DNA of 64,000 nt from Lachnospiraceae bacterium (GTDB lineage: Bacteria > Bacillota > Clostridia > Lachnospirales > Lachnospiraceae). A model generated the notes under the pieces. The model had not been told where the DNA came from, made no database searches, and saw only the letters and a list, made by a program, of their open reading frames with translations. This document shows, one piece after another, positions 1-64,000 of the stretch (positions are counted from its first letter, which is position 1; every line of letters begins with the position of its first letter). The stretch covers positions 1 to 64,000 of the forward strand of contig JAFRSU010000078.1 of assembly GCA_017427415.1 (NCBI GenBank). Reading direction: 5' to 3'. The translations under genes and the position numbers were made by a program.

Positions 1-60
1 GTCTGCGTTTCGCAGGATATGCCCCGTCCGCATACCATCTGATCACTTTATGGTTTTATA

Positions 61-79
61 TCCGGAGCCGCTGCCCCTG
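61..79. repeat. Dispersed 19-bp repeat, copy 1 (TCCGGAGCC type)
   Basis: The 19 bases TCCGGAGCCGCTGCCCCTG occur here and again, identically, at 5101-5119. In the second copy the flanks extend the match into an imperfect hairpin (GGTC...GACC ends). Both copies lie in intergenic DNA upstream of a gene. The rest of 1-175 shows no convincing gene. Confidence 0.6.
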
Positions 80-175
80 CCCGGGGAAATATGTGCAGGA
101 CCGATTTACGGCTTAGATGAAAAAGCACCGGTTTAACAGGATTTTAAAAATACGCTTTACAGTAAAAACGCATAC

Positions 176-204
176 TTGACTTAAAATAATACCAACGGTA
201 TAAT
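176..204 (+). promoter_or_regulatory. Sigma-A promoter with overlapping dyads, upstream of ABC exporter
   Basis: TTGACT (176-181), a 17-bp spacer and TATAAT (199-204) make a near-consensus promoter. Two dyads overlap it: TACC-AAC-GGTA at 190-200 in the spacer and GTATAA-T-TTATAC at 198-210 over the -10. A related TACTGGTA follows at 216-223. This is what a repressor operator would look like; the regulator is unknown, although an XRE gene lies downstream at 2077. Confidence 0.75.
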
Positions 205-242
205 TTATACTATCCTACTGGTACTAGAAAGGTGTGGATTAA

Positions 243-290
243 CCTCCCGACAGGGTATATCATAAAACCATGATAAACCTGTTTCGGAGG
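243..290 (+). promoter_or_regulatory. Leader hairpin masking the ribosome site of the ABC exporter
   Basis: CCTCC (243-247) pairs with the Shine-Dalgarno GGAGG (286-290), ACAGG (250-254) with CCTGT (278-282), and TATCAT (258-263) with ATGATA (270-275). The start ATG is at 299. The structure would hide the ribosome site in the mRNA made from the 176-204 promoter, suggesting translational control. The ligand or signal is unknown. Confidence 0.55.
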
Positions 291-298
291 AATAAACA

Positions 299-2017
299 AT
301 GAAAAAAGAGAAAACCTTATTTCAGCAGTTATGCGGACAGTTTTTCTACCGCAATAAGCTGACTTTCGGCCTGGCAGCTTTTTCGGCCTTGTTTTCGGGC
401 TTTGGGGGACTGATAATATCCTGGCTTCTAAAGCAATTGATCGATACTGCTTCCGGGGTACCGGATGCGAAGTCATTCGAGACGGACTTGATTTTGTTCG
501 GAGGGTTCATCGTGCTGATGGCGATATCGTTCATTCTTGATTATACAACGCGTCCGGCTTCTATCAGAAGGGCAATGACGCAGTATAAGAACTTGGCGTT
601 TGATAAGCTGATGGATAAGGGTATTTCCACTTTCCGTGATGAAAGTACCGCGACTTATCTCTCGGCACTTACCAACGATGCGACAAGTATAGAGACAAAT
701 TATCTTTCTCAGCTGCTTTCGCTTTTTACCATGTCGGTAATGTTTTTCGGATCGGTTACGCTTATGATCTGGTATTCACCGCTGCTTACGGCGATAGCTG
801 TAGGCGTTACGATCCTGCCGCTTATTGCTTCTATAATTACCGGCAAAAGAATGGTGGGTGCGGAGAAAAAGGTATCCGATCAGAACAAGAACTTTACAGC
901 GGTACTGACTGACTGCTTGAGCGGATTTTCCGTTATTAAAAGCTTTAAAGCCGAAAAGGAGATCTTTAAGATGTTTGCCGCTGAGAACAAGGCACTTGAG
1001 ATTTCCAAGTTCTCAAAAGAACGTATCAAGACCATAGTCGGGATGATAGGATCCATGGCAGGCATGCTTGCCCAGTCGGGTGTGTTTGTCGCCGGAACAT
1101 ACCTTATACTTTCAGGGTATGACCTGACTACGGGTACCGTTATGATGTTCGTGAATCTGATGAATTTTATGATCCAGCCCATGGCTGCCCTGCCCGGACT
1201 GCTTGCGGGAAGGAAGGCTGCCAGAGGTCTTATACAAAAACTTTCCGATGCATTATCACAGAATAACGAATCGACCGGTACCGAGGAGATTGCCGCCGTA
1301 AACAAGAAAATAGTTCTCGAGAATGTAAGCTTCGGTTATGACGATGAGAAAGAGATACTTCACGGCATTTCCGCTACATTTGATGCAGGGAAGGCTTATG
1401 CGGTGGTAGGGGCGAGCGGAAGCGGAAAGTCCACATTACTTAATCTGTTAATGGCTTCAACTGCAAACTATAAAGGAAATATCCTTGTGGACGGTAAGAA
1501 TCTTAAAAATATCAAAGCAGAGGCTCTGTATGAATGTATTTCCGTGATCCAGCAGAATGTATTTGTTTTCAATTCATCCATAAGGGATAACGTGACCATG
1601 TTCAGGGATTTTCCTAAGACTGAACTTGATGAGGCTATAGAGCATGCTCATCTTGATGAGCTTATAAAAAGAAGAGGAGAGGATACGCTGTGCGGTGAGA
1701 ACGGATGCGGGCTTTCGGGAGGAGAGAAACAGAGGATCTCGATCGCAAGAAGCCTGCTTAAAAAATCATCCGTACTGCTCGCGGATGAAGCGACAGCAGC
1801 TCTCGATGCTAAGACAGCGTGGCAGGTATCAAATGATATTCTCGACTTAAAAGGCATCACCCGTATCGTAGTTACGCATTCGTTAGAGGAAGGGCTGCTT
1901 AAGAGATATGACGGGATACTTGTATTAAAGGAAGGAAAAGTGGAAGAATTCGGAACGTTTGATGAACTGATGGATGCCAACGGATACTTCCATGCATTAT
2001 ATACAGTATCACAGTAA
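299..2017 (+). CDS. ABC exporter, fused membrane and ATP-binding domains
   Basis: A 572-residue half-size ABC exporter (type IV fold, MsbA/LmrA class) in the cytoplasmic membrane. The N-terminal part has six hydrophobic segments (residues about 20-300). The C-terminal ATPase has Walker A GASGSGKST, signature LSGGEKQR and Walker B VLLADEATAALD, so it should hydrolyse ATP. It must act as a homodimer or pair with another half-transporter; the exporter at 3199-4920 is on the opposite strand, so pairing is not shown. The start ATG has GGAGG 8 bases upstream, inside a hairpin. Substrate cannot be told from sequence; regulated peptide or drug exporters have this build. Confidence 0.9.
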   Translation: MKKEKTLFQQLCGQFFYRNKLTFGLAAFSALFSGFGGLIISWLLKQLIDTASGVPDAKSFETDLILFGGFIVLMAISFILDYTTRPASIRRAMTQYKNLAFDKLMDKGISTFRDESTATYLSALTNDATSIETNYLSQLLSLFTMSVMFFGSVTLMIWYSPLLTAIAVGVTILPLIASIITGKRMVGAEKKVSDQNKNFTAVLTDCLSGFSVIKSFKAEKEIFKMFAAENKALEISKFSKERIKTIVGMIGSMAGMLAQSGVFVAGTYLILSGYDLTTGTVMMFVNLMNFMIQPMAALPGLLAGRKAARGLIQKLSDALSQNNESTGTEEIAAVNKKIVLENVSFGYDDEKEILHGISATFDAGKAYAVVGASGSGKSTLLNLLMASTANYKGNILVDGKNLKNIKAEALYECISVIQQNVFVFNSSIRDNVTMFRDFPKTELDEAIEHAHLDELIKRRGEDTLCGENGCGLSGGEKQRISIARSLLKKSSVLLADEATAALDAKTAWQVSNDILDLKGITRIVVTHSLEEGLLKRYDGILVLKEGKVEEFGTFDELMDANGYFHALYTVSQ

Positions 2018-2030
2018 ATTTTTACAGACA

Positions 2031-2060
2031 TATAGGCTTCCCCTCAAGGGGAAGGCTATA
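2031..2060. repeat. Palindromic CTTCCCC/GGGGAAG hairpin element
   Basis: CTTCCCC (2037-2043), loop TCAA and GGGGAAG (2048-2054) form a hairpin, extended by TATAG/CTATA after a G-G mismatch. No T-run follows, so it is a poor terminator. Closely related palindromes lie at 37302-37321 and, as a half copy, at 53931-53946. It separates the exporter from the XRE gene and is probably a dispersed repeat. Confidence 0.6.
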
Positions 2061-2076
2061 TATAGGAGGAGACCAT

Positions 2077-3153
2077 ATGGAGATCACATTATCAGACAAC
2101 ATACGTAAGTTCAGGAAAGAGCGCCGTCTTACCCAGGAACAGCTGGCAGAGGTTATGGGAGTTACCACGGGGGCGGTTCATAAATGGGAATCAGGCCTGT
2201 CGGTACCTGATATCAGTCTGATAGTGGAATTGGCGGATTTCTTTGATACTTCGGTGGATGTGCTGCTTGGTTATAAGATGAAGGACAATAATATCAAGTC
2301 CACTATTGACAGAATAGATGAGATGTGCCGGAATTCGGATCCGGAGGCGATAAACGAAGCGGAAAAACTGCTTATGAAATATCCGAATTCATTTAAAGTG
2401 GTACATCACTGTGCGGGGGTATACAGTTTCTTCGGTGTCGGAAAAGGGAAAGAGAAGGAATGTAAAAGAGCTTTGGAATTATATGAACAGGCAAGGATAC
2501 TTATAGATCAAAACACAAATCCCCGGATAAGCGAAGCGACTATCCTGGGAAATATGTCAATGGTATATATTCTTACGGGAGAATATGACAGGGCAGTCAA
2601 GATATTGGAAGAGCATAATCCGAAAGGTATATTCAGTGATAATATCGGGCTGATAAAGGCATTGTATCTTAAAAAAACTAAAGAAGCCGCACCTTTTCTT
2701 GTGGATGGAATGCTTAACGGATTTGATACGCTGCTTAACTCAATGCTTGGTTATACGGCTGTATTGTGCTCGGAAAATAAATTTTTGGTAGCAAACAAAA
2801 TGCTTAATCTGGGCTTAGATCTGATGAAAGGAGTTTTGATTGAGGACGAAAAAGTCAGTTTTGCGGATAAAGAGTATGCGTATACATATATACTTCTTGC
2901 TTATACTTATTTAAAGACGGGGGACAGAGACAAGACCATAGACATGATAGAAAAAACTGTTTATCATGTAAATAGATTTGACTCTGCCCCGAAATATAAT
3001 ATCGGTAAGTTTATATTTGATATCCCGGAGGATTGGTCCATGGTATTTCGCGATATCCTCGGCGACAGCGCAAAGGAAAGTATAGATATGCTGTTGAAAT
3101 TCATAGACGATACCGAAATAACCGAGCTATGGGATCGCTATTATAAACAATGA
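2077..3153 (+). CDS. XRE-family transcriptional regulator with TPR-like C-terminus
   Basis: A 358-residue protein. Residues 5-65 are a Cro/C1-type helix-turn-helix (LTQEQLAEVMGVTTGAVHKWE, followed by the usual LADFFDTSVDVLLGY). The remaining ~290 residues are helical and look like tetratricopeptide-type repeats, as in regulators that bind peptides or sense partner proteins. GGAGGAG lies 7 bases before the ATG. It is co-oriented with and 59 bases downstream of the ABC exporter at 299-2017, so it could be that exporter's regulator or be co-transcribed with it. No ligand can be inferred. Confidence 0.85.
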   Translation: MEITLSDNIRKFRKERRLTQEQLAEVMGVTTGAVHKWESGLSVPDISLIVELADFFDTSVDVLLGYKMKDNNIKSTIDRIDEMCRNSDPEAINEAEKLLMKYPNSFKVVHHCAGVYSFFGVGKGKEKECKRALELYEQARILIDQNTNPRISEATILGNMSMVYILTGEYDRAVKILEEHNPKGIFSDNIGLIKALYLKKTKEAAPFLVDGMLNGFDTLLNSMLGYTAVLCSENKFLVANKMLNLGLDLMKGVLIEDEKVSFADKEYAYTYILLAYTYLKTGDRDKTIDMIEKTVYHVNRFDSAPKYNIGKFIFDIPEDWSMVFRDILGDSAKESIDMLLKFIDDTEITELWDRYYKQ

Positions 3154-3198
3154 TAGTCTTAGCAGCAGCCTTTTTATTTTATATATCGGGCAAAAAAC

Positions 3199-4920
3199 TC
3201 AACCTGCCTGCTGCATCCTGTAATAGAAGCCCTTTTGCGCCATAAGCTCGTCATGTGTACCCTGTTCGACGATCTCACCTTCATGGATGACAAGTATGAG
3301 ATCCGCATTCATGATGGTTGAGAGACGGTGTGCTATGGCTATGATAGTGCGTTTTCCGGTCAGTTCGTTAATAGCTGCCTGGATCTGACGCTCGGTCTGC
3401 ACATCCACGGAGGCAGTAGCCTCATCAAGGATGATGATGGGACTGTTACGCAAAATGGCTCTGGCGATGGCAACTCTCTGCTTCTGACCGCCGGATAAAC
3501 GGAGACCGCGTTCGCCGACCTGTGTCTCGTATCCGTCCGGCATGGCGAGGATATCCTCGTGTATATTGGCTGCTTTGGCAGCTTTTTCTATTTCTGTGCG
3601 GCTTGCGTCTGGCCTGGCATATCCGATATTTTCCGCTATGGAGCCGTTAAACAGGAAAGTATCCTGCAGTACGGGGGATATGTTGTGACGCAGGCTTTCT
3701 AAAGTGACCTTCTTTATATCATGTCCGTCTATAAGTATGCGGCCTTCAACCGGGTCATAAAAACGGGATATCAGCTGAGTGGCTGTGGTCTTTCCGACAC
3801 CTGTGGGACCTACTAAAGCTACCATCATACCGGGTTTACAGGAGAATGAAATATTCTTTAGTACCGGGATTTTATTCTCATAATTAAAGGATACATTCTC
3901 AAAGCTTAAGGCGCCCTTTACGTCTTTTAATTCCTCGGCATCCTTTTCGTTTTGGATGGCAGAAGGAGTGGCAAGGATCATGGTAACACGTTCTGCTCCG
4001 GCCAATGACTGCTGGAGATTTTCAAGCAGGTTGGCAAGTCCGGATACAGGTGCATAGAATAGTGAAAGGTAGAGCAGAAATGCCACTATGTCAGCTATGC
4101 TTATCTGTCCGCTGTAAGCAAGATAACCGCCGTAAAACACAACGATGACAGTACCTATGGAAGAGAGAAGTTCCACACAGGGATGAAATATCGCACTGGC
4201 TTTTAATGCACGGAGCATTGCGACTACCTGCTCAAAGCTTTTCTTGCGTACACGTTCTCCTTCGTATGCTTCCTGACCGAATGCCTGTATCTCATGAAGA
4301 CCCGAGAGACTGTCCTGAAGCTGGGCATTTAAGTCGCCCATAACCTTCTGCGAAGCTCTAAAGTATGGACGTACTATCTTAGCAAATATAACACCTGATA
4401 TGAGTATCAGCGGGATGGGGCAGCAGGTGACCAAAGCCAGTTTCCAGTTGATTGAAAGAAGTATTATAAGAACGCCTAAGAAAGTCACAAAGTTGGTGAT
4501 CAGTTCCGGGATCATATGTGCATAAAGGAGCTCGAAGTCACGCGTATCATTTACCACTCGGCTCATGAGATCTCCGGTCTGCTTATCATGGAAAAATCCG
4601 AGGTCGAGACTCTGAAGTTTGTTGTACAGACGGCTTCTTAAATCGCCTACGAGGTACCATGCAGCCCTGTGAGCAAGGTAATTGCTTAAAAATCTGAACA
4701 AAACTCTTAAAAGATACAATCCGAGTAATAAAAGTGCCAGCCATTTTACGGAAGTAAGACCTTCATCATCCAGACCGTTTTCTACCAGGGCCGTCATCGA
4801 TGAGAGTACCTTAGGCGCAGACAGATTGATCACCGTCAAACTTAATGTGGACAATATCGCGATGATATAAAGCCCTTTATACCGGGCGGCTTCCTTTGTA
4901 AGTTCCCAGAGAGTTTTCAT
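3199..4920 (-). CDS. ABC exporter, fused membrane and ATP-binding domains
   Basis: A 573-residue half-size ABC exporter of the MsbA/multidrug class. Six membrane segments span about residues 15-310. The ATPase has Walker A GPTGVGKTT, signature LSGGQKQR and Walker B IIILDEATASVD followed by H-loop AHRLST. The frame opens 24 bases earlier at TTG 4944, but ATG at 4920 has AAAGGAG 8 bases upstream on its own strand and starts the typical N-terminus MKTLWELTKEA, so it was chosen. The gene converges on the XRE gene with only 45 bases between stops. Substrate unknown; lipid or drug export is usual in the family. Confidence 0.9.
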   Translation of the reverse strand: MKTLWELTKEAARYKGLYIIAILSTLSLTVINLSAPKVLSSMTALVENGLDDEGLTSVKWLALLLLGLYLLRVLFRFLSNYLAHRAAWYLVGDLRSRLYNKLQSLDLGFFHDKQTGDLMSRVVNDTRDFELLYAHMIPELITNFVTFLGVLIILLSINWKLALVTCCPIPLILISGVIFAKIVRPYFRASQKVMGDLNAQLQDSLSGLHEIQAFGQEAYEGERVRKKSFEQVVAMLRALKASAIFHPCVELLSSIGTVIVVFYGGYLAYSGQISIADIVAFLLYLSLFYAPVSGLANLLENLQQSLAGAERVTMILATPSAIQNEKDAEELKDVKGALSFENVSFNYENKIPVLKNISFSCKPGMMVALVGPTGVGKTTATQLISRFYDPVEGRILIDGHDIKKVTLESLRHNISPVLQDTFLFNGSIAENIGYARPDASRTEIEKAAKAANIHEDILAMPDGYETQVGERGLRLSGGQKQRVAIARAILRNSPIIILDEATASVDVQTERQIQAAINELTGKRTIIAIAHRLSTIMNADLILVIHEGEIVEQGTHDELMAQKGFYYRMQQAG

Positions 4921-5322
4921 TTGGGACTCCTTTCGTGCAAACAAATTTCCTTATAATAAAGTATATATAACAATAAAATAATTAGAAATGGATTATTTTG
5001 CTATTTAAATTAGGATATCTACATATTATATAGTGAATGGATGAAATCAAAAACAGAAATTGTAAGTACTTTTATATTTTAGGATAGGGTAGGTACCAGG
5101 TCCGGAGCCGCTGCCCCTGACCGTGGATGACTGTCCCTGACCGGAAAGTGGCCTGATAATAAGTCGATGACATATTTCTCAAAAAGGCGGAATAAATATA
5201 TCTAATTTTCTCAGAAAACACTTTTAAATTTTCAGAAAATAGTATATAATCATTTCCGTAAACAGTAAACAAAGCAATGCATCTGAAAACAGTCAAGGCA
5301 GATGCAGGAAAGAGAGGAAAGT
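4921..5322. other. Intergenic region with repeat copy 2 and flotillin upstream region
   Basis: About 400 bases between divergent genes. It is very AT-rich on both sides. In the middle, 5097-5145 is GC-rich and carries the second copy of the 19-bp repeat (5101-5119) followed by related short words (CTGACCG, CTGTCCCTGACCGG). TATAAT at 5245-5250 could be the -10 element of the flotillin gene, but no good -35 is visible. No further gene is supported. Confidence 0.5.
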
Positions 5323-6807
5323 ATGGATTGGCCGATTATTGCGATTATCGTAGTGGCTGCGTTGTTTATTTTATTCACCCTTATGTCCGGTTATGTTAAG
5401 GCACCCCCGGATGTAGCATACATTATATCAGGTCTTAAGAAGAACCCCAAAATCCTTATCGGACGTGCGGGTATCAAGGTACCTTTCTTAGAGAGAAAAG
5501 ATAACCTGATCGTAAAACAGATAAGTGTAGATATTAAGACCAACGGTTATGTACCGACGCTTGACTTCATCGGTGTAGATATCGATGCGGTAGCGAAGAT
5601 CAGGGTCAATACAGATCCCGAGGGTATCAAGCTGGCTATGAAGAACTTCCTTAACATGCATGAGGATCAGATCATCACAGCCCTTACCGATTCTCTTCAG
5701 GGTAACATGCGTGAGATCATCGGTACAGTTAAGCTGAAAGAGCTCTGTACAGACCGTAAGAAATTCGGTGATGAGGTTCAGGAAAAAGCACAGAAGGATA
5801 TGAACGCATTAGGTATTGAGATCATATCCTGTAACATCCAGAGGATTGAAGACGAGAAGGGCCTTATCGTTGCTCTTGGTCAGGACAATATGTCCCAGAT
5901 CCAAAAGGACGCTTCGATCGCTAAGGCTCAGGCAGAGCGTGACGTAGCTATAGCTGAAGCTGAGGCAAGCAAGGCTGCAAACGAAGCAAGAGTACTTGCA
6001 AATACCGATATAGCAATCAAGCAGAACGAATTAAAGATCAAGCAGGCAGAATTAAAGAGAGAATCAGACTTAAAGCAGGCTGAAGCAGATGCAGCCTACA
6101 AGATCCAGGAAGAGACCCAGCGTAAAGTTATCGAGACCACGGCTGTTGAGGCAGATATCGCACGTCAGCAGAAATCCGTAGAGTTGAAGAAACAGGAAGC
6201 TGAAGTAAAAGAGCAGGAGCTTGCCGCTGCTATCAAGAAGCAGGCAGATGCAGATAAGTATCGTCAGCAGCAGATGGCCGATGTAGAACTATACAGACGT
6301 CAGAAGGACGCTGAAGCTAAGAAGTTCGAAATGGAACGTGAGGCAGAAGCTATGAGGATCAAGGCTGATGCTGTCAAGTACCAGGCAGAGCAGGATGCGG
6401 AAGCAATCCGTGCAAGAGGTATTGCAGAAGCTGAGGCTATCAAGGCTAAGGGTATTGCAGAAGCTGAAGCTACAGAGAAGAAGGCAGAAGCTATGTCAAA
6501 GATGAAGGAAGCTGCAGTCCTTGAGATGTTCTTCAAGGTACTTCCCGATATCGCTGCAAACGTTGCAAAGCCTCTCGAAAATATCGACAGGATCACAATG
6601 TACGGCGAAGGCAATACTGCAAAGCTTGTTGAGGATATCACAAAGAGTACTACCCAGATCACTACCGGCCTTACAGAGGGCTTAGGATTTGATTTAAAGA
6701 GCGTACTGGCAGGTGCATTAGGTACATCGGTCCTTAAGAATACTGCAGAGAAAAAGGCAGCTTCTGCAGAGGAAAAAGCAGTAGAGACTGAGGATTTTAA
6801 AGAGTAA
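5323..6807 (+). CDS. floT: Flotillin-like membrane scaffold protein
   Basis: A 494-residue SPFH-domain protein of the flotillin (FloT/YuaG) type. Residues 4-25 are a membrane anchor (IIAIIVVAALFILFTLM). An SPFH/band-7 domain follows (about 30-200), then a long coiled coil (about 200-400) full of alternating Glu/Ala repeats such as AEAEAIKAKGIAEAEA, and a short C-terminal domain. Flotillins organise ordered membrane microdomains and help assemble membrane complexes. The frame starts 21 bases earlier at 5302, but ATG 5323 has the ribosome site AGAGAGGAAAG directly upstream. It stands alone; no NfeD-type partner gene is adjacent. Symbol by analogy to Bacillus. Confidence 0.88.
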   Translation: MDWPIIAIIVVAALFILFTLMSGYVKAPPDVAYIISGLKKNPKILIGRAGIKVPFLERKDNLIVKQISVDIKTNGYVPTLDFIGVDIDAVAKIRVNTDPEGIKLAMKNFLNMHEDQIITALTDSLQGNMREIIGTVKLKELCTDRKKFGDEVQEKAQKDMNALGIEIISCNIQRIEDEKGLIVALGQDNMSQIQKDASIAKAQAERDVAIAEAEASKAANEARVLANTDIAIKQNELKIKQAELKRESDLKQAEADAAYKIQEETQRKVIETTAVEADIARQQKSVELKKQEAEVKEQELAAAIKKQADADKYRQQQMADVELYRRQKDAEAKKFEMEREAEAMRIKADAVKYQAEQDAEAIRARGIAEAEAIKAKGIAEAEATEKKAEAMSKMKEAAVLEMFFKVLPDIAANVAKPLENIDRITMYGEGNTAKLVEDITKSTTQITTGLTEGLGFDLKSVLAGALGTSVLKNTAEKKAASAEEKAVETEDFKE

Positions 6808-6870
6808 AGAAAATCTCCCTTATGCGGGAGATGGTATAAAAACGTCGAGGATCATGAGAGTATGAAAAGT

Positions 6871-6915
6871 GGCTGTGAATCTTGGGACACCCTTTAGTCC
6901 CATTATTTCACAGCC
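6871..6915. terminator. Two-tier stem-loop downstream of flotillin gene
   Basis: GGCTGTGAA (6871-6879) pairs with TTCACAGCC (6907-6915), and inside it GGGAC pairs with GTCCC (6895-6901 region). It lies 64 bases after the flotillin stop. There is no long T-run, so it may be an mRNA 3' stabilising hairpin rather than a classical terminator. Confidence 0.45.
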
Positions 6916-6934
6916 CTATTTATGTCCTAAAAAA

Positions 6935-6971
6935 GGAAAAAAAACATCCGAAGCCTGTAAAAGGCTCCGGA
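6935..6971 (-). terminator. Rho-independent terminator of the Fe-S/EAL gene
   Basis: On the minus strand TCCGGAGCCT, loop TTTAC and AGGCTTCGGA (6947-6971) form a stem with one G-U pair, followed by a run of eight T. It is correctly placed ~50 bases beyond the stop of the minus-strand gene ending at 7020. Confidence 0.8.
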
Positions 6972-7019
6972 CATTTTTAATGAAAGGCGGTATAACAAAC
7001 AATTTTACGGCCTGAAAGA

Positions 7020-9611
7020 TCAGGCACTGAACTGGTAGTAGTCGGGTATCTCGAGACGCTTTTCGAAATCCGCTACCGGGATGGGCCGGTCGAAATAGTA
7101 GCCCTGGATAAGGTCGCAGGAAAGGTTCTTTAAGAGTTCAAGTTCTTCCTTACGCTCTACGCCCTCGGCCACAACCTTCATGTTAAGCTTCTTTGCCATC
7201 GTGATGACACTGTCTACGACATTCTTAACCTTGATATCCTCGATACCGGAATCAAGGAAGGCCTTGTCAAGCTTCAATACCTGGAAGTCAAGCTGTGAAA
7301 GCAGGTTCAGGGATGAATAGCCTGCGCCGAAATCATCGATGGAGGTGGAGAAGCCCTTGATATTTAATTCCTTAAGTACGGACTTAAGTCTTTCCTTTGT
7401 TTTCTCATAAGCACTTTCGGTTATTTCGATTTCTATGAGATTGTGCGGGAGGTTGTATCTGTCAACCATCTGCTCGATCTCTTTGACGAAATCGGAATTC
7501 TTAAAGTGCAGTTTGGAGAAGTTGACACTTATGCAAACAGGAGAAAGTCCTGTATCAAGCCATCTCCTTATATCCCTGCATACATGCTCGAGTACATAAA
7601 AATCGAGCTGGCAGATTATGCCGTTCTTCTCGAAAAGAGGGATAAATCTGGCAGGGGAGATCAGTTCCTTTTTGGATTTCCAGCGTACTAATGCTTCAGC
7701 ACCCTTCATGACCTGTGAGGCAGTATTGATCTTCGGCTGGTAGTATACCAGGAATTCTTCGTTTTCCATAGCCTCGGGGAAGGACTTGGTGAGCTGTATG
7801 GAATCGATCAGCTGCTCCTTCATGCTCTGGTCATAATATACTATCTTGGCGCCGCCGACTTTTGCATTGTCCGCTGCGATATTGGTCCTGCCGACCACGG
7901 TTTCCGCAGCACGCTCATACTCGTTCATCATATATATGCCGGCGGTGATGGATACGGGATATTCGACATCCTGAAGACCGTCATTGGGGTGTACAACTAC
8001 GGATTGGATGGATTTTAAGAAGCTGTTAAGGTTCTTTTTCCTGATAACCGCCAAAAAATCAACTCCGCCGTGGTGTGCCACAAGTTCATCGGAGTTTGCG
8101 AGCTTTTCTACAATCTTCGCAAATTCGATGATGGATTTGTCGCCCTCTGCATAGGTAAAACGCTCGTTTAACAGCTCCCAGCCCTGAAGTGAGAAGGAGA
8201 TAACGGCATAGTCGCCTCCGTTTTCGCTCTTGATGGTCTCACTTAGCTTGGAGTTGAAATAACTGACATTCGGGATACCTGTCATGATATCCGTAAGGTA
8301 AAGCCTGCGGTTTTCCTCTTTTTCGTAGTAAACGCAGTTTTCTATCCTGTTATAACCCAGAGCCACGGCCTCGACCAGTTCCCTGCAGGTACTGTATCCG
8401 CAGGAACCGCAGTCGATACAGCGGTCCTGAGAGGTGTGCTTGTACATCTGTGTGTATATATCTTCGATATCGCTGGGTTCAACTATCTGTTTGTAGATGA
8501 AATGACCTTTGAAGGTCCTTGAAAAATCAGCCGGATCAAGATCCTTAAAGAGCTCGTAAAGAGCCTCCTTTTTCTCGGAATAAGATGAGGCCCTGGAGTA
8601 AAGCTTAGGATTTTGTGCCTTGGCTGCCAGCTCAAGCTGTAAATAGCCCTGCGATATCTCAACCAGATTTCTTACGCCCTGTCCTATGCCCGGGCTGTCA
8701 ACACAGCTGTGCTCGCATGTGGAAACATTGGTAGCGTAAGGAATGGTTGTGCTGTTAAAAACACTGTTCTCATAGTATTCATAAAAAGGCAGATGATAGA
8801 TTGCGTTGTCTACCGAGAGGATGAACTTGTCCTCCGGGATAAAATTACCAAGGGTCGCTTTCATCCCGCCTTCGATGGATATGGTACTTCCCAGGGTAAT
8901 ATTTCTGCCCTTAAATTCATTGTTGTATTCATCCAGGTCAATGCCTGCCATGGCCTGAGCCAGATATTTATAAGTGATATTATAAGAAATCTCGCCGTTT
9001 GTCTCAGGAGAATCAAACTCCAGCTTCTTAGCGATGCAGGGACCTATATATGCCAGCTTATCCGTATTTTTCAGATACTTGTGGATATAAATGGCGGTAC
9101 ATACCGCAGGGGACTGCACCGGGATGAGCTTCTCGAGCATATCCCTTGAATACTTTTCCACAAAGTTGATGAAGGAAGGACAGGTCTGAAGGATAACTCC
9201 GCCCTCCGGATGCTCATCAAAATACTTTAAATAACACCATATAGATATGTCTGTACCGAGTCCGGCATCATATACGGCGGAAATTCCGTTGGCAAGTAAA
9301 AAATTGATGACTTTTCCTGCGATATTGGGGTATAATACAAATATGGAGGGATCCAGGATGACGGAAATCTTCTCGGTTCCGAGATCACTTATAAAACGCT
9401 TTGTGTCGTCACGAAATTCCCTGGCGTTATGACGGCACTCCCTTATACAGTTGCCGCAGGATATACACTTGTTGGTATCTACCACTATGATATTTTTCCC
9501 GGCCCTGGATACCGATTTGTTTGCACCGGGGACAGGACATGACATAATACACCGGTTGCAGCCGATGCAGTTGTCATTTGTATATATGATTCCGTTTTGA
9601 CCCTGTTCCAT
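7020..9611 (-). CDS. [FeFe]-hydrogenase-like iron-sulfur protein fused to GGDEF and EAL domains
   Basis: An 863-residue fusion. It begins with two 4Fe-4S ferredoxin motifs (Cys 15/18/21/25 and 49/52/55/59). A domain like the C-terminal half of [FeFe] hydrogenase follows: QTCPSF around Cys144 and GPCIAKKLEF around Cys192 resemble the first two H-cluster motifs, and Cys299/303 may be the degenerate third. Then comes a CxxCxxCxxxxC cluster motif (Cys398/401/404/409). The GGDEF domain (435-600) is degenerate, reading HHGGVDF. The EAL domain (615-855) keeps EAL639-641, Asn697, Glu732, DDFG759-762 and EGVE, so c-di-GMP hydrolysis is likely. I infer a cytoplasmic redox- or hydrogen-responsive c-di-GMP phosphodiesterase. 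Single gene with its own terminator. Confidence 0.88.
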   Translation of the reverse strand: MEQGQNGIIYTNDNCIGCNRCIMSCPVPGANKSVSRAGKNIIVVDTNKCISCGNCIRECRHNAREFRDDTKRFISDLGTEKISVILDPSIFVLYPNIAGKVINFLLANGISAVYDAGLGTDISIWCYLKYFDEHPEGGVILQTCPSFINFVEKYSRDMLEKLIPVQSPAVCTAIYIHKYLKNTDKLAYIGPCIAKKLEFDSPETNGEISYNITYKYLAQAMAGIDLDEYNNEFKGRNITLGSTISIEGGMKATLGNFIPEDKFILSVDNAIYHLPFYEYYENSVFNSTTIPYATNVSTCEHSCVDSPGIGQGVRNLVEISQGYLQLELAAKAQNPKLYSRASSYSEKKEALYELFKDLDPADFSRTFKGHFIYKQIVEPSDIEDIYTQMYKHTSQDRCIDCGSCGYSTCRELVEAVALGYNRIENCVYYEKEENRRLYLTDIMTGIPNVSYFNSKLSETIKSENGGDYAVISFSLQGWELLNERFTYAEGDKSIIEFAKIVEKLANSDELVAHHGGVDFLAVIRKKNLNSFLKSIQSVVVHPNDGLQDVEYPVSITAGIYMMNEYERAAETVVGRTNIAADNAKVGGAKIVYYDQSMKEQLIDSIQLTKSFPEAMENEEFLVYYQPKINTASQVMKGAEALVRWKSKKELISPARFIPLFEKNGIICQLDFYVLEHVCRDIRRWLDTGLSPVCISVNFSKLHFKNSDFVKEIEQMVDRYNLPHNLIEIEITESAYEKTKERLKSVLKELNIKGFSTSIDDFGAGYSSLNLLSQLDFQVLKLDKAFLDSGIEDIKVKNVVDSVITMAKKLNMKVVAEGVERKEELELLKNLSCDLIQGYYFDRPIPVADFEKRLEIPDYYQFSA

Positions 9612-9651
9612 GGTAACCTCCCTGTTACAAGCGATATAACTCCGTTATATC
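9609..9651 (-). promoter_or_regulatory. Dyad and SD-loop hairpin before the Fe-S/EAL gene
   Basis: On the minus strand the ribosome site GGGAGG sits in the loop of a small hairpin made by GTAAC and GTTAC just before the ATG (9611). Directly upstream is a perfect dyad, GATATAACtccGTTATATC (9633-9651), which could be an operator or an mRNA hairpin. The remaining 9652-9940 is AT-rich and holds the divergent promoter region of the gene at 9941; I see no clear consensus elements there. Confidence 0.45.
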
Positions 9652-9940
9652 TTATACAAAATATATTTATAATCAGTAAATGAAACGTTTTAGCAAATGA
9701 TTAAAGGGGTCCATATCTCCCATGATTGCATTGTAACATATAATTCAAGGCAAATCAAGGGAAAATTTTTACCATATTTTGAAAATAATAAGCAAATTTT
9801 TTAAGTTTTTAAAAAATACACATCGACAAATATGTTGAGTCAGAAAAACAGGCAGATTGTTTTACGGCCGAAAAGCCGTTAATTACGTAATTGTTTCATT
9901 AACATTACAATATCTGGTAACAATTAGGAGGAAGTTTAAA

Positions 9941-12004
9941 TTGAGTGAAAAAAGGAAAAATTTACCTGCAATAATTATTTCGGCAGTGGCAGTTGCAGTC
10001 ATAGCGGGATTGTGTATTTTCGGAATTTTGACAATAAATTCCAAAAACCGTGAGCTCGAAGAACTGCAGACCAGCCTGGAAAAAAGCGAGGATGACCTTA
10101 AGAAGACAAAAGGAAAACTGTCGGAAGTGACAGCGGCTTATGACTCTAATCTGAAGACTTTGGAACAAAAGACGGAGGAACTCGAAACTTCTGAAAAAGA
10201 AAAGGAAGAGATAACGGCCGAAAGAGATGAGCTTCTTGCAGCTGAAGAGGAAAGGCTTAAGGCGGAACAGGATACCACTGCAGCTGATGAGGCAGAGGCC
10301 GAAGCCATCATCAATATGCAGTATATCCTGAATGATGTCATGGGCATGGTCGATGAGCTTAAAAACATGAACGTCGATATGAGCGGTAAGGACAACCGGA
10401 TCAGTCAGGAGCTTGAAAAATACTGTACCAGATTTGAGGAATGCAGAATGGGTTTTGCAGCCTTAAAGGGTGTTCCTGCCAACTTCTTTGCCGCAGGGGA
10501 AGAGGTCATGGGTATCGCCGGTGATTATATATACGAATGCCGGGACCTTATCAAATTTGTATTTGATTTTGAAGACTCTGTCGGATTGCTTGCCGATTAT
10601 TGGGATATCATGTCAAAATCCCGTTCGACATCTGAAATGGCAGAAAAATGTTATAGGAAGATAGATGAACTTATGAAAGCTCTGGACAAGACCGATTGTC
10701 CGGCATACTTTAGCCCTCTGTGGGACAGATGGAAAAAGACCACGGAATTGATACACACATTTACCTTCCGTATAGTGGAAGGGATAGATACCGAGGATTA
10801 TCTTAAGATCAACTCCGCATACAATCTTATTATGCGTATCATAAAAATCCTTGATAATCTTAATGGTGAGATGGGCACTATTATAGATGATGAAAGTGCC
10901 TTTACCGACATGCAGGTGGAGAATGCGAATCTAATATATGCCGAAATATCGAAGGCTGCGGAGCTGCCCTACGGAGAAAGAAGCGCATATGCCTTTGAGC
11001 ATTCTTATAACGGAGAAGTAAGCCTGAACTACAATACCATTACGGAGATATACCCCGCACTGTACAATTCGTACGACCACTTTGTATTTATCGAAGCAGC
11101 ATGCATATCGGGGAAAAGAGATGTGGTCATAGAATGCGAGATCCCCGGACTGACCTTAAAATTTGAGCAGAAGTACAGTCTGACCTCACATACCACGCCT
11201 ATCTATATAAAGCCTTCGGCACTTACCGGGTCGTTAAATCTTTCAAGCGCAAGCAATACCAATATCAAGATCACGGTAAAGGATATATCCGGGGCACTTA
11301 TAGATACAAAATCCTTCCCGGTACATATATTGAGCATCAATGATTTTAAGTGGTATGACGATGAATTCGGCGTAAGTTCGAAGGACAACATACTCTGTTT
11401 CCTCTCTCCGGAGGATGATGCCATCACAAAGCTTAAAAGAGATGCGATAGATGTATTAAATGAAATGACGGACGGTGATTTCAATCATTTTACCGGATAT
11501 CAGGGCCCGATCTACACCGAATACCTGGATACCTATATCCAGGCGGCTGCTTTGATGATCGCGATGTCAGATACGGGAGTAAGATACAATATGAACCCGT
11601 TCTCGATAGACGGAGCCGACCAGCATATCATGTTCCCCGCGCAGGTACTTGAGAACAAGAGCGGTCTCTGTATCGAGACATCACTTGTTATTGCAAGTGC
11701 ACTCCTTAGTGCGGATATGCACACCTATCTGGTATTTCCGACGGGACATGCACAGGTGGCAGTGGAAACCTGGGCCGGTTCGGGAGAATATTTTCTTATA
11801 GAAACAACGGATATTCCGTGCAGCTGGGCGGACTTTGAGGACTATGCCGTCGAACTGGCATATGATTCCTATGACAACAGCATAAACAGCCCGATCCGGT
11901 ATATGAATGCAAAGGAATGGAACAATTATATAAATAAGAATGATGTATATCTGGTAGACTGCAGTGACGGAAAGCTGCTTGGGCTGACACCTTTTTCACA
12001 TTGA
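9941..12004 (+). CDS. Membrane-anchored coiled-coil protein with transglutaminase-like domain
   Basis: 687 residues. A basic start is followed by one transmembrane helix (about residues 8-28), then a coiled coil rich in Glu/Lys (30-110). A long helical and beta middle part follows. The C-terminal domain has the transglutaminase/protease order: SGLCIETSLVIASAL (Cys), GHAQVAVE (His) and IETTD (Asp). The active-site domain would face outside. The frame is open from 9857, but TTG 9941 has AGGAGGAAG at 9927-9935, the best ribosome site, and begins LSEKRKN just before the membrane helix. Role could be cell-wall protein processing; that is inference. Single gene divergent from the Fe-S/EAL gene. Confidence 0.75.
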   Translation: MSEKRKNLPAIIISAVAVAVIAGLCIFGILTINSKNRELEELQTSLEKSEDDLKKTKGKLSEVTAAYDSNLKTLEQKTEELETSEKEKEEITAERDELLAAEEERLKAEQDTTAADEAEAEAIINMQYILNDVMGMVDELKNMNVDMSGKDNRISQELEKYCTRFEECRMGFAALKGVPANFFAAGEEVMGIAGDYIYECRDLIKFVFDFEDSVGLLADYWDIMSKSRSTSEMAEKCYRKIDELMKALDKTDCPAYFSPLWDRWKKTTELIHTFTFRIVEGIDTEDYLKINSAYNLIMRIIKILDNLNGEMGTIIDDESAFTDMQVENANLIYAEISKAAELPYGERSAYAFEHSYNGEVSLNYNTITEIYPALYNSYDHFVFIEAACISGKRDVVIECEIPGLTLKFEQKYSLTSHTTPIYIKPSALTGSLNLSSASNTNIKITVKDISGALIDTKSFPVHILSINDFKWYDDEFGVSSKDNILCFLSPEDDAITKLKRDAIDVLNEMTDGDFNHFTGYQGPIYTEYLDTYIQAAALMIAMSDTGVRYNMNPFSIDGADQHIMFPAQVLENKSGLCIETSLVIASALLSADMHTYLVFPTGHAQVAVETWAGSGEYFLIETTDIPCSWADFEDYAVELAYDSYDNSINSPIRYMNAKEWNNYINKNDVYLVDCSDGKLLGLTPFSH

Positions 12005-12146
12005 TGAAGGCCTAAGGGAAGGGACGAAAATTTCGAAGCGGAATTATCGGAAATATCTTGCAATTTTAAGAAATTTAATATATAATCGGTAAGTAGCTTT
12101 GAAAAAAAGCTTACAAAAAAATGGGGATCAAGAAGGGAGATTAATT

Positions 12147-12689
12147 ATGGCTAAATTTGTATGCAGCGTATGCGGTTATGTATATGAGGGAGATGCGGCA
12201 CCTGAGAAGTGTCCCGTTTGTAATGCTCCCGCATCTAAGTTTAATAAGCAGGAAGGTGAAATGACCTGGGCAGCAGAGCATGTGGTAGGTGTTGCTAAGG
12301 GCGTCAGCGAGGATATTTTGGCTGACTTAAGATCAAACTTTAACGGAGAGTGCAGTGAAGTCGGTATGTATCTTGCTATGTCAAGAGTAGCCTTCAGAGA
12401 GGGTTATCCCGAGATCGGTCTTTATTGGGAAAAGGCAGCTTACGAAGAGGCTGAGCATGCAGCAAAGTTTGCTGAGCTTTTAGGTGAGGTTGTTACCGAT
12501 TCTACCAAGAAGAACCTTGAAATGAGAATAGAAGCAGAGAACGGTGCTACTGCCGGAAAGACAGATCTGGCTAAGCGTGCAAAGGCTGCCAATCTTGATG
12601 CGATCCATGATACAGTTCATGAGATGGCAAGGGATGAAGCACGCCACGGCAAGGCTTTCCAGGGTCTTTACAACAGGTACTTCAAATAA
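12147..12689 (+). CDS. rbr: Reverse rubrerythrin (rubredoxin domain N-terminal)
   Basis: 180 residues. The N-terminus is a rubredoxin-type iron site (Cys6, Cys9, Cys22, Cys25: [10 protein letters not shown]...CPVC) and the rest a ferritin-like four-helix diiron domain with ligands in [15 protein letters not shown] and DEARHGKAF. This domain order is the reverse of classical rubrerythrin and matches the oxygen- and peroxide-reducing enzymes of clostridia. It works in the cytoplasm, taking electrons from NAD(P)H through redox partners. The frame opens at 12099, but ATG 12147 with GAAGGGAGA upstream starts the true [12 protein letters not shown] good terminator follows. Confidence 0.92.
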
Positions 12690-12705
12690 TTGTGTACTTA
12701 AAGCT

Positions 12706-12750
12706 AAGGGGCACGTATCTGTATGGGTATGTGTCCTTTTTTATTTTTTT
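12706..12750 (+). terminator. Rho-independent terminator of rubrerythrin gene
   Basis: AAGGGGCACGTA (12706-12717) pairs with TATGTGTCCTTT (12728-12739), 12 pairs including three G-U, followed by a T-rich tract to 12750. Confidence 0.85.
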
Positions 12751-12850
12751 GTTACTATCCGCGGCAGGCTAAAGCAATCATAAACGTTCCGGCATAGCCG
12801 TAACCCGCCGCTTACGCTTTGCGTTTGCAATGCAGCAGCGCGGATGGTAA
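12751..12850. repeat. 100-bp element with terminal inverted repeats (REP/MITE-like)
   Basis: GTTACTATCCGCG (12751-12763) and CGCGGATGGTAAC (12838-12850) are inverted repeats with one mismatch. The 70-base interior is GC-rich compared with its surroundings and has smaller dyads. It sits between a terminator and the next promoter and has no coding potential. It looks like a small non-autonomous mobile or REP-like sequence; only one copy is in this window. Confidence 0.55.
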
Positions 12851-12892
12851 CATATTTAGCAATATCCGACATTAACAGTACTAAATAATTGC

Positions 12893-12921
12893 TTGACGTT
12901 TGCCTTTATATTATCTATATT
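12893..12921 (+). promoter_or_regulatory. Promoter of the ABC/DUF1854 operon
   Basis: TTGACG (12893-12898), 17-bp spacer, TATATT (12916-12921), 59 bases before the first gene of the three-gene operon. Confidence 0.7.
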
Positions 12922-12979
12922 TGAAAGTAACTTTTTGATTTAATATCCGTTAATATCTTGAAAGGATTATATTTTTTGT

Positions 12980-15433
12980 ATGAAAAAAGATTTGTTTCCG
13001 AAAGCAGTGCTCAAACTGCTTAAAGAAAACGGAATAGAAGAGGACGACATATTTGCTGCCTCCGCCACGGACATGAATACGGATTGTCTGTATGCGGACG
13101 GCTTTGTTGTGCTGACTCTTACACAGCTGGCTATAGTCATGTCGGCTCCCGACGAGAAGGAGATACATTCCTTTAAGGGATATATGACAAAGCAGAAGGC
13201 TTTTGACACACCGGAAAAAGAATGGACCGTAAAGATCTACCCGATCGAAAATATGGAGAATTTAAAGGGTGAGCCACAGGTGGCCTGCAGTATACTTACA
13301 GCTGACGTGGACGGAGTCACATACAGGCTTACCGCCTTTTCCAATCTCTATAAAAGAGAGATGCACAAGCTTGTCCGCACCTTTGACAAGATATGCATGG
13401 AGATGAAGGCTGATAAAGAGCTTGAAGGTAAAGAGCCCGGCAACACACCGGAGCACGGACCCGGCAGGGGACCGTGGGAAGAGGGAAAAGACGGGGATAA
13501 GGAGCCTGAGTCCAAAGAGGAAAGAATAAAGAAATTAAAGGTATACGGCGTAGAGGATGAGAATGAAAAGGATGAATATTGTCCTACCTGCGGCATGATG
13601 TATCCTGACAGGTCTCGTAAGGTCTGCCCGAGATGTATGGACAGAAAGTCCATATTCTTCAGGGTTATCGGATACTTTAAACCTTACAGGGCCAGGATCG
13701 CGGGACTGTTCCTCTGCTATATAGCTACGGCAGGCCTGAACCTCGTATGGCCTTACCTCAACGGTACCGTACTGTATGATAAAGTACTTGCGAAAAACAA
13801 CGAGTTTCTTGCCAGATTCGGCATTGAGGACGGAAAATACATCACCGCTCTGCTTATGGTAGTACTTACCATGCTCATGGCGAGGATCACGATCATAGTC
13901 ATAGGTATGATACAGGGTGTGTTTGCCGCGAAGATAGTTACGGGCGTAGTCCGTGATATGAAAAAGAGCATATTCGGAAACATGGGCAAGCTTTCCATAA
14001 GCTTTTTCAGGTCGCGTCAGACCGGCAGTCTCATGACCCGTGTCATGAGTGACGCAGACCGTGTGACCGGATTCTTTATAGACGGCTGTCCGTATATCTT
14101 TATAAACGGACTCACCATTATCGTCTCCTTATGCTTCATGTTCAGCATCAAGTGGCAGATGACACTTATGGTACTGGTAGTCATGCCGTTCGTCATGCTT
14201 ATCGGATTAAAGCTCCGTCCCCGTATCTGGACGCAGTTCGGACACCGTCACAGAGCCGAGCGTGCGGTTAACAGCCAGGTAAATGACAACCTGACAGGTG
14301 CGAGAGTCGTAAAGGCATTCGGACAGGAAAACCGTGAAACCAAAAGATTTGAGAAAAATAACTTAAGATTAAGAGATGCCGAAATGAGCATAGTCGGAAC
14401 TCAGAATCTTGTAAGGGGTTCTTATTCCGGTATCTTTGAGCTCCTTAACATATCGGTATGGCTTATAGGTGTATACCTTATCATGGTGGCACATGAGATC
14501 GAGCTCGGTGTCATGATCACCTTTGTAGGCTACATCGGACAGCTTCAGGGTCCCATCAACTTCTTCTCCAGAGTATTCCACTGGTGGTCGGACAGCATGA
14601 ACTCGGCACAGCGTATGTTCGAGATCATAGATTCCGTGCCTGAGATAAGAGAAGCGGAGAATCCCATAGAGCTTGATAATCCTAAGGGCAGGATAGAGCT
14701 TAAGAACGTTTCCTTCGGTTATGAGGTTAACCGTCCTGTATTAAAGGAGCTTAACCTTGAAATAAAAGAAGGCAGCATGCTTGGTATCGTAGGACGTTCC
14801 GGAGCGGGCAAGACCACATTGGTCAACCTGATATCCCGTATGTATGACCCTCAGGAGGGGCAGATACTTATAGACGGCAAGGACATAAAGGATTTAAGCT
14901 TCAAGTCCTTAAGACGTAATGTAGCCATGGTATCCCAGGAAACTTATATTTTCATGGGTACCGTGGAGGAAAATATAGCATATGCGAACCCCGATGCATC
15001 ACATGCGGATGTCATAAAGGCGGCAAAGCTTGCCAGTGCACATGAATTCATCATGAGGATGCCGGACGGATATGATACACGTATCGGTTCTTCGGGACGT
15101 GAGCTTTCCGGCGGTGAAAAACAGAGAATCTCGATAGCGAGAGCTATCCTTTCCAATCCTAAGATACTGATCTTAGACGAAGCTACAGCCTCTGTTGATA
15201 CGGAGACCGAGCGCGATATCCAGAAGTCCATTTCTTATCTTGTTAAGGGAAGGACTACAATTTCGATAGCACACAGGCTCTCGACCTTAAAGGATGCGGA
15301 TTATCTTGTGGTAATCGATAACGGCAAGATTACCGAACGCGGAACCCACAGCGAACTTGAGGCACTTAAGGGTACATATTACAAGCTCATGGAGCTCCAG
15401 CGTAAGGCACTCGCACTTAAAGGTATTGAGTAA
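12980..15433 (+). CDS. ABC exporter with extra N-terminal domain and zinc ribbon
   Basis: 817 residues, about 240 longer than a usual half-exporter. Residues 1-140 form an extra beta-rich domain that looks PH-like. A charged linker follows, then a zinc ribbon (Cys201, Cys204, Cys216, Cys219). Six membrane helices span about 230-510. The ATPase has Walker A GRSGAGKTT, signature LSGGEKQR and Walker B ILILDEATASVD with AHRLST, so it appears active. It is the first gene of an operon with a DUF1854 protein and a second exporter of the same build; I infer that the two exporters form a heterodimer. Substrate unknown. AAAGGA lies 15 bases before the ATG. Confidence 0.88.
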   Translation: MKKDLFPKAVLKLLKENGIEEDDIFAASATDMNTDCLYADGFVVLTLTQLAIVMSAPDEKEIHSFKGYMTKQKAFDTPEKEWTVKIYPIENMENLKGEPQVACSILTADVDGVTYRLTAFSNLYKREMHKLVRTFDKICMEMKADKELEGKEPGNTPEHGPGRGPWEEGKDGDKEPESKEERIKKLKVYGVEDENEKDEYCPTCGMMYPDRSRKVCPRCMDRKSIFFRVIGYFKPYRARIAGLFLCYIATAGLNLVWPYLNGTVLYDKVLAKNNEFLARFGIEDGKYITALLMVVLTMLMARITIIVIGMIQGVFAAKIVTGVVRDMKKSIFGNMGKLSISFFRSRQTGSLMTRVMSDADRVTGFFIDGCPYIFINGLTIIVSLCFMFSIKWQMTLMVLVVMPFVMLIGLKLRPRIWTQFGHRHRAERAVNSQVNDNLTGARVVKAFGQENRETKRFEKNNLRLRDAEMSIVGTQNLVRGSYSGIFELLNISVWLIGVYLIMVAHEIELGVMITFVGYIGQLQGPINFFSRVFHWWSDSMNSAQRMFEIIDSVPEIREAENPIELDNPKGRIELKNVSFGYEVNRPVLKELNLEIKEGSMLGIVGRSGAGKTTLVNLISRMYDPQEGQILIDGKDIKDLSFKSLRRNVAMVSQETYIFMGTVEENIAYANPDASHADVIKAAKLASAHEFIMRMPDGYDTRIGSSGRELSGGEKQRISIARAILSNPKILILDEATASVDTETERDIQKSISYLVKGRTTISIAHRLSTLKDADYLVVIDNGKITERGTHSELEALKGTYYKLMELQRKALALKGIE

Positions 15434-15456
15434 AGATACAGAAAGAGGAAAAACAC

Positions 15457-16047
15457 ATGGGAAAATTTGACGGTTTTAAGGGCGGAAGACCCGGCGGCTT
15501 CGGCGGCGACGGAGAATTCAACCTCGAACAGATGGAAAAGGAAACCGAGGAAATGCTCAAAATGCGTTTTCTTGATAAGAAAAATGCCGAGTTTAAGGCG
15601 ACCGGCGGAGGATTTGTATCCTTAAAAGTAGGAGATGAGGAATACAGCAGGATCCAGGTGGTAAGGATGTTCCCGTTTACGGACCCGGACCATTATATTT
15701 CTATAAGAACCTCGGATGAAAATTCAAAAGAGATAGGTATCATCAAGGACTTAAAGGACGTGAGCAAGGAGACAGCTGAGCTTCTTGTGACACAGATGAA
15801 CTTGAGATATTTTACGCCTGTCATCACCAAGATCATCAACATCAAGGATGAGTACGGCTATGCATATTTTGATGTTATGACTGACCGCGGGCAGTGCAGG
15901 TTCACCATCAATATGGGCGGAAGCTCCGTAGTACATCTTTCGGAGACCCGTATACTTATCTCGGATGTGGATGAAAACCGCTTCGAGATACCTGATGTAA
16001 TGAAGCTTTCCACACCCGAAAGAAAGAAACTTGACCTGTTCCTGTAA
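15457..16047 (+). CDS. DUF1854 family protein
   Basis: 196 residues. A Gly-rich start (FKGGRPGGFGGDGEF) leads into a compact domain resembling DUF1854, with the typical blocks VRMFPFTDPDHYISIR, EIGIIKDL and RYFTPVITKI. In other bacteria DUF1854 proteins occur next to ABC transporters, some near cyanophycin genes; that link is from family knowledge. No cyanophycin gene is seen here. No signal peptide or membrane segment. It lies 23 bases after the first exporter gene and 14 before the second, so it is surely co-transcribed and may be a cytoplasmic subunit or accessory factor of the transporter. Confidence 0.75.
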   Translation: MGKFDGFKGGRPGGFGGDGEFNLEQMEKETEEMLKMRFLDKKNAEFKATGGGFVSLKVGDEEYSRIQVVRMFPFTDPDHYISIRTSDENSKEIGIIKDLKDVSKETAELLVTQMNLRYFTPVITKIINIKDEYGYAYFDVMTDRGQCRFTINMGGSSVVHLSETRILISDVDENRFEIPDVMKLSTPERKKLDLFL

Positions 16048-16061
16048 GATAGGAGAATACC

Positions 16062-18275
16062 ATGATCTTAAATTTTGACTTAAAAGAAGAGTACATAAAG
16101 CTCTTAAGGCTCGCTCCCGACGAGAAGATAGCCTACTGTGTACCCTACGACATAGGAGATGACGGAAAATACATAAAGGATTCCTATGTGGTAGTTACGG
16201 AGAAAAGGCTGTTTGTCCTCGAACAGGGCAGTGTAAAGAAAGAGATAAAGTTAGACGATGTATCGGAGGTTTTAAGCGAACCGATGATAGCATGCGGAGT
16301 ACTGTTCTATATACCTGCCGGAACCGGCAAAAAAGAGGATAACGGTTCAAAGAATGAGCAGATACTTGTCAGGTTCTCGTCAAAGCACCTTTCAAGGTAT
16401 GCATATATCGCAAGGGGCTGCAGGCTCTTAAAAACAGATAAGGAAGCCAGAGTATCCAGCAACGAGGACGAGACCACCTGTCCTAAGTGCGGAAGAGCTC
16501 TCCCCGGGACCAAACAATGCCCTCACTGCTCCAACAAAAAGCAGGGATTTCTGCATGAGGTAGCGGAGATGGTAAAGCCGTATCCGAAGATGATGCTGGT
16601 CATAGCAGTACTGATGCTCCTTGCTACGGCTGTCACGTTGTTTAACCCCTCCATACAGAGGATACTGATAGATGATGTCATAAAGAATCCGGACGGTACG
16701 ATAAATGATGCGCTTTTGGTCATCGGCGGCATGTTCTTACTCAGCACGAGCATAATATTTATCAATCTCGGAAAAGCATATATGTGCTCGAGGCTCGGTA
16801 CCAACATCAGCTCCGACTTAAGAAGAAAGCTCTATCAGAAGATCCAGCTGCTTTCGCTTTCGTTTATCAATGACAGAAAGCCCGGAGAACTGATGAACAG
16901 GGTAGTAAGTGATACCGCCAGGATCAACGAATTCATGGCCGATACCTTCTGTAACCTGCTCACCGTATTTATCATCTTTATCTTTGACGTGGTGATAATG
17001 GTCATACTTGACTGGAAGATGGCACTTTTGGCATTTGCCTTCATACCGGTCATGGCATATATTTCGTTTTCATTCAGAAAATTTGTGCACCGGCGTTTCC
17101 ATATGCAGTGGGTAAAATCCGACAGGATCCATTCCAACCTTCAGGATGTTATATCGGGTATGTCGGTAGTTAAGTCGTACGGAAAAGAAGAAGAGGAAGC
17201 AGAACATTTCAATGTCACTGCGGATGAATTTGCGAAAGTTCAGTTTGAGAACGAAAAATTCTGGGCGATATTCTTCCCTTCTCTGCAGTTTATAGTGAGT
17301 GTCGGAGTATACCTTGTCACCTATTTCGGCGGCGTGAGAGTCCTTGACGGCGAAAAGACCGTCGGCGAGCTTATACAGTTTATCGCATATGTGTCCATGC
17401 TCTACCAGTATGTCGGCTGGATCACCAACCTTCCAAGACAGCTTATGAACGTGGTCACATCCTTAGAGCGTATCGGCGACATCATGAGCCAGGAGCCCGA
17501 GATTTTCGATACCGAGAAATCAAAAGAGCTTAAGATCAAAGGAAATGTACGCTTAAAGGATGCATCCTTCGGATACAAATCCTATAAACCGGTACTTGAC
17601 GGAATCAATCTTGATGTAAAGCCCGGCGAGATGATAGGTCTGGTCGGAGCTTCCGGTACAGGAAAATCCACACTTATCAACCTTATCATGCACTTATATG
17701 AGGTTGACAACGGCGAGATATTGATAGACGGTACCAACATAAAGGATATCAAACTGGAAAACTATCATTCACAGATAGGTGTAGTGCTTCAGGAGACCTT
17801 CCTGTTTACCGGTACCATCCTTAACAACATAAAGTTTGCCAAACCCGATGCCACCTATGATGAAGTCATCCAGGCAGCAAAAATGGCCAATGCGCACGAA
17901 TTCATATGCCGTACGCCTGACGGATATAACACTTACTTAAGCGAAAGAGGCTTTAATCTTTCGGGCGGTGAGCGGCAGAGAATAGCTATAGCCAGAGCTA
18001 TACTGAATAATCCGGGCATACTTATCCTGGATGAGGCTACCGCAAGCCTTGATACCGAGAGTGAGTACCTGATCCAGAAGGCATTAGAGCGTCTGACAAA
18101 CGGCAGGACCACATTCGCCATAGCACACAGGCTCTCTACCCTAAAGGATGCAGACAGGCTGGTAGTCATAGACAACCACCGCATAGCGGAAGTCGGCACA
18201 CATGATGAGCTTATGGCTAAGGGAGGCATATATGCAGGCCTTGTAAATGCACAGCTCGAAATGAACGCGGGGTAA
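16062..18275 (+). CDS. ABC exporter with extra N-terminal domain and zinc ribbon (second half)
   Basis: 737 residues. Residues 1-130 are a beta-rich, PH-like domain (VVVTEKRLFVLEQGSVKKEI is typical of such domains). A zinc ribbon follows (Cys140, Cys143, Cys153, Cys156). Six membrane helices span about 170-460, and the ATPase carries Walker A GASGTGKST, signature LSGGERQR and Walker B ILILDEATASLD with AHRLST. Both exporters of this operon have intact catalytic motifs, unlike many heterodimers in which one site is degenerate. AGGAGA precedes the ATG. A large terminator closes the operon 40 bases downstream. Confidence 0.88.
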   Translation: MILNFDLKEEYIKLLRLAPDEKIAYCVPYDIGDDGKYIKDSYVVVTEKRLFVLEQGSVKKEIKLDDVSEVLSEPMIACGVLFYIPAGTGKKEDNGSKNEQILVRFSSKHLSRYAYIARGCRLLKTDKEARVSSNEDETTCPKCGRALPGTKQCPHCSNKKQGFLHEVAEMVKPYPKMMLVIAVLMLLATAVTLFNPSIQRILIDDVIKNPDGTINDALLVIGGMFLLSTSIIFINLGKAYMCSRLGTNISSDLRRKLYQKIQLLSLSFINDRKPGELMNRVVSDTARINEFMADTFCNLLTVFIIFIFDVVIMVILDWKMALLAFAFIPVMAYISFSFRKFVHRRFHMQWVKSDRIHSNLQDVISGMSVVKSYGKEEEEAEHFNVTADEFAKVQFENEKFWAIFFPSLQFIVSVGVYLVTYFGGVRVLDGEKTVGELIQFIAYVSMLYQYVGWITNLPRQLMNVVTSLERIGDIMSQEPEIFDTEKSKELKIKGNVRLKDASFGYKSYKPVLDGINLDVKPGEMIGLVGASGTGKSTLINLIMHLYEVDNGEILIDGTNIKDIKLENYHSQIGVVLQETFLFTGTILNNIKFAKPDATYDEVIQAAKMANAHEFICRTPDGYNTYLSERGFNLSGGERQRIAIARAILNNPGILILDEATASLDTESEYLIQKALERLTNGRTTFAIAHRLSTLKDADRLVVIDNHRIAEVGTHDELMAKGGIYAGLVNAQLEMNAG

Positions 18276-18314
18276 GAACGTTAAAAGCGCGGTCACTATC
18301 AAGATAATATGTAA

Positions 18315-18400
18315 AGGGCTCTGTCCGGGCAGCATCCCGGCCTGATTGACACCAAAGACAATCAGGCCCGGGAGCATACCCGTCACGAGCCCTGTTTTTA
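18315..18400 (+). terminator. Long two-stem terminator of the ABC/DUF1854 operon
   Basis: Outer stem AGGGCTC/GAGCCCT (18315-18321, 18387-18393) and inner stem CCCGGCCTGATTG with CAATCAGGCCCGGG (18336-18348, 18359-18372, one bulge), followed by GTTTTTATTTT. Confidence 0.8.
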
Positions 18401-18460
18401 TTTTATGAAAATTATTAAGACAACACCACGCTTTACAACGCTGGAGATGGAATAAGAAAA

Positions 18461-18489
18461 AATAAAACCATCACAATCAGTGATGGTTT
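18461..18489 (-). terminator. Terminator of tRNA-Leu(CAG)
   Basis: On the minus strand AAACCATCAC, loop TGATT, GTGATGGTTT, then TATTTTTTC; it lies 5 bases beyond the tRNA 3' end. Confidence 0.85.
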
Positions 18490-18493
18490 AGAG

Positions 18494-18577
18494 TGCGGAA
18501 AAAGGGACTTGAACCCTCATGAAATTGCTTTCACACGGACCTGAACCGTGCGCGTCTGCCAATTCCGCCATTTCCGC
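18494..18577 (-). tRNA. tRNA-Leu (anticodon CAG)
   Basis: 84 bases without encoded CCA. Acceptor stem GCGGAAA/TTTCCGC with discriminator A, D arm with TGGCGGAATTGGCAGAC, anticodon arm CACGG-TTCAGGT-CCGTG giving CAG, a long class II variable arm, and T loop GGTTCAAGTCC. It has its own promoter and terminator on the minus strand. Confidence 0.95.
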
Positions 18578-18598
18578 ATAAAGTAAATCGCAAGTGTC

Positions 18599-18627
18599 AT
18601 TTTAACACGGCATACGCCAAAATGCAA
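18599..18627 (-). promoter_or_regulatory. Promoter of tRNA-Leu(CAG)
   Basis: On the minus strand TTGCAT (18627-18622), 17-bp spacer, TAAAAT (18604-18599), 22 bases upstream of the tRNA. Confidence 0.75.
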
Positions 18628-18793
18628 GCACTTTTTAAAAAAGAGGCCTGCACCTTTATGTTTATCGCCTGCCGGAGTACTTTTCCGGTGCGGTGCAGGA
18701 GCAAAGACGGAAAAAAGTATAAGAGCGGGAGGGAAAACCCTGCCCGCTCTTAATAAATAGGGAGAATATTTAACGAAAAAACAAAAGTTTAGT

Positions 18794-19156
18794 TTATCTG
18801 TTATTACGGTTATTATCGGTTACTTCGTAACGGTTGGTGTTATGGTTGTAATTTGCATCGTAAGTGTTGTTATTATAGTTTCCGCTGTAATTTACATTGT
18901 CGGAGGGGCTGTAATAATCGGTATTGCAATAACCGTTGTTATAATTATTGTTGTAGTCGTTATAACGGTTAACGGAGCCTTCCGGCATTATCAGTGCTGC
19001 GATGATATAAAGGAGTACGCCCGATCCGAAGCAGCATACTGCAACAGCCCAGATGATCCTTACCAGTGTCGAATCGATATGCAGGTACTCGGCGATACCG
19101 CCACACACTCCCATGATCTTTTTATCTCTGTTACTTCTTACTAATTGTGTTCCCAT
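18794..19156 (-). CDS. PspC-domain membrane protein with Asn/Tyr-rich tail
   Basis: 120 residues. Residues 5-60 are a PspC domain (NRDKKIMGVCGGIAEYLHID, then a hydrophobic segment ending YIIAALIMPEG). PspC proteins are small membrane proteins linked to envelope-stress responses. The C-terminal half is low-complexity, dominated by Asn, Tyr and Asp, and probably disordered. The frame is open from TTG 19171, but that codon is part of the ribosome site TTGGAGGAAAAACAT, so ATG 19156 is the start. Single gene. Confidence 0.88.
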   Translation of the reverse strand: MGTQLVRSNRDKKIMGVCGGIAEYLHIDSTLVRIIWAVAVCCFGSGVLLYIIAALIMPEGSVNRYNDYNNNYNNGYCNTDYYSPSDNVNYSGNYNNNTYDANYNHNTNRYEVTDNNRNNR

Positions 19157-19328
19157 ATGTTTTTCCTCCAAAACTGCTATAAAATATATCGTATTTTCCG
19201 GATGTCCCGGAGTTAGCTGCTTTCGATGATATAGTTATATCACATCCTGATCCCGGATTAAAGTGTTTTGGCAGCGGAATAGATATACGGTTTTCCTCTT
19301 TTAAGGGAAAATAACGGTTCGATTTTTT

Positions 19329-19357
19329 TTGACACTTTACCCGCTATGGTGTAAAAT
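19329..19357 (+). promoter_or_regulatory. Consensus promoter of the AAA+ ATPase operon
   Basis: TTGACA (19329-19334), 17-bp spacer, TAAAAT (19352-19357), 23 bases before the ATG at 19380. The longer open frame would start inside this -35 element, which rules that start out. Confidence 0.85.
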
Positions 19358-19379
19358 ATACCCGGAAAGGAGTGGTTTT

Positions 19380-21380
19380 ATGAAGCTCAAACTGAATATA
19401 ACGCTTGACCCGGAATATGTCCTTACGAAAAAATATTCCGCAGTCCTGCCCATAGAAGAAATAAAAGAACAGATCTTAGCGTTGGAGCTCCCCGATACAG
19501 TCATAGACAACGAAAGCCTGACAGGACTCTCATTGCAGACGGAATATAAAAACTGCGAAGCGTTAAGGGAAGCTGTCCTTAAGATATTGATAGACGTAAC
19601 GAAACTGCCCGAAGAATGCTTTATAAAGGATATCGAAGAAAACACCTACTGTATAGATTATAACGACACCTTATCAGTGACCATATCCGAGATAGGAGCC
19701 AACGCACCTGCGGTATATGAGTCATACCGAAAGATAGAGGATAAGGTCGGCTGGGCCGAATTCAAGGAGCTCTGTCACGAGATACTCATGGTCTCACCCG
19801 AGATAAAAAGGAACTCCATATATAAAAGCTTCCTGTTCCAGAACTTTCTTATATCGGTCAATGACGGATGCGGACTGTCCACGGCACTTGATGATTTCAT
19901 GAAGCTCATATCGGATCTCGAGCTTTTTGAATTTGCCAAAAAGCAGCCCGTGATCGAAATGAGGCTGTCTACTAAGTCGGAGCCCGATTCCATGACCATA
20001 CCCGAAGCCTTAGAAGCCATATACGGGGATGACGACGGAGGCAAGCTTATATGCTTTGATATCAGCGAATATCTCGAAAAATCAAAGCACAACGAGTTGA
20101 AAAGCTTCTTAGCCAAGCTTGTGGCATGGGAGGAATCCTATATATTCTTCTTCAGGATCCCTTTCTTAGAGCCGGACGCATTTAATAATATAAGAAAGGT
20201 TCTTGCGGATGTACTGTATGTCCGTGCCATTTCCATACAGCCGTTTAACAATGACGAATTAAAGGAATGTGCAATGCGTGCTGTAAGTGAAGCGGGATAT
20301 TCCGCGGATGACCTTGTATGGGACGTATTTTTCTCAAGGATATGTGAAGAAAAGAGTGACGGACGTTTTTACGGCATACAGTCTGTCATGAAGGTAGTAT
20401 ACGAGATGCTGTGGCTTAAGGCCAAGTCGGATACACTGGCTGAGGAAAACGAAACTGGCGGGACAGGGAACGGTATCCGCAGCAAGACCATACTCCAGAA
20501 TGACATACTCTCTCTTTCGCCTTCCTTTAATAAAAAAATGCGCAACGGCTTTGACGAGCTTGCAGAGCTTATCGGAATGGAAAAGATATCCGACAGGATC
20601 AAGGAGATTGTGGCACAGGTAAAGATAGCCATAGAAAATAAGACCATGGAAAGGCCCTGCCTGCATATGCGTTTTGCAGGGGCTCCCGGTACCGGAAAAA
20701 CCACCGTGGCCAGGATATTAGGACAGATATTCCGGGAGAACGGAATACTTCGTAACGGATATTTCTTTGAATATTCCGCCCGCGACCTGTGCGGCGAGTA
20801 TATAGGTCAGACGGCACCCAAGACCAGTGCTATCTGCCGTGACGCATACGGTTCCGTACTTTTTATAGATGAGGCATATGCTCTCTATCAGGGCGATGAC
20901 AGGAATTCCGACTACGGGCGCGAGGCTCTTACTACATTAGTATCGGAGATGGAAAACCACAGGGATGATATGGTGGTAGTCATGGCCGGATACAAGGATG
21001 ACATGAACAAGCTGATGGAAGGAAATGCGGGACTTAGAAGCCGTATGCCTTTCCTGCTTGAGTTTGAGAGTTATGACCGTAAGCAGCTGTATGACATCTT
21101 TATGTCATTTGTAAAAAAGCATTTTACATATGATGAAGAATTTGCCAATGCCGCATCGGAGTATTTTGATTCATTGTCAAAGGAATACATGCAGTCCGCA
21201 GAGTTTGCAAATGCCCGATTTGTAAGGAACCTGTATGAGAGATGCTGGTCCAAGGCAGCCATGAGGACTTCCATGTCCGGAAGCTCCAGGATAACACTGA
21301 AAAAAGAGGATTTCCTCGCAGCATCCGGAGAAAAGGAATTTTCCGAGAAACTGGCTATAAAATCCAAGATCGGTTTCTAA
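19380..21380 (+). CDS. CbbX/SpoVK-like AAA+ ATPase with large unknown N-terminal region
   Basis: 666 residues. The N-terminal ~390 residues match no family I recognise. The C-terminal AAA+ module has the CbbX/SpoVK/Ycf46-like layout: RFAGAPGTGKTTVARILG (Walker A), FEYSARDLCGEYIGQTAPKT (pore-loop region), VLFIDEAYAL (Walker B), VVVMAGYKDDM and LRSRMPF (sensor and arginine finger). These ATPases remodel partner proteins. No membrane segment. Start at ATG 19380 with AAAGGAG upstream. Heads a run of co-oriented genes (YbjN-like protein, Ig-like surface protein, lgt). A second member of the class, with Sel1 repeats, is at 59528. Confidence 0.8.
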   Translation: MKLKLNITLDPEYVLTKKYSAVLPIEEIKEQILALELPDTVIDNESLTGLSLQTEYKNCEALREAVLKILIDVTKLPEECFIKDIEENTYCIDYNDTLSVTISEIGANAPAVYESYRKIEDKVGWAEFKELCHEILMVSPEIKRNSIYKSFLFQNFLISVNDGCGLSTALDDFMKLISDLELFEFAKKQPVIEMRLSTKSEPDSMTIPEALEAIYGDDDGGKLICFDISEYLEKSKHNELKSFLAKLVAWEESYIFFFRIPFLEPDAFNNIRKVLADVLYVRAISIQPFNNDELKECAMRAVSEAGYSADDLVWDVFFSRICEEKSDGRFYGIQSVMKVVYEMLWLKAKSDTLAEENETGGTGNGIRSKTILQNDILSLSPSFNKKMRNGFDELAELIGMEKISDRIKEIVAQVKIAIENKTMERPCLHMRFAGAPGTGKTTVARILGQIFRENGILRNGYFFEYSARDLCGEYIGQTAPKTSAICRDAYGSVLFIDEAYALYQGDDRNSDYGREALTTLVSEMENHRDDMVVVMAGYKDDMNKLMEGNAGLRSRMPFLLEFESYDRKQLYDIFMSFVKKHFTYDEEFANAASEYFDSLSKEYMQSAEFANARFVRNLYERCWSKAAMRTSMSGSSRITLKKEDFLAASGEKEFSEKLAIKSKIGF

Positions 21381-21413
21381 CGTGACATTTATATTAAGAA
21401 AGGATACCGGAAT

Positions 21414-21863
21414 ATGACCAAAGAAGAACTAAATACAGCTACCCAAAGACTTTTTAATATCAGTAAGGATCTTTTTGAGAAGATGTCCCAAAAAGACTCG
21501 CGTATTATAAATGAAGAAAAGTATCTGCTCGAGGGTGATTTTACCGCAGACCCCTTCAATGTACATATAAAGCTTACAATATATCCGGAGAACGGCCTCA
21601 TATCGATATTTTCCCTTCTACCGTTCGATGTGCCCCCGGCCAGATCGAACGAGGTGGCTAAGCTTCTGTGTACCATCAACTATAATGACCTGTATGCGGG
21701 GAACTACGATTACGGCGTAGAACAGGGCAAGGTCCTGCTGCGTCTTTCCATCCCGTTCAGAAACAGTATCCTATCAAAGGACCTCATAGAGGAATGCCTG
21801 CAGTACACTATCTCTACCGTATCAAAATATAACAACAAGATATTTGAGACCATCAGGGAATGA
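21414..21863 (+). CDS. YbjN-like protein
   Basis: 149 residues. The pattern resembles YbjN/type III secretion chaperone-like folds: a first helix, a central beta sheet (ADPFNVHIKLTIYPENGLISIFS), and the signature-like block NYDYGVEQGKVLLRLSIPF with a closing helix (DLIEECLQYTISTV). Such proteins bind partner proteins rather than catalyse. It is 33 bases behind the AAA+ ATPase gene with AGAAAGGA before the ATG, so it may be a partner or substrate adaptor of that ATPase; this is inference from position. Confidence 0.6.
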   Translation: MTKEELNTATQRLFNISKDLFEKMSQKDSRIINEEKYLLEGDFTADPFNVHIKLTIYPENGLISIFSLLPFDVPPARSNEVAKLLCTINYNDLYAGNYDYGVEQGKVLLRLSIPFRNSILSKDLIEECLQYTISTVSKYNNKIFETIRE

Positions 21864-21941
21864 GCAGGGTTATAAAAAACCGGAAAACTGCCGATATATT
21901 ATTACGACGTATCATGTATAGTTTTCCCGAAAGGATCTCAT

Positions 21942-23432
21942 ATGAAAAGAAAACCTTCAGATTATATAATAATAACAATATGTTTGATAATAGTCGGCCT
22001 GTTTTTGTTTAACGGAGTGAACGGTACCGGATCGGATGTAAAAGTCTCGGCAGCAGGGAGCTCCCAGATCACGCAGACCGTTGTAGCTACGCCCACTCCC
22101 GTACCGGCAGAGCTGGTGGCAAACTATTCGGGGCCTACAGTCTTAGTAGGTGAGAAATATGACAAAAACTATCTTACGGTAACCCTCTCCTACAACAACG
22201 GGACTTCGGAGATAATCACCGATTATACGGTATCAAGCGATATAGTCTTAAAACGCGGCATGAATACCCTCATCATCATGTATAAGGATATGGCAGCCAA
22301 AGCGTATGTATACGGAAGGGAATTATTAAGCATATCAGCGTCTCCTGTCAAATATGATTTCGGAGTGGGCAATATGCCTGATTCCAAGGATTTTACGGTG
22401 ATGGGCTCGTACAGTGACGGTAGTCTTGAAGTCATCCAGGATGAATTCAAAATATCCCCTGAGAGATTGGAAGAGCCTGGCAAACAGGAAGTGACCATAT
22501 CTTATGGCGGAAAAGAGACCACTTGTTATGTATTCGGAAAAGATCGGGGAAAGGTTCTCTCGCTGAGTGTAGCCTATAATAAGCCGACCATGGTCACCAA
22601 TATGAAGATAAACCGTAACGACATAACTGTTATAGCGGTTTATGATGACTTCAGCACCGAAAGGATCACAACCTATACCTTAGAGCGTGATATATATTAT
22701 GACAGCGGAAAACAGCCGCTGACAGTCACTTACGGAGGTATCACCAAATCGATAAACATCGAAGTGATCGAAAGATATATCGTGGGCTTAAAGGCAGAAT
22801 ACACCGGTGGCGTAGTAGTAGTCGGAAGACCGTTCAGAGATGCCGATATGCATGTATATCTGGAATACGTGGACGGAGAATTTGTCGAAACAAAGGATTA
22901 TACGGTACATACCCGCAAGATCAGATATATCGGCAACAATATCGTGACTGTCTACTACGGAGATAAGTTCTCGGATACCGTGGTGATAGAGGGCACGGAG
23001 CTTATAAAGCCTAATTTTGATTATGTATCATCGGGAAAGGCTTCAAACGGAGAGGCGTCCCTAAAGATCAAGACAGCCATCCCGAGATATCTGGATGAGG
23101 ACTGTATAGAGATAACCGAAGTATCGAAAAAGAAAACAAAGAAAGCCTACCGTAAGCTGAAGCTTAAAAGCGGTGACTACATAGCCTTTGACTACGGATT
23201 TGTCAATACGGATGATGAGCTTGAGCTTCCTCTTACCGCACGTATCACCATTCCTGAAGGCTATGATATGGAACACACCTTCCTTTATTATACACCCAAC
23301 AGGAAAACAGTGCTCGGACGTACCAATAAGACCATCATAAATGACAGAACATTTGAATGTACACTGTTTAAAGTAGGAACATATATGCTGGTATATTCTG
23401 AAAGTCTTACAGAAGAAGAGACCGAAGAGTAA
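21942..23432 (+). CDS. Secreted or anchored protein with repeated Ig-like (Big_3-type) domains
   Basis: 496 residues. A hydrophobic N-terminal segment (YIIITICLIIVGLFLFNGV) acts as anchor or signal. A Thr/Pro/Val linker follows, then at least four ~80-residue Ig-like repeats with the group 3 pattern (for instance VVGRPFRDADMHVYLEYVDG... and KINRNDITVIAVYDDFS), each with a TYGG or YYGD strand. The C-terminal ~110 residues form a separate beta-rich domain. Exposed on the cell surface; a role in adhesion or wall binding is likely but not shown. AAAGGA precedes the ATG. Confidence 0.75.
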   Translation: MKRKPSDYIIITICLIIVGLFLFNGVNGTGSDVKVSAAGSSQITQTVVATPTPVPAELVANYSGPTVLVGEKYDKNYLTVTLSYNNGTSEIITDYTVSSDIVLKRGMNTLIIMYKDMAAKAYVYGRELLSISASPVKYDFGVGNMPDSKDFTVMGSYSDGSLEVIQDEFKISPERLEEPGKQEVTISYGGKETTCYVFGKDRGKVLSLSVAYNKPTMVTNMKINRNDITVIAVYDDFSTERITTYTLERDIYYDSGKQPLTVTYGGITKSINIEVIERYIVGLKAEYTGGVVVVGRPFRDADMHVYLEYVDGEFVETKDYTVHTRKIRYIGNNIVTVYYGDKFSDTVVIEGTELIKPNFDYVSSGKASNGEASLKIKTAIPRYLDEDCIEITEVSKKKTKKAYRKLKLKSGDYIAFDYGFVNTDDELELPLTARITIPEGYDMEHTFLYYTPNRKTVLGRTNKTIINDRTFECTLFKVGTYMLVYSESLTEEETEE

Positions 23433-23447
23433 CTCCCGGAGGTTACA

Positions 23448-24275
23448 ATGCACCCATATCTTGAAATTGGAAATTTAAAGCTGCAGTTGTATTACCCGAT
23501 GTTTTTCATCGGGTTCGCTGCAGCTTTGCTTATATCTTATGCTTTAAGGGAAAAGTTCGGCATAAATAAAAAGGATATATTCGGGGCAGGTTTTTTCGGA
23601 CTTATAGGACTATATATCGGGGCTAAGCTGTTTTACTTTTTTACGAAGGTGCCTCAAGTATTCGGGGACTTTACTGGATTCAAGACAAGGCTTGACGCGG
23701 ATTTTTCCGGTACGCTGGACTATCTGTTCGGCGGCATGGTGTTTTACGGAGGCCTGCTCGGATTTTTATTTGGCATGTGGGTATATGCAAGGAAGAACGG
23801 ACTGACATTTTTGAAGTTTGCAGATATAGCTGCACCGGGCTTCCCGCTGGCTCATGCATTCGGACGTGCAGGATGTTTCCTCAACGGCTGCTGCTACGGG
23901 ATGGAATATCACGGACCATTGGCCGTGCACTATCCGGCAGATGCTTTAGACAAAGAGCTTGGTGCAGTCCCACGTTTCCCTGTACAGCTTTTAGAAGCCG
24001 GGTTGAACATCATATGCTTTGCCGTTCTCATGTATCTGGTGTTTAAGCGGTATCCTGAACAAAGCAGATCTGACAGCAGTCAGATCGGTAGACCGTACGG
24101 CCGTCTGCTTGGCATATATCTTTCCTATTATATAATAGTAAGGTTTATATTGGAGTTCTTCCGCGGCGATAAAATCCGCGGTATGATAGGCATTCTTTCC
24201 ACCTCGCAGGTTATCAGTCTGCTTTTGATCCCGGCGGCGGTGTGGCTGCTATTTCGGAAAAAAGATACGGCCTAA
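23448..24275 (+). CDS. lgt: Prolipoprotein diacylglyceryl transferase
   Basis: 275 residues with about seven membrane helices. Lgt transfers diacylglyceryl from phosphatidylglycerol to the lipobox Cys of prolipoproteins, the first step in lipoprotein maturation. The diagnostic block HAFGRAGCFLNGCCYG is at about residues 138-153, with the catalytic-region Tyr/His in the preceding helices and the conserved N-terminal YYPMFFIGF. GGAGG lies 6 bases before the ATG. Fifteen bases separate it from the Ig-like gene, so the two are probably co-transcribed. Confidence 0.95.
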   Translation: MHPYLEIGNLKLQLYYPMFFIGFAAALLISYALREKFGINKKDIFGAGFFGLIGLYIGAKLFYFFTKVPQVFGDFTGFKTRLDADFSGTLDYLFGGMVFYGGLLGFLFGMWVYARKNGLTFLKFADIAAPGFPLAHAFGRAGCFLNGCCYGMEYHGPLAVHYPADALDKELGAVPRFPVQLLEAGLNIICFAVLMYLVFKRYPEQSRSDSSQIGRPYGRLLGIYLSYYIIVRFILEFFRGDKIRGMIGILSTSQVISLLLIPAAVWLLFRKKDTA

Positions 24276-24307
24276 AATCTTTTATTGTAAAATAATTAAA
24301 AAAACAG

Positions 24308-24336
24308 TTGACAATTCTCATTTGGGGTGATATTAT
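24308..24336 (+). promoter_or_regulatory. Promoter of tRNA-Leu(AAG)
   Basis: TTGACA (24308-24313), 17-bp spacer, TATTAT (24331-24336); an alternative -10, TATAAT, is at 24334-24339. The tRNA begins 33 bases downstream. Confidence 0.8.
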
Positions 24337-24368
24337 AATCAAGCGTGCTGAGGTAATCGGCATGATAT

Positions 24369-24451
24369 GCGGAGTTGCTGGAATTGGCAGACAGGCATGA
24401 CTAAGGATCATGTATCGCACAGATGTGAGGGTTCAAGTCCCTTACTCCGCA
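24369..24451 (+). tRNA. tRNA-Leu (anticodon AAG), island insertion site
   Basis: 83 bases. Acceptor stem GCGGAGT/ACTCCGC with discriminator A, anticodon arm CATGA-CTAAGGA-TCATG giving AAG, class II variable arm and T loop GGTTCAAGTCC. Its last ~38 bases are repeated exactly at 35033-35073 and partly at 27342-27372, so integration restores the tRNA 3' end. Its natural terminator now lies 10.6 kb away at 35082. Confidence 0.95.
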
Positions 24452-24453
24452 TT
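24413..24453. repeat. attL: tRNA-Leu 3' end, left junction of island
   Basis: 41 bases from TATCGCACAG to CCGCATT are identical to 35033-35073. They span the variable arm end, T arm and acceptor 3' strand of the tRNA, the usual target of tyrosine integrases. Confidence 0.9.
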
Positions 24454-24494
24454 CAGAAAGTGCCTAGAATATAGGCATCGCGGGCATTTAGTCC

Positions 24495-24544
24495 TGCGAC
24501 AGTTTCGTGATAATCGTTGTAAATTTGCGACACTTATTGCGACA
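24495..24544. repeat. Candidate arm-type integrase sites, left end
   Basis: TGCGACA (24495-24501), TTGCGACAC (24525-24533) and TTGCGACA (24537-24544). The same word occurs at 27270-27278, 27292-27300 and 34972-34980, always 40-75 bases from an att copy. Confidence 0.65.
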
Positions 24545-24600
24545 TAAAAGAAAAAAGTGCTTCAGGAGTTCCTGAGGCACTTTTCTTTTGAGAAAATAGG

Positions 24601-25332
24601 TCAGCCATAATTGAGGGCAGCGTTAATGATCCTACATTTTTCGTCTTGAGGTCTGCGGTCTTTATGATAGTACTGTTCTGTGGTATGACGATCTGTATGT
24701 CCAACCTGGTCAAGTATAAGACGGTCATCGACATGAGCGTCCAATAATTTGGAACAGACTGTCTTACGAGCTTTATGAAGTCTTCTGGGTACAATTTTAA
24801 GCTGGTGGCAGATGCTGTTCAGTTTATCACTGAAGACTCTTCCCTGTATTCTGCATCCATCGTTGTTGGTAAAGATGAATTCATTATCACCAAAGTCCTT
24901 ATAGAGTGCTTTGAGAGCTAATGAAGCCTCCGTGGGAAGAGTTATCGTCCTTAAGCCTTCTTTTGTCTTAGTATGAGGTACTACTTCAAAATGTCGTTTC
25001 CCTTCGTGGTCTTTATAGGTTATTTCAGAACTTTGTATTTTGATAGTTCTAAAGTCTTCGGATACGTCCCTCCATCTAAGAGCTGCGAGTTCTCCACACC
25101 TCAAGCCTGCATAGAACGCTAACAGTATACCCACATTAACCATGGAGAACTTATGTTGCTTTATGAAGGTAAAGATGGAAACAACTTCTTTGTCTGTAAA
25201 GACCTGTTCTTCATTCTTTTCTTCTTGCTGTTCAAGTGCCTTGTTGCTTATGGATAGAACTTTGAGGAATTCTGTTATATAAAGTTCTGTTTGTTTCGTT
25301 TTCTTACCATAGAGCCAAATACCGCTTATCAA
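24601..25332 (-). pseudogene. Tyrosine integrase, N-terminally truncated
   Basis: 243 residues of a phage/ICE-type integrase. The catalytic residues are present: Arg78 (YAGLRCGE), Lys124 region (TKTKEG), His186-x2-Arg189 (RLHKAR), His212 (VGHTD) and Tyr221/222 (QYYHKD). Full-length relatives have ~380-400 residues with arm-binding and core-binding N-terminal domains, which are missing. The reading frame continues upstream about 18 codons (KLNRKGWLKLKA) to a TGA without any ATG or ribosome site, and the TTG start at 25332 is not credible. I conclude that the 5' third was deleted. It points toward the tRNA, normal for such elements. Confidence 0.8.
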
Positions 25333-25627
25333 GGCTTTTAACTTCAGCCATCCCTTACGATTGAGCTTTCTTAATTGTAAATAATAAAATCCTTTTCAAT
25401 TCATAGACAAAATGATATACTAATTATATTGTAATTCTGAAGAATGCTAGAAATACACTAGAAAACTATATTATTATGCGTAAACAATATTGTGCAATAG
25501 AAAAAATGGCAAATCTAAAACAAAAAAGCAGGAAATATTTCAGAAAAGATGTTAAAAACAGCGAAAAATAAAGAGATGACAAAAGTGTCGCCAGTGGTGA
25601 CACGATTATAAAAGAGGTAATAAATCT
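25333..25627. other. Intergenic region with 19-bp palindrome before DUF1016 gene
   Basis: AT-rich sequence left after loss of the integrase 5' end. The notable feature is GTGTCGCCAGTGGTGACAC at 25585-25603, a near-perfect palindrome 24 bases before the DUF1016 start, matched by GTGTCACCATTGGTGACAC inside that gene (25904-25922). AAAGAGG serves as its ribosome site. Confidence 0.6.
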
Positions 25628-26632
25628 ATGAACGAAATTGATAAAAGCTTTAAGACGGTAGTTACGATTATAGAAAACGCGCGTGAGAACGCTTACCGAA
25701 AAGTAAATGAAGAACTGATACTTATGTATTGGAATGTAGGTCACTTCCTTTCAGAGCAATCGAAAGAAGCTAAGTATGGTGACGGATATATTGATGCTCT
25801 TGTCTCTTTCATACAGGATCAGTTTCCGGGAATAAAAGGTTTCAATCGCCGTGGCTTGTACAGAATGAAGCAGTTTTTTGAGCTTTATACTGGAAATGAA
25901 AAAGTGTCACCATTGGTGACACAATTAAGCTGGACGAATCATCTGCTAATTATGTCTGGCTGTAAGTCTGATGAAGAACGTGAATTCTATATGCAACTGG
26001 CAATTAAGGAACGATACAGCAAGCGCGAATTGGAGCGTCAGATGGACAGTGGATATTATGAACGGTATATGCTTTCTAAAGAAAAGCTTCTTCCGGAGAC
26101 GATAAAGGCCGAGCTGAATCCATTCCTGGACTCATATGTGATTGAGTTTCTGGATCTTCCGCCGAAGTTCAAGGAAAAGCACCTGAAAAAAGGGCTTATC
26201 GAGGGAATGAAGAAATTTATCCTAGAGCTTGGCAAGGACTTTACTTATGTCGATGAAGAATATACTATCATGGTCGGTGGGGAGGATTATCATGTGGATC
26301 TTTTGTTTTATCACAGGACATTGCGCTGCCTTGTAGCGCTGGAACTGAAGACCGGAAAGTTCAAGCCGGAATACATATCCAAGATGGACTTCTATCTGGA
26401 AGGACTCGACCGACAAGTGAAGAAGCCGGATGAAAACCCGAGTGTAGGTCTGATTTTATGCGCTTCAAAGAATGATGAAGTAGTGGAATATGCCATGAGC
26501 AGGACAATGTCGCCTATGATGGTGTCACAATACCAGCTACAATTACCGGATAAAGAGGTGCTACGGAGAAAACTTCAGGAATTGGCAAATATACCGATGC
26601 TTGAAGATAACGAAGGAGGAAAAAACGAATGA
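25628..26632 (+). CDS. DUF1016 / YhcG-type PD-(D/E)xK nuclease family protein
   Basis: 334 residues. The N-terminal half (about 10-150) is DUF1016_N with the conserved VTQLSWTNHLLIM. The C-terminal half (165-320) is a PD-(D/E)xK nuclease fold: Asp224 (YHVDLLFYH), Glu239-x-Lys241 (ALELKTGKF) and a following helix. Relatives sit in restriction-modification and defence islands, often next to hsd genes; the exact activity is not settled. Here the stop overlaps (ATGA) the start of a truncated type III methylase, so it was once part of that operon. It is the only intact gene of the left element. Confidence 0.85.
   Translation: MNEIDKSFKTVVTIIENARENAYRKVNEELILMYWNVGHFLSEQSKEAKYGDGYIDALVSFIQDQFPGIKGFNRRGLYRMKQFFELYTGNEKVSPLVTQLSWTNHLLIMSGCKSDEEREFYMQLAIKERYSKRELERQMDSGYYERYMLSKEKLLPETIKAELNPFLDSYVIEFLDLPPKFKEKHLKKGLIEGMKKFILELGKDFTYVDEEYTIMVGGEDYHVDLLFYHRTLRCLVALELKTGKFKPEYISKMDFYLEGLDRQVKKPDENPSVGLILCASKNDEVVEYAMSRTMSPMMVSQYQLQLPDKEVLRRKLQELANIPMLEDNEGGKNE
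25904..25922. repeat. Intragenic 19-bp perfect palindrome
   Basis: GTGTCACCATTGGTGACAC within the DUF1016 gene, coding VSPLVT. With flanks it aligns to the upstream copy at 25585-25603 over 27 bases with four differences (AAAGTGTC...GACACxATTA). Confidence 0.6.
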
Positions 26633-26751
26633 GCAACCTGTTTGAAACAGTCAAAGAAATCCTAGAAAAGGATAAGCGTTTCCTCTCCACAGATGAAATC
26701 ATTATGAGGAATGCAGTAATTGTAAGAATTGGTGTCAGATATACTGTATAA
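26629..26751 (+). pseudogene. N-terminal stub of type III DNA methyltransferase (mod)
   Basis: Starts in ATGA overlap with the DUF1016 gene behind AAGGAGG. It encodes MSNLFETVKEILEKDKRFL...MRNAV, which resembles the first 30 residues of type III restriction-modification Mod subunits (LFEAVKEILKKDKRF...LRNAVYEAA), then diverges and stops after 40 codons. A whole Mod has ~600 residues, so nearly all of it is gone. The junction abuts the minus-strand gene at 26735. Confidence 0.65.
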
Positions 26752-26914
26752 ATCTGTCGCGTTCCTCCTTGGAGAGCTTTCCTATCGTAACCCCTTTGCT
26801 TCTGGCTAATTGTAATGCACCTCTCATGTCGAGTATGGCTTTGGGGACGATGGGTTCTTCCATTTTTGAAAGGTTCTTAAGATAATTCTCATATTTCGTC
26901 GTCTGACCATTCAT
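26735..26914 (-). CDS. Small conserved-looking protein, unknown
   Basis: 59 residues (MNGQTTKYENYLKNLSKMEE... to DRFIQYI), all helix by appearance, no Cys or membrane segment. ATG 26914 has AAAGGAG 7 bases upstream; two earlier ATGs fit that site less well. It follows and overlaps the end of the deleted gene at 26889-27159. I recall similar short proteins beside small two- or three-gene toxin-antitoxin-like loci in Lachnospiraceae but cannot name a family. Possibly functional, possibly a leftover. Confidence 0.5.
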   Translation of the reverse strand: MNGQTTKYENYLKNLSKMEEPIVPKAILDMRGALQLARSKGVTIGKLSKEERDRFIQYI

Positions 26915-27159
26915 AATCATACTCCTTTCTGATGTTTCTGGCTGCTTCATCGAAAAAGCCAATCTGGTATTCATGAAGCATACGCATTTCTTCAGCTCCA
27001 AATCTTGTTATAAAATGCTGCATTATTTCTTCGGAACGGCAGAACCCGGTAACATCACCATTATATCCGAGCTGTTCAGATCTTTCAATGGCAATAGCGA
27101 GAAGATGTCAAGTTATCAATTAGACATGGTACCAATTCATCTATATCAACGCATATCAT
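26889..27159 (-). pseudogene. Internally deleted gene of unknown family
   Basis: Behind GGAGGGA a good start at 27159 encodes MICVDIDELVPCLIDN and then runs into a stop (TGA near 27085). In another frame the sequence continues as LLAIAIERSEQLGYNGDV...FGAEEMRMLHEYQIGFFDEAARNIRKEYDYEW to 26889. Both halves resemble the two ends of a ~170-residue protein common in Firmicutes, so about 100 middle codons were lost with a frame change. Family recognition is from memory only. Confidence 0.55.
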
Positions 27160-27269
27160 ATATCTATCCCTCCAATTCTATTATACACCTTTTTGACGAT
27201 TTTAACAAGGTCTTTACAAAGGAAATGTTTCTATGTATTGTCTATGTTGTGATTATGATGTTATAAAGC

Positions 27270-27300
27270 TTGCGACACTTATATTGAAAATGTGCGACAC
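27270..27300. repeat. Candidate arm-type integrase sites, middle
   Basis: TTGCGACAC (27270-27278) and GTGCGACAC (27292-27300), 42-72 bases left of the internal att copy. Confidence 0.6.
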
Positions 27301-27341
27301 TATATTCGGGAAGCCCATATTTTAAGCGACCCGAGGCTTAC

Positions 27342-27372
27342 ATGTGAGGGTTCAAGTCCCTTACTCCGCATT
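27342..27372. repeat. Internal att copy (31 bp of tRNA-Leu 3' end)
   Basis: ATGTGAGGGTTCAAGTCCCT and the following ...TACTCCGCATT match 24423-24453 and 35043-35073 exactly; the ten preceding bases differ. It marks the boundary between two tandem elements or the site of an earlier insertion. Confidence 0.85.
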
Positions 27373-27428
27373 TACTCTAAAACCATCATGAAATATGTTA
27401 ACGGAATTGTCCTAATGTAAAATTTATA

Positions 27429-27457
27429 TTGACATATTGCCATCGGTGGTATATATT
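27429..27457 (+). promoter_or_regulatory. Promoter of riboswitch 1 transcript
   Basis: TTGACA (27429-27434), 17-bp spacer, TATATT (27452-27457). Transcription would begin near 27464, about 15 bases before the aptamer. Confidence 0.75.
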
Positions 27458-27477
27458 ATTTCATAAGGTACAAATTG

Positions 27478-27570
27478 ATTTTGGCAAACTATCTGAAAAG
27501 ATAGGACTGCAAAGCTATAGGGACTAAAGGATTACAAGGATGTTATCACATGTCAGCCAGTTGCAATATA
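27478..27570 (+). ncRNA. Cyclic-di-GMP-I (GEMM) riboswitch, copy 1
   Basis: The aptamer core of the GEMM class is recognisable: TTGGCAAAC, hairpin CTATC-TGAAAA-GATAG containing the GAAA-type loop, GACTGCAAAGCTATAGGGACTAA in two pieces (GGACTGCAAAGC and AGGGACTAAAG), and ATGTCAGCCAGTTGC at the 3' side. Terminator 27582-27616 follows as expression platform. Whether the ligand turns the gene on or off cannot be read. Distinguishing c-di-GMP from c-GAMP (GEMM-Ib) needs a covariance alignment. Controls the gene at 27724. Confidence 0.85.
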
Positions 27571-27581
27571 GTGTGATTAGA

Positions 27582-27616
27582 TAGCATCGTAATTCCTTAG
27601 ATACGGTGCTTTTTTG
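27582..27616 (+). terminator. Riboswitch 1 expression-platform terminator
   Basis: GCATCGTA (27584-27591) pairs with TACGGTGC (27602-27609), followed by TTTTTTG, 12 bases behind the aptamer. Confidence 0.85.
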
Positions 27617-27723
27617 TTTTGCTTTTGAATGGATTTAAACTAGGGTCAAGAGAGAACTCGATAATGAACTAGTGTGATATCTGCAAAACCTACAAATATA
27701 TTATAGAAAGGATGTTATAAGTC

Positions 27724-28347
27724 ATGAAAATTAAGCAATTTAGTTGCCCTAATTGTGACAGCCAATTAGATCCCAACATGATTGAGGATAACACCTCGAT
27801 TTATTGCCCATATTGTGGTTATTATTTTACAGTTGAAAATGAAAACCATACTCAAACAATTAATAAAAATATTAATAAAACGGTTACTATTAATAAAAAT
27901 ATTCACAATCAAATTACAAATGATGCAGAGGTAATAAGGGCAAATACTGAAAGAAAGAAACATAGCAGCGGTAATGCGTGGGCAGTTTTCTGGATCATAG
28001 TAGTTATAGGGCTTGTTGTATTTGGAGTTGTAAAGTTAAAAGAATATGACGCAGACCAAAAAGCAAGAATGGCGGAACAGGAAGAAGCTATAGAAAAGGC
28101 AGAACGAGCAGGAAAAATACAAGTCCAATATGATTCCTACACTTTTAAGGATGAAAACTACAAGACTGTAAAAGCTAAATTGGAAGATGCCGGATTTACT
28201 AATATTGAAACTGTAGATTTAGAAGATTCTGGTTTAGCATTTTGGAATTACGGGAATGTGGAGTTTGTTTCAATTGATGGCAAGAAAAACTTTTCTTCGG
28301 ATAATTATTATATGCCTGATGTTAAGATAGTTATCTACCATCATTGA
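27724..28347 (+). CDS. Zinc-ribbon membrane protein with PASTA-like C-terminal domain
   Basis: 207 residues. A zinc ribbon starts the protein (Cys8, Cys11, Cys28, Cys31: CPNCDS...CPYCGYYF). An Asn/Ile/Thr-rich stretch with repeated INKNI follows, then one membrane helix (WAVFWIIVVIGLVVFGVV, about 93-110) and a charged helix. The last ~65 residues resemble a PASTA-type fold (YKTVKAKLEDAGFTNIETVDL) and would be outside, with the ribbon inside. AGAAAGGA lies 11 bases before the ATG. Expression is under the c-di-GMP riboswitch 108 bases upstream. Function unknown; a sensor is plausible. Confidence 0.75.
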   Translation: MKIKQFSCPNCDSQLDPNMIEDNTSIYCPYCGYYFTVENENHTQTINKNINKTVTINKNIHNQITNDAEVIRANTERKKHSSGNAWAVFWIIVVIGLVVFGVVKLKEYDADQKARMAEQEEAIEKAERAGKIQVQYDSYTFKDENYKTVKAKLEDAGFTNIETVDLEDSGLAFWNYGNVEFVSIDGKKNFSSDNYYMPDVKIVIYHH

Positions 28348-28374
28348 TTTAATTTACGAGAGAGTGGAAAGATA

Positions 28375-29064
28375 ATGTTTTGTATAAAATGTGGAAATGA
28401 AATACCTGGAGATTATGTTTTTTGCCCCAAATGTGGTACTCCGACAATAAATAACAAGAATAGGAACCACTCTGAAACGAATCATGCGGTTGAAGAACAG
28501 CCGGGTATAAGGCAAAGGCCAAATAAAAAGGAATACATTTCGATAATGAATAATAAGTCTATAAAGAAGATATTAATACTTGTTATAGGCTTAATAATTA
28601 TTGGAGTTTTTTTCTCGCTGATTAAAGAAAACCCTAAAACAAAAAAAATACTCAATTATGTTAATGGAAGTTCAAAAAAGGAATTTGCCAATATTGAAAG
28701 TAAAATGATTGAAAGTTTTAATAGTTTTTGGGGGGACAATAGTAAAACTGATCAGGACGTTTATGATGAAATATCTCAAAAAACTATTGTATATGCAAAA
28801 CAATTAAATACAATAGCAAATGATATGTTACGCGAAATAGACGATGAAGAATTACGAAATGTACATAAAATCCTGATTGACTATAGTGATGCGTTTGTAC
28901 AGATCTGTACAAAAATGCTCTATGGGATAGATAACAATGACTTGAGCGTAATTGATGAAATAAAAGAGTTAAAGAAAAAAACCAGTAGACTAGCAGATGA
29001 ATATTGGTCGGAACTTACAGCTTTAGGCAAGAAGAACGGGGTTAGCATAAAAAAAGTCGATTAA
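28375..29064 (+). CDS. Zinc-ribbon membrane protein with helical C-terminus
   Basis: 229 residues. Zinc ribbon at residues 3-22 (CIKCGNEIPGDYVFCPKCGT), a polar linker, one membrane helix (IKKILILVIGLIIIGVFFSLI, about 63-83), and an external helical domain of ~140 residues rich in Glu, Lys, Asn and Asp. It lies 27 bases after the previous gene and shares its layout (ribbon inside, helix, outside domain), so they are probably co-transcribed and may act together. Family unknown. Codon use is strongly AT-biased as elsewhere in the island. Confidence 0.7.
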   Translation: MFCIKCGNEIPGDYVFCPKCGTPTINNKNRNHSETNHAVEEQPGIRQRPNKKEYISIMNNKSIKKILILVIGLIIIGVFFSLIKENPKTKKILNYVNGSSKKEFANIESKMIESFNSFWGDNSKTDQDVYDEISQKTIVYAKQLNTIANDMLREIDDEELRNVHKILIDYSDAFVQICTKMLYGIDNNDLSVIDEIKELKKKTSRLADEYWSELTALGKKNGVSIKKVD

Positions 29065-29111
29065 CTATTAGAGATATAAGGGAGATACCATTCAGGTATT
29101 ATCATATAAAT

Positions 29112-29206
29112 AATTTGGCAAAGCATCTGAAAAGGTGTGTCTGCAAAGCTAGAGGGACTAAGGGATTACAGGGATGTTATCACATGTCAGCCAGTTGCAA
29201 AATAGT
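29112..29206 (+). ncRNA. Cyclic-di-GMP-I (GEMM) riboswitch, copy 2
   Basis: A near-duplicate of copy 1: TTTGGCAAAG, CATC-TGAAAA-GGTG hairpin, TCTGCAAAGCTAGAGGGACT, the identical ATGTTATCACATGTCAGCCA and GTTGCAA. The two copies share the 3' half almost base for base, while the P2 stem keeps pairing with different bases. No clear promoter lies in the 48 bases before it, so it may act within the transcript of the upstream genes. It controls the gene at 29269 and those after it. Confidence 0.85.
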
Positions 29207-29217
29207 GTGAACAAATA

Positions 29218-29249
29218 GCATCCTAACTTTTGGTTAGGATGTTTTTGAT
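29218..29249 (+). terminator. Riboswitch 2 expression-platform terminator
   Basis: GCATCCTAAC (29218-29227), loop TTTTG, GTTAGGATGT (29233-29242), then TTTTGATTTT. Stronger stem than in copy 1. Confidence 0.85.
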
Positions 29250-29268
29250 TTTGTGAGGAGGGATATTA

Positions 29269-29499
29269 TTGATTCCAGGTTATATAACAACAAAAGAAGC
29301 ATCAGAGCGTTGGGGAATAAGCATACGGTATGTAAATGTACTGTGTCATAACGGGAAAATTCCGTTGGCACAGAAGCTTGGAACGATATGGGCTATACCG
29401 GAGGATACTGAGAAGCCAACGCAGGACAGAAGAATAAAGTCAGGAGAATATAAGAACTGGCGTAAAAGACATAACAATAAGAGGGGAGAATTAGCATGA
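29269..29499 (+). CDS. Small helix-turn-helix DNA-binding protein (excisionase/MerR-like)
   Basis: 76 residues. YITTKEASERWGISIRYVNVLCHNGKIP followed by GTIWAIPED is the winged-helix pattern of excisionase/MerR-like proteins (helix, turn, recognition helix, then the wing). The tail is basic. The start is TTG at 29269, with GAGGAGG at 29255-29261 well spaced. It is the first gene behind the second riboswitch. In an integrative element such a protein could be an excision factor, or a regulator of the following genes. Confidence 0.75.
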   Translation: MIPGYITTKEASERWGISIRYVNVLCHNGKIPLAQKLGTIWAIPEDTEKPTQDRRIKSGEYKNWRKRHNNKRGELA

Positions 29500-29613
29500 G
29501 TAGCATGTTTTTACGCTTTTGAATCATAGGAAGCTGGTTTTGTTATTTTGCTGGTAAAGAATAATAGTTAAACAAACTGTAATATGTTGCAAATATAAAA
29601 GGAGGAACTAGGT

Positions 29614-30996
29614 ATGAATAATCTTAACTTAACTAATATGAAGAAACGATTGGAAAAAACTTCACGTAGATCACCAATTAAAGATTATGGTTTTGATGAC
29701 TTAGAAGACTTTTATGAAAATGGGATACATATAAAACAGGATTATGAGGATATAGATGATTTTGAAGCTATTGTTATGTACATAGGGTATTCTGTGGCAG
29801 ATAGATTAAGGTTGGATTATGAAGAGTATATACACTGGGCAAAGGCGCAAGAGAGTTTTATTAGCGCATGCCTCTTTAAATTGATTGATGAGAAAAATCC
29901 TGATATTACTCTGGAAGAATACAAATTAATAGATGAAACTAAAACTCATGATAGTTATAATAGAGCGGTCAAAAAGATAGCTTCATTTAGAAGATGTATA
30001 GAAATAAGTGATACAAATGTCGAAAATTCTATTCCTGCTTTGGGAAAGTATTATATTATTAATGATCAAATTAAGAACCTAGGCACTATATTAAAGGAAC
30101 AAAAAAAGTATATTAAAGAATTTTGGAACACATTTTTGCAACAATATAAAACCCTTATAAATAAAAAAGATAGAAATATTTTTAAATCAAAAATCTCTGA
30201 TATAGTTGATTGTGAGCTACATGCGTATTGGAGTAAATCAAAAAGACTATTAAAAAAATATAATATCAAAGATAAATCAATAGAGTATATTAAAAATACC
30301 TTTTTTAATAATATTCAAACGGAGTATATTATTGATGGTATAGAGGATGCTTATGACGAATTAGAAGATAGTTATTCTGACGGAATAGACCAAATTGGCG
30401 ATTATTATGAAAACAAAGCTAACTCAATAGAATTTTTGGGAATTGGTAAAGGTTTAAAAGGGATTGCTCAAATAATAGGAGCGAATGTTTTTAATAGTGT
30501 TAAAGACTCCTATTATCTTCATCGAGCACTTGGAAAAGGAAGAAAACTACAAAATGATTTTGATGATTTAGTTAGTGAAATTTATTTTGGTATAGAAACT
30601 CAAAAGTTATATGAGAAATTTTTCTATACGGATTTAGTGAGTATTATCACACCGTATTGTTTATTTATTATTGATGGAGGAATAGAAAACCAATTAATAG
30701 TTGAGTCTCAGTATTTAGAGGGAATGGAACAAATTGGTAGTTTGACGGAAGATGAGAAAAATGATTTGTTTGTTAAACTTCTTCAGGTGTTTCCATTTTC
30801 GCCATACATTTACGTTTTCATATATGAAAACAATAGGGGTTATTATGACGATTTAATAAGATTAAATGATGCTTTAGGAAATGACAAGTTATTCTTCGAC
30901 AATCAAAATAATACAGAATGTAATACATTTGAAATCTACATTAAAACTCTTACAAATGATGATTTGTTGTATTCTTCAAAAAAGAAGAACGAGTAA
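29614..30996 (+). CDS. Unknown helical protein; first half of a probable frameshift fusion
   Basis: 460 residues, mostly helical, acidic, no match recognised. Residues ~270-305 (FLGIGKGLKGIAQIIGANVFNSV) form a Gly-rich amphipathic or membrane-touching segment between two long helices. AGGAGG precedes the ATG. Near the end it reads TC-A-AAA-AAG, and from there the -1 frame stays open without a stop through the whole next ORF. A -1 shift would give a single protein of ~1373 residues. Alone it ends SSKKKNE 4 codons later. It may instead be a gene broken by loss of one A. Confidence 0.65.
   Translation: MNNLNLTNMKKRLEKTSRRSPIKDYGFDDLEDFYENGIHIKQDYEDIDDFEAIVMYIGYSVADRLRLDYEEYIHWAKAQESFISACLFKLIDEKNPDITLEEYKLIDETKTHDSYNRAVKKIASFRRCIEISDTNVENSIPALGKYYIINDQIKNLGTILKEQKKYIKEFWNTFLQQYKTLINKKDRNIFKSKISDIVDCELHAYWSKSKRLLKKYNIKDKSIEYIKNTFFNNIQTEYIIDGIEDAYDELEDSYSDGIDQIGDYYENKANSIEFLGIGKGLKGIAQIIGANVFNSVKDSYYLHRALGKGRKLQNDFDDLVSEIYFGIETQKLYEKFFYTDLVSIITPYCLFIIDGGIENQLIVESQYLEGMEQIGSLTEDEKNDLFVKLLQVFPFSPYIYVFIYENNRGYYDDLIRLNDALGNDKLFFDNQNNTECNTFEIYIKTLTNDDLLYSSKKKNE
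30978..30984 (+). other. A AAA AAG slippery heptamer joining two ORFs
   Basis: In the frame of the upstream gene the codons read TCA AAA AAG AAG AAC GAG TAA. A -1 slip on A-AAA-AAG (30978-30984) continues as GAA GAA CGA GTA AAA and stays open to 33734. No ATG, GTG or TTG with a ribosome site begins the downstream frame. No strong Shine-Dalgarno stimulator or downstream hairpin is obvious, so transcriptional slippage, phase variation in A6/A7, mutation or an assembly error remain possible. Confidence 0.6.
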
Positions 30997-31202
30997 AAGA
31001 AGCAATTACAAAAAAACTCTGTCGTGAAATAGAGCAAGCGTTTTCTACTCCTAATAGTGTAATAAAGAAAATACATAAAAAAATAAAAGAAGAGTTTGTT
31101 CAGGGGTTTCATTGCTATCCGGAGCAGAAATTTTTTGAAGACTATTCGAGTATTTATTGCAAATATAGATATAATTGGGAACTGTATAATTATCCTTTAG
31201 CA

Positions 31203-33734
31203 GTGTATTCCGATAAAGGGACACATATAATAATCTATTTAAATGCATTAACGATAATGCAAAAAGAGAAAAAAACAAATATATTATTTGAAAACATTTA
31301 TGATATAAGATTAGTCTCATCAGATATGATATTCTATTGTATTGGTAAAAATGATACTATTACTGAAAACAAAATTTCTTTCACTGGAATTGACAATAAA
31401 AAGTTCGTTGATTCGTTTTGGAAAGTATGGGCAGTATTTTTAATAGATTTAGTACAATGTACACTCGATAAAACTTTGGCGGTAGTGAGCAATGAATTAA
31501 AAGTGTATAAAGAAGATTATTTACATAGAATTTTTAATCTTGAAGCAACAAGAGAGTTATATTTATTAAAGGGCGAAGAAAGTATAAGAAAAATAATTAA
31601 GTTCATGACCTCTAAAATGGTGGTTAGAGATTATTTGCCTTTAGCAATATTTGATTGTGGATTAAGAATATTTTTTTATCAGACATATTTTATTATTGAA
31701 TGTTTTGCAAACAAGATAGGAAGAGAACTAATCAATTATGAATATGTAAAAGGATTATTTTATGTTAAAGGTTATTTAGTCATAATCAGCCAAGGGATAA
31801 ATCAACCTGAAAAAATGATGCGGATAAGCAGATGTGAATGTTCGCAAGTAAAAAGTCTATTTAATATATTTACCTCAGTATTAGGATATACAGAGAGTGA
31901 TTGCTCTGAACAATGTTTTAGACAGAAGTTTAATAAATACTATCTTGAATTGTTAGAGATTAATAAAGAAGACTTGAATTTAGAACAGCAGATGAAACGG
32001 GCACTTTCCATAGAAGATAGATTTTCTATACGCTATTTTGAGAAACCAACAAAAAGACATTTGATTTCCATGGTGACTGATAAAGGAAAAGTACTATATT
32101 CTGATGGAAAAGATCGTACTAGTAAATTTGAACCAATAAAATTGGCTAAATTATTTGGATTGACCACTGGTAAACCGGGGTTTATATGGGTTAATAGAAA
32201 TGGGAAAGTTATATCTGAAGGTGATGTAGATAAAGGTATAACTACAAATTGGAATAATATTGTAGCCATAAGTAGTGATGCGCTGTTAGGTTTAAGTAAT
32301 GATGGAAAAGTATATACTAGATATGGAAAACCCCTTAATACAAAAATAGATGTTAATGAGGTTGTTCGGTTTTATGAAACATATAATGGTTTTGTTGTAT
32401 TAAAAAAGAATGGGTCCATTGATAGTGATTCTACGGGAGGCTTTATTCCAATAATTCAAAAGTGGAAAAATATTAGGAATTTCTCATATAGTACATATCA
32501 TGTAGTAGGATTAAAAGTAGATGGTACGGTAGTAGCAACGGGAAGAAATAATCATGGACAGTGTAATGTTGGTGATTGGAATAACATTATCTCTGTTACT
32601 GCAGAAGATGAATTAACCGTAGGGGTAAAAAAGGATGGCACTATTATATGGGCGGGTTCTCCATATCTAAGGATAGCTACAGAGAGAACAGATATTGCAA
32701 TTGATGTTTCTAAAGAACTAAACACATGGAAAAATATTATATGTGTTACTTCAGGACCCGGTCTTATACTTGGAGTTGACAATACTGGAAAAATATTAAT
32801 AACACCTCCACAAAACAATCAGAATATTTCAAATTGGAAATTAGATATACCAGATATCATTTTAGAAGAGACTCTGAGCGCTGAAGATCGATTCTTGTCA
32901 AAGGACAATGCCTCAAATATAATTAGTCCTCAGGATGAGGAAAAAGGACGGGATTTGACGGCATTTATGATAAAACAATATAATTATGCTGTTGAATCAG
33001 ATACTGTTGCCTTTAGTAGATATATATTAAAAGCATTAACAGGAAATGTTGGAGAGTACTTTGGAGAGCTGGTAACAAAAAATTATAATTATTCCAATCT
33101 TCCTGATTTATTCAAAAGTGCTATGGTTTTTTCGTGTTCGAAGCAGGTAATTCTTACTGATCAAGCATTGATTTTGTATGGTGATAAAGAGGTTATTGGG
33201 TTACCATTTGCTCGAGGTTTGCTAGAATTGCTACCAGTATATCTTATAACTGAGACTACTAATTATAATCATTGGGATCAAAAGACTTTGATGTATCATT
33301 GGAAAGACAATAAAAAAACTGATATATACCGTTTTTCAACAATAAATACTGATGAGATTAAAATATTAAAAACTGTTTTTAGATTGTTTAATTATCGGAA
33401 TGAATCTTCTATAAAATATCAGTTTTTTAGAGAAGGGGGGAAAAACAGAATAAAGGTTGGAGGTCATTTCTGTGGTAAAACAAGATGTTTTACTGATGAA
33501 TATGATAAAAAGAGAGGATTAATAAAAACGGTTTATTATTGCAAAAGCTGTGGCAATAAAATCACAGATGGTAATCATTATGAAATAGATAGTAATGTAC
33601 TGTCTGCAGAAGAATGTGACATGACCATTTTGGATGGTTTGAACGAAAAAATATATGCCGAATATGAGAATGATAAATATGGTGTACTAAAGTATTATAA
33701 GGAATCTTATGAGCGCATATTACAAAATAGTTAA
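31203..33734 (+). CDS. Large protein with PH-like ends, RCC1-like repeats and zinc ribbon
   Basis: 843 residues from GTG 31203, but that codon has no ribosome site and the frame is open upstream to 30963, joining the preceding ORF by -1 shift. Residues 1-110 look like a bacterial PH-type domain (HIIIYLNALTIMQKEKKTNILFENI). Residues ~300-560 contain RCC1-like blade repeats (VGLKVDGTVVATGRNNHGQC, VGVKKDGTIIWAG, WNNIISV). Another PH-like domain is near 630-730 (KQVILTDQALILYGDKEVIGLP). A zinc ribbon with four Cys (HFCGKTRCF...CKSCGNK) lies near 765-800. No signal peptide; likely cytoplasmic. Function unknown. Confidence 0.65.
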   Translation: MYSDKGTHIIIYLNALTIMQKEKKTNILFENIYDIRLVSSDMIFYCIGKNDTITENKISFTGIDNKKFVDSFWKVWAVFLIDLVQCTLDKTLAVVSNELKVYKEDYLHRIFNLEATRELYLLKGEESIRKIIKFMTSKMVVRDYLPLAIFDCGLRIFFYQTYFIIECFANKIGRELINYEYVKGLFYVKGYLVIISQGINQPEKMMRISRCECSQVKSLFNIFTSVLGYTESDCSEQCFRQKFNKYYLELLEINKEDLNLEQQMKRALSIEDRFSIRYFEKPTKRHLISMVTDKGKVLYSDGKDRTSKFEPIKLAKLFGLTTGKPGFIWVNRNGKVISEGDVDKGITTNWNNIVAISSDALLGLSNDGKVYTRYGKPLNTKIDVNEVVRFYETYNGFVVLKKNGSIDSDSTGGFIPIIQKWKNIRNFSYSTYHVVGLKVDGTVVATGRNNHGQCNVGDWNNIISVTAEDELTVGVKKDGTIIWAGSPYLRIATERTDIAIDVSKELNTWKNIICVTSGPGLILGVDNTGKILITPPQNNQNISNWKLDIPDIILEETLSAEDRFLSKDNASNIISPQDEEKGRDLTAFMIKQYNYAVESDTVAFSRYILKALTGNVGEYFGELVTKNYNYSNLPDLFKSAMVFSCSKQVILTDQALILYGDKEVIGLPFARGLLELLPVYLITETTNYNHWDQKTLMYHWKDNKKTDIYRFSTINTDEIKILKTVFRLFNYRNESSIKYQFFREGGKNRIKVGGHFCGKTRCFTDEYDKKRGLIKTVYYCKSCGNKITDGNHYEIDSNVLSAEECDMTILDGLNEKIYAEYENDKYGVLKYYKESYERILQNS

Positions 33735-33839
33735 ATGTTATGCGGAAAATTCTTGCATATATATGATAATATATTAAAGTGTGGAGAAACCATAAGATGA
33801 AAAAAACTTGTATATGTCAGCGTAAGGAGATGGGAATGA

Positions 33840-34886
33840 ATGACCAAAATGAATAACGAAGAAAAAAAACGCTTAATTGCGAGGTCAAAAGAAGCTTTTA
33901 AAAAAGAATTTAGTCATATAAGCGAAAATGATTGGGATATTTTTTTTGGATACATTAATGAAGAGGAACTATTATATGCTTTCACCATTTTGCTTGATGC
34001 AAGAAAGGAAGATATAGAAGTAGAATGTTCATTTGAGAATCGATTTGTTGATGAAAACGATACGCACAGATTTATGATATTTGGAGAAGAAAGGCTTCCT
34101 CTAAATTATGATAATGTTCTGGCAATTATTCCTAATGGAGAATTTAAATATTTATACGAAAAAGAAGACATCACAGAATCGTTTGTGTCATGTATAGAAA
34201 TGTTACGAGGGGATTCTTATTCTGGACGTTTTTTATTTTCAGGAATAATAGATGAGGAATCTGCAAATGAAGGATTTGCAGACTTGAATTATACAGAACT
34301 TGTTTATATGACATCAGTATATATGATTGATGAACAAAGTGCTATTTGGAAGAGATATTTTGCAGAATCATATAGATTATACGAATCTGGACAGTACAAA
34401 TTAGCTTTTTTACATTCATTCATCGGTTTTGATAGTTTAATAGAGTATTTGAATGGCATTTTATATGATGTATATCAAAAAGAACAAAATGAATACTTGG
34501 AAGGGGCTTTTATTAATTATAACAGACAATATTTTACCCCATTAAGGCTTATTGAAGAATGTGTTTTGGATAGTCAATCATACCAAAGAATGAAGCATTT
34601 AGAATCTGAAAATAGAGGACTCATTGATGATAAGCTTCTAACCATTCTTCGCTATGTTAATGATCTTGAGAATAAAGTTGCAGAAAGAGAATTGACTTGT
34701 TTTAAGTTCTATGAAAAATTGAGAAATGTGTTGGCTCATGGTGATTCATATGAAAGAGAAGACATAAAAGAAATGCGATTATATCAAAAGTATTATGATG
34801 TAGATGAGAATGAAATGAATTTTAAATCAATATATTGTGATTTCTTTGAAAATATCGGCCAATTAATTAAGAAATTAGTAAACTAG
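33840..34886 (+). CDS. HEPN-domain protein, candidate RNase
   Basis: 348 residues. The N-terminal ~150 residues are acidic and unrecognised. The C-terminal part (about 165-345) is helical with the HEPN hallmark R-x4-H at Arg295-Asn296...His300 (KLRNVLAHGDS) preceded by an ApeA/HEPN-like helix (ESGQYKLAFLHSFIGFDSLIEYL). HEPN proteins with this motif are usually metal-independent RNases of defence and toxin systems. The gene follows the RCC1-like gene by 105 bases and is the last of the island, with GGAGATGGGAA upstream of the ATG. I infer an effector role; activity is not shown. Confidence 0.7.
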   Translation: MTKMNNEEKKRLIARSKEAFKKEFSHISENDWDIFFGYINEEELLYAFTILLDARKEDIEVECSFENRFVDENDTHRFMIFGEERLPLNYDNVLAIIPNGEFKYLYEKEDITESFVSCIEMLRGDSYSGRFLFSGIIDEESANEGFADLNYTELVYMTSVYMIDEQSAIWKRYFAESYRLYESGQYKLAFLHSFIGFDSLIEYLNGILYDVYQKEQNEYLEGAFINYNRQYFTPLRLIEECVLDSQSYQRMKHLESENRGLIDDKLLTILRYVNDLENKVAERELTCFKFYEKLRNVLAHGDSYEREDIKEMRLYQKYYDVDENEMNFKSIYCDFFENIGQLIKKLVN

Positions 34887-35032
34887 AAATAAGAAGATAC
34901 TTATAAAAGGATGAAGATGAAAAAATGGCGAAATCGCATCCGTTTCCTTTCGTAGATTTAAATTAGTGATTTTGCGACACGATACCCCAAAACGGCAACA
35001 CCATATGCAGAAACGCCCATAAAACATGGGGT
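34887..35032. other. Right end of island, non-coding
   Basis: Non-coding stretch with one TTGCGACAC at 34972-34980, the arm-type repeat seen at the other att copies. Short GC-richer sequence (CCCCAAAACGGCAACACC) follows before attR. Confidence 0.55.
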
Positions 35033-35073
35033 TATCGCACAGATGTGAGGGTTCAAGTCCCTTACTCCGCATT
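35033..35073. repeat. attR: duplicated tRNA-Leu 3' end
   Basis: 41 bases identical to 24413-24453; right junction of the island. Confidence 0.9.
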
Positions 35074-35081
35074 GAATCGAC

Positions 35082-35115
35082 AAAGACCGTCTTAATCTGA
35101 GGCGGTCTTTTTTAT
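35082..35115 (+). terminator. Original terminator of tRNA-Leu(AAG), displaced by the island
   Basis: AAAGACCGTC (35082-35091) pairs with GGCGGTCTTT (35101-35110), then TTTATTC. It lies 9 bases beyond attR, the distance expected behind a tRNA gene, and now is 10.6 kb from it. Confidence 0.8.
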
Positions 35116-35127
35116 TCTCAAAAACCT

Positions 35128-35156
35128 TTGACTGGACATTTCATATTTGTTATACT
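35128..35156 (+). promoter_or_regulatory. Promoter of pyrophosphatase gene
   Basis: TTGACT (35128-35133), 17-bp spacer, TATACT (35151-35156). Confidence 0.8.
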
Positions 35157-35233
35157 TTTCATGAATTCACATATCTTAATGGTTTTATATTTGGGAACAT
35201 AAGGATGTAACTATCATAAAGGAGCAGATAAAA

Positions 35234-36532
35234 GTGGAAAAGGTATATATTTTAGGGCACCGCAACCCCGATTTTGACAGTGTATGCTCGGCATATGCAT
35301 ATGCAAAGCTTAAAAATCAGACAGATCTTTTAAAAAAATATATCCCCGTCAGATGCGGACATTTACCGGAGAGCATGAAGAAGGTATTTGCGCAGCTGAA
35401 TGTGGAGCCGCCCCAGTACATCCGTGATGTTTATCCGAAAGTCAGGGACGTATATCTGACTTCGGTAGCCGGAGTAGATGCAGACGCACCCCTCAATACG
35501 GTAGCAGCCTCTTATAAGGCTACCAATCCGTCCGTGATCCCGGTATTTGAAGGGGACAGCTTTTTCGGGCTTTTGAGTGTTGATGACATCACAAGCTGGG
35601 CTATGGAGGAGCTTCTCAGGAAAGGAAAGATAAATGATATCCCGCGTGTACGTGATATCATGCGTCCTGAAGAGGAGCCCGTATCAGCCTCGGATCTGTT
35701 CGAGGAGGCCAAAAGAAGGCTTTCGGCTTCAAAGAAGCGCGGACTTGCAGTCATGGATAACGGAAAATTCGTAGGGTTCGTCACCAGAAGATGCTTCTTA
35801 AAGTCCCCGAAGAACAATGTCATCTTGGTCGACCACAACGAGGCCAAGCAGAGCGTAAAAGGCATAGAAACCGCCAATGTAGTTGAGATCATCGACCATC
35901 ACAGGCTTGATTCCGTAAAAACAGAGCTTCCTATATTTATAGATGCAGAGCCCGTAGGCAGTACCTGTACCATAGTATACAGAAAATACGTCTTAGAAGG
36001 TATAACTCCGGATATTGATGCAGCCAAGATGATGCTTGCAGGTATAGTATCCGATACTTTGATACTCAGAAGTCCGACTACTACCCAGGTGGATGTGGCT
36101 TCCGCCAACGAGCTGGCCGGGATCATCGGTACGGACCTGCAGGAGTTCGGATTAAAGATGTTCTCATGCATGGAAGGCTTAAAACACCGTGCACCCAAAG
36201 AAGCGGTTGAATCTGACTTTAAGACCTACAAGGAAAAGAACCTCAAGATAGGCATAGGACAGTGTGAGTGTACTACCTTAGAGGATCTCGAGGATTACAG
36301 GGAAGAGTATCTTGCAGCACTTGAAGACATCAGGAAGCGCCAGGAGCTTGACTGGGCAGTACTTATGATCACTGACGTCTTAAGGGAGCACAGTGTGCTG
36401 TTTACCACCGATTATATTGCTGCAAATCATCTGCCTTACACCATGATATCCGACAGGGTATATGATATGCCCGGTGTCATGAGCCGTAAAAAGCAGCTCC
36501 TGCCTGAGATAATGCATGCCATAGCGGAATAA
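35234..36532 (+). CDS. ppaC: Manganese-dependent inorganic pyrophosphatase with CBS domains
   Basis: 432 residues, family II (DHH) pyrophosphatase. It splits pyrophosphate to two phosphates in the cytoplasm. Metal ligands are visible in GHRNPDFDS (His9, Asp13, Asp15), VSDTL, and IIDHHRLDS (DHH motif). Between the DHH parts (about 75-190) is a pair of CBS motifs, the adenine-nucleotide-binding regulatory module; it is shorter than the CBS-DRTGG insert of some relatives. The C-terminal DHHA2 domain has the typical SRKKQLLP end. The start is GTG 35234 with AAAGGAG at 35218-35224. Own promoter. Confidence 0.92.
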   Translation: MEKVYILGHRNPDFDSVCSAYAYAKLKNQTDLLKKYIPVRCGHLPESMKKVFAQLNVEPPQYIRDVYPKVRDVYLTSVAGVDADAPLNTVAASYKATNPSVIPVFEGDSFFGLLSVDDITSWAMEELLRKGKINDIPRVRDIMRPEEEPVSASDLFEEAKRRLSASKKRGLAVMDNGKFVGFVTRRCFLKSPKNNVILVDHNEAKQSVKGIETANVVEIIDHHRLDSVKTELPIFIDAEPVGSTCTIVYRKYVLEGITPDIDAAKMMLAGIVSDTLILRSPTTTQVDVASANELAGIIGTDLQEFGLKMFSCMEGLKHRAPKEAVESDFKTYKEKNLKIGIGQCECTTLEDLEDYREEYLAALEDIRKRQELDWAVLMITDVLREHSVLFTTDYIAANHLPYTMISDRVYDMPGVMSRKKQLLPEIMHAIAE

Positions 36533-36680
36533 AATATGTGAGGGAGTATTGAGCATCGCATTTTGTTTTTACAATAGTTGTAAAACAGACGGGATTGTGG
36601 TATATTTATTCTACGGAGAATGATGGGTGAATGTGGATTTCCACATGGTGTTTTTGCATAATATAAGGAGGTTGGGGTCC

Positions 36681-37295
36681 ATGAATAAGATAATAACTAT
36701 AAGCAGACAATATTCAAGCGGCGGCCGTGAGATAGGACAGAAGCTGGCGGAAGCCTGGGGTATCCCGTTTTATGACAATGAGCTCATAACCCGTGCGGCA
36801 GAGGAAAGCGGATATGCCGTAGAAGCATTCCAGAGTGCCGAAAGCCGTGCCACAAGCTCGTTGCTCTATTCCATAGCGAGAGGTGTGGTAACTTCGGGAA
36901 ATATCCATACTACATTTAATAATTTGACATTAGATGACCGTCTATATATGGCACAGGCAGATATTATAAGGAAACTGGCCGATGAGGGTCCCTGCGTCAT
37001 AGTAGGCAGATGTGCCGATTATATCCTCGGTAAACGTAAGGATGTGGTCCATATATTTGTCATGGCTGATATGGAGTTCAGAAAAGAACGTGCCATGCGC
37101 ATAGACGGTATGCCGGAAACCAAGATAGAAGAAAATATCTTAAAGATGGACAAAAGAAGAAATAATTATTATAATTTCCATACCGGTGAAAAGTGGGGAA
37201 AGGCTGAAAACTACTCACTTTGCATCAACTCAGGCCGCGTCGGTATAGATAATGCCGTACAGGTCATAAAAGCATACTGTGAAGGATACAAATAA
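36681..37295 (+). CDS. Cytidylate-kinase-like family protein
   Basis: 204 residues. ITISRQYSSGGREIGQKLAEAWGIPFYD is the P-loop pattern of the cytidylate-kinase-like family (PF13189 type), distinct from true Cmk; VIVGRCADYIL and IFVMADMEFRKERAMR give the nucleotide-binding and lid parts. Its substrate in Firmicutes is not established. The frame opens 54 bases earlier, but ATG 36681 with AGGAGG at 36667-36672 starts exactly before the first strand. Ends at a bidirectional terminator. Confidence 0.85.
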   Translation: MNKIITISRQYSSGGREIGQKLAEAWGIPFYDNELITRAAEESGYAVEAFQSAESRATSSLLYSIARGVVTSGNIHTTFNNLTLDDRLYMAQADIIRKLADEGPCVIVGRCADYILGKRKDVVHIFVMADMEFRKERAMRIDGMPETKIEENILKMDKRRNNYYNFHTGEKWGKAENYSLCINSGRVGIDNAVQVIKAYCEGYK

Positions 37296-37328
37296 ACAAA
37301 GCCTTCCCCGTGAGGGGAAGGTTTTGTT
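37296..37328. terminator. Bidirectional terminator, CCTTCCCC/GGGGAAGG palindrome
   Basis: CCTTCCCC (37302-37309), loop GTGA, GGGGAAGG (37314-37321), flanked by AACAAA and TTTTGTT. It serves both the kinase-like gene and the converging MATE gene, and is a relative of the hairpin at 2031-2060. Confidence 0.8.
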
Positions 37329-38709
37329 ATATTACCCTCTTGTTTTTCCATTTACCGCTCTTAAATCTCCACAGATTGATAGCAGCCTTGATACACCAGT
37401 CAAGTACCATGGCGAGCGTGATACCTATCACACCCATGCCCATCCATTTTGCAAGAGCAAATGAGAGGATGGTACGGCAGATGACTGTGGCAAATATGGA
37501 GTTCCACATGGTAAACTTTACATCCCCTGCAGCCCTTAAGCCTCCCGACAAGGGCCCGGAAAACGGCTGGACGATGGCGGAAAAGATATCATGTATGATA
37601 ACTATGATCAGCAAAAGACGTTTTGTCTCATCCGACAGGTCATACAGCGGAAGTATCAGCGGTGTGATAGCCGTGATCAGGATGTTCCATATGATGGCTA
37701 ATACCAGGGACAACCGTGTAAGCTTTTTGATATACCATTCTGCCGCTTCGGTATCCCATGCGCCTATACACTGTCCGACCACGGTGATAAATACCGTAGC
37801 CATCGCTATATTGATACATGCGGACAGGGACCATATGGTCTGTCCTGTAGTGTTGGCCGCTATCTGGGATGTACCGAATGTGGCTACCAGCATACCGAGC
37901 ACTACCTTTGCAGCCTGGAACAGGGTGGTCTCTATGGAGTTCGGTATGGCTACTCCGAGTATCCTCTTCGACATAGCCCATTTTAATCTGAATACCAGTT
38001 TCGGTATGATACATACTTCGTTATCTTTTTTGAGACACAGGTAAGTCATGATAAAGGCAGCCACATACCATGAAATGGTGGTCGGCCATGCTACACCTGC
38101 GGCTCCGGCCTTTAATACGAAGATACCGATAGCATTTCCTGCCACGTTTATCAGGTTGGCTGTGAGTGATACCCACATGGTGACTTTGGTATGTCCCATG
38201 GCACGGTATACTGCGGCACCCGCATTATACAGCGCATTTGCCGGGAAGGATATGGCCACTATCTGCATATAGGTTATGCAGGCATCCATAGTCTCGGGTT
38301 CTGTTTCGGGATACATCACCTTTAAAAGTCCCGACCCGAACAGCAGCATCAGTGCCATACAGGTAAGTGACATAAAGCCGCCCAGATGGAAGATCTGGGA
38401 TGCGGCGAGATCTGCATTTTCTTTTTTCTTATTCCCCAAATACTGTGATACTACTATAGCTCCACCTGCGGAGATGGATGTAAATAAATATATGAAGACG
38501 GTATAGATCATCGTATCGAGACCTACCCCGGCCACGACTTCTTCACCCGCATAGCTTACCATCATGGTATCCGCAAGACCTACGACAAGCTGCAGCAGCT
38601 GTTCTATAAGCAGAGGTACTATTATGGCTTTTAATGCCGGGTTAGAGAAGCGCTGGCGTTCCGCAGGCAGTGCAGGACACGGCTCTATCCATCGCAAAAG
38701 TGACTTCAT
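37327..38709 (-). CDS. MATE-family multidrug efflux transporter
   Basis: 460 residues with about 12 membrane helices in two similar halves, as in MATE (NorM/DinF) antiporters that export drugs or metabolites using Na+ or H+. Typical blocks: VPLLIEQLLQLVVGLADTMMVSYAGEEVVAGVG at the start, NALYNAGAAVYRAMGHTKV in the middle, and AANTTGQTIW. AAGGAGC lies 6 bases before the ATG at 38709. Single gene. Confidence 0.92.
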   Translation of the reverse strand: MKSLLRWIEPCPALPAERQRFSNPALKAIIVPLLIEQLLQLVVGLADTMMVSYAGEEVVAGVGLDTMIYTVFIYLFTSISAGGAIVVSQYLGNKKKENADLAASQIFHLGGFMSLTCMALMLLFGSGLLKVMYPETEPETMDACITYMQIVAISFPANALYNAGAAVYRAMGHTKVTMWVSLTANLINVAGNAIGIFVLKAGAAGVAWPTTISWYVAAFIMTYLCLKKDNEVCIIPKLVFRLKWAMSKRILGVAIPNSIETTLFQAAKVVLGMLVATFGTSQIAANTTGQTIWSLSACINIAMATVFITVVGQCIGAWDTEAAEWYIKKLTRLSLVLAIIWNILITAITPLILPLYDLSDETKRLLLIIVIIHDIFSAIVQPFSGPLSGGLRAAGDVKFTMWNSIFATVICRTILSFALAKWMGMGVIGITLAMVLDWCIKAAINLWRFKSGKWKNKRVI

Positions 38710-38898
38710 TTTAAGCTCCTTAAGGATTTTGATGTTTTAGGACATCTTAACACTGAGATATAAAAATGTCAATGCCTATAGTCAAAATAGGTTTTTGATT
38801 ATGAACCGGAACTAAAAAAATGAAACCTCAACCGGCGGATGCTCGTCTAACGAGAGAAGTATGCAAAAAACTAAAAATTTTTTTTGTTTGTCACTTAT

Positions 38899-38926
38899 TT
38901 GTCACTTAAGTCATTTAAACTATAGA
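38899..38926 (+). promoter_or_regulatory. Promoter of ABC/surface-protein operon
   Basis: TTGTCA (38899-38904), 16-bp spacer, TATAGA (38921-38926). A second TTGTCA is at 38888-38893. The start of transcription would be near 38932, just before the first leader hairpin. Confidence 0.6.
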
Positions 38927-38931
38927 AGTGA

Positions 38932-39067
38932 TGTCAGGCAGTCTTCGGGCTGCCTCCAAATAGTACATAAACATACGATACAGTGTGGTGAAAGTTTGAA
39001 AACGAATTTTCAAACTTCCATCGGTGTCGCAACAGGCACGACACCGATGTGTAAGCATGTCTGCGTC
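38932..39067 (+). ncRNA. Structured mRNA leader with three consecutive hairpins
   Basis: Hairpin 1: AGGCAGTC-TTCG-GGCTGCCT (38936-38955), with the extra-stable C(UUCG)G loop. Hairpin 2: AAGTTTGAAAA-CGAA-TTTTCAAACTT (38992-39017), 11 perfect pairs. Hairpin 3: CATCGGTGTCG...CGACACCGATG (39019-39049), 11 perfect pairs and a 9-base loop. Hairpins 2 and 3 are one base apart and could stack. No T-run follows, so it is not a plain terminator. It matches no riboswitch class I know. Confidence 0.65.
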
Positions 39068-39079
39068 ATGATACGATAT

Positions 39080-40135
39080 ATGGAAAAGAAGAAAACGGTA
39101 ATTGAAGTCCGGGATGCCAAAAAGGTATACCGGATGGGACAGGAAAAGATCAAAGCCGTGGACGGGGTTAGTTTTACTGTCGAGGAAGGCGAGTTCTGCT
39201 GTCTGCTCGGAACATCGGGTTCCGGTAAGTCAACGCTCCTTAACCTTATGGCAGGTATAGAAAAGCTTACCAAGGGTGAGATAATCATCAAGGGCAAGTC
39301 CATAGGCAAGATGAGTGAAAACAAGCTGGCAAAGTTCCGGCAGGACAATCTGGGATTTGTATTTCAGAGCTACAACCTGATAGGGTCCATGACGGCGCTT
39401 GAAAATGTGGAATTCCCTTTGGTGTTTAAGCGTGTCCCGGCAAAGAAGAGAAGAAAACTTGCTGTGGAAATGTTGAAAAACGTTGGACTAAAAGGACGTA
39501 TGCAGCATAAACCGAAGGAAATGAGCGGTGGCCAGCAGCAAAGAGTCGGTATAGCCAGAGCTTTTGTGGCAAGACCGGCCATAGTGTTTGCCGATGAGCC
39601 TACAGGTAACTTGGATTCCAAGACTACCATAGAGGTCATGGACATGCTGAAGGCTATGGCACGTCAGAACAATCAGACCATTGTAATGGTTACACATGAC
39701 AGGAAGCTTACGGAGTATGCGGACAAGATTATAAACATCCTGGACGGCAAGATAGAAAGCATAGAGATACAGGCCAATTCCAAGGAGGGTAAGTTCCCTG
39801 AGTATGAAGAGCCTGAAGCTGCCGAGAAGAAGACTGAGAAGTCATCTAAATCGGTGAAGGACAAAAAGAAAAATAAGGATAAAGATTCTAAGTCAGACAA
39901 GAAAGGTACTATGGTAACTGCACCGGGTGACAGACAGACTGACACCGGTCAGCCACAGAGCACAGGCGGATTTGACTTAGCCTACGAAACGGAAAAGCTT
40001 GAGGCAGCAGCACAGAAGCTGATAGATGAAGAAAAGGCAGCCAAGCTGGCAGAGCAGAGCCCGCCGGAAGATATGGCAGAGGAAATAAAAGACGGTTTTA
40101 CGGAGTTAACTAAAGAAAACAAAAGCGGTTTATAA
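39080..40135 (+). CDS. MacB/LolD-type ABC transporter ATPase with long charged tail
   Basis: 351 residues from ATG 39080. Walker A GTSGSGKST, signature MSGGQQQRVGIARAF, Walker B IVFADEPTGNLDS mark the MacB/LolD/FtsE class that works with FtsX-like permeases. After the ATPase (~235 residues) comes a Lys/Ser/Asp-rich linker and an acidic helical tail of ~100 residues, not usual in the family. The open frame begins at 38861, before the promoter; the start must be ATG 39068 or 39080. Neither has a clear ribosome site, which fits control by the leader. Operon with the surface protein and permease downstream. Confidence 0.88.
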   Translation: MEKKKTVIEVRDAKKVYRMGQEKIKAVDGVSFTVEEGEFCCLLGTSGSGKSTLLNLMAGIEKLTKGEIIIKGKSIGKMSENKLAKFRQDNLGFVFQSYNLIGSMTALENVEFPLVFKRVPAKKRRKLAVEMLKNVGLKGRMQHKPKEMSGGQQQRVGIARAFVARPAIVFADEPTGNLDSKTTIEVMDMLKAMARQNNQTIVMVTHDRKLTEYADKIINILDGKIESIEIQANSKEGKFPEYEEPEAAEKKTEKSSKSVKDKKKNKDKDSKSDKKGTMVTAPGDRQTDTGQPQSTGGFDLAYETEKLEAAAQKLIDEEKAAKLAEQSPPEDMAEEIKDGFTELTKENKSGL

Positions 40136-40226
40136 TATAAGTCAAGGAAAATGAAAGTATTAAGATAAGAAAGAGAAAACCGCGAGAAAGCATATAATGG
40201 AGTATATTAAGGAAGGAATAAGGAAA

Positions 40227-43019
40227 ATGAAACGAGGCAATTTCGTATCAAAATTCGCAACAATGTTTGTTTTAGTGGCCATGTTATTGACCACAATCGG
40301 AAAGGTGGATGCAAAGGCAGCCCAGAACTATCTGGAACTTGCCCAGCCCACGGGAAGATTCGATATCCATGTCGAGCCGGGTGAGGTAAGACATTTTCTT
40401 ATACCTGTAAAGTTGACAAGATATGGTTTTTCACTGTATTCGTTGAGTGGCGAATCGGATAACCCCGGTATCCAGGTATCAAATGTTAAGCTGACTCTCC
40501 CCGGGACTACATATTCCACAGCAGAAGACGGAGAAATAAGCATAAGCGGAAGCAGCACCATATATAACCTTGAATTTGATGTTACTGCATCCGATGGTAT
40601 AAAGATCGGTTACAACACCATTTCCATAAAAGGTAATATCTGGGTATGGGAACTTGAAGAAAGAATGAATGATGAACTTCTTATACCCATCACTACATAT
40701 ACAGCAAAGGAACTTAAGCCTATAGAGGTAGTTGTTGACAAGGCTGTATACGAAGAAAAGGATGTGTATCCCGGAAACAGCTTTACCATGAAGCTGAAGC
40801 TGAAGAACGCCGGAGAACGTCAGGCACTTAACACCTTTTTAAAGATGGATTTCGGAAACAGCGGCATAATCCCGGATTATAAGGTTGAAAATATTTCAGT
40901 TGGAGTTTTAGGCGCCGGAGACACTAAGACCATAGAAGTCCCCGTTAAGGTATTAAAGACTGCTGAACCCGGTTTTTACGGGATATCGGCATATATAAGC
41001 TGTAAGGATGCTGACGGAAATGAGGCAGGTCCTTTTACCCAGAATTTATACATCACAGTAAATAAGCCCAACGATGAAGAGGTTAAGGCCGGAGAGCCTG
41101 TTCTTAATCTTTCTACATCGGATAATTATATTGTATTAAAGCCCGACACAGAGGATTCTTTAAGCGTAACCATTAAAAATAACGGTGAAGCTGATGCATC
41201 CGATGTTAAGATAAATGTAACTTCAGGACTTGATGCATCCATAGGCCTTACCAAGGCATTCACCAGTGACTATATAGAGGTGGGTGAGATCAAGGCAGGT
41301 AAGGAAAAAACAGTAGACGTTCCTATCCGTGTGGCTTCGACATTTAATGCAGGACTTCACGAGATACAGATGAATGTGACCTACAAGGATTCCAAGAACA
41401 ATGAAAAGACTTCATCCACCATGACCATGTACGTCAAGGGTGAGAACAAGGTTAAGGATCCCTCAAAAAACGGTGTAAGCATCGGTAACGTAGCACAGTC
41501 ACCCGCTAATCCCAAGGCCGGTGAGAAGGTAACTGTTAGTTTTGATGTAGTAAACGAAGGGTCTGCAGAGATCTCGAATGTAAAGGTAGCAGGTACAGGT
41601 CTTTCTTCTTCAGGTTTTGAGCCCGTAAGCTCTGAGCCGTACAAGAAAGTCGGCACTATCAAGGCCGGTTCTAAGGCAAGAGTTTCCATGACCTTCAAGG
41701 TAGGTAAGGACATCAGCAGCGGCTTTAATGTATTAAATATCTCATGTGAGTATACCGATGCAGACGGAGTTACAGGTACCGAGAGCGCAGGACTTTACGT
41801 ATTAAATGTTGTAAATGACAACGTAGGTGAGGGCGGAGCACAGAAGACCTCCAGACCTAAGCTTATCATCAGCCAATATTCCGCTGAACCCGTAGTTGAT
41901 GATTATGCAGATGACTATAATGATTATGACGGAGCAGATGGTTTTGGTGACTACGAGGGCGACGACGGATTTATCGGAGACGGTGATGCAGATATAGAGC
42001 CCGTTGGAGACGGCGAGTCCGATGATCTTGACGGATTTGGCGACGGCCAGATGCATATCTTCAGCGACTACAGTGCTCCCGAGCCTAAGTCCAATGAGCT
42101 TAAGGCCGGAAAAGAGTTTGATTTTAAGTATACCTTAAAGAATACACATACTTCTAAGGCAGCTAAGAATATTAAGATCACCGTTGAGCAGGCAGATGGC
42201 GTATTCATCCCTGTAGCGGGATCAAACATCTTCTATATTGACAGTATAGCAGCCGGTGAGACCAACGAACAGGTCATCCGTATGAAGACCAGAAGCGATG
42301 TCGCTACAGGCGATTACAGCATCTCTATCAAGGTTGAATATGAGTATGACGATATGAGCGAGGTGGACAGGGAGCGCGGCGGCGTAGTTGATGAGAACAA
42401 CATCAAGCTTCGTGCGGTTGAGAACTACCGTCCCGAGATAGAGAACATTTTTATCGATGCGTATGAAGGTGTGAGTGTAGGCGTACCTGTTGACTTAAGC
42501 TTTGAATTCTACAACATGGGTAAGTCCACTCTCGGCAATGTATATATTACCATCGAAGGTGACTTCGAGCTTGCAAACAACAGTACCAAATCTTATGTAG
42601 GTGCGGTGGCAGGTTATTCACAGGAGTATGTAAATCCTCAGATCGTGGCACTTGTACCCGGTGAGGCATACGGTACCATCGTAGTACATTTTGAAGACAG
42701 CAACGGGGATGAGCAGATAAAGACAGCTGAGTTTTCTGCATATGTATTAGGCGGAGACGGAGATTACAGCGATTACGATCCCAATTTCGGCAACATGAGC
42801 GGCGGCTATTACAATCCCGATTTCCCTGATGATATGGGCGACTTTGATCCCGAAAATATGGGTGATGGTGAAGGTGAGGAAGGTACCAAGATTTTAGGTC
42901 TTCCCGTATGGTTATTCATCGTAATCTGTGTATCGGTAGTTGCAGTAGTGGTTGTTATCATAGTTGTTGTAGTAAAGAAAAAGCACAAGAAAGCATTTTT
43001 AGATGAGGATGACGAATAA
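40227..43019 (+). CDS. Large secreted, C-terminally anchored protein with CARDB/COG1361-like repeats
   Basis: 930 residues. Signal peptide (FVSKFATMFVLVAMLLTTIGKVDAKA), then repeated ~110-residue beta domains of the CARDB/COG1361 type, seen as repeated SVTIKNNGEADASDVKI, VSFDVVNEGSAEISNVKV and KYTLKNTHTSKAAKNIKI. A very acidic Asp/Gly/Tyr-rich stretch interrupts them near residues 570-620. A C-terminal membrane helix (LPVWLFIVICVSVVAVVVVIIVV) ends in KKKHKKAF. ATG 40227 with AAGGAA is preferred over 40197. Encoded between the ATPase and the permease, so probably an exported partner of that ABC complex. Confidence 0.82.
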   Translation: MKRGNFVSKFATMFVLVAMLLTTIGKVDAKAAQNYLELAQPTGRFDIHVEPGEVRHFLIPVKLTRYGFSLYSLSGESDNPGIQVSNVKLTLPGTTYSTAEDGEISISGSSTIYNLEFDVTASDGIKIGYNTISIKGNIWVWELEERMNDELLIPITTYTAKELKPIEVVVDKAVYEEKDVYPGNSFTMKLKLKNAGERQALNTFLKMDFGNSGIIPDYKVENISVGVLGAGDTKTIEVPVKVLKTAEPGFYGISAYISCKDADGNEAGPFTQNLYITVNKPNDEEVKAGEPVLNLSTSDNYIVLKPDTEDSLSVTIKNNGEADASDVKINVTSGLDASIGLTKAFTSDYIEVGEIKAGKEKTVDVPIRVASTFNAGLHEIQMNVTYKDSKNNEKTSSTMTMYVKGENKVKDPSKNGVSIGNVAQSPANPKAGEKVTVSFDVVNEGSAEISNVKVAGTGLSSSGFEPVSSEPYKKVGTIKAGSKARVSMTFKVGKDISSGFNVLNISCEYTDADGVTGTESAGLYVLNVVNDNVGEGGAQKTSRPKLIISQYSAEPVVDDYADDYNDYDGADGFGDYEGDDGFIGDGDADIEPVGDGESDDLDGFGDGQMHIFSDYSAPEPKSNELKAGKEFDFKYTLKNTHTSKAAKNIKITVEQADGVFIPVAGSNIFYIDSIAAGETNEQVIRMKTRSDVATGDYSISIKVEYEYDDMSEVDRERGGVVDENNIKLRAVENYRPEIENIFIDAYEGVSVGVPVDLSFEFYNMGKSTLGNVYITIEGDFELANNSTKSYVGAVAGYSQEYVNPQIVALVPGEAYGTIVVHFEDSNGDEQIKTAEFSAYVLGGDGDYSDYDPNFGNMSGGYYNPDFPDDMGDFDPENMGDGEGEEGTKILGLPVWLFIVICVSVVAVVVVIIVVVVKKKHKKAFLDEDDE

Positions 43020-44359
43020 TGAGATTTATTGACCTTATAAAAATGGGGGCCAGAAATCTGCTCAGGCGTAAAGCCAGGACGTTACTAACCGTTATCGGCG
43101 TTATCATCGGAACCATATCTATCGTGGTCATGATCTCCATAGGTATAGGAATGAATCAGAGTTTTGAGTCATCCATCATGGAGAACGGAAGCATGACCGT
43201 GATACAGATCAGTGCGAATTCTTATTACGAAGATAAAGATGGTAACTGGACCGAGAAAAAGCAGGAGCTGGATGAGAAGACCATTCAGCAGCTGAGGAAC
43301 ATAGAGCATGTCAAGTGTGTAACGCCAATGATCTACGGTGATGCCCAGCTTTTGGCCAAAAAGAAATACCAGTCCTGGCTCAACCTGATGGTTATAGATA
43401 TGGACTGTTATGAAGAGTTCGGATATCCGGCGTTAGAGGACGGGACATATCCCAACAAAGCCAATTCAAAGGATGCGGTTTATTTCGGCTCCCAGATGTA
43501 TATTTCATTCGGATATTTTAACGGAAGCAGATATGTGGAAAAGGAAATAGATTTCGACAAGGATAAGGTGGAACTTCAGTTTCAGCGTTATGAACCAAAC
43601 CCCAAAAAGAGACCTTTTTCCTACCAGCTTAAAAACATCAAGCATATAGCCCAGTCCGAATCGGGTTATTCCATGGCCGACTATTATGCATTCATGGATA
43701 TAGACACATACAGGTCGCTGTATGAGAAATATGCAAATACATTAAAGCTTAATGACAGAAAGCAAGCCTTAGCAGAATTAAACAAGTACCAGAATATCAT
43801 GATAAATGTCGATAACATGAACAATGTTACCGACGTACAGGATGAGATAGAAAAGCTCGGATTAAAGTCTGAAAGTGAAATGCAGTATATAAAGCCCATG
43901 CAGGATACTGCCAAGATGTTAGAGCTGATCTTAGGTGCCATCGGCGGTGTAGCCATGCTGGTATCAGCTATCAATATAGCAAATACCATGATCATGTCCA
44001 TCTATGAGCGTACCCGTGAGATCGGTATCATGAAGGTGCTCGGCTGTAAGGTAGGAGATGTTAAAAAACTTTTCTTATTTGAGGCTGGACTTATAGGCTT
44101 CATCGGTGGTACAATAGGTGTAGGCTTAAGCTATATTGTATCATGGCTCATGAATAAGTACGGAAGTGATATATTCTCCGGACTTATGGGAGGCGGTTAT
44201 TATGGTGGAGAGAGCAGTGGTGCACCCATGTCTGTTATCCCCATATGGCTTCCTTTCTTTGCAGCAGGCTTCGGAATCCTGGTAGGACTTATCTCCGGAT
44301 TCTTCCCTGCACTCAGAGCCACCAGAATTTCTGCCATTGAGGCAATGAAGAACGAGTAA
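43019..44359 (+). CDS. MacB/FtsX-type ABC transporter permease
   Basis: 446 residues. N-terminal MGARNLLRRKARTLLTVIGVIIGTISIVVMISIGIG is the typical cytoplasmic start and first helix. A ~230-residue external MacB periplasmic-core-like domain follows, then three C-terminal helices (ILGAIGGVAMLVSAINIANTMIM, with the REIGIMKVLGCK coupling helix). The ATG overlaps the stop of the surface-protein gene by one base, so they are translationally coupled. With the ATPase at 39080 it should form a mechanotransmission-type ABC complex. Substrate unknown. Confidence 0.92.
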   Translation: MRFIDLIKMGARNLLRRKARTLLTVIGVIIGTISIVVMISIGIGMNQSFESSIMENGSMTVIQISANSYYEDKDGNWTEKKQELDEKTIQQLRNIEHVKCVTPMIYGDAQLLAKKKYQSWLNLMVIDMDCYEEFGYPALEDGTYPNKANSKDAVYFGSQMYISFGYFNGSRYVEKEIDFDKDKVELQFQRYEPNPKKRPFSYQLKNIKHIAQSESGYSMADYYAFMDIDTYRSLYEKYANTLKLNDRKQALAELNKYQNIMINVDNMNNVTDVQDEIEKLGLKSESEMQYIKPMQDTAKMLELILGAIGGVAMLVSAINIANTMIMSIYERTREIGIMKVLGCKVGDVKKLFLFEAGLIGFIGGTIGVGLSYIVSWLMNKYGSDIFSGLMGGGYYGGESSGAPMSVIPIWLPFFAAGFGILVGLISGFFPALRATRISAIEAMKNE

Positions 44360-44881
44360 ATGTTTATGGAAAAAACGAAATTGTTCCGTAAAAATGATAT
44401 GATTTTAGTCTTAGTCCTGTTGTCCTTAGCGGCAGCAGGACTTTTTGTGTTTCATTTAACACATATGGGAGAAGGCAGGAAAGTACGTGTAACAGTGGAC
44501 GGAGTACTGTTCGGGGAGTATGCATTGGGAACATCGGGGGCAGGAACGGATAGGTCAGAGGATGGTGACAGTCTTCCTGAATTTGATGCCGTAGTCGGCG
44601 GTCAGGGTACATACGGAATGAAGGATGTCTCCGAAAACGGAACTAAGGGAGCGGCAAACGACAGTCAGGGCACGGATGATCTGTCGGGGAAAAAGAATAT
44701 ACAGAGGATAGAGATCCCGGGGAAAGTCGGAAAATGTATCCTCGTCATATCCGACGGAAAAGCGGACATGGAGTCGGCGGACTGTCCTAACCAGATATGC
44801 GTGCATCACAGTGCGATATCGCATACCGGGGAGACCATAGTATGTTTACCAAACCGTGTTGTTATTGAGGTGGTCGACTAA
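44360..44881 (+). CDS. NusG domain II-containing membrane protein
   Basis: 173 residues. One N-terminal membrane helix (MILVLVLLSLAAAGLFVFHL), an extracellular part with a Gly/Asp/Ser-rich linker, and a C-terminal NusG domain II-like fold with CILVISDGKADMESADCPNQICVHHSAISHTGETIVCLPNR; CPNQ-C, H-x-x-I and CLPN are typical. In many Firmicutes this family is encoded next to a Gx/heptaprenyl-synthase-component-I protein, as here. It begins directly after the permease stop; the true start could be ATG 44360 or 44366. Function unknown, perhaps electron-transport related. Confidence 0.85.
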   Translation: MFMEKTKLFRKNDMILVLVLLSLAAAGLFVFHLTHMGEGRKVRVTVDGVLFGEYALGTSGAGTDRSEDGDSLPEFDAVVGGQGTYGMKDVSENGTKGAANDSQGTDDLSGKKNIQRIEIPGKVGKCILVISDGKADMESADCPNQICVHHSAISHTGETIVCLPNRVVIEVVD

Positions 44882-44933
44882 TCTGTCATCCGGAATGACA
44901 ATAATAGTTATAAGAAAGTAGAAAGGAGGCACC

Positions 44934-45434
44934 ATGAAAAAGAACGGTACGTACCGCTTGGCCCTTGCGGGGATGTTAACGGCGGTCATGTTTATAATAG
45001 GATATGTGGAAAGCCTCCTTCCGGCATTTTTTGCGGTACCTGGCATAAAACCCGGATTTGCGAACATACCGGTCATGATAGCTATCCATATCTTAGATTG
45101 GAAGATGGCAGCAGCCATGTCATTTACAAGGATCATACTTTCGGGCTTTACATTTACAGGTCTTTACGCGTGTTTATTTAGTCTTGCGGGAGCGTTCTTA
45201 AGCATCATGGTTATGGTACTGCTCAAGAAAACAGGAAAGTTCTCTGTTACCGGTATCAGTATCGCAGGCGGAGTAGCTCATAACACAGGGCAGATCATAG
45301 TAGCAGTGCTCACTTTGGGTAAGCCGGTATTGTATTACTTCCCGGTGCTCATCATATCCGGTATAGTAGCAGGTATCCTTACCGGTATCGTGACAGGAGT
45401 GATACTTTACAATATAAAAAGTGGGAAAAAATAA
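44934..45434 (+). CDS. Gx transporter / heptaprenyl diphosphate synthase component I-like membrane protein
   Basis: 166 residues with five or six membrane helices. Pattern LALAGMLTAVMFIIGYVESLLP...PGIKPGFANIPVM and GVAHNTGQIIVAVL are typical of the Gx transporter family (PF07456; older name heptaprenyl diphosphate synthase component I). AAAGGAGG lies 6 bases before the ATG. It follows the NusG-II gene by 52 bases, a pairing seen widely in Firmicutes. Likely a small-molecule (vitamin- or quinone-precursor-like) importer component; substrate unproven. Confidence 0.85.
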   Translation: MKKNGTYRLALAGMLTAVMFIIGYVESLLPAFFAVPGIKPGFANIPVMIAIHILDWKMAAAMSFTRIILSGFTFTGLYACLFSLAGAFLSIMVMVLLKKTGKFSVTGISIAGGVAHNTGQIIVAVLTLGKPVLYYFPVLIISGIVAGILTGIVTGVILYNIKSGKK

Positions 45435-45526
45435 TTTGATTAACTTAACTAAAAACGATTATTCCTATTAATACTATTTCATAAGAATAAATACAATAAT
45501 TAGAAATTGGATAGATTTGAGGAAAA

Positions 45527-46090
45527 ATGAAAAAAAAGAACATAATAATAATTAGCGTGATAGTAATAGTAGTAATTATTGGCAGCGTGTTTTATTTTTG
45601 TGATCCCTTGGAGTTTTTAAATTCATTTGATATTCCTAAAAACAAAGGTGAAATATTGTTTTGCTACTATGAAGCAGATCTGGGAGCTAAAAATCGTAGT
45701 TATTACGTTATAACAGTAGGCGGTGATGCTAAACTTTATACTGCAGACTACCCTGTTAAGTATGAAGAACTATGTGAATGGAACAAAGAAGGAAGTGTTT
45801 TATATAATAATGAACCGACTGCTGAAATATTAGAAAAAGCACAGAAAATTAACCCAAATAAATATCGTACACCACTGTTTAACGAGAAAAATGAGATAGC
45901 CAATCCTGAATCGATATACTATATAGTTCAGAATACAGGTGCGGGCTTTCAGATGAAATCCGTTAAAATAGTGGTCTATAATGGTGGTTTGGGGGTTGAG
46001 CCGCGAATTGAAAAAAAATGTAAAAGCAAATATACAGATGCGATTTGTGAGTACATAGATGAAATGGTTTCAAGATGTAAAAATATATAG
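45527..46090 (+). CDS. Single-pass membrane protein, unknown
   Basis: 187 residues. A hydrophobic N-terminus (IIIISVIVIVVIIGSVFYF) anchors or exports it. The rest is a compact alpha/beta domain with four Cys and blocks ILFCYYEADLGAKNRSYYVI and SIYYIVQNTGAGFQMKSVKIVVY. No family recognised. More AT-rich than its neighbours, so possibly acquired. TTGAGGAAAA precedes the ATG. Alone between the Gx transporter and the next surface-protein gene. Confidence 0.65.
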   Translation: MKKKNIIIISVIVIVVIIGSVFYFCDPLEFLNSFDIPKNKGEILFCYYEADLGAKNRSYYVITVGGDAKLYTADYPVKYEELCEWNKEGSVLYNNEPTAEILEKAQKINPNKYRTPLFNEKNEIANPESIYYIVQNTGAGFQMKSVKIVVYNGGLGVEPRIEKKCKSKYTDAICEYIDEMVSRCKNI

Positions 46091-46154
46091 ATTTTTATGA
46101 CCTTTTGTGCTATATTATTAAAAGCACACTTCTTTACAGAGGAGGAGAAAGGAT

Positions 46155-47432
46155 TTGAAAAAGTACAGGGTATTATTAGGGTTTGTATTGGCACTTGTAA
46201 TGGCAGTCATCCTTTGTCCGTTTTATACGGAAGTACAGGCTGCAAAAACTCCCAAGCTGAACACAAAAGCAGAAACGATCCAGCTGGGTGAGACTTTGAA
46301 GTTGACGCTTAAAAATGCAAAAGGGACAGTTAAGTGGGTATCGAAGGACAAAAAGATAGCCACCGTAGAAGAGAATGGTCTGGTGACTGCACTTTCGTCC
46401 GGTAAGGTTAAAGTATATGCCAAGTATTCGGGGAAAAAATACGCATGTACCATTACCGTACCAAAGGTAACACTTAATAAGACGGAGTATGAGCTTAAGG
46501 ACGGCAAGAGCTTTAAACTGAAGCTTAAAGGAGCAAAAGCGGTATCATATAAATCATCCGACAAGCAGGTTGCCACAGTTTCAAAAAAGGGAACCGTACG
46601 CGGATATAAACTCGGAGATACCGTGATCACTGTCAAGGATGCAGTAGGAAACGAATATAAATGTGATGTTACGGTAGTATTGGATGAAGAGGGACATGTA
46701 CATACGCCTCTGACTATAAAGGGATATGCTGCTACATGTACATCCGAAGGTCTGTCTGACGGCACATATTGTACGGTGTGCGGTGAGGTCATAACGAAGC
46801 AGACGACCATACCCGTTAAGGCACATGATTATGAGAACTATGTATGTAAGGTTTGCGGCGCGACAGATCCCAAAAAGCCCTGCGAGCATTTACATTTTGT
46901 AAGTGATAAGAAAGATCCGACATGTACAGAAGCCGGGTATACGGAAAAAGTATCCTGTGCTGACTGCGGAGTAGTTTTCATGCAGTCTAAAGAGTTAAAG
47001 GCGTTAGGACATGATTTTGTGGGCGGTGTATGCTCAAGATGCGGAAAAGTATGCGGTGTTGATGTGCCTCATGTGCCGGAAGTAATAGAAAAAGCTGTGC
47101 CGGTTACATGTACCATGCCCGGATATACGGAGATGATACAATGCAAAGAGTGTAAGGCTATCTTACAATATCCCGAAATGATCCCCGAATTGGGACATGA
47201 TTACCAGGGTGGCACCCATTGTGTCAGATGTACAGCAGATCTTAACGGTCACGTACATGAATGGGTAATTAAAAAGATGGTATTGCCTACATGTCAGGAA
47301 CCCGGCATGACTGAGGACAAGCGTTGTGCTACTTGCGGATATGTTGAGACCGTAGGACAGTTCATTCCCAGGATACCTCATGTGTATGTGGATGGAAAAT
47401 GTAAAAAGTGCGGCAAGAAAGAAGACGAGTAA
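46155..47432 (+). CDS. Surface protein with Big_2-type Ig domains and Cys-rich repeats
   Basis: 425 residues. Signal peptide (VLLGFVLALVMAVILCPFYTEVQA) then two Big_2-like domains (IQLGETLKLTLKNAKGTVKWVSKDKKIATV... and YKSSDKQVATVSKKGTVRG). The C-terminal ~240 residues contain five Cys-rich repeats, each with PTC/ATC...G..., CxxCG and a following H-D-Y/F, ending CKKCGKK. Such repeats are frequent in Lachnospiraceae surface proteins and look like metal-binding zinc-ribbon folds, outside the cell. Start TTG 46155 with GAGGAGGAGAAAGGA upstream. Role unknown; wall or glycan binding is plausible. Confidence 0.75.
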   Translation: MKKYRVLLGFVLALVMAVILCPFYTEVQAAKTPKLNTKAETIQLGETLKLTLKNAKGTVKWVSKDKKIATVEENGLVTALSSGKVKVYAKYSGKKYACTITVPKVTLNKTEYELKDGKSFKLKLKGAKAVSYKSSDKQVATVSKKGTVRGYKLGDTVITVKDAVGNEYKCDVTVVLDEEGHVHTPLTIKGYAATCTSEGLSDGTYCTVCGEVITKQTTIPVKAHDYENYVCKVCGATDPKKPCEHLHFVSDKKDPTCTEAGYTEKVSCADCGVVFMQSKELKALGHDFVGGVCSRCGKVCGVDVPHVPEVIEKAVPVTCTMPGYTEMIQCKECKAILQYPEMIPELGHDYQGGTHCVRCTADLNGHVHEWVIKKMVLPTCQEPGMTEDKRCATCGYVETVGQFIPRIPHVYVDGKCKKCGKKEDE

Positions 47433-47440
47433 AAAAGTGC

Positions 47441-47469
47441 TTGCATTCTTGAATATTTTATGGTAATAT
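47441..47469 (+). promoter_or_regulatory. Promoter of rpsF-ssb-rpsR
   Basis: TTGCAT (47441-47446), 17-bp spacer, TAATAT (47464-47469). The -35 begins only 8 bases after the upstream stop. A short hairpin GCTTCC...GGAAGC (about 47497-47516) lies in the leader. Confidence 0.65.
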
Positions 47470-47544
47470 ACTTCCTCGTGATATAATATTTTCCTTGCTT
47501 CCATTTGATGGGAAGCCAGAGACCAAAAGGAGGTGCATGAAACT

Positions 47545-47835
47545 ATGAACAAGTACGAGTTAGCGTTAGTTGTCAATGCAAAGATCGAGGATGAAGCCAG
47601 AGAGGCAGTCGTAGCTTCCGTTAAGGAAATCGTTGCGAATGCAGGCGGCCAGAACATCGAAGTGATCGATGGCGGACGTAAGAAGTTGGCTTATGATATC
47701 CAGAAGATGTCTGAAGGTAACTACTACTTCATTCAATTCGACGCTGAGCCCACTGCTCCCGCTGATATTGAACAGAGAGTTCGTATCAAGGACAATGTAC
47801 TCAGATTCTTATGCGTTAGACGGGACGAGGAATAA
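47545..47835 (+). CDS. rpsF: 30S ribosomal protein S6
   Basis: 96 residues. MNKYELALVVNAKIEDEAREAVVASVKEIV...GGRKKLAYDIQKMSEGNYYFIQFDA...IKDNVLRFLCVRRDE is a full-length S6. It binds S18 in the platform of the small subunit. The frame begins at GTG 47533, but ATG 47545 with AGGAGG upstream is the correct start. First gene of the conserved rpsF-ssb-rpsR operon. Confidence 0.97.
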   Translation: MNKYELALVVNAKIEDEAREAVVASVKEIVANAGGQNIEVIDGGRKKLAYDIQKMSEGNYYFIQFDAEPTAPADIEQRVRIKDNVLRFLCVRRDEE

Positions 47836-47847
47836 TTAGGAGGTCCT

Positions 47848-48300
47848 ATGAATAAAGTTATAATGATGGGTAGACTTACCCGTGATCCTGAGATCCGTTA
47901 CGGACAGGGTGCAAATGGTACTGTAGTCGGAAGATTTAGTATAGCAGTTGATCGTCGTTTCAAGCGTGAAGGCGAGCCTGATGCAGATTTTTTTGATTGT
48001 ACTGTGTTTGGAAAACAGGCTGAATTTGTTGAGAAATACCTTAAGAAGGGTGTAAAGATCGTTCTTGAGGGATCGGTTCAGAATAATAACTATACTAATA
48101 AGGATGGCCAGAAAGTATACGGAACACGTATTGTTGTAGATAACGTTGAGTTCGCTGAGAGCAAAGCAGCTTCAGAGAATTCGGGTTATACCGGCGGCCA
48201 GTCATCATACAGCAGCCAGCCCGCTCCCGCACCTTCAGGAGCACAGGATGGTTTCATGGATATTCCCAGTGAGATCGAAGAAGAGTTACCCTTCACTTGA
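47848..48300 (+). CDS. ssb: Single-stranded DNA-binding protein
   Basis: 150 residues. N-terminal OB fold (MNKVIMMGRLTRDPEIRYG, FSIAVDRRFKREGEPDADFFDCTVFGKQAEF), a Gly/Ser/Pro-rich linker and the acidic tip DIPSEIEEELPFT that recruits replication and repair proteins. Between rpsF and rpsR, 12 bases after rpsF, with TTAGGAGG before the ATG. Confidence 0.97.
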   Translation: MNKVIMMGRLTRDPEIRYGQGANGTVVGRFSIAVDRRFKREGEPDADFFDCTVFGKQAEFVEKYLKKGVKIVLEGSVQNNNYTNKDGQKVYGTRIVVDNVEFAESKAASENSGYTGGQSSYSSQPAPAPSGAQDGFMDIPSEIEEELPFT

Positions 48301-48339
48301 ACTGACTGTTGAGATGAATTGAATAAGGAGGTAGCGGCA

Positions 48340-48621
48340 ATGCCCTATACTAAGAACAATGGCAAGGAGCAGAACGACAAGGATGCTTCTTTAAAGAAGA
48401 AAGTAATTCGCAGAAGAAAGAAAGTATGTGCTTTCTGTGCAGATAAGACAAACGGCGGTATCGATTACAAGGATGGCAACAAGCTTAAGAGATTTATCTC
48501 TGAGCGCGGCAAGATCCTTCCCCGCAGAATCACAGGAACATGCGCAGAGCATCAGAGAGCAGTGACAGTAGCAGTTAAGCGTGCTCGTCAGCTTGCAATT
48601 CTTCCTTACGTTTGCGAGTAA
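48340..48621 (+). CDS. rpsR: 30S ribosomal protein S18
   Basis: 93 residues. [22 protein letters not shown]...[43 protein letters not shown] is S18; the CxxC plus a third Cys is the zinc-binding form. The frame opens at 48319; ATG 48340 with AAGGAGG upstream is the true start. Last gene of the operon, closed by the terminator at 48668. Confidence 0.97.
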
Positions 48622-48622
48622 T

Positions 48623-48742
48623 GTGACAGAGGGACGGTTCTCCTGTCATATAATAAGTTAAATATTTACCGGGTAGCGTAAACAAACACTACCCGGTTTT
48701 TTTGCGTTTGTTTTTGTGACAGGAGAACCGTCCCCTTGTCAC
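48623..48742. repeat. Inverted pair of GGGACGGTTCTC repeats around the terminator
   Basis: Left copy 48623-48648 and right copy 48717-48742 (inverted) match at 24 of 26 positions. Each copy has the core AGGGACGGTTCTC flanked by short arms that pair with each other (TGACAG/CTGTCA). A third copy with other arms is at 63141-63168. The type is common in Clostridia and resembles REP sequences mobilised by RAYT transposases; no such transposase is in this window. Confidence 0.75.
48668..48703 (+). terminator. Terminator of rpsF-ssb-rpsR operon
   Basis: ACCGGGTAG (48668-48676) and CTACCCGGT (48689-48697), followed by TTTTTT. It lies in the loop between the two inverted repeats. Confidence 0.9.
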
Positions 48743-48839
48743 ATATTTATTTATTGTGATTGTCATGAAAATATGTTATAATTATTCTGTATAAGTATTT
48801 TTGGATGAATCCGGGTACAGAAAGGTGAAGTGTGGCAGT

Positions 48840-50126
48840 ATGCTTGATCTGATAAAAAAATACCTCTCGGAAGGTTTCATATATGCTGTGGCAGCCTCAC
48901 CTTTAAAGAGCACGGAAGAAGAGGTGCTCAAAAAACATGCCCTTATCGGATGCTCCAAGGTGAAAGTTAAGCCTGTCCTGATAAAAAACGAAAGGGTCTT
49001 TCAGGTGACAAAGACCGTCGGACCAAAGGAGCTGCATGAAAATATGGACTTTGACCGCGTGGCAGAGCTGCTGGAGGATATCGCAGGGCATCCCTTTAAA
49101 AATACGGAGATAGTAAACAGGAACGATAAGTTATCACTCCTGGCCAATAAAAAAGGAGAAGTAACAGCTAAAGAGCATAAAGGTTCGCAGAAAGCAGATG
49201 CCGTAACCACTTCGAAAACAGGAAAATCCGGATCCGGCAGTTCAGATGCCATCTTGTGGGTTACCCCGGATATGGCACATAACAGGCAGAAACAGTATCT
49301 TATGCCTGAAGGAACACCCCTTCCTTTTTTGGTGGAATTGGGTGTCATGACGCCTGCCGGGAAGGTCATAGCATCAAAGTATGATAAGTTTAAACAGATA
49401 AACAGATACTTAGAGTTTATAGATGACATAGTGCCTGCACTCCCTAAGGGCAGGACGGTCAATATCGTGGATTTCGGCTGCGGGAAGTCATATCTCACAT
49501 TTGCCATGTACTACCTGCTTGTAAGCGTAAAAGGACTGGATGTCCGGATCACGGGACTTGACCTTAAAAAAGACGTTATCGAAAACTGCAATGCACTGGC
49601 TATAAAGTGCGGATATGATAGACTCAGCTTCCTGCATGGGGATATAGCCCGTTACGAGTCGGAGGACGGTAAGCACCCGGATATGGTGGTGACCTTACAT
49701 GCCTGTGACACGGCTACCGACTATGCCTTGGAAAAGGCGGTAAAGTGGGGAGCATCGGTCATCATGTGCGTACCGTGCTGCCAGCATGAATTAAATAAGC
49801 AGATAGAGTGCGACATACTATCTCCTGTCATGAAGTACGGACTGTTGAAAGAGAGATTTGCTGCGCTTCTTACCGACGGATTAAGAGCGGAGATGCTAGA
49901 GGCATCAGGCTATAAGACGCAGATACTCGAGTTTATAGATATGGAGCATACTCCCAAGAATATACTTATAAGAGCGGTAAAAAGGAATACGGGAAAGAAC
50001 AAACTGCAGGATAGGGAAAATACAGGAAAAAAGGACTCCGAAAAAACGGATTTTGAAAAGACTGCCGAATTTCTGCACGCGGAACCCACATTACAAAAGC
50101 TCCTTTTTGATAAAGAAAAGAAATAA
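48840..50126 (+). CDS. SAM-dependent methyltransferase (Methyltransf_32 type)
   Basis: 428 residues. The N-terminal ~110 residues contain the region KVKVKPVLIKNERVFQVTKTVG...LHENM. The Rossmann methyltransferase domain has motif I VDFGCGKSYLTFAMYYLL, VVTLHACDTATDYAL and CVPCCQHE, the pattern of class I enzymes of the Methyltransf_32 family, thought to act on RNA. A Lys/Glu-rich tail ends the protein. The frame is open from TTG 48801; ATG 48840, with AAAGGTGAA upstream, starts at the first conserved helix and is preferred, though not certain. Two bases separate it from the next gene. Confidence 0.8.
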   Translation: MLDLIKKYLSEGFIYAVAASPLKSTEEEVLKKHALIGCSKVKVKPVLIKNERVFQVTKTVGPKELHENMDFDRVAELLEDIAGHPFKNTEIVNRNDKLSLLANKKGEVTAKEHKGSQKADAVTTSKTGKSGSGSSDAILWVTPDMAHNRQKQYLMPEGTPLPFLVELGVMTPAGKVIASKYDKFKQINRYLEFIDDIVPALPKGRTVNIVDFGCGKSYLTFAMYYLLVSVKGLDVRITGLDLKKDVIENCNALAIKCGYDRLSFLHGDIARYESEDGKHPDMVVTLHACDTATDYALEKAVKWGASVIMCVPCCQHELNKQIECDILSPVMKYGLLKERFAALLTDGLRAEMLEASGYKTQILEFIDMEHTPKNILIRAVKRNTGKNKLQDRENTGKKDSEKTDFEKTAEFLHAEPTLQKLLFDKEKK

Positions 50127-50128
50127 CA

Positions 50129-52702
50129 ATGAACAAAAAAATGAAAACAAAACCCAAACACAGAGTCAGATTTATATATAAATTTCTGCTGGTGCTGTCG
50201 GTTTTCTTTGCTTCGCTGGTGTTTTTCAGCAGCGGCATAAAGGAAAGCATCTTTGATAATGAAAAGCAGACGGTTACCATGAAGGAGGCATCGTTCCCTC
50301 TTATCTCCATGGAGGTGGAGGGGGTGGAGATGAACCTCATGCATGGATATGCGGCCAATCTTGACAGCAGAGTCATAAGGGACTGTATCATTCCGGTGAC
50401 CGGAGAGAGAAGTTTTACGGTAAACATAGATGAGAGAGGCAGCAATGTTAAAAAGCTGAAATACCAGATATTTAATATAGACGGAAGACAGAAGGAAGAG
50501 GACAGCTTCACGATACTCGAGGACGGGGAAGGAAAGAAGAACCAGAAGATATCCCTAAAAGAAACCTATGAGACCGGCGCCGAGTATATATTGAAACTGA
50601 CACTTATCACCAACACCAGCAAGAGGATATATTACTATTCCCGTATCAAGATGTACGATCAGGGAAGACTTAAGGATAAAATAGATTTCATCCTGAACTT
50701 CCATAAGACACTTTTGGACCCTAACGGCAGGCGTGCCGAGGCACTCATGGACTGGCTGGAGCCGTCCAGAGCCACTGATATTTCCACATTTGCACACGTC
50801 GGGATAAAATCAAGGCTTAACATGGTATCGTACGGAAGCCTGAACCCTAAGGTAGTATATGAGCAGGTACCGACCGTTACGGAGTTCTATGAGAACTACG
50901 CATCGGTCAGGATAGACTATATATTGAGCGTCGATACCGAGACTGGTACCGAGTATTACAGGGCTGAAGAGGATTACCGTATAGGTCTGAAAGGTGACAG
51001 AACATACCTGTATAACTATGATAGAAGTATGGAGGAACTGTTTGACATCAAACAGTTTTCGCTGGAGAATAACGAGTTTAAGCTCGGTATCTGCGAGCCG
51101 GATGCAGCATCTGCCGCTATCAGCCCTAACGGGAAATACGTGGCGTTTGTGTATGGCGGCGAATTGATAGTATATGATACCGAAGAGTTTTCAGCGGCAA
51201 TGGCATTTTCGCTTTCAAATGGGGAAGCAGACTATACCACCGAGCTTCATAAGAATCATGATATCAAGATCTTAAGAGTCAGGGATGACGGCGGTGTGGA
51301 CTTCTACGTGAGCGGATACATGAGCTCGGGCGAGTATGAAGGCAGGGTCGGTGTCGCACTGTATGACTACAGCTTTACGGAAAATGTCCGCGAGGAAAAG
51401 ATGTTCATGCCGATAAACAGTGCCGGACAGATACTTAAGGCTGATCTATCCGAATTCACATTCTTAGGTGACAGACAGGTATTTTATTTCTCGATATACG
51501 GAAATATATATGCCTATAATCTGGCTTCTGCAAAGCTTGAGACCGTAGCGTCTGATATAGACGGCGGTGAACCGCTGTATTTTGAAGATGAAAAATATAT
51601 CGCATGGGCCGACAGGGCCGGTGAAGGATCGGAAGGCACCATACATATCCTTCATCTTGATACCGGGGAACAGCATGAGATAAAATCTCCATACGGGGCC
51701 ATCAGGCTTTTGGGAAAGATCAACAACAATATCATATACGGACTCGGTAATCCGGCGGATTCAATACGCGGCAAAGACGGAAGCCTGTTCCAGCCATATT
51801 ACAGGATGGTCATAGCTGACGGCTCCGCTAAGGTACTAAAGAGTTACGAAGAGGAAGATCTTTTTATATCGGGTATAGAGATAGGGGAAAATATCATCAC
51901 TATCCGTCGAGTACGATATGACGGGGAAAAGAACGAATATAAAGAGGCGGACAGCGATACTATCCTTAACAATCCCGAAGTAAAGAAAAATCCCGTACCG
52001 ATCGTGAAGCGTACATCCGAAAGGATGCTTACGGAGTACTATATAGGACTTCCGGGAGATAAGAAGCCTGCGGCTGTACCTGAGATAAAAACTGCGGCGA
52101 TAAGGGTACTGAACCGTGATACCACGGCCAGACTTCCCGACCCGAAGGTGGAAAACAGCTGTTATTATGCTTATTCGTTCGGAAAGGTGGTAGCTGCTGA
52201 CGAAGATGCGACAGATGTAATACAGGTGGCCGACAAGGGAGTCGGTACCGTTATCAACCGTGAGGGTAAGCTCATATGGGAGAGAGGTATCAAGACTGCC
52301 AGGACAGACTTAACGACTGTCAAGGGTGTAAAGGCTTCGGGAGATATCACATCAGCCGAGGCAGCTATGCAGACTATAGCAGGATTCAGGGAGCTTGAGT
52401 TTGATACACTCGGCTTTGATCCTGAAAAAGGAAGTATATTCGAGTATCTCAATAAGAACATGAAGCCCTCGATAGTGGATATGACGGGCTCGACGCTTGA
52501 CCAGGTACTTTACTCCGTATACCGCAAGCATCCGGTCATAGCCATAAGGGGTAACGGCAGTGCATGCGTGATCGTGGCTTACGACCAGACCGGCATCACC
52601 TTATACGACCCGGTAAAGGGCGACAGGGTGAAGGTCGGCATGATCGAGGCGGTAAAGGATTTCAAGAAGAACGGAAATATATTTATAAGTTATGTAGGAT
52701 AA
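50129..52702 (+). CDS. Membrane-anchored beta-propeller-like protein with C39-like C-terminal domain
   Basis: 857 residues. A basic start is followed by one membrane helix (FLLVLSVFFASLVFFSSGI, about 16-34). The large external part is beta-rich, with repeats of propeller type (AAISPNGKYVAFVYGGELIVYD, YFEDEKYIAWADRAG). The last ~125 residues resemble a C39-type peptidase fold (DITSAEAAMQTIAGF..., PVIAIRGNGSACVIVAYDQTGITLYDP), but the usual N-terminal catalytic Cys and the His are not evident, so it is probably a binding domain. Coupled to the methyltransferase gene by 2 bases. Function unknown. Confidence 0.65.
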   Translation: MNKKMKTKPKHRVRFIYKFLLVLSVFFASLVFFSSGIKESIFDNEKQTVTMKEASFPLISMEVEGVEMNLMHGYAANLDSRVIRDCIIPVTGERSFTVNIDERGSNVKKLKYQIFNIDGRQKEEDSFTILEDGEGKKNQKISLKETYETGAEYILKLTLITNTSKRIYYYSRIKMYDQGRLKDKIDFILNFHKTLLDPNGRRAEALMDWLEPSRATDISTFAHVGIKSRLNMVSYGSLNPKVVYEQVPTVTEFYENYASVRIDYILSVDTETGTEYYRAEEDYRIGLKGDRTYLYNYDRSMEELFDIKQFSLENNEFKLGICEPDAASAAISPNGKYVAFVYGGELIVYDTEEFSAAMAFSLSNGEADYTTELHKNHDIKILRVRDDGGVDFYVSGYMSSGEYEGRVGVALYDYSFTENVREEKMFMPINSAGQILKADLSEFTFLGDRQVFYFSIYGNIYAYNLASAKLETVASDIDGGEPLYFEDEKYIAWADRAGEGSEGTIHILHLDTGEQHEIKSPYGAIRLLGKINNNIIYGLGNPADSIRGKDGSLFQPYYRMVIADGSAKVLKSYEEEDLFISGIEIGENIITIRRVRYDGEKNEYKEADSDTILNNPEVKKNPVPIVKRTSERMLTEYYIGLPGDKKPAAVPEIKTAAIRVLNRDTTARLPDPKVENSCYYAYSFGKVVAADEDATDVIQVADKGVGTVINREGKLIWERGIKTARTDLTTVKGVKASGDITSAEAAMQTIAGFRELEFDTLGFDPEKGSIFEYLNKNMKPSIVDMTGSTLDQVLYSVYRKHPVIAIRGNGSACVIVAYDQTGITLYDPVKGDRVKVGMIEAVKDFKKNGNIFISYVG

Positions 52703-52709
52703 TATAAAT

Positions 52710-52742
52710 GTGTCATCCTTAAGCGAATGTGAAGGATCTTAC
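52710..52742. repeat. Short intergenic repeat (TGTCATCC...AAGGATCTT type)
   Basis: TGTCATCCTTAAGCGAATGT followed by GAAGGATCTTA. Similar sequences (AAGATTCTTCGCTT...AAAATGAC, inverted) lie at 54436-54467. Words of this sort are dispersed in many Firmicute genomes. Confidence 0.5.
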
Positions 52743-52760
52743 GAAAGGGGGAAACAGAAC

Positions 52761-53930
52761 ATGAATAAAAGAGTGTTTTTAATTGTACTTGACAGTGTGG
52801 GAGTAGGAGAGCTTCCCGATGCTGCCGAGTTCGGCGATGAAGGCAGCAATACCATAAAGGCGGCAGCTTCAAGCGGATTGCTTAATATGCCCAACATGAA
52901 GAAATTGGGATTTTTTAATATCTTAGGCATAGACGATATGTATGATGATATACCGGAAGCTCCTATGTATGCTGTATCAAGGCTTGCCGAAAGATCAAAA
53001 GGAAAGGATACCACGACAGGACATTGGGAGATAGCGGGGCTCGTATCGGAAAAGCCCATGCCCACATTCCCTAACGGATTCCCTGCAGATTTTATTGAGG
53101 CATATGAAAAAAGGATCGGCAGAAAAGTACTTTGCAATAAACCATACTCAGGAACCGACGTTATAAGGGATTACGGAAAAGAGCACGAGGAGACAGGTGC
53201 TTTGATAGTATATACTTCGGCCGACTCTGTATTCCAGATTGCGGCACATGAGTCGATCGTGCCTGTGGAGCAGCTCTATGAATATTGTAAGATAGCACGT
53301 GAGATGCTGCAGGGTGACTTAGGTGTGGGCAGAGTCATAGCCCGTCCTTTTGAGGGAGAATGGCCTTATAAGAGGACTCCCAGAAGACATGATTTTTCGC
53401 TTGTCCCTCCTAAGGACACTATGCTGGATGTGCTTAAAGCTAATGGATTCGATGTGCTTTCCGTAGGAAAGATCATTGACATATTTGCAGAAAAAGGTAT
53501 AACTGAATACGTACGTACATCAAATAACGAGGAAGGTATAGAAAGAACATTGGAGAATCTCGATAAGGACTTCAACGGACTTTCGTTTACCAATCTGGTA
53601 GATTTTGATATGGTATACGGGCACAGAAACGATGCTCCCGGTTATGCGAAGGCATTGTCATATTTTGATGAGAGACTGCCCGAGATGCTAAATAAATTAA
53701 GAGATGACGATATACTGATGATCACCGCCGATCACGGCTGCGACCCCGTTACCCCTTCCACCGATCACTCCAGAGAATACATACCGCTTGTTATCTATGG
53801 TAAAAACCTTAAGAAGGGCGTAAACCTCGGTACCAGGAACTCATTTTCTGATATCGGAGCCACCATCCTTGATTACTTCGGGCTTCCGATAGGGATAGAC
53901 GGAACGTCATTCTTACAAGATATAGTATAA
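52761..53930 (+). CDS. deoB: Phosphopentomutase
   Basis: 389 residues, full length. Converts ribose-1-phosphate or deoxyribose-1-phosphate to the 5-phosphates in nucleoside salvage. Alkaline-phosphatase superfamily metal sites: LDSVGVGELPDA at the start, SADSVFQIAAHE, TADHGCDPVTPSTDHSREYIP near the end; KGKDTTTGHWEI holds the active-site Thr. The frame begins at 52710 inside a repeat; ATG 52761 with AAAGGGGG upstream is the start. Confidence 0.96.
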   Translation: MNKRVFLIVLDSVGVGELPDAAEFGDEGSNTIKAAASSGLLNMPNMKKLGFFNILGIDDMYDDIPEAPMYAVSRLAERSKGKDTTTGHWEIAGLVSEKPMPTFPNGFPADFIEAYEKRIGRKVLCNKPYSGTDVIRDYGKEHEETGALIVYTSADSVFQIAAHESIVPVEQLYEYCKIAREMLQGDLGVGRVIARPFEGEWPYKRTPRRHDFSLVPPKDTMLDVLKANGFDVLSVGKIIDIFAEKGITEYVRTSNNEEGIERTLENLDKDFNGLSFTNLVDFDMVYGHRNDAPGYAKALSYFDERLPEMLNKLRDDDILMITADHGCDPVTPSTDHSREYIPLVIYGKNLKKGVNLGTRNSFSDIGATILDYFGLPIGIDGTSFLQDIV

Positions 53931-53946
53931 GCCTTCCCCTTGAGGT
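53931..53946. repeat. Half copy of the CCTTCCCC palindrome
   Basis: GCCTTCCCCTTGAGG directly behind deoB matches the left half of the palindromes at 2031-2060 and 37296-37328; the right half is missing. Confidence 0.45.
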
Positions 53947-54002
53947 GTTATACCACATCTTGAAGAAATCAAAATTAAGAAAAACATTAAAGGAATATCC
54001 CC

Positions 54003-54431
54003 ATGAAATTAGTTATCCAACGTGTTACAAGTGCATCTGTCACCATCGACGGTAAAGTGACTGGCAGTATCGGAAAAGGCTATATGGTCCTCATCGGTAT
54101 AGGCCGTGAGGATAGTGAAGAAACAGTCCGTAAGTATGCCGATAAAATGCTGAAGCTCCGTATATTTGAAGATGAAAACGGAAAAACAAACCTGTCGCTT
54201 TCACAGGTAAACGGCGAGCTTTTGTTGGTATCGCAGTTCACATTATATGCCGATACAAGCTCCAACCGGCCCGGATTTACCCCTGCGGCACCGCCCGATA
54301 TGGCAGAAAAGCTGTATAACTGTTTTGTGGAATATTGCAGGGATAAGGTGGCAAAGGTTGAGACCGGTGAATTCGGTGCGGATATGAAGGTATCCCTCAT
54401 AAACGACGGACCTTTCACGATATGTCTGTAG
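54003..54431 (+). CDS. dtd: D-aminoacyl-tRNA deacylase
   Basis: 142 residues. Removes D-amino acids wrongly attached to t[21 protein letters not shown], the SQFTLYAD active-site motif, [11 protein letters not shown] with the Gly-cisPro-type region and the end [10 protein letters not shown] identify DTD. Cytoplasmic homodimer. ATTAAAGGAATATCCCC precedes the ATG; AAAGGA is the ribosome site. Confidence 0.96.
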
Positions 54432-54435
54432 GATC

Positions 54436-54467
54436 TTTAAAGATTCTTCGCTTCACCCAAAATGACA
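54436..54467. repeat. Short intergenic repeat, inverted relative
   Basis: AAAGATTCTTCGCTTCACCC followed by AAAATGAC, resembling the inverse of 52710-52742. Non-coding stretch between dtd and the TSCPD gene. Confidence 0.45.
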
Positions 54468-54535
54468 AACTGATTCAAAGACAAAGAGATAATACAGGAA
54501 GACAATATAAAAACAATATCCAAAGGAGAAAAACT

Positions 54536-54787
54536 ATGTACGAATATGCTACTACAGGAACATGCTCAAGAGCTATCCAATATGATATTTATGAGGAAGA
54601 CGGCGTAAAGCGTGTAAGAAATGTTAAGTTTGTAGGCGGCTGCGCCGGTAACACCCAGGGTGTAGCGAAGCTTGTGGAAGGTATGAGAGCCGATGAAGTA
54701 GTCAGCAGGCTCAAAGGTATCAAGTGCGGTTTCAAGCCCACCTCATGCCCTGACCAGTTAGCACGTGCCATTGAAGCACAGCTGTGA
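54536..54787 (+). CDS. TSCPD domain protein (TIGR03905 type)
   Basis: 83 residues. YATTGTCSRAIQYDIYEEDGVKRVRNVKFVGGCAGNTQGVAKLVEGM...KCGFKPTSCPDQLARAIE is the short TSCPD family, named for its Thr-Ser-Cys-Pro-Asp motif; longer relatives lie at the C-terminus of vitamin B12-dependent ribonucleotide reductase. Four Cys suggest metal binding. AAAGGAG lies 7 bases before ATG 54536; the open frame from 54422 covers a repeat and is not coding. Confidence 0.88.
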   Translation: MYEYATTGTCSRAIQYDIYEEDGVKRVRNVKFVGGCAGNTQGVAKLVEGMRADEVVSRLKGIKCGFKPTSCPDQLARAIEAQL

Positions 54788-54820
54788 AGAATAAAAAACA
54801 GATACAAAAGAGGAGTTTCC

Positions 54821-55891
54821 ATGAAAAAGATAGTTCTTACGGGCGGAGGAACGGCAGGGCACGTTACTCCCAATATGGCGCTTATTGAAAAACTTCGTGA
54901 AATGAATTATGACATAACCTATATCGGCTCACTTGACGGTATAGAAAAAGGGCTGATAGAAGGTATGAAGGTGCCTTATTACGGCATATCTTCCGGTAAG
55001 CTGAGACGTTATTTCAGCTGGAAGAATTTTACAGATCCCTTCCGCGTCATAAAAGGATATTTCCAGGCTAAAAAGCTGTTAAAGGAGTTAGAACCCGATG
55101 TGGTATTTTCCAAGGGCGGTTTTGTGGCCGTACCCGTGGTATATGCAGCAAAAAAGAGAGGCATCCCTACCGTGATCCATGAGTCCGATATGACTCCCGG
55201 ACTGGCCAATAAGCTGTGTATAAAGAAGGCAGAAAAGATATGCTGTAATTTTGAGGAGACTCTTCAATATCTTCCGGCAGGAAAGGCAGTACATACCGGT
55301 ACTCCGTTAAGAAAAGAACTGTTTGAGGGAGACAGGGAAAAAGGCCTTGAGATAAACGGCTTCACAAACGGTATGCCGGTGCTTTTGGTAGTGGGCGGCT
55401 CCACAGGCGCACAGAGAGTAAATGAGGCAGTACGTAAGGTGATGCCCAAGCTGCTCGAAAGCTTTCAAGTGATCCATATCTGCGGTAAGGGTAAGACCGA
55501 TCCGGAGTTTGACCACATAAGGGGCTTGCGTCAATATGAATATGTAAGCGATGACTTAAAGGATATGTTTGCGGCAGCAGATATAGTCATATCGAGAGCA
55601 GGAGCCAACTCTGTGGCTGAGCTTCTGGCATTAAAAAAGCCGAACATCCTCATCCCATTATCTATAGGCAGCCGAGGTGACCAGGTGCTCAATGCCGAAG
55701 CCTTTGAGAAAAACGGCTACAGTTATCTCTTAAAGGAAGAAAACCTTACCGAGGAGAACCTCTTAAAAGCTGTCGATACGGTAAACAATGACCGCGAGAA
55801 GTATATCAGTGCCATGTCTACAGCCCTGGAGCGTGACGCTACCGAGATGATAGCGGATATGCTGAACGAGCTCGCAACAGGTAACGGCTGA
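54821..55891 (+). CDS. murG: UDP-N-acetylglucosamine--lipid I GlcNAc transferase
   Basis: 356 residues, full length. Adds GlcNAc to lipid I to make lipid II on the inner face of the membrane in peptidoglycan synthesis. LTGGGTAGHVTPNMAL is the first glycine loop, VFSKGGFVAVPVVYAA and HESDMTPGLANKL follow, VVGGSTGAQRVNEAV the second loop, and ISRAGANSVAELLALKKPNILIPLSIGSRGDQVLNA the UDP-GlcNAc site. AAGAGGAG precedes the ATG. Confidence 0.96.
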   Translation: MKKIVLTGGGTAGHVTPNMALIEKLREMNYDITYIGSLDGIEKGLIEGMKVPYYGISSGKLRRYFSWKNFTDPFRVIKGYFQAKKLLKELEPDVVFSKGGFVAVPVVYAAKKRGIPTVIHESDMTPGLANKLCIKKAEKICCNFEETLQYLPAGKAVHTGTPLRKELFEGDREKGLEINGFTNGMPVLLVVGGSTGAQRVNEAVRKVMPKLLESFQVIHICGKGKTDPEFDHIRGLRQYEYVSDDLKDMFAAADIVISRAGANSVAELLALKKPNILIPLSIGSRGDQVLNAEAFEKNGYSYLLKEENLTEENLLKAVDTVNNDREKYISAMSTALERDATEMIADMLNELATGNG

Positions 55892-55899
55892 TATCCGGG

Positions 55900-56445
55900 A
55901 TGAATGCCGGAATGGAGGAAAAAGTGGAAAAAGATAAAAAGATCCCGGTCACGATCAACATCACCGGCAGACACGAACAGGACGGCCTCACCGACAGCAT
56001 GGAGGATGAGTACACAGGGTATTTAAGTAAACGCGGTAGCAGTACATACATCATCTATGAGGATACGGAGAATAAGCTCAACAACCGTATAAAGGTAAGC
56101 GAAGGAAAGCTCGAGATAAAGAGGACCCCGGTTACCGGGCCGAATATAGGTAGTGGATCCGATCAAGACAAAAAAAACAATGACAACGGCATGGACGATA
56201 AAAAAATATCGGATCAGGATGAAAAGGAGATAAGTCCGGCCTCGTATCTGGCATATGTCCATAAGGAAACGGTATCCGGATATTACAGTACTCCCTACGG
56301 TAATATCGAGATGGAGACCTTTACCGAAAGCTTTGAGATAAAAGAAACAGAGTCTGCATATTTTTGCAGGCTCTGCGGTGATATAAATATGAATGGCAGT
56401 CCCGTATCAAGGTTTACCCTTGAGATCGAAGCTGCCGCAAAATGA
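55900..56445 (+). CDS. DUF1934 family beta-barrel protein
   Basis: 181 residues. PVTINITGRHEQDG, YTGYLSKRGSSTYIIYEDTE and the closing strands VSGYYSTPYGNIEMETFTESFEIKE...FTLEIEA are the calycin-like DUF1934 (YwiB) pattern. A ~45-residue Asp/Lys/Asn-rich insert (about 85-125) interrupts the barrel and is unusual. Nine bases after murG, so co-transcribed. ATG 55900 or 55912 may be the start; GGAGG lies before a third possibility (GTG 55924). Function unknown. Confidence 0.8.
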   Translation: MNAGMEEKVEKDKKIPVTINITGRHEQDGLTDSMEDEYTGYLSKRGSSTYIIYEDTENKLNNRIKVSEGKLEIKRTPVTGPNIGSGSDQDKKNNDNGMDDKKISDQDEKEISPASYLAYVHKETVSGYYSTPYGNIEMETFTESFEIKETESAYFCRLCGDINMNGSPVSRFTLEIEAAAK

Positions 56446-56451
56446 TCGTTA

Positions 56452-57027
56452 TTATTTTTTATCTTTTGACTTCTTAGAGTCCTTATCGGACTCTTTTTCT
56501 TTTTTTCTCATGGATGCGTATTTATCAGCCAGTTTCTGACGGAAGGACTTCTTTCCTTCGGGAACTAACAAGCCGCCTCTTGCCCACTTGGCTTCCATGA
56601 TGTAGATACCGTTGATAACGCACTTAACTTCTCGCTTCTCAGGGAGTACCGCGAACGCTTTCTCATCACACATGAAGGTCATGATCCTGGGTCCGACCTT
56701 AGCTTTAACTGTAGGTACCTTGGAGCCTCTTAAGTACTTGGGTGTCTGATCGATTACTATCTGGGGGAATCCGGCTTCCTTCAGCTTTAAACGCTCTTTC
56801 TTTATGACGAACAGTGAGGTGGTCTGTGCATTGGCCTGCATCTGTTCCTGGGCTGCATCCTGCTTTTTCTGGAGCTTTCTTCCGACTATCATAAGTACTA
56901 TAAAGCCGACTACTACGATCCCGAGTAAGACCAACAAAGGGATCACCATTGCAGATGCACCTAAAAATATAAAACCGGCGACTATGAGTGCCAGTAATAC
57001 CACTATTATAATTGCAAAAATAGACAT
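56452..57027 (-). CDS. Small membrane protein with two N-terminal helices, unknown
   Basis: 191 residues. Two adjacent membrane helices (IIIVVLLALIVAGFIFLGA and IPLLVLLGIVVVGFIVLMI) are followed by a cytoplasmic part with LFVIKKERLKLKEAGFPQIVIDQTPKY and a Lys/Asp/Ser-rich tail. No family recognised. It converges on the DUF1934 gene with 6 bases between stops. The ribosome site is weak; AGGA lies ~25 bases before the ATG. Confidence 0.7.
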   Translation of the reverse strand: MSIFAIIIVVLLALIVAGFIFLGASAMVIPLLVLLGIVVVGFIVLMIVGRKLQKKQDAAQEQMQANAQTTSLFVIKKERLKLKEAGFPQIVIDQTPKYLRGSKVPTVKAKVGPRIMTFMCDEKAFAVLPEKREVKCVINGIYIMEAKWARGGLLVPEGKKSFRQKLADKYASMRKKEKESDKDSKKSKDKK

Positions 57028-57306
57028 ATTATAAAACCGGCCCCGAAGGGCTTCCTTTCTGAAACTTTAAGGTGGTGAAAAACCACGCGTAGACTATAAT
57101 ATCATCTTTTTATCCAAAAAGCAAGAGAATTATAACGGGGATTATGTTACATCGATAAAATTATGGTTTTATTTTTGAAAAATATGTGATATACTTATCA
57201 TATATGCGGACACCAAAACCATTCTATGTGGTTTTTATACCTATATTAAGTTTGATAGTTCCAAAGAAGAAGTCAATTGATATCCTGCGGAACGGTTTGG
57301 AGGAAT

Positions 57307-58038
57307 ATGAGAAGTTTTTTGGTAGCTCTGGTTATGTTCCTTTTTTTGGTAGGAACATTCCCTATATATCTGATAACCCTGATAGTAAGGCTTTTCAGTA
57401 AAAGGGCTTGCGCAAGGTTTTCACAAAGTTTTGTCAATGCGGCATTCAGGTTCCTTATGTGGATAGCCGGTGCCAAGATCACGGTACTCGGGCAGGAAAA
57501 CATACCGAAGGACCGGGCGGTACTCTATGTATCAAACCATAGAAGCTATGCCGACATCCCTCTCGGATATATGACAGTAGCCGGACTTACCGGATTCATA
57601 GCTAAGAAGGAAGTTAAGAAGTTCCCCATACTTTCGCTTTGGATGCAAAACATGACCTGCCTCTTCTTAGACAGGGATGACCTTAGACAGGGCCTTAAGA
57701 CCATCCTTACAGCTGTTGATAATGTAAAGGACGGATACTCGATATTCATCATGCCTGAGGGCACACGTAACCATGAAGATGAGATGCTTCCGTTTAAAGA
57801 GGGCAGCTTCAAGGTGGCCGAAAAGTCAGGATGTCCCGTAGTACCTGTAGCGATATCGAATACGGATGCACTCTACGAGCTTCACAGACCTTGGGTAAAG
57901 AAAGCCAAAGTAGTGATCCATTACGGTGAACCGGTACTTACGGAAGGTATGGACAGGGATGCCAAGAAGGCACTTGCAGGCCGTGTACAAGGCCTTATCA
58001 AAGAAATGTTGGACGAGGATAAAAAGTTAATATCATAA
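57307..58038 (+). CDS. 1-acyl-sn-glycerol-3-phosphate acyltransferase-like (PlsC family)
   Basis: 243 residues. One N-terminal membrane segment (FLVALVMFLFLVGTFPIYLITLIV), then the acyltransferase domain with HX4D motif NHRSYADIP, FLDRDDLRQG, and PEGTRNHEDEMLPFKEG, the glycerol-phosphate-binding block. Makes phosphatidic acid or a related lipid at the inner membrane face. ATG 57307 with TTGGAGGAAT upstream is chosen over ATG 57277. Confidence 0.93.
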   Translation: MRSFLVALVMFLFLVGTFPIYLITLIVRLFSKRACARFSQSFVNAAFRFLMWIAGAKITVLGQENIPKDRAVLYVSNHRSYADIPLGYMTVAGLTGFIAKKEVKKFPILSLWMQNMTCLFLDRDDLRQGLKTILTAVDNVKDGYSIFIMPEGTRNHEDEMLPFKEGSFKVAEKSGCPVVPVAISNTDALYELHRPWVKKAKVVIHYGEPVLTEGMDRDAKKALAGRVQGLIKEMLDEDKKLIS

Positions 58039-58046
58039 TGAAAACT

Positions 58047-58077
58047 ACACCGGAGGATAATTCTTCCGGTGTTTTTT
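58047..58077 (+). terminator. Terminator of the PlsC-like gene
   Basis: ACACCGGA (58047-58054) with TCCGGTGT (58065-58072), then TTTTTT. Confidence 0.9.
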
Positions 58078-58224
58078 AGAAAAAGCGTTACGGACTACTT
58101 GAAAGTTTTTCGGTTTAAGTGTAAGATATATATGTAAAAATATGTCCCGGAAATCTGACGGTAGAATCAGAAGAATTTAGAACAAAAAGAAAACGGTCCC
58201 AAAGACCGGTAAGAGGAGAAGAAA

Positions 58225-58635
58225 ATGGATAATTGTATTTTTTGTATGATAATAGACGGTAAGATCCCGTCCACAACAGTATATGAGGATGAAGATTTTA
58301 AAGCAATCATGGATATATCACCTGCAGCAAAGGGACATGTGCTCGTATTACCTAAGAAGCACTGTGCAGACCTGCTTTCCATCGATAAGGAAGTAGCATC
58401 AAAAGCTCTTATAGTAGCATCAAAGATCGCGAATGCCCAGAAAAAGGCATTAAACTGCGATGGAATCAACCTGCTCCAGAACTCCGGAGAAGCAGCATGG
58501 CAGTCGGTATTCCACCTTCACATCCACCTCATCCCCAGATACAAGGATGACAATGTTCAGATGCCCTGGACACATGTGACATATGCAGACGGAGAAGCAG
58601 CAGAGTACGCTGAGAAGATTAAGGCTTGTCTATAA
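58225..58635 (+). CDS. HIT family nucleotide-binding protein
   Basis: 136 residues. CIFCMIIDGKIPSTTVYEDED at the start, GHVLVLPKKHCADLL, and the histidine triad HLHIHLIPRY mark the HIT (Hint-like) branch, nucleoside phosphoramidase or hydrolase enzymes; CxxC may bind zinc. AGAGGAGAAG lies 5 bases before the ATG. 12 bases upstream of murI, probably co-transcribed. Confidence 0.93.
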   Translation: MDNCIFCMIIDGKIPSTTVYEDEDFKAIMDISPAAKGHVLVLPKKHCADLLSIDKEVASKALIVASKIANAQKKALNCDGINLLQNSGEAAWQSVFHLHIHLIPRYKDDNVQMPWTHVTYADGEAAEYAEKIKACL

Positions 58636-58647
58636 AAGGAGAATGAC

Positions 58648-59460
58648 ATGGCTTCGAACGCTCCCATAGGGGTATTTGATTCGGGTATAGGCGGTACTAC
58701 GGTAGTAAAAGAACTGATAGCGAGCCTTCCGAACGAAAAGATCATATACTACGGAGATACCGCCCGGGTTCCGTACGGTAATAAATCGAAAGAGACCATC
58801 ATAACATATTCGAGGCAGATAGCGAAATTCCTTTTGGAAAAAGAGGTAAAGGCCATCGTTATCGCCTGCAATACCGCGAGCGCTGTGGCGTTGGAGACCT
58901 TAAGGCACGAGCTCCCTGTCCCCGTGATAGGTGTGGTAAAGCCCGGTGCAAAGGCAGCAGCAGAGGCTACGAAAAACAACAAGATAGGCGTTATAGCCAC
59001 CAGGGCTACGGTCAATAGCGGTATATATGAGGAATTCCTTAAAAAGACCGACCCCAAGATAAAGGTATATAAGCAGGCGTGTCCTCTCTTTGTACCTCTT
59101 GTAGAGGAAGGCTGGATAGATGATGATGTGACACGCAGCATTATCCACAGGTACTTAGACGGTCTTCTTAAGAAAAACATAGATGCCCTGATACTCGGAT
59201 GCACACACTATCCCCTTCTTGCCGAAGAGATAGGTAAGGTCTCGGGAGAAAAGGTAAAGCTTGTAAATCCCGCATTTGAATGTGCCAGGGAATTCAGATA
59301 TGTATTAGAGGAAAATGATATTCTCTGCGAAGAAGAAAATACTCACGAAAATGAGTTTTATGTAAGTGACGACCCGGCATCCTTCGCCAAGTTTGCCAAC
59401 TCGATCTTAGGCGATGGCAGCGTAAAGGCGGAAAAAGTATTTATCAAGAATTTTGATTAA
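58648..59460 (+). CDS. murI: Glutamate racemase
   Basis: 270 residues, full length. Makes D-glutamate for peptidoglycan. IGVFDSGIGGTTVVKELI at the start, YYGDTARVPYG, the first catalytic Cys in VIACNTASAVAL and the second in LGCTHYPLL. AAAGGAG lies 7 bases before the ATG. Confidence 0.96.
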   Translation: MASNAPIGVFDSGIGGTTVVKELIASLPNEKIIYYGDTARVPYGNKSKETIITYSRQIAKFLLEKEVKAIVIACNTASAVALETLRHELPVPVIGVVKPGAKAAAEATKNNKIGVIATRATVNSGIYEEFLKKTDPKIKVYKQACPLFVPLVEEGWIDDDVTRSIIHRYLDGLLKKNIDALILGCTHYPLLAEEIGKVSGEKVKLVNPAFECAREFRYVLEENDILCEEENTHENEFYVSDDPASFAKFANSILGDGSVKAEKVFIKNFD

Positions 59461-59527
59461 CCTCTAAGATGAGAAAAAAAAGTAACAGACACCCGTATAT
59501 ATTTAGGATTAAAGGAAAAAGCACCGT

Positions 59528-61510
59528 ATGAAACTGACGATTGACAATTACAAACCACTTTACGAAGCAGATCCCGCACACTGGGCAGAAATGTCGGTGG
59601 AAGCCAAGTTTGACTACCTGACTGATGAGATCAAAAAAGGCAATAATGATGCCCGTTTCCATCTTTCCCTTCAGGTGACCAAACAGAATTTCAAATCCAT
59701 ACCTTCTGAAAAGCTTATCGCCTGGTGTCACAAGATGCCATATGCGAACCTCCCCATAGCAAGCCTTTTTTTAGGGTTCTGTTATGAGTGTGGATACGGT
59801 GTTCAGCAGGACTACGTAAAAGCTCTGTCCTGCTATGAAAACGCCAACCAGAAGGGAAGTATCGACTCTCTGTACTACTTAGGAGAGATGTACCGTTTGG
59901 GTATGGGTACTCCTGTCAATTATCAGAAGGCGGCTGCATATCTTACGGACACGGTAAAATACGATACAAGTAATCCCAAAGCTTTGGTAAGCCTTGCCCT
60001 TTTGTACATGGAAGGAAACGGAGTAGAAGAAAATCAGGATAAAGCCTTAGAGCTTATGACCGAGGCAAATATCTTAAACGATCTTTCATCCTACTACTAT
60101 ATGGGAGTTCTCCGCGAGAAGAGGGGCGAGTGTTCGGAGGCTGTAAAGTATTACAGGAACGCACACAAATTTTCGGACGTATCGGAGGAGCACGCACTTG
60201 CGGCATACCGCTTAGGTGTGATATATGAGGAAGGACAGGGCATTATCCATGATGATTCCAAGTCCTTTGTATACTACCTGGAGGCAGCTCAGAAGGGTAT
60301 AGTTGATGCACAGTACAGAGTGGCTACTTTCTTCGAGAACGGACGCGGTACCGATACCGACAGACGTAAAGCAAGAACCTGGTACATCAAGGCTGCCATG
60401 GGCGGCAACCCCAAGGCACAGCTGTATCTTGGTGAGATGTATGAGGACGGATTCCTTGAGGAAAATATAAAGCCTAATATCGATGCGGCATTTTCATGGT
60501 ATATAAGGGCAGCTATAGCAGGAGAGCAGGCAGCTTCGGAAAAGGCAGAATATATCCTGTCACACGGCTACAACGTGCATATGGATATAGGAGAGGCTCT
60601 AGACTGGCTCAGGCGTTCTGCTGCCAATGGGAACCAGGGGGCCATCGAGGAGCTTGAAAGATTAAAGAAGGTCAATGCCATAGATGAAAAGAGCGACATC
60701 CAGACGACAGACGGCAGCCATTCTGCAATGGCCGACCTGGATGAGCTTATCGGTATGGAGACCATCAAGAAGGACGTAAGAGAGCTTATCAATCTGGTAA
60801 AGATGCAGAAGCTAAGACGTGAAAAAGGCATGAAATCCCTGCCTGTATCCCTTCACATGGTATTCACCGGTAACCCCGGTACAGGTAAGACCACCGTGGC
60901 CAGGATCATGGCTGACATATACAGGGAAATCGGCGTACTTTCCAAGGGCCAGCTGGTAGAAGTAGACCGTGCGGGCTTAGTAGCAGGCTATGTAGGCCAG
61001 ACAGCCATCAAGACTCAGGAAAAGATAGATGAGGCAAACGGCGGCATCCTCTTCATAGACGAGGCATATACCCTGGCTAAGAAGGGCAATGACTACGGAC
61101 AGGAAGCTATAGACACGCTCATAAACCTCATGGAAAAGAGAAGGGACAACTTCATAGTCATAGTAGCAGGCTATCCCGACCTTATGAAGGAGTTCATCAA
61201 CTCCAATCCCGGTCTAAAGTCCAGGTTTAACAAGTATATCCACTTCCCGGACTACTCATCCGAAGAGCTGGTACAGATATTCATGTCCCTGTGTGACAAG
61301 TATGAGTACCGATTAACAGACGAAGCAGCCAAGGTGATCCGCGAGAAGATAGAGAATCACGTAAAGAATAAGAATGAGCAGTTCTCAAACGGCCGTGATA
61401 TCAGAAACATGTTTGAGACCATCATCTCCAACCAGGCATCACGTGTCATGACCGACGAAAACATCTCTGATGAGGAGCTCATGACCATCAATGAAACGGA
61501 TATAGGATAA
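59528..61510 (+). CDS. Sel1-repeat protein fused to CbbX/SpoVK-like AAA+ ATPase
   Basis: 660 residues. The first ~385 residues hold about eight Sel1-type repeats (YYLGEMYRLGMGTPVNYQKA, AYRLGVIYEEGQGI, AQYRVATFFENGRGTDTDRR, AQLYLGEMYEDG). From ~400 the AAA+ module follows: MVFTGNPGTGKTTVARIMA (Walker A), AGYVGQTAIKTQ, GILFIDEAYTLA (Walker B), VIVAGYPDLM and LKSRFNKYI. It is close in sequence style to the ATPase at 19380, with different N-terminal parts. Sel1 repeats would recruit partners. Single gene, weak AAAGGAAAAAG ribosome site. Confidence 0.88.
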   Translation: MKLTIDNYKPLYEADPAHWAEMSVEAKFDYLTDEIKKGNNDARFHLSLQVTKQNFKSIPSEKLIAWCHKMPYANLPIASLFLGFCYECGYGVQQDYVKALSCYENANQKGSIDSLYYLGEMYRLGMGTPVNYQKAAAYLTDTVKYDTSNPKALVSLALLYMEGNGVEENQDKALELMTEANILNDLSSYYYMGVLREKRGECSEAVKYYRNAHKFSDVSEEHALAAYRLGVIYEEGQGIIHDDSKSFVYYLEAAQKGIVDAQYRVATFFENGRGTDTDRRKARTWYIKAAMGGNPKAQLYLGEMYEDGFLEENIKPNIDAAFSWYIRAAIAGEQAASEKAEYILSHGYNVHMDIGEALDWLRRSAANGNQGAIEELERLKKVNAIDEKSDIQTTDGSHSAMADLDELIGMETIKKDVRELINLVKMQKLRREKGMKSLPVSLHMVFTGNPGTGKTTVARIMADIYREIGVLSKGQLVEVDRAGLVAGYVGQTAIKTQEKIDEANGGILFIDEAYTLAKKGNDYGQEAIDTLINLMEKRRDNFIVIVAGYPDLMKEFINSNPGLKSRFNKYIHFPDYSSEELVQIFMSLCDKYEYRLTDEAAKVIREKIENHVKNKNEQFSNGRDIRNMFETIISNQASRVMTDENISDEELMTINETDIG

Positions 61511-61548
61511 CAAAATGTGACATAAACGGTACAGGATATTTAAGAATC

Positions 61549-61606
61549 GCTACTATTATAGCAATAATTGACAAATATCATAAGTATTGCTATAATAGTA
61601 GCAATA
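61549..61606 (+). promoter_or_regulatory. hipBA promoter with two GCTA-N6-TAGC operators
   Basis: TTGACA (61568-61573), 17-bp spacer, TATAAT (61591-61596): a perfect promoter. Dyads GCTA-CTATTA-TAGC (61549-61562) and GCTA-TAATAG-TAGC (61589-61602) lie 40 bases apart, the second covering the -10; they are also inverted repeats of each other over 18 bases. They are the expected binding sites for HipB autorepression. Confidence 0.85.
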
Positions 61607-61638
61607 TTTATATTGTGGAGAGATATAGGACTGAATAT

Positions 61639-61914
61639 ATGGAATACTTATGGGACACTCCGTCAGATATTATGATTAGATTGTCAGACAGATTAAAAAA
61701 AATACGTAAGCGAAAGAAGATTACGCAAAAGCAGCTTGCGGGCAGAAGTAACGTAAGTTATGCAACGATACGCAAATTTGAGGAAACAGGGCAGATATCT
61801 TTGGAGTCATTCATAAAAATATGTATGGAACTTGGGGTTATTTCAGAAATAAATGAACTTTTTAAACAACCGGTTTATAGCAGCATAGAGGAGGTTGTGA
61901 ATGACGGGACGTAA
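61639..61914 (+). CDS. hipB: HipB-like antitoxin, XRE-family repressor
   Basis: 91 residues from ATG 61639. LSDRLKKIRKRKKITQKQLAGRSNVSYATIRKFEETGQISLESFIKICMELG is a Cro/C1 helix-turn-helix. It should neutralise the HipA kinase and repress the operon. The frame also starts at GTG 61615, which has no ribosome site and lies only ~12 bases from the transcription start; ATG 61639 with AGGA upstream is preferred. Overlaps hipA by 14 bases. Confidence 0.85.
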   Translation: MEYLWDTPSDIMIRLSDRLKKIRKRKKITQKQLAGRSNVSYATIRKFEETGQISLESFIKICMELGVISEINELFKQPVYSSIEEVVNDGT

Positions 61915-63100
61915 AATTCTGGAGGTATATTATCACGGAAAATCAGTCGGAAAACTGGCAGAGATGCCTGATAAAAGAATTGCATTTCAATATGATATCG
62001 GTTGGGTTCGACAGGGATTTCCTATAAGTCCGTTCTCATTACCTCTTAAGGAAGATGTTTTTATACCGCCAAACTCTTCTCGGGAGGTTTTTAACGGATT
62101 ATTTGGTGTATTTGCTGATAGTCTTCCTGATAGTTGGGGTGAGCTTTTGCTTGACAGGTATCTTGAGTCCTTGGGCATAAAAAGAGAAGATATAAGTACA
62201 CTGGACAGACTTGCATATGTCGGGAGTTCAGGCATGGGTGCTTTGGAGTATATACCTTCGAAGGAAGCAGAGCTTGATATAACTACAGCCGGACTTGATT
62301 TCGACAAAGTCGCTAAGGAGTGTAAAAAAATATTATCCTCAAAAACATCCGATCAACTTGATCTGCTCTACAAAATGGCCGGATCAAGCGGTGGAACGCG
62401 TCCAAAGATTTTATTATCCGAGGAAGGTAAGGAGTATATAATAAAATTTCCGGCAAAAAAAGATCCGTCTATAAGTGGAAAAAGAGAGTATGATTATTAC
62501 ATTACCGCCGGGGAATGCGGGATTGTTATGTCGGATTCTTTTTTGATTCCATCTGCAGAATGTGAAGGGTACTTTAAAACCGAGAGATTTGATAGAAAGG
62601 GTAATAATAAGGTTTTCAGCATAACATTTGCGGCTCTTTTAGAAGCTGATTTTCGAGCACCTTCTTGTGAATATGAGACATATTTCAGGCTTGTAAGAGT
62701 CCTTACCAAAGATAATCGTAAGGATAAGGAGCAGTTGTTTAAGATTATGTGCTTTAATATTCTAACTCATAATTTGGATGATCATACAAAGAATTTTTCT
62801 TTTACATACACAAACGAAAGCGGTTGGCGTCTGGCTCCGGCATATGACTTAACATACAGTGATACTTACTGGGGTGAGCACACGACGTCAGTAAACGGAA
62901 AAGGAAAAGATATTTCCAAAGATGATCTGATAAAGATAGGGGTGGATGCAGGTCTGCCTAAGCTATTCTGTGAAAAAAGTTATGAAGAAATATACATTAA
63001 GACAAGGGTATTGGAGAACTATCTGGATATTTCAACGCAGAAAAGGAGACGAAGGACCGATATTAAAAAACAGGTTGAAGACCTTAAGAAACAATTATAG
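61901..63100 (+). CDS. hipA: HipA-like serine/threonine kinase toxin
   Basis: 399 residues. N-terminal HipA_N region (FPISPFSLPLKEDVF, FNGLFGVFADSLPDSWGELLLDRYL) and C-terminal kinase: SSGGTRPK (162-169, P-loop region), catalytic HNLDDHTKN (290-298) and metal-binding YDLTYS (Asp316). HipA kinases phosphorylate aminoacyl-tRNA synthetases such as GltX and slow growth; target here unknown. All catalytic residues seem present, so it is probably active. Ribosome site AGGAGG lies within hipB. Confidence 0.9.
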   Translation: MTGRKILEVYYHGKSVGKLAEMPDKRIAFQYDIGWVRQGFPISPFSLPLKEDVFIPPNSSREVFNGLFGVFADSLPDSWGELLLDRYLESLGIKREDISTLDRLAYVGSSGMGALEYIPSKEAELDITTAGLDFDKVAKECKKILSSKTSDQLDLLYKMAGSSGGTRPKILLSEEGKEYIIKFPAKKDPSISGKREYDYYITAGECGIVMSDSFLIPSAECEGYFKTERFDRKGNNKVFSITFAALLEADFRAPSCEYETYFRLVRVLTKDNRKDKEQLFKIMCFNILTHNLDDHTKNFSFTYTNESGWRLAPAYDLTYSDTYWGEHTTSVNGKGKDISKDDLIKIGVDAGLPKLFCEKSYEEIYIKTRVLENYLDISTQKRRRRTDIKKQVEDLKKQL

Positions 63101-63140
63101 CGGAGAAAGAGTTTTATCGACAAAAACTATTAGGAGAAAA

Positions 63141-63168
63141 TCAATCAGAGGGACGGTTCTCTGATTGA
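63141..63168. repeat. GGGACGGTTCTC repeat, third copy with different arms
   Basis: Core GAGGGACGGTTCTC flanked by TCAATCA and TGATTGA, which pair. The core equals that of the copies at 48623-48742, but the arms are different and still complementary. Confidence 0.7.
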
Positions 63169-63172
63169 AACA

Positions 63173-63207
63173 AATGTGCCAATGGCGAGGGTTACCATTG
63201 GCACATT
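63173..63207. terminator. Bidirectional terminator between hipA and serpin genes
   Basis: AATGTGCCAATGG (63173-63185) pairs with CCATTGGCACATT (63195-63207) over 13 bases; T-rich on both outer sides. Confidence 0.75.
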
Positions 63208-63213
63208 GTTAAT

Positions 63214-64000
63214 TTACGGATTTTCTACTACTCCGACAAATACAGGATATTCCTGGTTGGTATTAATCACAAATATAAATGGTCTGTCCAGGACAAAATC
63301 TATTATTTCTTTAGGTGGTTCAGTGGCTCCTACCACAGGTAAAGGGGTATAAGCTACTGCCTTTATACCTTCCTCATCGGCTATTACGCGGACATCATGA
63401 GAGATTTTTCCTATATAAGCGTCAAAGGTATCGGCCGGATTTTCTGTCAGGGTTGAAAAATCGGCTTTTGCAGGGTCAAAAGCATCTGTTATACCAAGTT
63501 TTGTCAGACTATCGTTTAAAACAAGCTCCGAACCCACATCAAATTTAGGGATGGAGTAATTAATCCTGAGCGTCCGGTTCTGATCATACGCAAAAGTATT
63601 TTCTATAAGACTCATCACATCAGAGTCACTAAGAAGTTCATTTACATCCACACCCTCGTCCGGGAGGATGAACAGCACATTACTGTTGGTTGCTCCTTCG
63701 AAGTAAAGCCTGGCGGCACCGAATTTTTCACCCCAGAAGTAAGTACCGGTATCGGTCCTGTTCATAAAGTCACATTCGTAATCTTTGTTAAATGCGTGAA
63801 AGAGCTGTCTGGTGTTATTTTCGGGCTTAAATTTGACGGACCATTTTGCTCCGAAAAATATGGTGGTGGCAATGTCTATTATGTCCCGTTCGTTTAATGT
63901 CAGCTTTTTTACTTGTTCTCCAAGCAGTCCGCCGGTCTGTTCGTTCAACCAGTTTTGGTAAGCCTGTACATAGCCGTCCGACCCCATTTCTCCTGAAAAC
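63214..64000 (-). CDS. Serpin family protease inhibitor, 5' end beyond window
   Basis: At least 257 residues of the C-terminal two-thirds of a serpin; the frame is open through 64000 (SGE before Met), and serpins have ~370-420 residues, so the start lies outside. Typical blocks: YQNWLNEQTGG, IDIATTIFFGAKWSVKF, YSIPKFDVGSELVLNDSLTKLGITDAFDPAKADFSTL, the hinge VIADEEGIKAVAYTPL and the C-terminal DRPFIFVINTN...PVFVGVVENP. The reactive loop runs about VAYTPLPVVGATEPPKE; hinge small-residue run is less Ala-rich than in strong inhibitors. Probably secreted, since gut bacteria export serpins. Confidence 0.88.
   Translation of the reverse strand, partial: FSGEMGSDGYVQAYQNWLNEQTGGLLGEQVKKLTLNERDIIDIATTIFFGAKWSVKFKPENNTRQLFHAFNKDYECDFMNRTDTGTYFWGEKFGAARLYFEGATNSNVLFILPDEGVDVNELLSDSDVMSLIENTFAYDQNRTLRINYSIPKFDVGSELVLNDSLTKLGITDAFDPAKADFSTLTENPADTFDAYIGKISHDVRVIADEEGIKAVAYTPLPVVGATEPPKEIIDFVLDRPFIFVINTNQEYPVFVGVVENP

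Follow-up and report, generated by a model that had tools for sequence, protein, structure and literature searches.

A putative redox- or H2-gated c-di-GMP phosphodiesterase with an [FeFe]-hydrogenase-type sensor module in a Lachnospiraceae bacterium

A single gene in the 64,000-nucleotide stretch of Lachnospiraceae DNA analysed here (the window) joins an iron-sulfur sensor of the [FeFe]-hydrogenase type to a GGDEF domain and an EAL domain in one polypeptide. This joining of an H-domain sensor to EAL is genuine and recurs in other genomes. We propose that the window protein is a cytosolic c-di-GMP phosphodiesterase gated by redox state or H2, a reading to which we give a probability of roughly 0.6.

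Results

Gene and domain architecture

The initial annotation had described one chain made of an Fe-S sensor, a GGDEF domain and an EAL domain. This description was borne out by a single 863-aa open reading frame, now placed on the minus strand, and by matches to Pfam (Table 1). Fer4-type domains were matched within residues 9-64, in agreement with the two ferredoxin clusters described earlier, and their eight cysteines are invariant in the orthologues. Fe_hyd_lg_C (PF02906) was matched at residues 97-232 (E 1.4e-20; 74.5 bits against a cut-off of 22.1), and relatives of the window protein covered this profile along its full length. The FeS domain (PF04060) was matched at residues 400-428 (E 1.4e-8), GGDEF at 440-587 (E 7.7e-14) and EAL at 610-843 (E 1.3e-66). 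Chance similarity of the domains is ruled out by these E-values. No PAS domain was matched in the window protein by Pfam at E<=1.

Each half of the protein was also compared with solved structures. The N-terminal half matched [FeFe] hydrogenases, together with isolated ferredoxin matches only, and the C-terminal half matched only GGDEF-EAL and EAL proteins, the best being MorA, MucR and DosP. The Fe-S part aligned to hydrogenases and, the isolated ferredoxin matches apart, to no other family; alignment to a non-hydrogenase family was the outcome that the initial annotation had named as speaking against its reading.

The gene has a terminator-like hairpin on its 3' side and an upstream neighbour in divergent orientation, and is probably transcribed alone.

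Table 1. Positions of the sensor-phosphodiesterase gene, its domains and motifs, and other features in the window
Feature	Positions	Strand	Basis
Sensor-phosphodiesterase gene, complete, 863 aa	7020..9611	minus	single uninterrupted ORF
Two N-terminal [4Fe-4S] ferredoxin motifs, residues 11-63 (C15, C18, C21, C25; C49, C52, C55, C59)	9423..9581	minus	Pfam
H-domain, [FeFe]-hydrogenase type, residues 71-330	8622..9401	minus	PF02906
L1 motif QTCPSF, residues 142-147, cubane ligand C144	9171..9188	minus	alignment to solved hydrogenases
L2 motif GPCIAKK, residues 190-196, cubane ligand C192	9024..9044	minus	alignment to solved hydrogenases
L3 motif STCEHSC, residues 297-303, cubane ligands C299 and C303	8703..8723	minus	alignment to solved hydrogenases
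C-terminal Cx2Cx4Cx16C Fe-S motif, residues 401-426	8334..8411	minus	PF04060
Degenerate GGDEF domain, residues 440-587	7851..8294	minus	Pfam
GGVDF in place of GG[DE]EF, residues 515-519	8055..8069	minus	motif inspection
EAL domain, residues 610-843	7083..7784	minus	Pfam, nearest solved chains
Terminator-like hairpin of 17 pairs with T run, directly 3' of the gene	6940..6978	minus	consensus match only
Integrase-like ORF	24601..25332		
c-di-GMP-I riboswitch	27473..27568	plus	
c-di-GMP-I riboswitch	29107..29202	plus	

Iron-sulfur ligands and the H-domain pocket

An alignment had been suggested as the way to see which H-cluster ligands remain. Alignments to solved hydrogenases and to the group A6 enzyme of the host showed that all four cubane cysteines do (C144, C192, C299 and C303). 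The altered motifs QTCPSF and GPCIAKK were located as described for the H-cluster-like domain, and the third loop, STCEHSC, is added here. The four cubane cysteines and 12 other Fe-S cysteines are invariant in five orthologues and in a 26-member family alignment.

By the same alignment, G190 sits at the position of CpI M353 and S297 at that of CpI M497, and T143 occupies the proton-relay cysteine position (CpI C299). D87, where host HydA has Ala, places an odd charge beside the diiron site, which counts against the reading that we favour. K195 falls at the position of CpI K358, which we take to be a diiron-pocket residue. T143, G190 and S297 correspond to A131, G177 and S267 of TmHydS, an enzyme that does bind the H-cluster. 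In published descriptions, loss of the proton-relay cysteine is a trait of sensory group C (PMC10055695, PMC8163306), and the TmHydS pocket positions A131, G177 and S267 vary among sensory enzymes (PMC10055695).

The C-terminal cluster had been given as CxxCxxCx4C, but its ligands, C401, C404, C409 and C426, fit Cx2Cx4Cx16C, with C398 as an extra cysteine. This motif was present in all family members examined except L044, a row truncated by a stop, and is the one published for groups C and D (PMC8163306). An AlphaFold model of residues 1-437 with five orthologues as input was unusable (mean pLDDT 39).

Distribution of the sensor module and its outputs

A profile of the N-terminal module gave matches of at least 168 bits in at least 84 of 397 same-family genomes, a lower bound with four first-look candidates scored per genome. 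The score gap was clear: the next matches below 168 bits reached only about 104 bits and were fragments or catalytic hydrogenases. Outputs were labelled by domain searches of those stronger matches whose ORFs exceeded about 700 aa, plus loci that the searches returned, and the family classes exclude one 837-aa protein (L070, genome G305). The 55 rows of the tree comprised 30 MCP, 14 GGDEF-EAL and 8 kinase proteins, 2 without output and 1 A6 outgroup; L031, one of the two without output, does carry an MCP domain. At least 10 genomes of the 397 carried a GGDEF-EAL fusion, counted as one for each genus code (G000, G386, G096, G261, G226, G327, G310, G331, G213 and G269).

The module was also matched, at E<=1e-30, in 232 of 398 genomes of a phylum survey. 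Among the 39 loci opened from it, Pfam labelled 15 MCP, 8 kinase and 6 sigma-54 activator outputs; the rest were one GGDEF whose motif is intact (L116), eight loci left unlabelled and one in which no output was recognised. No EAL output was labelled in these 39 loci. Since the sensor is fused elsewhere to MCP, kinase, sigma-54 activator and intact GGDEF, it appears to act as an interchangeable input.

Trees were built with host HydA and without L044 and L025, the latter a copy of the window gene. In the first tree the EAL fusions were basal and paraphyletic, and three changes of output were forced. The wider tree, with outgroups from the phylum, omitted five of the 14 EAL rows (the near-copies L005 and L006, and L060, L064 and L066, flagged by the first tree as long branches). 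Here eight GGDEF-EAL rows formed one clade (SH-aLRT 97), L059 lay apart among MCP proteins, and well-supported branches forced two changes. Two or three changes are forced, depending on the tree, so the EAL output was acquired at least twice, amid mostly MCP (chemotaxis) fusions; two or more origins is the count that we take as safe.

Maturases and the nature of the signal

The host is a rumen-type bacterium. Its genome encodes HydE (585.8 bits), HydF (537 bits in frame) and a group A6 HydA (899 bits), and hydF is encoded in a nitrogenase-like operon. Two paralogues of the sensor are also present: L003, in which the same sensor is joined to an MCP domain, and L002, a short version without output. 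For HydG, nothing above the cut-off was found in the host genome, so the standard route to the CO and CN ligands is missing or replaced. The family-wide searches used thresholds of E<=1e-60 for HydG and E<=1e-50 for HydF, and very divergent maturases would escape these.

HydF was present in 41 of 80 sensor-bearing genomes and absent from 39, several of the latter rated 99-100% complete; no more than 20 candidates were scored per genome. HydE, searched at E<=1e-8 in 46 genomes, was absent from 38 of the 39 HydF-less genomes (the exception is G106), and HydG was found in none of the 39. Among the HydF-bearing genomes, 34 also had HydG, five had a NifD-like gene and two (G031 and G142) had neither. 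Thus the sensor module does not depend on the known H-cluster maturases, since about half of its carriers are without detectable HydF and nearly all of those are without HydE.

The cubane cysteines were complete in 25 of 25 sensors from maturase-bearing genomes versus 24 of 25 from HydF-less genomes, and Lys was found at position 195 in 24 of 25 versus 22 of 25; G386, G096 and G074 were counted as maturase-bearing by HydG alone. Because the pocket is equally kept in HydF-less genomes, its conservation is no proof of an H-cluster. That these genomes had merely lost their hydrogenases is ruled out, as 31 of the 39 carry another, higher-scoring H-domain protein (17 at >=290 bits, 14 at about 190-236), which means that a further maturation route exists or that the hydrogenases there are also apo. 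The other eight yielded no second H-domain protein scoring above 150 bits.

These data bear on what the sensor would detect. If the full H-cluster is loaded, the protein may be a strict H2 sensor whose phosphodiesterase is switched when H2 is bound or oxidised, in line with proposals for group C and D HydS. The four cubane cysteines and the K358 equivalent are kept, G190 and S297 are the TmHydS residues at CpI M353 and M497, the host has HydE, HydF and the A6 hydrogenase, and the orthologue-bearing members of its genus near the host all have HydF. The absence of HydG from the host, and of HydF from 39 of the 80 sensor genomes with HydE missing in 38 of those, weighs against it, and we hold the strict H2 sensor as a serious but tentative possibility. 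We are equally tentative about H2 itself as the specific signal in the host.

If the H-domain is instead a relic of a hydrogenase, with the [4Fe-4S]H cubane as its sole cluster, and oxidation or loss of a cluster alters the phosphodiesterase, the protein would be a sensor of redox state or oxygen. It would account for ligands that are unchanged in genomes without HydF, HydG or a close NifD-like gene, nearly all of them also without HydE, and for the eight genomes with no second H-domain protein above 150 bits; but the 31 genomes with a higher-scoring H-domain protein and no known maturases, and the retention of K195 in 22 of 25 sensors from HydF-less genomes, are harder to explain in this way. 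We regard this cubane-only sensor as only slightly less likely than H2 sensing, and leave the remaining share of probability to other inputs. A further reading is that a nitrogenase-like NifHDK complex, encoded with HydE and HydF, builds the H-cluster of an H2-gated phosphodiesterase in this lineage in place of HydG, and that the H2 level thereby sets motility or adhesion directly by c-di-GMP in rumen Lachnospiraceae; in our estimate this is unlikely.

The GGDEF and EAL domains

The GGDEF domain had been called degenerate, and inspection of residues 515-519 confirmed it: the GG[DE]EF active-site motif is absent, the cyclase motif is lost, and the replacing GGVDF is unchanged in L005-L008. A bifunctional cyclase/phosphodiesterase is ruled out by this motif. 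The EAL catalytic residues are intact as first described, with the full set of nine present (E639, N697, E729, E732, D759, D760, K780, E816 and Q836), which correspond to the catalytic and metal-binding residues of EAL domains. Judged by these residues, the EAL domain of the window protein looks catalytically competent.

The same pattern runs through the family. The GGDEF motif is non-canonical in all 14 GGDEF-EAL fusions, and the EAL catalytic residues are complete in 13 and lost in L060; the 14 include L005, whose C-terminal end is out of frame. The output is therefore phosphodiesterase-like time after time, and the state that recurs is a dead cyclase motif beside a live-looking phosphodiesterase.

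Degenerate GGDEF domains throughout, and the loss of EAL residues in L060 as well, would also suit a receptor of the LapD/FimX type, in which c-di-GMP or GTP is bound and the protein acts through protein contact rather than regulated catalysis. We consider this improbable, as the window protein and 13 of the 14 fusions have the whole EAL set, and FimX-type chains scored far lower than MorA, MucR and DosP among the solved chains.

Conservation and selection

The full-length fusion recurs in three other assemblies at 90, 81 and 69% identity, and a fusion of identical layout was found in nine further genera. Against the 90%-identical orthologue (L006), dN/dS was 0.053 overall and, by domain, 0.035 for the ferredoxin part, 0.052 for the H-domain, 0.02 for FeS, 0.038 for GGDEF and 0.043 for EAL; the linker, at 0.13, was the sole region not below 0.06. 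Purifying selection acts along the entire reading frame, junction included, and residues 427-445 are nearly all invariant in four full-length orthologues. All Fe-S cysteines, K195 and the EAL residues are kept in L145, L147 and L148 (same genus, 69% identity). L149, at 41% identity, keeps the cysteines except C398 and has Arg in place of K195, and the distant orthologue L008 has Ser at the CpI M353 position. The sensor module is missing from L150 and L152, which are other EAL proteins.

Although the host assembly is a 98-contig draft, an artefact in which assembly or gene calling joined two genes can be dismissed, because orthologues show the same full-length fusion, with the layout shared by nine further genera and strong purifying selection across the junction.

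The c-di-GMP context in the host

The initial annotation had coupled the protein to riboswitch-controlled genes 18 kb away. The riboswitches are real (Table 1), and the ORFs downstream of them encode zinc-ribbon and uncharacterised proteins. An operon tie between the sensor-phosphodiesterase and these genes is ruled out, as they share no operon. Because an integrase-like ORF adjoins the riboswitches and the host has nine EAL proteins (E<=1e-20), the coupling stands only as an indirect one, by way of the cell-wide c-di-GMP pool.

Discussion

Relation to known sensory hydrogenases

TmHydS and TamHydS were compared with the window protein by their published features. With TmHydS of Thermotoga maritima, from group C (M2f), the window protein shares the two N-terminal [4Fe-4S] motifs, the four cubane cysteines, the lost proton-relay cysteine, small residues at CpI M353 and M497, and the C-terminal Cx2Cx4Cx16C motif. 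Unlike group C proteins, it has no PAS domain after the C-terminal cluster and carries GGDEF-EAL in the same chain. With TamHydS of Thermoanaerobacter mathranii, from group D (M2e), it shares the Fe-S layout and the lack of a PAS domain. It has G190 at CpI M353, however, where Ser/Thr is reported to be conserved in M2e, and TamHydS has no output domain in its chain. The window protein thus has the Fe-S features of both groups, and we assign it to neither, because the PAS domain of group C and the Ser/Thr of group D are missing.

DosP is the best NCBIfam model for the window protein and among the best PDB matches, and it likewise combines a sensor with GGDEF and EAL, although the score was 253 against a curated cut-off of 857. 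The sensor of DosP is a haem PAS domain, whereas that of the window protein is the Fe-S H-domain. In HydDB, [FeFe] group C is divided into kinase-linked C1, chemotactic C2 and phosphatase-linked C3 (PMC5037454). In its table the sole putative link to a diguanylate cyclase is that of [NiFe] group 2c, and [FeFe] enzymes have no c-di-GMP output (PMC5037454). In common with C1-C3, the window protein couples a hydrogenase-like sensor to an output in signalling, and its relatives are mostly MCP proteins, as in C2. Searches of the open-access literature, which mostly leaves out subscription papers, turned up no description of an [FeFe] H-domain joined to EAL or GGDEF. By analogy, the window protein can be taken to work as sensory [FeFe] hydrogenases do, its output being an enzyme.

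A proposed mechanism

In the redox- or H2-gated phosphodiesterase that we favour, the H-domain and the [4Fe-4S] clusters, once loaded, would shift state with the reducing conditions of the cell. H2 would be the likeliest specific reductant in a host that has retained HydE and HydF together with an A6 [FeFe] hydrogenase. A conformational shift would then pass through the C-terminal Cx2Cx4Cx16C cluster domain and a short helix straight into GGDEF, without an intervening PAS domain. H2 does not reduce the C-terminal cluster of TamHydS (PMC13104023), and for this reason we favour a change of shape over electron flow as the relay. The GGDEF domain, its cyclase motif lost, may serve in regulation or dimerisation, if it acts at all. 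The EAL domain would hydrolyse c-di-GMP, at a rate that the shift would raise or lower.

The initial annotation had proposed a direct link between redox or H2 state and c-di-GMP turnover. With a hydrogenase-type sensory pocket and a competent-looking EAL domain in one chain, such a link is the natural reading; H2 as the signal is the more tentative part of the proposal.

Implications

Sensory [FeFe] hydrogenases are known mainly with PAS domains or without an output, and for this reason it is difficult to measure what message HydS passes on to its cell. Where sensor and enzyme share one chain, the HydS signal would become readable by a plate assay of c-di-GMP breakdown.

Rumen studies found group C sensory hydrogenases to be abundant, and H2 sensing was proposed for them (PMC6776011). 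The present family sets a constraint on how such sensors work: with ligands unchanged in many genomes without known maturases, either the sensor can do without the diiron site or undescribed routes of maturation exist. H2 is the principal currency that passes from one to the other of the fermenters and methanogens of the rumen. If the fusion ties H2 or redox state to motility and attachment, it would bear on this exchange.

Other outputs of the sensor module

The Fe-S/H-domain sensor module of the phosphodiesterase was also found on other output domains (Table). In the genome G445, it was fused to a GGDEF domain (L116) whose motif, RWGGDEF, was intact. Judged from its sequence, this protein is a candidate H-domain diguanylate cyclase, with an output opposite to that of the EAL phosphodiesterase. 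In six loci (L125, L128, L136, L138, L139, and L141), the module was joined to sigma-54 activator domains and HTH, with PAS present in four of the six fusions. The host genome itself possessed a paralogue with the module on an MCP signalling domain.

An integrase-like ORF and two c-di-GMP-I riboswitches were located at 24601-30996 of the window, together with what we take to be a DUF1016/nuclease-like ORF. Zinc-ribbon proteins of unknown function were among the products of the ORFs downstream of these riboswitches.

Coordinates of sensor-module fusions, riboswitch-downstream ORFs and the host nitrogenase-like locus
Feature	Location	Coordinates	Length
Sensor-GGDEF fusion	L116 (G445)	1411-3246	612 aa
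Sensor-MCP paralogue	L003 (G000:C39)	481-2433	651 aa
Riboswitch-downstream ORF	window	27724-28347	
Riboswitch-downstream ORF	window	28375-29064	
Riboswitch-downstream ORF	window	29614-30996	
NifH-NifD-NifK set adjoining hydF and/or hydE	L018 (G000:C55 50500-61500), own genome	44-6109	

Hydrogenases and maturases

Group-A-like [FeFe] hydrogenase matches of at least 290 bits were present in 17 genomes without detected HydF or HydG (G331, G305, G059, G299, G262, G136, G177, G107, G261, G155, G106, G036, G406, G369, G042, G193, and G351), and HydE was not found in 16 of them, the exception being G106. Either these hydrogenases are matured by an unknown route, or the search models were too strict.

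The L1 loop of the host group A6 hydrogenase read TSCSPGW, with Ser at the aligned cubane Cys position; the solved chain u129161 appears to have the same reading.

Nitrogenase-like genes beside hydE and hydF

Besides the host locus, nitrogenase-like NifH-NifD-NifK sets adjoined hydF and/or hydE in L024, L079, L084, L085, L087, L088, L089, L091, L093, and L096, most sets being accompanied by a substrate-binding lipoprotein gene. Nine other loci (L080-L083, L086, L090, L092, L094, and L095) did not conform to this pattern, as no hydE or hydF was seen in the stretches read. We found no paper describing this arrangement in the literature searched.

The genomes with the adjoining sets were mostly without HydG. 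Across the family, HydG exceeded the cut-off in 175 of 397 genomes, but in only 3 of the 39 having a NifD-like match (E<=1e-60; Fisher p 2.9e-7 over the 397 genomes, uncorrected for shared ancestry). The nitrogenase-like NifHDK set may replace HydG in its role as the source of the H-cluster CO/CN ligands.

Follow-up and report, generated by a model that had tools for sequence, protein, structure and literature searches.

Why would a small integrative island carry two riboswitches of the same class, and which of its genes would they control? The window analysed here, a 64,000-nucleotide stretch of a Lachnospiraceae contig from a bacterium of the gut or rumen, was first characterised in a preliminary description that placed two near-identical c-di-GMP-I riboswitches, SW1 and SW2, on one integrative element and proposed that the cargo is tuned to host c-di-GMP. 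We take up the island, the switches and the genes behind them in turn, using comparisons with related genomes.

Two c-di-GMP-I switches at a tRNA-Leu insertion site

The island spans 24413-35073 at a tRNA-Leu gene, with exact 41-nt att repeats, equal to the tRNA 3' end, at both borders (Table 1). Four siblings (G020, G011, G014 and G017) have the empty site, a single uninterrupted att copy. The repeats and empty sites bear out the term integrative element, with the qualification that where a tRNA-targeted element would be expected to have an intact integrase, there is a 243-aa catalytic remnant with its N-terminal part missing and the upstream frames closed. By its sequence, the tRNA-Leu locus has been used repeatedly for insertion, because another genome (G010) has two att copies ~1.1 kb apart with intervening sequence related to window positions 26717-27372. 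The middle att copy divides the island into unit A, which contains the truncated recombinase and a YhcG-type protein, and unit B (27342-35073), which begins directly after that copy and contains both switches. GCGACA(C) repeats, possibly recombinase arm sites, cluster near the unit ends at 24496-24544, 27272-27299 and 34974-34979.

Table 1. Features of the island in the window, with the evidence for each.
Feature	Position	Strand	Evidence
Host tRNA-Leu (AAG), integration target	24368-24452	+	ARAGORN
attL, 41-nt repeat, tRNA 3' half	24413-24453	+	exact direct repeat; siblings' empty site
Tyrosine recombinase, truncated to its catalytic part (unit A)	24601-25332	-	PF00589, 78 bits
YhcG/DUF1016-type PD-(D/E)XK protein (unit A)	25628-26632	+	PF06250, PF17761; PADLOC PDC-S02
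Middle att copy, 31 nt exact, splits units A and B	27342-27372	+	repeat family D2
P(SW1), putative promoter, TTGACA-17-TATATT, spacer dyad TGCC-N6-GGTA	27429-27457	+	promoter and dyad search
SW1 c-di-GMP-I aptamer	27473-27568	+	Rfam cmscan RF01051, 60.1 bits, E 2.9e-9
SW1 predicted antiterminator	27524-27600 (27524-27555 with 27574-27600)	+	fold; duplex -22.3 kcal/mol, z -3.7 against shuffles
SW1 predicted terminator hairpin and U-tract	27583-27615	+	fold, -10.0 kcal/mol, z -3.7
znA, zinc-ribbon and TM protein, first gene after SW1	27724-28347	+	weak zinc-ribbon matches below cut-off
znB, zinc-ribbon and TM protein	28375-29064	+	PF13240, 30.9 bits
SW2 c-di-GMP-I aptamer	29107-29202	+	Rfam cmscan RF01051, 53.8 bits, E 1e-7
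SW2 predicted antiterminator	29171-29224 (29171-29185 with 29205-29210 and 29216-29224)	+	fold; duplex -21.1 kcal/mol, z -3.1
SW2 predicted terminator hairpin and U-tract	29215-29246	+	fold, -14.7 kcal/mol, z -6.7
HTH_17/excisionase-like protein, 76 aa, TTG start	29269-29499	+	PF12728, 24.6 bits (cut-off 27); phrog_2655, E 1e-8; paralogues
p460, cargo	29614-30996	+	no relative found among 299 genomes of the family
RCC1-repeat protein, 843 aa	31203-33734	+	PF13540
p348	33840-34886	+	no family above cut-off
attR, 41-nt repeat, same as attL	35033-35073	+	exact direct repeat

A covariance-model search confirms two c-di-GMP-I riboswitches, with 60.1 and 53.8 bits against a gathering score of 35 for RF01051, at the loci first described, although the exact ends given there were off by ~5 nt. 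As had also been noticed, both contain the common 3' segment ATGTTATCACATGTCAGCCA, each has a P2-type hairpin built from different bases (CUAUCU-GAAA-AGAUAG in SW1, GCAUCU-GAAA-AGGUGU in SW2), and each is followed by an intrinsic terminator. Alignment of the specificity position finds a G before CAAA in SW1 and SW2, with no exception among the 31 genus switches in the alignment; we take this G to be G20 of Vc2, the ligand-reading position. In c-GAMP variants the specificity position is an A. The Rfam scores are moderate and each switch has two non-standard pairs, as might be expected if both had degenerated and lost ligand sensing, but such a loss is very unlikely given that the core, the G before CAAA, the tetraloop, the terminator and the antiterminator discussed below are all retained.

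The label near-identical proves too strong: SW1 and SW2 share 84% identity across the aptamers and 88% across 113 nt, and SW1 is as close to another switch of the same genome (C86, 83%) and to one in a sibling species (82%). With other switches equally close, a local duplication of SW1 and SW2 as a special event was dropped. In the alignment, ATGTTATCACATGTCAGCCA recurs with small changes in many genus switches, and on this sequence evidence it marks a subfamily of switches and does not prove local duplication. A genome search found seven c-di-GMP-I switches above cut-off in the host and an eighth below, and at this density the estimated chance of two switches within 10.7 kb is ~2e-4. The host very likely makes c-di-GMP, because 27 GGDEF matches and four flagellins accompany the multiple switches in its genome. 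The proposed tuning of the cargo to host c-di-GMP is plausible in the light of the same GGDEF and flagellin matches, whereas a special local duplication is not supported.

Expression platforms and the predicted promoter of unit B

In both switches, the GGAUGUUAUC region in the aptamer 3' half can pair with the terminator 5' arm AUAGCAUC in a predicted antiterminator, whose duplex is stronger than in dinucleotide shuffles (the basis of the duplex z-scores in Table 1), and the same tendency is seen in most of 13 related switches. A comparison of own with swapped terminator arms was uninformative as a covariation test because the arms are too alike, and the shuffles were used instead. Since the antiterminator pairing excludes the aptamer fold, SW1 and SW2 are predicted to be OFF switches. 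At low c-di-GMP, the aptamer 3' half would pair with the terminator 5' arm, giving the antiterminator and the ON state; with c-di-GMP bound, the aptamer fold would be held, the terminator would form and transcription would stop. We infer both the ligand response and its OFF sign from the sequence. The modelled case for the SW2 antiterminator is weaker and rests on co-transcriptional folding, because at equilibrium full-length SW2 folds preferentially into the terminator form, while SW1 gives the antiterminator form; the SW2 antiterminator fold was obtained with a transcript ending before the terminator 3' arm.

How the two switches would be coupled depends on where transcription starts. Within 27300-29300, P(SW1) (TTGACA-TATTGCCATCGGTGGTA-TATATT) alone is convincing as a promoter of its class, and the promoter search upstream of SW2 found nothing recognisable, which is absence of evidence only. 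From the terminator of SW2 to attR, terminator prediction found no other. The sigma-A promoter P(SW1) would start the unit B transcript, SW1 would control the reading of the zinc-ribbon genes by transcription attenuation, and SW2, lying 1.6 kb downstream and acting in series with SW1, would gate the HTH gene together with the large cargo. Because SW2 has no recognisable promoter and terminator prediction gives no further one up to attR, the most economical reading is that P(SW1) serves both switches in series, and we put its chances at about even. Most other switch-HTH cassettes carry their own sigma-A promoter just upstream, which would suit two independent switches, each with its own promoter, stemming from two separately recruited gene blocks; we find this doubtful for the window, where nothing promoter-like precedes SW2 and where the gap between the znB stop and SW2 measures 43 nt with no terminator predicted in it. 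No relative of znA was found in the genome contigs.

The HTH gene behind SW2

What the preliminary description overlooked is that SW2, itself without a recognisable promoter, leads into a small HTH gene that in this genus always lies within a c-di-GMP-I-led operon. The host genome has three paralogues of this gene, each directly downstream of a switch. Across 24 genomes of the genus, all 14 long-form HTH genes (those above 110 bits) lie in switch-led operons, 13 of them directly downstream of the switch and the last, at L223, in fourth place in a run of genes led by a switch. None of the genus matches with lower scores is preceded by a switch; at one of these loci (L107) a switch lies on the opposite strand. 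The genus profile was built from switch-linked members, and hence the search was repeated with the single window HTH sequence in 392 genomes of the order, mostly drafts: an aptamer lies just upstream at 8 of the 28 top loci outside the genus, related loci being non-independent samples. The switch-HTH loci outside the genus belong to several genera and two families. Three long-form loci outside the genus (L068, L070 and L071) had no switch, and neither had the HTH relatives on viral contigs. The RNAalifold-based model R1 has 13 pairs only, and key switch hits were checked with Rfam. In the open-licence literature, we found no paper that links a c-di-GMP-I switch to such HTH genes. At one locus (L027, G008:C86), only the first ~10 residues of the HTH gene are left, joined to a zinc-ribbon frame, with the upstream switch intact.

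The genes that follow the switch and the HTH gene vary, and include polysaccharide deacetylase, SPFH, GH3, dynamin, Uma2, histidine-kinase-like, WYL and AAA proteins. A block of switch, HTH, WYL, dynamin and HerA-like genes is shared at 81-83% DNA identity by loci in different families (L272 in G362 and L273 in G553); since near-alike cassettes occur in different families, transfer between families is likely, and the block is possibly a defence-related operon. The aptamer and the HTH gene are both homologous between loci and the genus copies may derive from few events, so that the linkage might mean no more than common descent from one duplicated cassette, the HTH and the switch being functionally unrelated. 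We think this rather unlikely, because the linkage is found again, with different cargo, in several genera and two families, and because a dN/dS of 0.035-0.07 between close homologues places the HTH gene under strong purifying selection.

In the promoters before switch-HTH cassettes the spacer is 17 nt long, with C6 and G15 in 14/14, and spacer complementarity peaks at centre 10.5, a value reached by 2 of 2000 column permutations. The dyad motif was first spotted by eye, post hoc, and later tested on other loci: among HTH loci without a switch, a set not used for motif discovery, it is present in 39/54 promoters. Overall, the dyad occurs in 50 of 67 HTH-family promoters versus 7 of 181 clean control promoters of the same loci (p 5e-30, a value that is too small since the loci are related), and full three-pair dyads occur in 25 HTH promoters versus 3 controls. 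The consensus operator is roughly [TG]C[GC]-N6-[CG]G[AC], between -35 and -10. Operator position 7 is associated with HTH residue 23 at z 14.4, compared with 2.9 for the next tested column; Q, N or A at this residue goes with G7 (41/41) and R or G with C7 (6/6), together 47/47, with a covariation p of 9e-8 (3e-6 after dereplication). Because of the spacer dyad and this covariation, the HTH family looks like a set of own-promoter binders, and thus of putative autoregulators, that would occupy the dyad between -35 and -10 and might either repress or activate.

A conserved operator in the own promoter is thus found for the family, whereas the window pair does not fit the code. P(SW1) shares its half-sites, TGCC-N6-GGTA, with locus L243, which encodes the window HTH's closest relative outside the genus (61%). 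The window HTH has N23, which elsewhere goes with G7 (A7 in L033), and action of this protein on P(SW1) is unproven because N23 mismatches the C7 half-site found there. In genome G002, two switches with no nearby HTH gene (L022 and L029) carry the C6 and G15 marks, and the genome has one HTH gene elsewhere; control in trans is possible at these loci.

Could the HTH protein instead be the directionality factor of the island, with SW2 controlling an excisionase so that low c-di-GMP licenses excision? The protein resembles HTH_17/excisionase-like proteins in its MerR-like helix-turn-helix and its length of ~75 aa, it matches phrog_2655, one phage homologue is annotated as an excisionase, and the island is att-flanked with a recombinase gene; moreover, the proven excisionase of C. 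difficile phiCD630-1 is of the HTH-17 type (PMC7699646). Its scores nevertheless fall under the curated Pfam and NCBIfam cut-offs (HTH_17 24.6 against 27; TIGR01764 24.4 against 28.8), the island recombinase has no N-terminal part, and the operator code indicates promoter binding. At the other switch-HTH loci examined, there is no tRNA gene in the surrounding 3-20 kb, the next genes encode deacetylase, SPFH, GH3, dynamin, WYL or AAA proteins, and no integrase appears among the scanned genes, a subset in limited stretches. We regard a c-di-GMP-licensed excisionase as quite improbable, and excision control by SW2 and the HTH protein is unlikely because the other loci examined have no tRNA genes.

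A putative two-layer leader and its known relatives

We consider it probable that unit B is a c-di-GMP-gated accessory operon, that the HTH family acts as autoregulators, and that the switch placed between promoter and HTH gene makes up a portable two-layer leader. The order would be an autoregulated promoter, a c-di-GMP attenuator, the HTH gene and variable cargo; in the genus and sporadically elsewhere, the c-di-GMP-I switch appears to sit between a dyad promoter and the HTH gene. C-di-GMP would set the level of the regulator, which would in turn set the promoter, and one set of accessory genes seems to be subject both to a host lifestyle signal and to a local regulator. The wider proposal, that a portable cassette of Lachnospiraceae and related families combines a residue-23-code autoregulator with a c-di-GMP-I attenuator between operator and gene, carries defence-like and surface cargo and is exchanged between families, might as easily fail as hold.

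Most known c-di-GMP switches precede genes for motility, adhesins and pili. Were such switches recurrently linked to a small self-regulating DNA-binding protein, this would show accessory islands plugging into a host lifestyle signal, and would make the excisionase label of a widespread gut-bacterial gene family questionable. The operator and the residue-23 code allow direct and cheap binding tests. Comparison with known systems identifies the following points:

(i) SW1 and SW2 resemble the C. difficile class I switches in sequence and fold, in having a terminator and in their predicted OFF logic, most of those switches being reported in PMC7699646 to terminate transcription prematurely with c-di-GMP. 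They differ from known c-di-GMP-I switches (RF01051) in the predicted gating of an HTH autoregulator and island cargo, and in being two copies 1.6 kb apart on what is apparently one transcript.

(ii) The C. difficile prophages phiCD630-1 and phiCD630-2 are similar in that they too are mobile elements with class I switches (cdi1_4 and cdi1_5), but there, in the sections drawn on (PMC11477304, PMC7699646), each switch lies upstream of the antitoxin RNA of a type I toxin-antitoxin pair. The same material does not describe the phiCD630 excisionase CD0912 as switch-controlled.

(iii) Unlike what the excisionase-like label implies, no integrase was found among the genes scanned at the other switch-HTH loci, and the promoter-spacer dyad suggests an autoregulator.

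(iv) Tandem riboswitches, as treated in PMC9481103, likewise put two or more switches on one transcript, but SW1 and SW2 are separated by two genes and are not adjacent.

Three further observations concern individual loci. A switch and HTH gene stand before two helicase-like proteins that match defence models (MkoA and GajB), with a PIN-domain gene adjoining (L274:2759-8648). On one viral contig, a Type-P5 twister ribozyme lies close to an HTH relative (L239:3379-3433). Upstream of the switch at L001, L014, L015 and, in a weaker form, L017, a TAAA-N15-CCGATA-like site takes the place of the sigma-A promoter; such sites resemble those of flagellar sigma-D, which fits c-di-GMP OFF control of motility-phase genes.
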